A stretch of DNA of 19,950 nucleotides from Stephanodiscus triporus (Eukaryota > Bacillariophyta > Thalassiosirophyceae > Thalassiosirales > Thalassiosiraceae), in contig JALLAZ010000235.1 in assembly GCA_036939755.1 (NCBI GenBank), positions 1-19,950 on the forward strand, written 5' to 3'. Under the pieces are notes generated by a model, which was given only the letters and a program-made list of their open reading frames with translations, did not search any database and was not told where the DNA came from. The position numbers and the translations under genes are program-made. Positions 1-19,950 of this stretch are shown here, in pieces (the first letter of the stretch is position 1; the number at the start of each line of letters is the position of its first letter).

Positions 1-2531
1 CTCAAACAAAGATAGATGGGAAGCCAGGACACGACCAAGATCAACAGCATCCTTCCTTGATGCCACATATTTATGATCAACCAGATAAGATATGACATCT
101 TTGCCAAGAAAACAGCCCGGGTATGACTTCATGTATCGTGTTCTACTCTTTGACTCCACTTCTTTGCTGATCTTCTCGGCGACATCGAAGATCGTCAAAG
201 ACTCTTCCATGATTGACTGGCGATGGAGAACCAATGCATCTTCTTGCATTCCTTGCTTTGGGGGTCTCAAGACATGAAAAAAACCATTTGAACTTGTGGT
301 ACCGGTGACAAGGACATCTTCAAGATTGTTCGGATCAATTAAACAACAAAGAGCTACTACCCCAACTCGATCCGCATCGGGAAAGTACCTATTTGTGATG
401 CCGTGATTGACTACATTGAAGCAGCGGGGATTGCAGCCTCCATCAACAGGAAATGTAAAAGAAAGAACTTTTCCATCCTCAGATGCTGACGAAAATGATA
501 CAGCATTGCTATCCCTACTCCTTACTTGTCGGACAGCAGTTACAGACAAGTTGTGAGCACCATTGATGCAGATGTCCTCCTTGGTGAAGGTCTCTCCATT
601 TGATTTGGTCCCATCTACCTTCCATACGCGCAGAATGCCACTTCGAGATCCAGAAACGAACATGTTATCGTCAAGAAAAGCTAAGGAGGTTATCGCAGTC
701 AGGAAGTTTTCTTGGACACATAAAAGTTCGCAATTTTTCCTCCACGAAAATGTGCGAGCACAGGTCCAAGTACAGCGAGAGTCGGGAAGAAACACTAAGT
801 GAAGAAGCCATACACAAATTAGATGGCGCTGCGTAAATGACGTATTCACGGGAAACGTGGTAGAGATTAATACTTGACTCACCATTACTCCCAGACTTCC
901 AAAGCGTAACATTTCCTATACTATCTCCTGTGAGTATCATACCCTTCCCGCGCACGGAAGTGATGGATTGAACAACTGCGTCATGCTTTAGCTCATGTGT
1001 CATCGTTACATCAGACACATTTCCCCCCTCTTTCTCCACTTGTCCAGAATGTGTCACAGACCACAGCTTCACGATGTTGCACTTTGCAGTAATGGTGGCA
1101 AACTTGCACGAACATTCTATAATTTGACGTTCCCTTGCTGCTCTTTGGACTGAACTAGATCCTTCTTTGAGTGCCTTCTTCATCATGCAAACAGACATAG
1201 TCGTGTCAACATTGTCTGTAGGGCGGACAAACTTCCCGTCTTCGATGATTGTGATATCTCTAATTGGTCGATTTTCAATTTTGTCGAAAGTTGCGAGCAA
1301 GACGCGACCATCACCGTCGCCGCTATCGTCGTCACAATTGAACCTTGAATCCCACAGCTTGACAACGCAGTCTTTACTCGCTGATAGAAACCTTCCCTTG
1401 TCGTCAACTTTGGCTAGGCATGTTATCCCGGTCTTATGCCCACAACAAGACGAGCTCCCTGGAAAATCACGGCAGAATTGAGGAGTAGTCTTGCCACCGT
1501 CACTAGTTAGATTCCATAATTTGATAACCTGAAAGAGGTCGTACATAAGTTATCACGTAGGAAGTCGATAAGACACCCAAAATAACATATCAACAAATAC
1601 AACAAATCATGCTCACTCTGTCGCAATTTGATGCTGTCAACAAATAACCGTTTCCCAACGCTACGATAGACGTTACTGCGTTTTTTGTATCAAATGCTCC
1701 ACTTTGGACATTCGAAGCACTTCCTTGCGTTGACATTGAGTCTTTGGAAGTAATGGGCGCATTGCTCAAATCAGAGTCGGTCAGATCGTTAAAACTATAC
1801 TTCGATGTCGAGGTGAAAGAGGTATCAGTGATACCAGACAATGCATGACTAAAACTTGAACGGCGGCTCACGGACGGCTCCTGTATAATACCACAGTGCC
1901 CAGACTTGACAGAGCTGAGGATTCCACCGACTGCAATAGATGTTCCATCTTCCTCTGAAAGAGCTGCTTTGACTATGTCTCGCCCCTCATCGGTTGATAA
2001 GTCGACGAATTGCCCGTTGACAAAGGTTAGCTTTACCTTTGGCTTCGATTTTGACTTAATTGATTTCAGCTTCATTGAAGAAGGGACGGAGGATTGCCTT
2101 GAAAATGCCCATCTGTTGTATTCCTTGATACTTTCAGGAGTGGCACGTGACAAGTTGTCGCTCTCAATTTGTGATTCTTGTGGAGTCCTGTCATCCTCAT
2201 CGTCAATTGATGCGGTTGCTAGGGTCTCCTAAAAAAATCGAGGTGGGCGATTTCTATACACGCAACGAGATCAAATCGAGCAAACAAGACTTACTTCTGG
2301 CAGCGCCGGCATCGGGGTCAGCTTACTTTGCGAGCGAGATTTTTTTTTCTGCCTCCTTTCCCTCGGCAATACCCCGAACCACTCGTCATCGTCCTCGGAC
2401 GACGGCGGTGCCGCGCCCAAGTAAAACATCCGGCAGAGGCGACTTGAGGGGCAAGCTCTATTGTCCATGGATTGGTTATTACCCATCGCAGACAAATTTA
2501 CAGCGGGACAGGGACTAGGAATAGAGTTCAA
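1..2531 (-). CDS. WD40-repeat protein with C-terminal DEP domain (partial, runs off left edge)
   Basis: Four exons on the minus strand: 2531-2295, 2228-1617, 1528-883 and 794 to the window edge. Introns are 2229-2294, 1529-1616 and 795-882. All are GT-AG and all preserve the frame; the second join restores a WD-type strand, NCDR|VIKLWNL. About 763 residues are visible. Residues 1-250 are low-complexity, basic and Ser-rich. Residues about 255-560 carry WD40 strands ending VIKLWNL, VVKLWDS, IVKLWSV, VTLWKS and LRVWKV. The last 70 residues fit a DEP domain (CFLGKDVISYLVDHKYV, then an AVDLGRVL helix). The start is the first ATG of the open frame. WD40 propellers are protein-interaction platforms, and DEP domains often bind membranes or GPCR/G-protein partners, so a signalling or trafficking scaffold is likely. 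The true C-terminus is outside the window. Confidence 0.85.
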
Positions 2532-2896
2532 GCGCGGGGTCCGGTGTTGCGCTGACTATCTAGTAATGAATTGCTTTTTGGTATCTCTACCACCTGTGTT
2601 CGTTTTTTTATGACAGCCCCCCGCCGCCCGCCCGCGCGCGCCGCCCGGGGCCAGCTAGGTACCTATCGTAGCTGGAGAATCTTTCTTTTTGGTCTCGCCA
2701 TAACAGTCTCTCACGTAGGAATGTGTATGTATCACTGTATCACTATCTTGACTTCAACTCTATCTCCGTAAAAGTACGTACTTTACACCTGACGTACCTA
2801 CCACATGTACCCCATTCCTTCACTCCATCATCTCCTGACGGACCCTCGCCGCCCCTCGCTCGTCCCTCGGCCCCCCTCGTCCCAGCCCAGCCAGCT
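2532..2896. other. Divergent promoter region between WD40-DEP and VOC genes
   Basis: This 365 bp stretch holds no convincing coding sequence. It includes a GC-rich block (about 2620-2650), a perfect 7-bp inverted repeat CCAGCTA/TAGCTGG at 2651-2657 and 2669-2675 with an 11-nt spacer, and pyrimidine-rich DNA just upstream of the VOC start. It probably contains both 5' UTRs and a shared promoter. An ATG at 2723 is in frame with the VOC gene, but it would add an atypical leader, so I rejected it as the start. Confidence 0.4.
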
Positions 2897-3695
2897 ATGC
2901 CAACCCCGACTCTGCTGTTGTCTACGATAATGATCGCATCGTCCCTACGCGTCGCCGTTGCCTCGTCTCGTGCCATGGCTGGTGTAAGAAGATCAGGCCT
3001 TCCGACGCTATCAACGAGTTGTTTACTAGGATTGAACATTCGCGGCGGAGGAGGCGAAGTAGGCACAGACGGAGTCTGTCGCGTCGAGCCCCCATCGTCG
3101 TCTTCCAGAGACATGAGCTCCTCCGCAGTTTCATCCGCGGAGGGGGGGGGCAAAAAATACGTCACGCTGGCCGATCCGGCTCCTGGATCGCCGTTTCACT
3201 ATGCGTTCCCGGTGCACTCCCTCGACGCCGCCAAGGAATTCTACGGCGACGTGCTGGCGTGCGAGGAGGGGAGGTCGTCCGATAAGTGGCAGGACTATTC
3301 CTTGCACGGACATCAAATAGTCTGTCACTGGGTTGGCAACGATTATCGATGCGTTGACTACTACAATCCCGTTGACGGCGACGAGGTTCCGGTGCCGCAC
3401 GCTGGTTTGGCCCTCACGGTGGAGCAATTTCATGCCCTGGCAGATCGCTTGAGGAAAGCCGGCGTGCAATTCATCATCGAACCGCATTTGCGATTTCAGG
3501 GTGCCCCGGGAGAACAGTGGACAATGTTCTTCAAGGATCCCAGGTATGTTATTTGTTCATGTCCCCATGGATATTTTCTGTCTTTCGCACGTAGATACTC
3601 ACTCTTCCTCTCATTTCCAACCTAGTGGCAACAATCTTGAGTTCAAAGCCATGACCAAGGTCGAAAATCTCTTCGCAAAATATAATGTTGATTAG
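2897..3695 (+). CDS. VOC-superfamily (glyoxalase/dioxygenase-fold) protein
   Basis: Two exons, 2897-3543 and 3626-3695, with an 82-bp GT-AG intron. The splice restores FFKDPSGNNLEFKA, the typical end of a VOC domain. The product is 238 aa. The first ~80 residues are a leader: hydrophobic and Ser/Ala/Arg-rich, then Gly/Ser-rich, consistent with organelle import but without a clear plastid site. The domain spans about 95-228. Candidate metal ligands are H101 (PFHYAFPV), H139 or H144 (GHQIVCH), H168 (VPHAG) and E221 (LEFKA). The set RSSDKW, GHQIV, NPVDGDEVPVPH and FIIEPHLRF matches a small bacterial VOC family often annotated as 'glyoxalase/bleomycin resistance/dioxygenase'. The substrate is unknown. 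The start was chosen at the first ATG after the pyrimidine-rich leader. It converges on the next gene, with 76 bp between stop codons. Confidence 0.85.
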
Positions 3696-3771
3696 AATAT
3701 TATTATTAGAATCTTATAAGAACCCTACTCAAATCACTTTTTCCTCAGCCTATATCCACATTATTGTGCAT

Positions 3772-4926
3772 TCATTCTCCTTCCTTCTCACTACCGAAAG
3801 CAGCTAAAATTATAAAAAAAAACATCAGTAAAGCAAGAAAAGACATCATCCTTACACGTCACACAAAGGAAGGACAGAGTTAATATCAGCTCACCTCCAG
3901 CTACCGAGCCAATCATCAAAATACCCAATGCCCTGTGAAAAAAATCAATTTAAGGACTTGGTTTTCAAGGGTCGTCATTAAAGAAACGAGAGAAATTAAC
4001 GAAACACAGACTCACGGCTGGGTCAACCTCTCGAAGTTCATATTGAACGCGATCTGAACTGCGTCGTCCTTCAGGATATAGGAGCAGAAAATGCCCGCCA
4101 GGAACCAGGCCAACAGGGCGAGCACCACGAAGAAATCGACCGTGACGATGGCGGAAATGACCTCGAAGGTCGTCTCCTTCACCCCCCTCGTCTTCGTCTG
4201 AGTCGTCTGCGTCGATTGTCCCCCCGCGGAGGCGGCGCGCATCCGTCGCGCGTCGGCGAGCAGCCGATCGATGGCGTCGTCCGGCGGCCGCCGCGCGTCT
4301 CCGTCCGCCGCTTCCGGCCGTCGCTCCCCCCCCGACGACGACGACGGCACGATCTCCCTCCCGTCGTCGTCGACGTCGTAATATTCCCATTCCTCGTCGT
4401 CCGCCAGCTCGTCGTCGCCTTCGTCGTCGTCGTCGTCGTCGACGTTTCCTCCTCCTCCCGCCGCATCGTCTTTTCGATCCCCTCCGTCGAACGATGGGGA
4501 TTCCGGCGGCGCCGCCCCCCCCGAGACGACGTCGCGAATGTCGCGCACTCTCATGACAAGCACATCGGCGTTCGGGGACGACCCCCCCGAACGAGCCGTC
4601 GGCGTCTCTCCGGGGGTATCCGTCAGCGTCGATGCGACGTTCGACGTCGTGTCGCTCATCGCGAGCGACGGAGGGGGGAATCGATTACCGTCCTTGCGTT
4701 TTCTCCTCCTCCTTATCGGCGGCGTCGACGTCGTGTCCTCGTCGCCGCCGCCGTCCGATGCCGCCATCCGTGGACTCCATGTTACGCCGTGGCCGCTTCG
4801 CATTGGTGTCGAGCAGGACGTGGCTCCATTGTTGATCGTGGGAACGACGCGGCGATCGGGGGCGGTGAAGGCCGCCGTGGACGCCGCTAGGAGCGGGAGG
4901 AGGAAGAGTATCGATGATGTCCTCAT
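3772..4926 (-). CDS. Plastid-targeted acidic protein with two C-terminal membrane segments, function unknown
   Basis: Three exons: 4926-4016, 3932-3895 and 3803-3772. Introns are 3933-4015 (83 bp) and 3804-3894 (91 bp), and the product is 326 aa. The start was chosen so that residues 1-19 form a signal peptide ending in the plastid site TAAF|TAP; another in-frame ATG lies 69 bp upstream. Residues 60-250 are disordered, with a poly-Asp/Glu block at about 162-190. Membrane segment 1 is about 255-284, followed by KDDAVQIAFNMNFERLTQP; segment 2 is about 304-319 (ALGILMIGSVAGAAF). The two small exons are inferred. Without splicing the frame stops at 4012, immediately after the donor, and would lose segment 2. 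I do not recognise the family. The conserved-looking part is the last ~75 residues, probably in a plastid membrane. The first two thirds of the gene is very CpG-rich. Confidence 0.75.
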
Positions 4927-5107
4927 CGGACGACTACTTGGTGATGCGGTGTGGAGGGAAAGAAGAGGAGAAAGGGAAGGATTTCGGAGGGACAAACTTC
5001 CACGTGTAAGTATAATCTACTAGCTGAGCACCTCTCATGTGTGGAGCAAAATAATAAAAAAACTCGAATGAGTCTCGGCAAAAGACTTGAGTAAGAGAAG
5101 AAAAATA
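4927..5107. promoter_or_regulatory. Compact bidirectional promoter with CACGTG palindrome
   Basis: Only 181 bp separate the divergent start codons of the acidic membrane protein and the epimerase. A G-box/E-box core CACGTG lies at 5001-5006. A sequence resembling a splice donor (gtaagtat) begins at 5006 on the plus strand, so a 5' UTR intron or short upstream exon of the epimerase cannot be excluded. The regulatory reading is inference. Confidence 0.3.
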
Positions 5108-5797
5108 ATGGTCTGGGGAGGGAAAAAATACATCATAGCACCGTCCATCCTGTCGGCGGACTTCGCCAGGCTCGGCGAGGAGGTGGAGAACGTCCTGAGG
5201 GCTGGCGCCGACGTCATACACTTCGACGTCATGGACAATCACTACGCGCCGAACCTGACCGTAGGTCCCCTCGTTTGCAGGGCGCTACGGGATCACGGGA
5301 TCACCGCGCCCATAGACGTGCACCTGATGGTAAGCCCCGTCGACGCCCTCATCGACGAATTCGTCAAGGCCGGCGCGTCGCACATAAGCTTCCATCCCGA
5401 GGCGACGATACACGTCGATCGGAGCCTGCAGCTCATACGCGACGGCGGGTGCAGGGCCGGACTCGTTTTCAACCCCGCGACGTCCCTCGACGCCGCGAGG
5501 TACGTCATGGACAAGCTCGACATCATGCTGCTCATGTCGGTCAATCCCGGGTACAGCGGCCAGAAGTTCATACCCTCCGTGCTGAACAAGGCGCGGGAGG
5601 CGCGGAGGATGATCGACGACGCAGGCGTGGACTGTCGGCTGATGATCGACGGGGGGGTGACCGTCGACAACATCCGCGACGTCGCCGACGCCGGTGTGGA
5701 CATGATGGTGTCCGGGTCCGCGATATTCAGGGCGCCGAGGACTGTGGAATCGTACAAGGAAACGATAGACAGGATGCGCGCGGAGCTCGAGAAATGA
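5108..5797 (+). CDS. rpe: Ribulose-phosphate 3-epimerase
   Basis: A single-exon 229-aa protein, the usual length for Rpe (225 aa in E. coli). It interconverts D-ribulose 5-phosphate and D-xylulose 5-phosphate in the pentose phosphate pathway and Calvin cycle. TIM-barrel landmarks are all present: [11 protein letters not shown] (9-19), [17 protein letters not shown] with metal/catalytic H38 and D40, DVHLMV with H72, [12 protein letters not shown] (144-155), MIDGGV with catalytic D181, and phosphate-binding VSGSAIF. The ATG at 5108 is the first after an in-frame TGA at 5069. No targeting peptide is visible, so it is probably cytosolic unless an upstream exon exists. Sequence such as [16 protein letters not shown] and [11 protein letters not shown] is closer to proteobacterial Rpe than to plant plastid Rpe (DGRF, PLDVHLM, HCE). 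Confidence 0.95.
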
Positions 5798-6406
5798 CTT
5801 TGCTTGGGATGGATGGGGGGTCGTGAATTTGCCGTGCGCGTTCGGGAGATAACTACGTGGAATCGGGAAAAGATGTGTTGTATACTTTCTGACGAACGGA
5901 ATGATGGACTCACTCTCTGGGGTACACGATGCAAAGAATGAATTATCTTCGATGTTTCATCATTATTATATTGTGTATCATCCATGTGTTCATTCAAGAT
6001 ACCATTGAAAGGAAACATTCCCGAACTACAAACTTGGATGATACGAAAATTGCACGGATTTATTTTGCATTAAGAGTAATACTCTAGGTGCGCCTGATTA
6101 CCTACTATTGTTAGGTCCTGGATGCCGGTTGATGAGAAAACAGTTAATCGCAATGCATACATAACCCTGATGTGGCAAGGGTGGATAAGCTGAACCCATT
6201 GTTTACACGGGTCGAAAAAAAAGACTGATAGTTGCATATCTCAGAGTGGTCAGTTGACGATAACCACACAGCCATGATCATATTATCACCTTGTTTTACT
6301 CTCTATTGTAGATTTGATATTATCATATCGTTTTTGGTATGCGACCGCAAATGTATTGCAAAAAATGCTACTTTCCATGCCACCTGCGTCCTTCGTTATT
6401 AGAGGT
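5798..6406. other. Intergenic region between convergent rpe and PSD genes
   Basis: This 609-bp AT-richer stretch lies between two stop codons. It should contain both 3' UTRs. Open frames here are short or are antisense extensions of the flanking genes. I see no RNA gene, repeat or conserved protein signal. Confidence 0.4.
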
Positions 6407-7551
6407 CTAATTGGCAAGTGTTTCTCCCACCAGAACCTCTACATGCATGCTTTGTTCGGCAGCCTTTCTCAAAGGTTGCACAACATCCACTGCCTTGGAT
6501 GTGAACAACGCAAACGCGGACCCCCCCGCTCTAAATGCGGACAGTTCCTGCCCCTTGGCAATTGCCTTGCCAACCATCGCATCATCGTACGTTATAGTGT
6601 TGACCCCCACGCCGCCGATGATGACCAAGGCCACCCGCAAGGGCTCCTCCTCCTCGTCATGGGACATTTCCTCCTCTAGCACGATGACCAATCTCTTGTT
6701 TTCGTTGAGGAGGTTGAATTTGCCTCCAAAGAACTTAACCGACGCGGACGGCGAGCCAATACCCTCCATTTTGCAGTGTACGCATTTCCCCTGCGGAGCG
6801 TGGAACCAATACGGGGGAACGTGAGGAGAGGATTCGCACCATGTGCGAATACGCCGCAACATCATCACCGTCACTGCAATTATCAAAGCAAAACGCCCCG
6901 ACTACTTACCGATATCGGCGCGTGAACCCTGTGATAATCCTTCGGGGATAAATATCCGAGGATGACGCGATTTTTCCTGTACGCGTCGAGGTCCTTATCC
7001 GGAAGTCCGATGTCCGACGCGTCGTAGTCGCATCCCTTGATAAGCATCGACCTCATCCGATCGTCGTCGTCGTACGATAGCACCTTGCAGCACGAGGGGG
7101 AGACCAACCGTCCCGTTCCGATCTCCGGGAAGTGATCCGGCGCGTACGTTCGGGAGAAGAAATCGTTCAGCGACGCGTACTCGTCAATCTTCCGCTCCCA
7201 TATCCACGGCCGTCGCTGCACGCCCAATCGATCGCAGAAGTCGAGTATTTTCGACGTCGCCTCGTGAGCGCTCGCGAACGGCACGTCCCACGAATTCTGT
7301 ATCGTCGTGAATAGGCGTATGATCCCGTTGATTATAGGATTGGACGTCCCGAAGAGGGCCATGTCGAAGAGCATCGTCGCGAATACGCCCTCGAATAGGG
7401 TCATGCGCGGCTCGTCGCGCCTCGACGTGCCGTCCCGGAGGACGTACACCTCGAGGGGGGAGGTATTCTCGCGTATACGATCGGATATTCGACGGGGGAG
7501 GACGGCGAGGAGGAGACGCGCGAGGACGTCCCCGATGGCGAAGAAATTCAT
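6407..7551 (-). CDS. Phosphatidylserine decarboxylase family protein with altered active-site Asp motif
   Basis: Two exons, 7551-6910 and 6790-6407, with a 119-bp GT-AG intron; 341 aa. I chose the acceptor at 6791 because it keeps the frame and restores the family motif YHRVHAPIS|G. PSDs convert phosphatidylserine to phosphatidylethanolamine with a pyruvoyl group made by self-cleavage at Gly-Ser. Visible motifs are SLNDFFSR (127-133), LGYLSPKDYHRVHAPISG (198-215, with the conserved His), NLLNENKR (241-247), GGVGVNTI (273-280) and the cleavage site AGGSAFALF with S305. The usual SPADG motif reads SPSCCKV (151-157), so the Asp of the Asp-His-Ser triad is replaced by Cys154. A hydrophobic N-terminus (MNFFAIGDVLARLLLAVLP) may be a membrane anchor. 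No ATG exists farther upstream in this frame, although the frame stays open to 7857, so an additional 5' exon is possible. Confidence 0.85.
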
Positions 7552-7965
7552 CAGGAGTCGATCGAGCGCGTCTATTATTATCGAGAGAGTATTACCTATT
7601 ATTTTTTTACGATAGATGGTAGGGTCCGGGGGCGGGGTGGGATGCTCGATATTTTTTTCACAGGAAAAAAACAAAAAAAATGACTTCGTGGTGATCTGAT
7701 GTGCGTGAGATCCGTGATGTATTAGTTCCGCCGTACTTTCGCAAATGAATCTTCCGACCCGTGGCGCCGGCCGCGAGAGAATCTTGCTTTCTTCTCCCCA
7801 GCACTTCTTACTACTTTCTGCGATGTATGTTGTGACGATGATAATATGCTGATGCAAGCCAGCCTTGCGACCGGCGACCGCTCAATTGTCAATACACCAT
7901 ATTGTACAAACTCTACTCTCCTCCTGTCATTGGCCTGACGGAACGCTCATAAAGTAGAGGAGGAG

Positions 7966-8005
7966 CATCCGCCCATCCGTCCATCCGTCCATCCGTCCAA
8001 TCGTC
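7966..8005. repeat. 8-bp tandem repeat, unit CATCCGTC, five copies
   Basis: Three exact CATCCGTC copies (7974-7997) are flanked by one copy with a single change on the left (CATCCGCC, 7966-7973) and one with two changes on the right (CAATCGTC, 7998-8005). The array lies about 130-170 bp upstream of the aminotransferase-fusion ATG. It may be a simple minisatellite or an array of factor-binding sites. Confidence 0.85.
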
Positions 8006-8047
8006 GTCCTCTCGCAATCTCCTACAACGCTCCGCGCCGACACCCCC

Positions 8048-8055
8048 TATATAAA
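8048..8055 (+). promoter_or_regulatory. TATA-like box (TATATAAA)
   Basis: TATATAAA sits about 90 bp upstream of the ATG at 8138 in otherwise GC-rich DNA. This is a suitable position for a core promoter with a short 5' UTR. The assignment rests on consensus and position only. Confidence 0.45.
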
Positions 8056-8137
8056 TCGTCGGACGAGCATCGCATCGTCCACCCCGAACAACGAAAGGGA
8101 GAAAGGCAAACATCCATCTCGCGGAGACGAGCAAGCA

Positions 8138-10783
8138 ATGGGTCCCGTCGTAACGCTCGTCCTGGCCTTCATGGCCCTGTCCCTATTCGTCAAATACGCG
8201 TGGGAGAAGGTCGAGCTCTTCCTGCGCTCCAACTACAAGTACCTATTCCTCGACTCCCTCGCGTCGTACGTGCACTACGGCGAGGACGTCGGCGTGGAGG
8301 CGTCACTCGCGCTCGATTATCCCACGACCGACGTACTCGGGCGTCGTCTCGAGGGGCAGAGGTACCTCGCGTCCAAGCTCGGCGGCACCGTAGACGTTGG
8401 CGGGGGCGATGGCGCCCGCCGCGGTGCCGCGCTCGCGTCGTCCCTCGTGGACTGTCGATTCGCGCTCGCGAAGGTTTGCATGCCGTTGCTACGCGAGCTC
8501 GAATTCTCCCCCGACGTCTCGGGTCGGAACTTCGTCGCGGGCGTGCGTTCGTCGGGGATGCTCCACGTCGTGACGGAGGACGGCACCGCGAGGCCGTACG
8601 TTGGGAACGACGCCGTACACACGATGGGCGTTTCGTCTTTCTACGCTCCCATCCAGGAGGAGGTCAATCGACGCACGACCGGCGTCGGGGGCATGCCACG
8701 ATTCTGTCCCATCGCGATGAACGCGGAACTCGAGAGGAACGTCGAGCTCGTCAAGAGACTGACGGGGATGGACAAGGTGCGATACTCGCTAAGCGGATCC
8801 GAGGCGATCGACGGCGCGATCAAGGACGTCAGGTCGTCGTGCGACGACAAGCCCCTGGTCGTCCGATTCAAGTCGGCGTATCACGGACACGTCTCCGGCG
8901 TGAGCTTCGTCGACTGTCCCGGCCACGTCTTCCTACCGGAGTGCTCGAGGTCGAGCATCGACTTCATCGAGAGGTATCACTATCGCATATGCGCCGTCGT
9001 CGTGAATCCCATGCAGCACTTCACGGGCGTCAACAGGCCGAGTCCGCCGGGGGAGAAGGTCACGCACGGGAGCAGGATCCGCACATCGGTCCCACGCGAG
9101 GAGTACGCGCGCTGGCTGCACGATCTCCAGGAGAAGTGCAACTATTGCACCAAGTACCTGACGAGGGTGAGTTAATATATAATATATCGTATGCCAGATC
9201 TCGAGCGGGGGGTTCTCCCCTCGCGCATCCACGCCCCATTCGTACTTAACACCTTAATATCCCCGGGGATCGTCCTCGTCGGCATTGCCGCATCCGACCC
9301 CCCTTGCAATTCGTCCCGGTCGTTTTTCGATCCCCTCCTCGCCTCTCCCCAGGTCGCGCTGGTCGTGGACGACATCTACTTCGCCTTCCGCACGCCGGAG
9401 CTCCTGAGCGCCAATTACTTCGCCCATCCCGACACGAAGGCGCCCCTGAGGCCGGACGTGATCGTGCTCGGGAAGGCCTTGGCGGCGGGATACCCCCTAA
9501 GCGCGATCGCGGGACGGGAGGGTTTCCTCAACGCGTACGACAGGAAGTTCCTCCTGCGCCTGAACAAGACCGTGGGTACCTTCGCCGCGTGGCACGGCGG
9601 TATCGTGGCGTCGAACGTCTTCCTCGAGGCGCTCGAGGGGGGCGGACGTTCCGACGGCACGTCCCTCCTCGCGACACCCGCGAAAGATCAGCTCGCGTGT
9701 CTCGTGCGCAAGTGCGACGACTTCGCCGTGTCCGTCAACGGAGAGCTCGCCGGCGCGGGCCTCCCCGTGCGCCTGCGCAACTTCAGCAACACCTTCTCCG
9801 TCGACTTCCTCAACGAGTCCCTCTACAACAGTCGCTACCCCCAGTACCTCCTCGCGGAGGGCATGTTCCTTGGAAATTACTCGACCGGGAAGTTCAATTT
9901 GAACGCCGACGTCACCAAGGACGATCTTAGGAGGCTTGGCGCGATGTTCGTATCGGCGGCATCGCGGATGCAGCGAGACGGGTACTTCGAGCCGATGCGC
10001 CCGGCCGCCAGGCGAAGGTTCTTCCTATCCCTGATCGCGCGCTTCGCGGGGAACTACGCCAGGCTGTACTACGACCGGATCATGTCGGACAAGCACATCG
10101 ACATCGAGGTCTCGCACAACCATCCTGTCAACAAGTTCGGGCACTTCTGGTCCTCCGTCGGCATGATCCTGTTCGCGTACCCCCTCATCTTCTGGCACGG
10201 AGAGCCGATGAAGGGATGCGCTTGGTTCTTCTTGACGCACGTCATTAGGCAGAGCGGTCATTTCTTCTACGAACACCAGGACCGCGACATCGAGAAGCTG
10301 AAATTCGGGCACAAGGATGCGAGTAAGAAGGAGGCGGTCGCCTTCCTTTTGTGTGCTGCGATCGTGTACAACTACCGTGAAGATCTTTTTGTCTTTGCCA
10401 CCAAGTACGTTGATCCTGCATTCTTTCAGCTTTCACTCGATCAATACGTATCGGTGATAGCGCTGTTTACGGTAGTTCCCCACTTTGTTGAGATAGTCTA
10501 TCAGTATGTGAGTAGTCGCTTGTGTCTTTGTTTTCTTCCCCCGTTTGACTTGCGTACGACGGCATTTCATGCTCAAATTCATTCTTATTAAATATGTCCG
10601 ATGTTGTAGGGACTCCTGCGGGGCCTGTCCTGGGCTGTGAAGATTGTCACCGATCCTTTCACGGATCTGCTAGACTTTTACACTCACGTAATCATTCATC
10701 CACGGTGGTTTTTGGATTTCAAGGATCAGCGGGCCACGTACCGTTTGGATATCAAGACGAAAAAGGTTGTGAAGGTAGAATGA
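8138..10783 (+). CDS. Class III PLP aminotransferase fused to an Mpo1/DUF962-like membrane domain
   Basis: Three exons, 8138-9166, 9353-10507 and 10610-10783; introns 9167-9352 (186 bp) and 10508-10609 (102 bp). All junctions are phase 0 and the product is 785 aa. Residues 5-25 form an N-terminal membrane anchor. Residues about 60-560 are a fold-type I aminotransferase resembling glutamate-1-semialdehyde aminomutase: YSLSGSEAIDGAI for phosphate binding, FKSAYHGHVSG, VALVVDDIYFAFR (PLP-ring Asp region) and LGKALAAGYPLSAIAG with candidate Schiff-base K384. From about 590 a hydrophobic region carries HNHPVNKFGH (H598, H600, H607) and RQSGHFFYEHQD (H646), with further membrane segments. This resembles the HxxPxN..H and GH..E signatures of Mpo1/YGL010w, a yeast Fe(II) dioxygenase of phytosphingosine alpha-oxidation. 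The substrate is unknown; a long-chain amine or amino-lipid would suit the fusion. Composition changes sharply near 10300. Confidence 0.85.
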
Positions 10784-11016
10784 AGGGTGTAAAAAGAAAG
10801 TAGAGATCGCACTATCGACATAGATGTGTTAAAGATGCTTAGACAAACCAACACCTAGATGCAAGTCAATTGATTTACAAAGTTATGTGTTAAATTGAAA
10901 GAATATTCCTGCTTATTGTTACTTATTTAGTTACCAAATTGACCTTTCGTCAAATTGAAATGCTACAAAAATTTAATACAGAACGATTTTTTTACCCAAC
11001 ACCAAAAATGCCCGCA

Positions 11017-12777
11017 TTAGCTCTTTTGCTTCTGTGCCATCTCCATACGATGGAGACTGCCAGATGAAGGGAGCTTTTGAAACGATTGCACCTTGATCAA
11101 CATGTCTTCCGCTGCAGACTTGAAGAAGAGACGAACAGATCCACCACATAGTGATCGTATTTGAGAGAAGATAAAGAACGAGATCGTTGTGGCAATGGTG
11201 ACCCCACACCAAATCGGGAAATAAAGCCAACCAAAGAGGGTGAAGGTGTGTTGACGATCTTGAAATGCGTCTTGGTATTCTCCTAGGAGGGAATGACAAG
11301 CGTCAGACCATGATTTGAGCTTGTCCAGGTCAGGCAGTCCAGCCGGGTCGTTAATCGAGTGACGAGCCAGTTGTCTTGAAATTGCGACCGTCATGTCTTC
11401 CTGACAAAGAGGCTTCCAGAAAGCATCTCTTGGAATGGCCTCACCATACGCCTCGGCAAAAACTGGCACATTAGGCAGGGCTACACGAACTTGAGAGGCA
11501 AGTGCCTCGTTGACAGTTTGCCCAAAAGTCTCAGTTAGCGATGGGCACACGAATAGGTCTGCGACTGCATACACAGAATGAAGTGCCTCGCCGCTTTGGT
11601 AGCCCAGAAACTTCACTGGAACATCAAGGACTCGTGCAAGACGTTCGAGCTCCGGGCGGAAAGGACCATCGCCGACGAGCCACAAGGCGCAGTCCGGCAA
11701 TTTTGTTAGTACCTTGATGAGATCTTTTGATCAGAGCAAATCCGGTATGACGTCAGGGCAAACTATGAGCAGTACAGACGCAATAAGCACAGTGAAATCT
11801 CACCGTCAACACCCTTCTCAGGCGACAGTCTTCCTACACACACGAGCAAGTATTTCTTGTTCTCTCTTGTGAGGTACTTCTCTTTCGATGCAGCCCAAAT
11901 TCTTCCCCATTTTGAGTCCTTCGCAGCCGGCGAGAACTCGGTCCTGTCGACCCCGGTGAAGCAAACTCCGGCTCGTTTTCCTACAGATCGTTTCCAGAGA
12001 CGAACGAGATGGGGCTCGCTCTTTCTCGTTGGAGTAAGAACCCTGTCACTTATCATTGGCAACATTCCGAACAGTAGAAAGAAGAAGGCATATGAAACGA
12101 ACCGCAAAGGACCAATGGAAAAGTGCTTAATGTAGTCGACAATATTGCAGTGCCAGCTGACCACGAGGGCTGGCTTTGACTGGCGCTGTAATGGCGAAAA
12201 ACGCAACGTAGACGAAATGCGACGTGGAGAATCAAGTTAGAGGCACCCGCGATTCGAACCGTGAAGAGTTCACAATGCAGCCCTTACCTTTACGCAACGC
12301 AAGATCTTGTATGATGCAAGAATCCACATCCCCGACAGATTCGCAGGCATAACTATGTGGACTACATCGTAGGGAGTAGTAAGGAGCTCGATGAGTTGAT
12401 AAGGATGGACAATCATCATGCGCGCAGTGAAGTTCCATGGGTTCACGTGGGAGAGCACTTTCGTTGCGCCAGAGTCTGGATGCAGGACATCTGAAAGAGA
12501 AAGTCGCGAACAAGAACATTAACTAGAGTAGTTAACACAGGCATGAGTAATTATTTCCTCAATTGCGCTCACCAACGTCGCAGCCAAGATTTCTCAAACC
12601 ATCTGCATACATTCCTATACGACGAGCTATTCCATTGACTTGCGGCGGAACGCTCTCTGAGCAGATGAGCACCCGTAAGCCATTGGACCTTCCTGATGAC
12701 TTGGCCATAGGATTAGTACCTTCGACAGCAGGAGGCGAAGCTGCTATGTATCGATCGACGGAGATAACTTGGCACAT
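11017..12777 (-). CDS. GT4-type glycosyltransferase with C-terminal membrane anchor
   Basis: Four exons: 12777-12573, 12490-12288, 12185-11804 and 11723-11017. GT-AG introns of 82, 102 and 80 bp all keep the frame; 498 aa. A second ATG at 12708 would give 475 aa. The N-terminal Rossmann domain begins RVLICSESVPPQVNGIARRI, as in GT4 enzymes of the MgtA/SQD2 kind. The nucleotide-sugar domain shows LVCVGRLSPEKGVDDLI, WLVGDGPFRPELERLA, VKFLGYQSGEALHSVYAVAD and CPSLTETFGQTVNEALAS with the EX7E pair (E-T-F-G-Q-T-V-N-E). A hydrophobic stretch at about 423-452 is followed by a basic tail, suggesting a tail-anchored or monotopic membrane enzyme. Donor and acceptor are unknown; glycolipid (sulfolipid-like) or mannosyl transfer are the leading options. 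It converges on the aminotransferase fusion, with 233 bp between stops. Confidence 0.85.
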
Positions 12778-14034
12778 TTTACCGTGGCTTTTACCAAAGT
12801 CAACTCTGAGGTGTGCGTTGATAATAATGATATGCTCCAACTGCCGGCTGTGGAGACGAGGCCATCAAATAAATGGAGTTGGACCACAACATAGCTCGTC
12901 ATTGGCAGTTACACCTACACTCAACTACTAGATACTCCTGTTGGATGCTGTTGTACGGGCTGCTGCCGACGGCAGCTGGCGACTGGCGATGGAGACGAAG
13001 AGATTCAGATTCGTTGTATCCGTGGCTTTTTTACCACCGAAGGCGTGTGAGTGTTTAGTGCGCTTTGTGGGGACGAATCTTGCTCCGAGTCCATTCCTAC
13101 GGTAGGATTTAGTATCACCTCTCCTTCCCGAGATTCCTGCCCGAACCTCCCCGTGCGTAGCATGGGTCGTAGCGCGCATCCCGCCCCGTCCCTCAGGAAG
13201 GAGAGGAAAAGAGAAAAGATGGTGACAATGATGATCGCTGATGGTTTTAGAGAACCTTATCTTACAGATTCTTAGCCAACACAACATGGCATTGTTTCGA
13301 GATTCCTCTTCCCCGCGTTAGCGACTGAATATTATTTGGGCGCGCATGACGTTGTTCGATCCGATTATCTGGTCAGCGTCACTGAACATTTGCAACACAA
13401 TCTATTACGATACTCTAGAGTACTCCATAATAACTGACGCCAACAAAACTGAATGACCTCATCAAACAATCGAAATACCCTCATCAGAATTCATTTCCAA
13501 GATGGAAGAGGTTATAGTTGCATTGATATATCTGTTCGCGATAAGCCGAGCTCGGGATTACTTCGAGAAGCGATACGACAGAATATTAACACTCCTGGAA
13601 GATGATATTAACGCAGAGACTACAGTTGGAACAGACGAGCGAATATGCATTCTCTAAGAGGTGGAAGTCGGATGCGCCGTGATCGTCTACCTACTTCAAT
13701 GTATGATATCGAGTGTCTTGTTCCGACATGAGATGAACCCAGAGTGCAGGATGATAGTCTAAGTAAACATGTAACAAATAAAATAATGTAATTATGAATG
13801 TGCTTGGCTCTATGCAGCATGATAACTGTACTTTGCTCCAATATCAACATCAACGATTAGAAATATATCACCACGCGTGCTGTTTGGCCCATCGCTCCGT
13901 AATAGCAAGTCGTCCTTTGAACAAAATAGAGATCACTTCCTTCTTAACGAAAAATTGCAGCGAACGATATTGCAGATATCAATTTAGAGTGAGAGAGATG
14001 CAGACTTTCAAATAAGTACTATGTATCGCATAGC
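12778..14034. other. Gene-poor interval
   Basis: These 1257 bp hold no gene I can identify. A 119-codon minus-strand frame (12928-13287) is basic, lacks any recognisable motif and overlaps other open frames, so I treat it as chance. The best candidate is a 51-residue ORF at 13502-13657, listed separately. The left part should contain the promoter of the glycosyltransferase and the right part the 3' UTR of the ATP-grasp gene. Confidence 0.4.
13502..13657 (+). CDS. Candidate small protein or orphan exon (51 aa)
   Basis: ATG to TAA encodes 51 residues beginning MEEVIVALIYLFAISRARDY, then an acidic/basic amphipathic stretch (FEKRYDRILTLLEDDINAE) and ending ERICIL. The composition resembles a real helical protein more than random translation. 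It could be a small single-span protein, a fragment of a decayed gene, or an exon: CAG and AAG acceptor-like triplets directly precede the ATG. I do not recognise a family. Confidence 0.25.
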   Translation: MEEVIVALIYLFAISRARDYFEKRYDRILTLLEDDINAETTVGTDERICIL

Positions 14035-15840
14035 TCAACTCGTCTCAAACATGTCTTTCATAAGCTCAACTAAACGCGCATAATCTCTCCTGAACTCCTC
14101 CTCATCGTTATTCATAAGATGGGCCCATCCAGTATCGGTTCGAATGTCGATTGTCTTTTGGATGGGATTTCCAACCTCCATGAATTGCGGGTACACGTGC
14201 ACATCCATCACACTCGGCAAATCATGTATCTCCTCAAGGATGTCAAACCTAATACGAGAGATGCTGCCTTCTACATGGCTAACAAAATGAATGATCGCCG
14301 CGCATGCATGGGTTGATGGTAGGGCCGGAATGTTATCCCAATGAAGTGCTTGGCTGTGTCTGATGATGTTGTCGGCATCAAGATGCGCTGACAAATACAA
14401 ATCTAAAGCATTGTACCCGATGCAGGCATTGGTCAAGGGACTGAAGTCGGTATTGTGCTGTCGGCAATTCACCTCAACAAGACGAACTCGTGTCTTCCCT
14501 GTTACCGGGGATGTTTCCGCGATGACCTCAACGTGAGACAGCCCCCAGCGGACTCCTAGTGCTTCTAGTGCTTTAAAGACATAGTCGCATACCTCTTTCT
14601 CCAGTCCCTCTTGATCGGCAGATATCAGCTCAGTTGCAAAATAAACAAAGGGCGCACCATTCACCGCTCGCTTATCATACCGCCACAGAGCAGCCACCTT
14701 CCGCTCTCCGTCGCGGCACACAACATCAACCGCGTATTCAATTCCCGTAGCGAATTCTTGAACCAAAACTTTCTCATGTTTCGCCGCAGTTGGTGAGCCG
14801 AAGACAGGGCTGTGAAGGATTTTCGTAAACGCTTCCCGAAGAGTAGAAAAGTTAGAACAAAGGTGAACATCGTCCGACGCCACGCCTCTTAGAGGCTTGA
14901 CAACCACAAGTGGAGATGAGTTCTGTCTATTGTCGTCTTCGCTCAAACCCAACTCACGAGCAAATGCCTCGGCCTGCTCCAGTGTTCGGCAAGATTTTTG
15001 CTTCACAACATCTAACCCTCCTTCTTCCGAAAGCACTTGATTCATCAAAAATTTGTCCCTTCGAGCAGGATTCATCCCGTCGTGACAATGTGGGTACAAT
15101 CCCAATGCAAGGCCCAGCCGTTCCGCATCCTCCAAACCTGAGTCGGACTCGCAATAAATACCGCAGATTTCCATGGATGATGGAAGTAATGAAAACCAAT
15201 CCTCAACATCCGACCCCCTTTCCAAGTCAGGTAATCGACTTGATAAATGATCTGTTTGTTCTTGCACTTGATATAGGTATCGAGTGATAAAGTCAGAAAG
15301 TACATGAATGACTGCAGCTCCATATATGTGTCGTGCAGCATGAGAAAGGTATTGTCCGTGATACGGAGAGAACCCGTCCATGATAATTATTGCCTTCATG
15401 GGTTGATCGCTGGGGTTTGCTTCATGGTTAATTTCATTGCCAACATCACCCAGAGTGCTATACGTGGAATCGTGTCCAAGCGCCATGTCCGTGGCCGGAA
15501 CTGGCCATGAAATAGAGGGTGTTGCCGGCCCGACTTTTGACCATTCTTTTCGAAGCTCCTGCATCGCGTGATCTCCTCTGTTGTCCCTATCATGCTCAGT
15601 TGCACCCCCTCTTATGTACAATGCGGCTGTCGAATGCGTAGATGTGCGCGTTTTTGCCGTCGGCAATATTGTTCGACACGCTTTTCCCTTTCCGGCTCCC
15701 ACTCGAACTCCATGAAACAGCCGCACCGGGCGGGTCCGGCCATCTGCAAATGTGAACATGCTGCCGTAGGTGGTCGTGGCTGAAGTTAGCATCATCAGGG
15801 CAATCAGTGCCCACCTTAAGACGCTATGAACGCTCGCCAT
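14035..15840 (-). CDS. ATP-grasp ligase with N-terminal signal peptide
   Basis: A single exon of 601 aa. The start at 15840 is the first ATG of the frame. Residues 1-27 (MASVHSVLRWALIALMMLTS...) form a signal peptide; the following Arg/Ser/Thr-rich segment up to about 78 could be a transit peptide, although no clear ASAFAP site is visible. The pre-ATP-grasp domain is about 147-300 (IIIMDGFSPYHGQYLS, then LGLALGLYPHCHDGMNPARRDK). ATP-grasp landmarks are VVVKPLRGVASDDVHL with K315, KVLVQEFATGIEYAVDVV (357-374), WGLSHVEVIAE (432-442) and RLVEVNCRQHNTDF with Mg-binding E456 and N458. The closest named families are the carnosine synthase / BacD-like L-amino-acid ligases, which join a carboxylate and an amine via an acyl phosphate. 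The substrates cannot be read from sequence. Confidence 0.85.
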   Translation of the reverse strand: MASVHSVLRWALIALMMLTSATTTYGSMFTFADGRTRPVRLFHGVRVGAGKGKACRTILPTAKTRTSTHSTAALYIRGGATEHDRDNRGDHAMQELRKEWSKVGPATPSISWPVPATDMALGHDSTYSTLGDVGNEINHEANPSDQPMKAIIIMDGFSPYHGQYLSHAARHIYGAAVIHVLSDFITRYLYQVQEQTDHLSSRLPDLERGSDVEDWFSLLPSSMEICGIYCESDSGLEDAERLGLALGLYPHCHDGMNPARRDKFLMNQVLSEEGGLDVVKQKSCRTLEQAEAFARELGLSEDDNRQNSSPLVVVKPLRGVASDDVHLCSNFSTLREAFTKILHSPVFGSPTAAKHEKVLVQEFATGIEYAVDVVCRDGERKVAALWRYDKRAVNGAPFVYFATELISADQEGLEKEVCDYVFKALEALGVRWGLSHVEVIAETSPVTGKTRVRLVEVNCRQHNTDFSPLTNACIGYNALDLYLSAHLDADNIIRHSQALHWDNIPALPSTHACAAIIHFVSHVEGSISRIRFDILEEIHDLPSVMDVHVYPQFMEVGNPIQKTIDIRTDTGWAHLMNNDEEEFRRDYARLVELMKDMFETS

Positions 15841-16247
15841 GAATGAACCTTCCACCGATTTCCTACAAATCAATGACGCGGCTGCGCTCCCCGCGCTCTC
15901 TTTTGATAATTGATGTGAAATCTTCTACCCTCCACAAGATCCGAACCTGCTGGTCACTGACACCTAACCTGACAGCTGAATTACCGTTGAGATGATTATT
16001 ATTTTTTGCTCTATCTCTAGTCCGAATCAAATAATGCGTCTTCGCCGCTGGAAGAGATTTTTATCTTACATGGGAATAGTAAAACAAATCTCATTGACTT
16101 AGCTTAAGATATTCTATTGATTTGGAGTCTGTAGTATGTGGGGGGAGCGTGAGTTAAAACAGCGGCATTATGTGTGTAGCTGCGGCTGCCGGCTCATACT
16201 ACGTGAGCGCAGAGGACTAGATTCATTGAATGAATGCAAAAACGGAC
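15841..16247. other. Divergent intergenic region, ATP-grasp / small plastid protein
   Basis: These 407 bp lie between two divergent starts. I see no coding signal, repeat or RNA gene. It is probably promoter and 5' UTR for both genes. An alternative in-frame ATG for the plus-strand gene lies at 16230. Confidence 0.35.
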
Positions 16248-16652
16248 ATGAGGATAGCACTCATACTATTCGTCGCGACAGCCGTGGTCGATGCCTTTGT
16301 CGCCCCATCATCAGAGCGGGTTAAGTGCCTAACTCCCTGCTGGAGGGAAAGAATTTCGACGGGAGCCGACTCGTCCCTTGCGATTCCATTGTCGCCCTGT
16401 CCAGCGGCACGAACGCGATTGGCCCGCGAAGTGGCATTGAGATCAATGAAGACAACAGCAACCGATTTCAATTCGTTTCTACTTACGGATGGTCTTTCTG
16501 CGACCATCCACATGGGCACGCTCAGTGACGATTCAGCCTCATCAATATCATGGCCACTATCCTCACTACGGCCCTTCTTCATCGTGGTCACAGCTGCAAT
16601 TTTGGGGGTCACGGCCATTAACTTACTCGTTCCACGGCCTCCGAGCAACTAG
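16248..16652 (+). CDS. Small plastid-targeted membrane protein, function unknown
   Basis: A single exon of 134 aa. It begins MRIALILFVATAVVDAFVAP, a textbook diatom bipartite presequence: a short signal peptide and an ASAFAP-type cleavage site (VDAF|VAP). An Arg/Ser-rich transit-like stretch (to about 70) follows. The mature part is short, with one hydrophobic segment near the C-terminus (FFIVVTAAILGVTAINLLVP, about 109-128) and an RPPSN end. An ATG six codons upstream is an alternative start. I find no known domain. The size and topology resemble small single-span thylakoid subunits, but that is only an analogy. It diverges from the ATP-grasp gene. Confidence 0.55.
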   Translation: MRIALILFVATAVVDAFVAPSSERVKCLTPCWRERISTGADSSLAIPLSPCPAARTRLAREVALRSMKTTATDFNSFLLTDGLSATIHMGTLSDDSASSISWPLSSLRPFFIVVTAAILGVTAINLLVPRPPSN

Positions 16653-17006
16653 AACAAGACAACCTCTGGCCTTAATTATGTTGAGACTACGACGCAAAAA
16701 TAGTGAGTAGGTAGGGAGAGAGTGATAGGCCGATGTTGGAGGAGCCGAGGAAAATAAATGACATGTGAGATCGGAAAATTTTTAGGTGACATAGTACACA
16801 GAAGTTGGCGCCGATGATACCTAAAGCGCATTATAACTCTTCCATCATGTATGTTACAATGAGTCAGAAATCAACAAGGGTGCCATTTCGGTGTTAGCGT
16901 TTATGAATGGAAGACGCTTTATTCAATACAAGATGATTCTTCTATAACTTTCGCATTGTATACCGATGTTTGCTCGTTTCTACAATATCAGCGTCTTGAG
17001 GATTTA
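16653..17006. other. Intergenic region between convergent genes
   Basis: These 354 bp separate the stop codons of the small plastid protein and the REY/GDNPSV protein. The stretch is AT-richer and contains no credible ORF, repeat or RNA gene. Confidence 0.35.
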
Positions 17007-17909
17007 TCAGCAGGACCATTTCCACTTTTCTTTCGGCTGCAAGTCTTCGCATAGCTTCCTCTGGATTGCGGCCTTTTGTGCGTCTTCCCATAGCTGTAGC
17101 TGTTCTTGAGATGAGGAGACGCATCCTTTTTTTGCCCTTTCAAGTTTCCTCGCGGCAGACTCCTTCAACATGGCAAGGCGTTCACATGGGCCTACAAAAT
17201 GGCAATCTTGGACCCCACCGATCTCGTCCAACGTCTCCAGACGATGGCATTTGTGGATGTATGCTTGCTTCTTAGCTTGCGCAATTTCGGTGCGAGATAC
17301 TCCGGCTATAGCCCTCAAAATTGCCTCTCTCACAGTAGAATGGAGTAGTCCTAGGGTTCCATATTGAGCAGCTTCGACTCGATCTGCACGACATGCTCGA
17401 TCTGCTTCATAGCTGTCCACGTCTACTTCCCCTACGCAGTTGTAGTCCCATCCGATTGCTAATGGGCACCCATCGGACACGCTGGGATTATCGCCAGCTA
17501 TCCTCCTATACTCTCTTAAATCAACATGACCAAATGAGACTCTGCGTCTTCCGGAATTCCTTTGAACATCACTACTTGTTGGCTTCTTGACGCAACTTCT
17601 CAAGGGACGACCATCGGCCCCCGTTGGCTGTGGCCCTGCATAAGCGCTCAGTAAATGAGATGGCCTAGAAGGTTTATTCTTTTTCAAGCTCAGCATGCTT
17701 TGACGTTTTGAGGTTGGCGCCTCGGTTTCATTCGTAGCAGCGTGCACGAAAGAATGAAATGATCGCGGCTGGTGGATGTGTGCCCCCAGGTTACACTGTA
17801 GTGACCGTCGGCGAATCTGGAGGCATGACCCTGAATTAGGTTCCTTGGAGCCATCAGGGTATTCCTGCAGAGAAAGAGCAGGTTCGTCTGGTTTGGCTCC
17901 TCTGATCAT
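17007..17909 (-). CDS. Diatom REY...GDNPSV...GWDY family protein, function unknown
   Basis: The visible exon encodes 300 aa from the first ATG (17909). The N-terminal 120 residues are basic and Ser-rich. The core at about 124-157 reads VSFGHVDLREYRRIAGDNPS followed by VSDGCPLAIGWDYN. From memory this short motif marks a family found repeatedly in diatom genomes, with no established function. A helical C-terminal region follows, with REAILRAIAGVSRTEIAQAKKQAYIHKCHR and a charged coiled-coil-like segment (ERLAMLKESAARKLERAKKG); the end is KEKWKWSC. Upstream, TTTTTAG at 17914-17920 would make a good splice acceptor, so the gene may have a 5' exon (see 18160-18312) and a longer product. Nuclear localisation is plausible from the basic character but unproven. 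Confidence 0.7.
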   Translation of the reverse strand: MIRGAKPDEPALSLQEYPDGSKEPNSGSCLQIRRRSLQCNLGAHIHQPRSFHSFVHAATNETEAPTSKRQSMLSLKKNKPSRPSHLLSAYAGPQPTGADGRPLRSCVKKPTSSDVQRNSGRRRVSFGHVDLREYRRIAGDNPSVSDGCPLAIGWDYNCVGEVDVDSYEADRACRADRVEAAQYGTLGLLHSTVREAILRAIAGVSRTEIAQAKKQAYIHKCHRLETLDEIGGVQDCHFVGPCERLAMLKESAARKLERAKKGCVSSSQEQLQLWEDAQKAAIQRKLCEDLQPKEKWKWSC

Positions 17910-18378
17910 GCAACTAAAAACTTCCGTCAAATCATTTCCCTGACAAAATACTCAACTGAATTTATGGTGAGAGAAGAGATGATTTTTATTGGGCACACGA
18001 TCCGACTCAACAACAACAATCATAGCATCAAAGTACCATACATATTTTATTTTAGCCACATCAGTTTGAGAAGGGGAATCTCAAATGAATCTCTTGATTT
18101 TATGTCCTTTCTCTCTAGTGGCTACCCTTTATGGGCTATGGGCCAAAGCGTCTTCTCACGTAGAATATTTGGTACATATCCTACGCACTAGGGCCCTGGC
18201 TAGGCCTTGGTACTCCCTGTAGAATTCAACCTGTTCCGCCACTTCCCGCCATTTGTGTCGCTTCACTCTATTGCATGATTTACTAGCATTTTCCTCATAA
18301 TCACTCAAAAGTCTATCGTAATGATATCATTAGTACAGATGATAACAAATATTAATAATTACTTCACAAATAATATCC
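17910..18378. other. AT-rich interval between the REY-family and carbamoyltransferase genes
   Basis: These 469 bp hold no complete gene. They contain one minus-strand segment with coding character (18160-18312, listed separately) preceded by a TACTAAT branch-point-like motif. The remainder looks like intron or UTR sequence. Confidence 0.35.
18160..18312 (-). other. Candidate unassigned coding exon
   Basis: A minus-strand frame open from 18326 to a TGA at 18156 has no ATG, but its translation looks like protein: YDRLLSDYEENASKS, then KRHKWREVAEQVEFYREYQG and LARALVRRICTKYS. On the minus strand it is preceded by TACTAAT (18330-18336 in + coordinates) and an AG ending at 18313, as expected for an intron 3' end. 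At its other end GTGAGA at 18159 could be a donor. Splicing to TTTTTAG at 17914 (246-bp intron) joins in frame to the ATG-containing exon of the REY-family gene. No convincing upstream exon was found, so the model is incomplete. Confidence 0.3.
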
Positions 18379-19358
18379 CTATCGTGCACGATGTCTACGG
18401 ATGATTGAGTTCGAGTTTGCATCCTCGTCGTCGTCGTCGTCGTCGTCGTCGGAGGAGGAGGAGGAGGAGGAGGAGGAGGAGGAGGAGACGAGGGTGAGGT
18501 CGCTAACGTACGTCGCGTCGTCGTCCCTGATCGCCCTCCTCATCGTCCTGTAGGTCTCGCCCATCCCGTCCATGACGACGATCATGCCGTCGTCGAACGG
18601 GGACTGAGACGCGACGCTGTACGCGTGCGCCAGGTGATGACTAAGTTCGTACTTATGCCCGACCGACGACAGCAGGTTGTACTCGTCGGCATATCCCCCG
18701 CCACCGCCGTCGCCGTCCCCGCCGTAATTGATCCTCAGCCCGACCTCCCATTCCGCCCGCCGTAGCACGTCCCCCCCCTCGACGTACGTCAGTATCCGAT
18801 GATGGTGATTGTTCATAACGACCGCGACGACGTCCTCGACGTCCGCGTCCAATTCCTCCAGGCAGGCCTCGACGATGGACGCGGCGTCCCCCCCGTCATT
18901 CTTCTTCCGCGTGATGCGTTCCTTCGACGTGCCGAACAGCACCTCGCCGGTGCGCGCGTCCGCGGCGCATATCGACGCGTCGTGCGAGTACTTGTTGATT
19001 CCGAGGACGATCTCGCGACGAGAACGACCGCGTACGCCGCCGCCGGTCGTCGTCGACGTTGCGCCGTCCCCGGCGGAGGAGGGGGAGGGGGGCGGGGGGG
19101 AGTACATGTCGACGTCGAACGGTGTCGAGCGGAGTCGAACGATCGACGACGACGACCCCCCCCCGCCATCGGTCGCGGTCGTCGTCGTGTACGACCATGA
19201 CGACGACGACGGCCGCGACGAGAACGAGAACGACAACGACAACGGAGGACGGCCGAGGCCGAACGATCCCGCCTCGGGGGGGGACGTCGTAACGAACGCC
19301 GCGGCCGCAGCCGTCGCGACGACGACGAGACGTCGTCCGACAGCGAGGGGGAGGAGAG

Positions 19359-19406
<48 letters not shown>

Positions 19407-19464
19407 TCGTCATCGTCAACGACGACGACGATGACGATGACGATGACGATGACGACGAATCCAT
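18379..19464 (-). CDS. Carbamoyltransferase (NodU/CmcH family), N-terminal part only, with poly-Ser/poly-Asp tracts
   Basis: An open frame of 361 aa from the ATG at 19464; another ATG at 19413 gives an Arg-rich then hydrophobic leader (LVVVATAAAAAFVTTSP) suggestive of a plastid presequence. Homology starts at REIVLGINKYSHDASICAAD and runs through EERITRKKN-like KERITRKKN and YELSHHLAHAYSVASQSPF to IVVMDGMGE. These are the first half of the Kae1-like domain, including the HxxxH iron site. The family normally continues with GxxYSxxTxxLGF, GKxMGLAxYG, a second Asp ligand and a C-terminal domain. Here the frame instead enters 12 Ser and 8 Asp residues encoded by microsatellites, then stops at IIRRHRAR. 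It is therefore truncated, misassembled, or continues in an exon I could not find. Catalytic function is unlikely as drawn. Confidence 0.6.
18427..18486. repeat. Trinucleotide microsatellite (GTC)n-(GGA)n within coding frame
   Basis: On the plus strand a run of GTC repeats passes directly into a run of GGA repeats. On the coding (minus) strand this is read as poly-Ser then poly-Asp near the C-terminus of the carbamoyltransferase frame. It coincides with the abrupt drop in GC content on the left. Confidence 0.9.
19358..19458. repeat. Trinucleotide microsatellites (GAC)n and (GAT/GAC)n within coding frame
   Basis: A long ACG/GAC run (about 19358-19403) encodes the poly-Arg tract, and a GAT/GAC run (about 19421-19458) encodes poly-Ser on the minus strand. 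Length variation here would change the N-terminus of the carbamoyltransferase product. Confidence 0.9.
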
Positions 19465-19481
19465 ATTTAATGTAAATATGG
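19461..19481. repeat. Perfect 9-bp inverted repeat at the carbamoyltransferase start codon
   Basis: CCATATTTA (19461-19469) and TAAATATGG (19473-19481) are exact reverse complements with a 3-nt spacer. The start ATG of the minus-strand gene lies inside the left arm. The arms contain a CATATTTA/TAAATATG core like a CArG or TATA-type element, and could form a hairpin in the transcript. Confidence 0.6.
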
Positions 19482-19794
19482 GTCGGTTGCGCGGGGAGGG
19501 GGGGGGGGAGTTTGCCAACGACGACGACGAGGGTTAGAGAGAGAGAGATGTGATGGGTGATGGGGAGATGAATGAAAAAAAGTGAGTGACTGTTTTCCCT
19601 CTTTTTCGTGTCTTTTTCTCTGTGTGGTGATTGGTTGGTTGGTTGTGTGTGAGTGTTTGTGATTTTTGTATCGGTCCTTCCCGCCAATCTTTCCTTTTAG
19701 GGTATGTTTTATTTTTAAGTAGGTAGAGAGTGTGTAGAGTAGGTAGAGTAGATTCGTATCTACGATACTTAGGAGTACTTTTTTAGAGTAGTAT

Positions 19795-19810
19795 CTACCT
19801 CTAGAGGTAG
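19795..19810. repeat. 16-bp perfect palindrome CTACCTCTAGAGGTAG
   Basis: The sequence equals its own reverse complement. It lies at the end of a block with several GTAGAGTAG-like copies and ATCTAC copies in opposite orientation, so the whole block is weakly self-complementary. Confidence 0.8.
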
Positions 19811-19913
19811 GTGAAAAGCATCAGGGCAGGCGGGCGCACTCAGAGAGAGAGAGAGAGTGAAAGCATATCTCGCTCATTGAAATATTATTTGGTTCTTGGT
19901 TTCCGAAGCACCC

Positions 19914-19948
19914 ATACTTAATCAAGTATTTTATACTTGATTAAGTAT
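19914..19948. repeat. Perfect 16-bp inverted repeat with TTT loop
   Basis: ATACTTAATCAAGTAT (19914-19929) and ATACTTGATTAAGTAT (19933-19948) are exact reverse complements separated by TTT. Each arm is itself a near-palindrome, differing from its own complement only in the central bases. It could be a cruciform site, the tip of a MITE-like element continuing to the right, or a transcript hairpin. Confidence 0.9.
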
Positions 19949-19950
19949 AA

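What the first reader, a model, noticed from the sequence alone, without database searches (positions are those of the whole stretch)
8138..10783. Aminotransferase fused to an Mpo1/DUF962-like membrane domain
The spliced frame joins a class III PLP enzyme (candidate Lys at residue 384) to a hydrophobic His-motif domain (HNHPVNKFGH and SGHFFYEHQD). Mpo1 is a dioxygenase of phytosphingosine alpha-oxidation. A PLP aminotransferase in the same chain suggests sequential chemistry on a long-chain amine or 2-hydroxy acyl substrate at a membrane. I know of no characterised enzyme with this architecture.
Basis: partly seen in the sequence, partly recalled or inferred. Interest (0 to 1): 0.75.

Follow-up and report, generated by a model that had tools for sequence, protein, structure and literature searches.

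The report
Two-enzyme lipid fusion in diatoms
A diatom gene joins a vitamin-B6 aminotransferase to a membrane oxygenase-like domain; bacteria carry the same two parts as separate genes inside a recurrent cluster of lipid-making genes, so the pair probably builds an unknown membrane-lipid head group.

Summary
The spliced frame (8138-9166, 9353-10507, 10610-10783) gives a 785-aa protein. Its order, class III PLP aminotransferase (AT) then Mpo1-like membrane domain, is conserved in diatoms and Amoebophrya: 83 of 89 search hits bear the C-terminal motif. K384 and the His motifs are nearly invariant. The C-terminal domain is a remote PF06127 relative; two family members pass the Pfam cut-off, the window copy does not.

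New here: bacteria encode both halves as separate genes. In 299 sampled Pseudomonadota genomes each half occurs in 21, and 20 have both. Around 20 of the 21 Mpo1-like genes lie a phosphatidylserine decarboxylase (PSD) in 20, a GT4 glycosyltransferase in 17 (one weak), a PmtA-like N-methyltransferase in 11. In the window the fusion is likewise flanked by a PSD and a GT4, in the same order, but the window PSD is not of the bacterial cluster clade.

Boldest reading: synthesis of the betaine lipid DGCC, whose pathway is called unknown. No biochemistry was done.

The parts
8138..9166 (+). Fusion gene, exon 1: N-terminal membrane anchor (residues 1 to about 25) and first part of the class III aminotransferase (residues 1-343; GSEA at 220, YHGH at 248)
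   Evidence: open frame, GT donor at 9167; Aminotran_3 E 2.3e-8; helix 2-29 in the model of the relative P0007; motif positions
9353..10507 (+). Fusion gene, exon 2: rest of the aminotransferase and most of the Mpo1-like membrane domain (residues 344-728)
   Evidence: AG acceptor at 9351-9352; Aminotran_3 E 1.5e-4 and Mpo1-like E 0.021, both below cut-off
9473..9475 (+). K384, candidate PLP lysine (GKALAAG)
   Evidence: Lys in 32 of 33 relatives; exception P0057 (Asn)
10046..10783 (+). Mpo1-like membrane domain (about residues 575-785, interrupted by the intron 10508-10609)
   Evidence: PF06127 in 31 of 33 relatives at E<=1; similar to the bacterial stand-alone protein, hhalign E 7.3e-15
10115..10144 (+). 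H598-x4-N603-x3-H607 motif
   Evidence: 31, 33 and 32 of 33 rows; same spacing in bacterial partners and in six classical-type Mpo1 sequences
10256..10273 (+). G645-H646-x3-E650 motif (RQSGHFFYE)
   Evidence: H 31 of 33, E 32 of 33; RQxGHFFFE in 13 of 13 bacterial partners aligned
10610..10783 (+). Fusion gene, exon 3 (residues 729-785), includes the conserved TDPFTD motif
6407..7551 (-). Divergent neighbour: phosphatidylserine decarboxylase (two exons 6910-7551 and 6407-6790, 341 aa, my model)
   Evidence: PF02666 E 3e-10; spliced model; best NCBIfam models are PSDs, below their cut-offs; outside the bacterial cluster PSD clade
11017..12708 (-). Downstream neighbour: GT4 glycosyltransferase (exons 12573-12708, 12288-12490, 11804-12185, 11017-11723, 475 aa, my model)
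   Evidence: spliced model; PF13692 E 1e-13 in the last exon; best NCBIfam models are lipid glucosyltransferases, far below their cut-offs; best hit is the cluster GT4 in 7 of the 8 searched genomes whose cluster has a called GT4

Best explanation
The gene encodes a membrane-bound bifunctional enzyme. Its N-terminal half is a class III PLP aminotransferase. Its C-terminal half is a remote relative of the Fe(II) dioxygenase family Mpo1. The halves are the fused form of two bacterial proteins that nearly always occur together, beside a GT4 glycosyltransferase and a PS-decarboxylase of a separate clade and, in alphaproteobacterial loci, a PmtA-like N-methyltransferase. Shown: the fusion, its conservation, the split bacterial pair, the linkage. 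Inferred: the unit remodels the head group of a membrane lipid. GT4 places a sugar on a lipid; the Mpo1-like domain oxidises or cleaves it to a keto/aldehyde intermediate; the aminotransferase aminates that to a serine-like or amine head; the PSD paralogue decarboxylates an O-linked amino acid; N-methylation follows where the gene exists. The order of steps and the product are inferred.
For: Collinear fusion in 33 aligned relatives at 39-78% identity to P0007, three of them with degraded or broken C-termini. Bacterial pair homologous to both halves: hhalign E 1.3e-49 over 504 columns including the N-terminal anchor and E 7.3e-15. The fusion member P0062 finds the cluster aminotransferase as best hit in 12 of 12 bacterial genomes (E 8e-43 to 5e-30); other class III enzymes reach 1.7e-7 at best, in 4 of the 12. 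Co-occurrence: 20 of the 22 genomes that have either part, of 299 sampled (Fisher p 6e-29 ignoring kinship). Neighbourhoods: PSD 20 of 20, aminotransferase 19, GT4 17 (L128 by a weak 36-bit match), Pmt 11. 8 of 8 genomes tested have exactly two PSD matches, one of them in the cluster, and 13 cluster PSDs form one clade, 95/99. Window order PSD, AT-Mpo1, GT4 mirrors the bacterial GT4, Mpo1-like, AT, PSD, with PSD and AT divergent in both (the loci L138-L143 have another order). The closest solved relative of the aminotransferase is the MycA AMT domain by sequence and by Foldseek; that MycA acts on a beta-keto acyl chain is recalled.
Against: The window PSD lies outside the bacterial cluster clade and scores better against canonical PSDs (25-49 bits against at most 19), so that neighbour is a family-level match only; its branch is very long, and its highest pairwise identity (25%) is to a cluster row. 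Pmt is near in only 11 of 20. Six of 20 loci have a different gene order. Metal binding, substrate and product are untested. Comparison with six classical-type Mpo1 sequences is not significant. Some relatives lack one active site (P0057; P0041, P0059), so the halves are not always both needed.
Confidence: 0.6

Rival explanations
1. One reading: the enzyme does alpha-oxidation of 2-hydroxy acyl or sphingoid chains (Mpo1-type) coupled to transamination of a long-chain amine.
For: PF06127 is named after the 2-hydroxy-palmitic acid dioxygenase; distant PF06127 matches. An aminopentol aminotransferase is among the PDB sequence relatives.
Against: None of the recurrent neighbours that I identified is a sphingolipid or fatty-acid oxidation gene; head-group genes recur. 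Not significant against six classical-type Mpo1 sequences.
Confidence: 0.12
2. The aminotransferase aminates a keto acyl chain or aldehyde (MycA/PigE-like) to an amino lipid tail, and the Mpo1-like domain modifies that chain.
For: Best sequence and fold match is the MycA AMT domain; the PigE model is a weak hit.
Against: No acyl carrier protein or ketosynthase was among the recurrent neighbours that I identified (not searched for specifically). Many class III enzymes of other function score close behind.
Confidence: 0.12
3. The Mpo1-like domain is a non-catalytic membrane scaffold and only the aminotransferase is an enzyme.
For: Remote similarity only; P0041 and P0059 keep the aminotransferase lysine but lose His residues.
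Against: H-N-H and GH..E are kept in 31-33 of 33 fusions and in 13 of 13 aligned bacterial partners; P0057 keeps them after losing the PLP lysine.
Confidence: 0.12
4. Prediction artefact: two neighbouring genes wrongly joined.
For: No transcript was seen here.
Against: The same fused order in proteins from several diatoms, Amoebophrya and many metagenomes; the halves share exon 2.
Confidence: 0.01

Closest known systems
Mpo1 / DUF962 family (PF06127, yeast YGL010w type)
   Same: H-x4-N-x3-H spacing and a GH..E motif; small hydrophobic helical domain
   Different: Score under the Pfam cut-off for the window copy; no PA..D motif; extra C-terminal part with K-I-x-T-D-P; fused to or paired with an aminotransferase
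Class III PLP aminotransferases (GSA aminomutase HemL; MycA AMT domain; NeoB)
   Same: PLP lysine, DD, GSEA and YHGH motifs; fold
   Different: Membrane anchor; far below the cut-off of each of the 25 NCBIfam models listed per protein; closest to the bacterial cluster enzymes
plcP-agt lipid-remodelling loci of bacteria (PMC4796936, passages seen)
   Same: GT4 near lipid genes; a metallophosphoesterase that I call PlcP-like from recall (16 of 80 loci) and an LplT transporter (19 of 80) sometimes adjoin
   Different: Core is aminotransferase, Mpo1-like protein and PSD; PlcP-like in 1 and LplT in 2 of 20 sampled neighbourhoods
BtaA/BtaB betaine-lipid (DGTS) synthesis
   Same: possible product class (betaine or amine head group)
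   Different: different enzyme families; BtaA was not searched for

Membership tests
Mpo1-like (PF06127) | score above the Pfam gathering cut-off | tested here: not met
   window copy 15.4 bits against 24; two other family members pass (29.2 and 24.9 bits)
Mpo1-like (PF06127) | H-x4-N-x3-H motif | tested here: met
Mpo1-like (PF06127) | GH..E motif followed by PA..D | tested here: inconclusive
   GH..E met; PA..D not seen in the fusion (compare)
Mpo1-like (PF06127) | significant profile similarity to classical-type members | tested here: not met
   hhalign E 0.33 (fusion domain) and 0.025 (bacterial partner) against six rows, a shallow set, one row recalled from memory
Mpo1-like (PF06127) | Fe(II)-dependent dioxygenase activity on 2-hydroxy fatty acid | not testable with these tools
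   biochemistry needed
Class III aminotransferase (PF00202) | Pfam match above cut-off | tested here: met
   exon 1 alone 33.6 bits against 30.5; 33 of 33 relatives match at E<=1
Class III aminotransferase (PF00202) | PLP lysine and cofactor aspartate | tested here: met
   K384 32 of 33; both residues of the DD motif (D349, D350) 33 of 33
GSA aminomutase (hemL) | NCBIfam hemL cut-off 527 bits | tested here: not met
   42.5 bits for the relative P0007; the window protein itself was not scanned with NCBIfam
Fused form of the bacterial aminotransferase / Mpo1-like pair | halves closest to the pair | tested here: met
   AT: best hit in 12 of 12 genomes (query P0062); hhalign for both halves; for the Mpo1-like half no competing family was compared beyond
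Fused form of the bacterial aminotransferase / Mpo1-like pair | neighbouring PSD orthologous to the cluster PSD | tested here: not met
DGCC synthesis pathway | makes DGCC or an intermediate of it | not testable with these tools
   needs knock-out and lipidomics

The most novel reading that the evidence does not exclude
The fusion and its GT4 and PSD neighbours are part of the unknown biosynthetic pathway of the betaine lipid DGCC, the phosphorus-free stand-in for phosphatidylcholine in Thalassiosira and dinoflagellates. GT4 would put a sugar on diacylglycerol. The Mpo1-like domain would open the sugar ring, leaving the DAG-O-CH(COOH)-O- acetal and a keto-acid arm. The aminotransferase would turn the arm into an O-linked serine, a PSD would decarboxylate it to an ethanolamine ether as it does with PS, and N-methylation would give the choline arm. 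Bacterial clusters would make the same or a sister lipid. This would reuse the PS-PE-PC logic on a sugar-derived, phosphate-free head group.
Probability: 0.2. Interest if true: 0.95.

Novelty: new variant of a known kind. Interest (0 to 1): 0.77.

Why it matters
A recurrent bacterial gene cluster and its fused diatom counterpart point to a lipid head-group pathway for which I found no description (searches, held library only). Passages seen here state that DGCC synthesis is unknown (PMC10685587; PMC5835749) and that DGCC replaces phosphatidylcholine in phosphorus-starved T. pseudonana. A four- or five-gene candidate set, present in culturable bacteria and a model diatom, makes that open question directly testable. 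Even if the product is another lipid, the fusion supplies a functional link that neither half alone suggests.

Tried and rejected
Giant-virus or prokaryotic origin of the whole fusion: no relative in viral contigs or genome contigs with the fusion alignment (each scan used two short peptide patterns). Fold match of the C-terminal domain in the PDB: none at E<=0.001. Window PSD as orthologue of the cluster PSD: not supported; the tree program warned of the window row's long branch, I did not run its one-clade test, and the three short second-copy PSDs (L094-L096) were left out of the tree. Expression under P stress: paper searches gave nothing usable (listings only). A published account of the fusion or cluster: none seen in the listings, which cover only the held open-licence library. 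DGCC in bacteria: one search, one coral paper listed, not read. Co-distribution with DGCC: not testable here. This counts mildly against the DGCC reading unless a divergent or unfused form exists. Paralogue counts in the window's own genome: PF06127 search listed nothing; PSD, GT4 and fusion searches did not complete. His clustering in space: models give no coordinates.

Errors of mine: alignment A3 wrongly held one aminotransferase row and was replaced by A5. The first ORF calling picked antisense frames and was redone.

Full report
Observation. The stated junctions have canonical ends and join into one 785-codon frame. Exon 1 matches Aminotran_3 above cut-off; exon 2 holds a sub-threshold Aminotran_3 match and a weak Mpo1-like match. 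A search of 5.8 billion proteins gave 89 hits among the 7993 candidates scored. Rows with an organism name are diatoms (Conticribra weissflogii, Thalassiosira profunda, T. pseudonana, Stephanocyclus meneghinianus, Cylindrotheca fusiformis, Grammatophora oceanica) and Amoebophrya sp. A25. By a simple motif script 83 of the 89 bear one of two C-terminal motifs. I aligned 33 of the 89. K384 is kept in 32, the DD motif (D349, D350) in 33, H598 in 31, N603 in 33, H607 in 32, H646 in 31 and E650 in 32 of 33. The exceptions are informative: P0057 loses the PLP lysine but keeps the His motifs, while P0041 and P0059 keep the lysine and lose His residues.

What the C-terminal domain is. PF06127 matches 31 of 33 relatives at E<=1 (best 8.3e-5) and 9 of 9 isolated domains (best 5.5e-6). 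P0130 (29.2 bits; 287 aa, no aminotransferase part seen) and P0129 (24.9; piece of a fusion) pass the cut-off of 24. Classical-type Mpo1 sequences share H-x4-N-x3-H and GH..E, but profile comparison with six of them, one recalled from memory, is not significant. I call it Mpo1-like at superfamily level. No PDB fold matches the isolated domain at E<=0.001.

The split pair in bacteria. A profile search with the domain found, besides pieces of fusions, stand-alone proteins of about 200 aa (P0178, P0179; more distant P0173). A scan of genome contigs with P0179 gave 302 relatives, of which 80 loci were kept, many titled as Burkholderiales members or Bradyrhizobium. An aminotransferase matching the fusion's own profile was found in 73 of 80 loci, the Mpo1-like frame in 72 of 80 by my ORF calling, and both in 67; GT4 in 64, PSD in 38, LplT-like 19, PlcP-like 16, Pmt 15. 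Many loci are cut by contig ends. The 15 Pmt loci all bear alphaproteobacterial titles (class recalled). Both halves are clear homologues of the fusion: hhalign probability 100, E 1.3e-49, for the aminotransferase including its N-terminal membrane anchor, and probability 98.4, E 7.3e-15, for the domain. With the fusion protein P0062 as query, the best hit in 12 of 12 bacterial genomes is the cluster aminotransferase; other class III enzymes appear in only 4 genomes, at E 1.7e-7 or weaker (cluster identity read from coordinates).

Sampled test. In 299 genomes drawn by the tool from the phylum of G006 (Roseomonas, so Pseudomonadota), the Mpo1-like protein occurs in 21 and the aminotransferase at E<=1e-100 in 21 (at most 4 candidates per genome were scored); 20 genomes have both. 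The two exceptions (G275, G140) have small assemblies (1.6 and 1.7 Mb). Fisher p is 6e-29, or 9e-28 without G006, which supplied seed rows; kinship is not corrected for. Of the 21 genomes with the Mpo1-like protein I cut out 20 neighbourhoods, leaving out G006. PSD is in 20 of 20, aminotransferase in 19 (the miss, L141 of G275, is a short contig), GT4 in 17, of which L128 only by a weak 36-bit match, PmtA-like methyltransferase in 11, LplT in 2, PlcP-like in 1. In six of the 20 (L138-L143) the gene order differs and the GT4 match lies in a protein of about 900 aa, or a cut piece of one; the three that I tested have no Pfam match outside the GT4 part. The name PmtA-like rests on the best NCBIfam model, below its cut-off; LplT passes its cut-off. 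PlcP-like is a recalled label for a metallophosphoesterase.

A separate decarboxylase. 8 of 8 genomes tested have exactly two PSD matches, one in the cluster. Thirteen cluster PSDs form one clade (95/99) apart from five canonical ones. Such a paralogue suggests a substrate other than ordinary phosphatidylserine. That is inference.

The window. Upstream and divergent lies a PSD (6407-7551), downstream a GT4 (11017-12708), both as spliced models of mine. The order PSD, AT-Mpo1, GT4 equals the commonest bacterial order GT4, Mpo1-like, AT, PSD read backwards (in many loci with Pmt or LplT between or beside), with PSD and aminotransferase divergent in both. I searched 12 genomes with the window GT4; 8 have a GT4 called in the cluster, and in 7 of these it is the best hit, some matches covering only part of the protein; the exception is G005. 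Against this, the window PSD falls outside the cluster PSD clade and scores better with canonical PSDs. So the bacterial neighbourhood is matched at family level, not shown to be inherited as a block. I did not quantify the chance of such neighbours.

Mechanism. The aminotransferase's closest solved relative by sequence and by fold is the MycA AMT domain. AlphaFold gives pLDDT 77.6 for P0007, with an N-terminal helix, an aminotransferase core and a helical C-terminal domain. The recurrent partners make a consistent chain: glycosyl transfer to a lipid, oxidation, transamination, decarboxylation of an O-linked amino acid, N-methylation. I therefore favour head-group building over acyl alpha-oxidation. 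Every catalytic step is inferred.

DGCC. All papers here were seen as passages only. PMC10685587 states that nothing is known about DGCC synthesis; PMC5835749 calls the pathway conspicuously unknown beyond incorporation of labelled methionine, which fits N-methylation, and reports DGCC in P-starved T. pseudonana only. [quoted passage not shown] The acetal structure I use is recalled. The fusion is present in T. pseudonana and in Amoebophrya (a dinoflagellate relative, recalled). Against: PMC10685587 says DGCC has been observed solely in marine organisms, while many of the bacteria with the cluster belong to taxa that I recall as freshwater or soil dwellers; haptophytes make DGCC (Pavlova, PMC8379373) yet no hit was named as one; the methyltransferase of the diatom is not identified. 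I give it 0.2.

Noticed in passing
P0057, P0041, P0059 (one search hits): Relatives with complementary losses: P0057 lost the PLP lysine and YHGH but keeps the His motifs; P0041 and P0059 (66% alike) keep the lysine but lost C-terminal His residues. They may be paralogues that split the two activities.
   Followed up: partly
L138:3732-6572, L139:2335-5022, L143:2707-5382: In these bacterial clusters the GT4 lies at the end of a protein of about 900 aa whose first 500 residues have no Pfam match at E<=0.001; by eye it looks like a PHP-type metal-dependent domain (recalled).
   Followed up: partly
bacterial genomes G001-G008: Each of 8 genomes has two PS decarboxylases, one in the cluster and one elsewhere; in 3 of 8 the second copy is a short form (L094-L096).
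   Followed up: partly
window 14035-15873 (-): ATP-grasp domain protein (PF13535 E 4.3e-10), beyond the GT4.
   Followed up: no
window 18379-19518 (-): Carbamoyltransferase N-terminal domain match (E 8.4e-8) in a frame with long low-complexity Ser/Arg/Asp runs.
   Followed up: no
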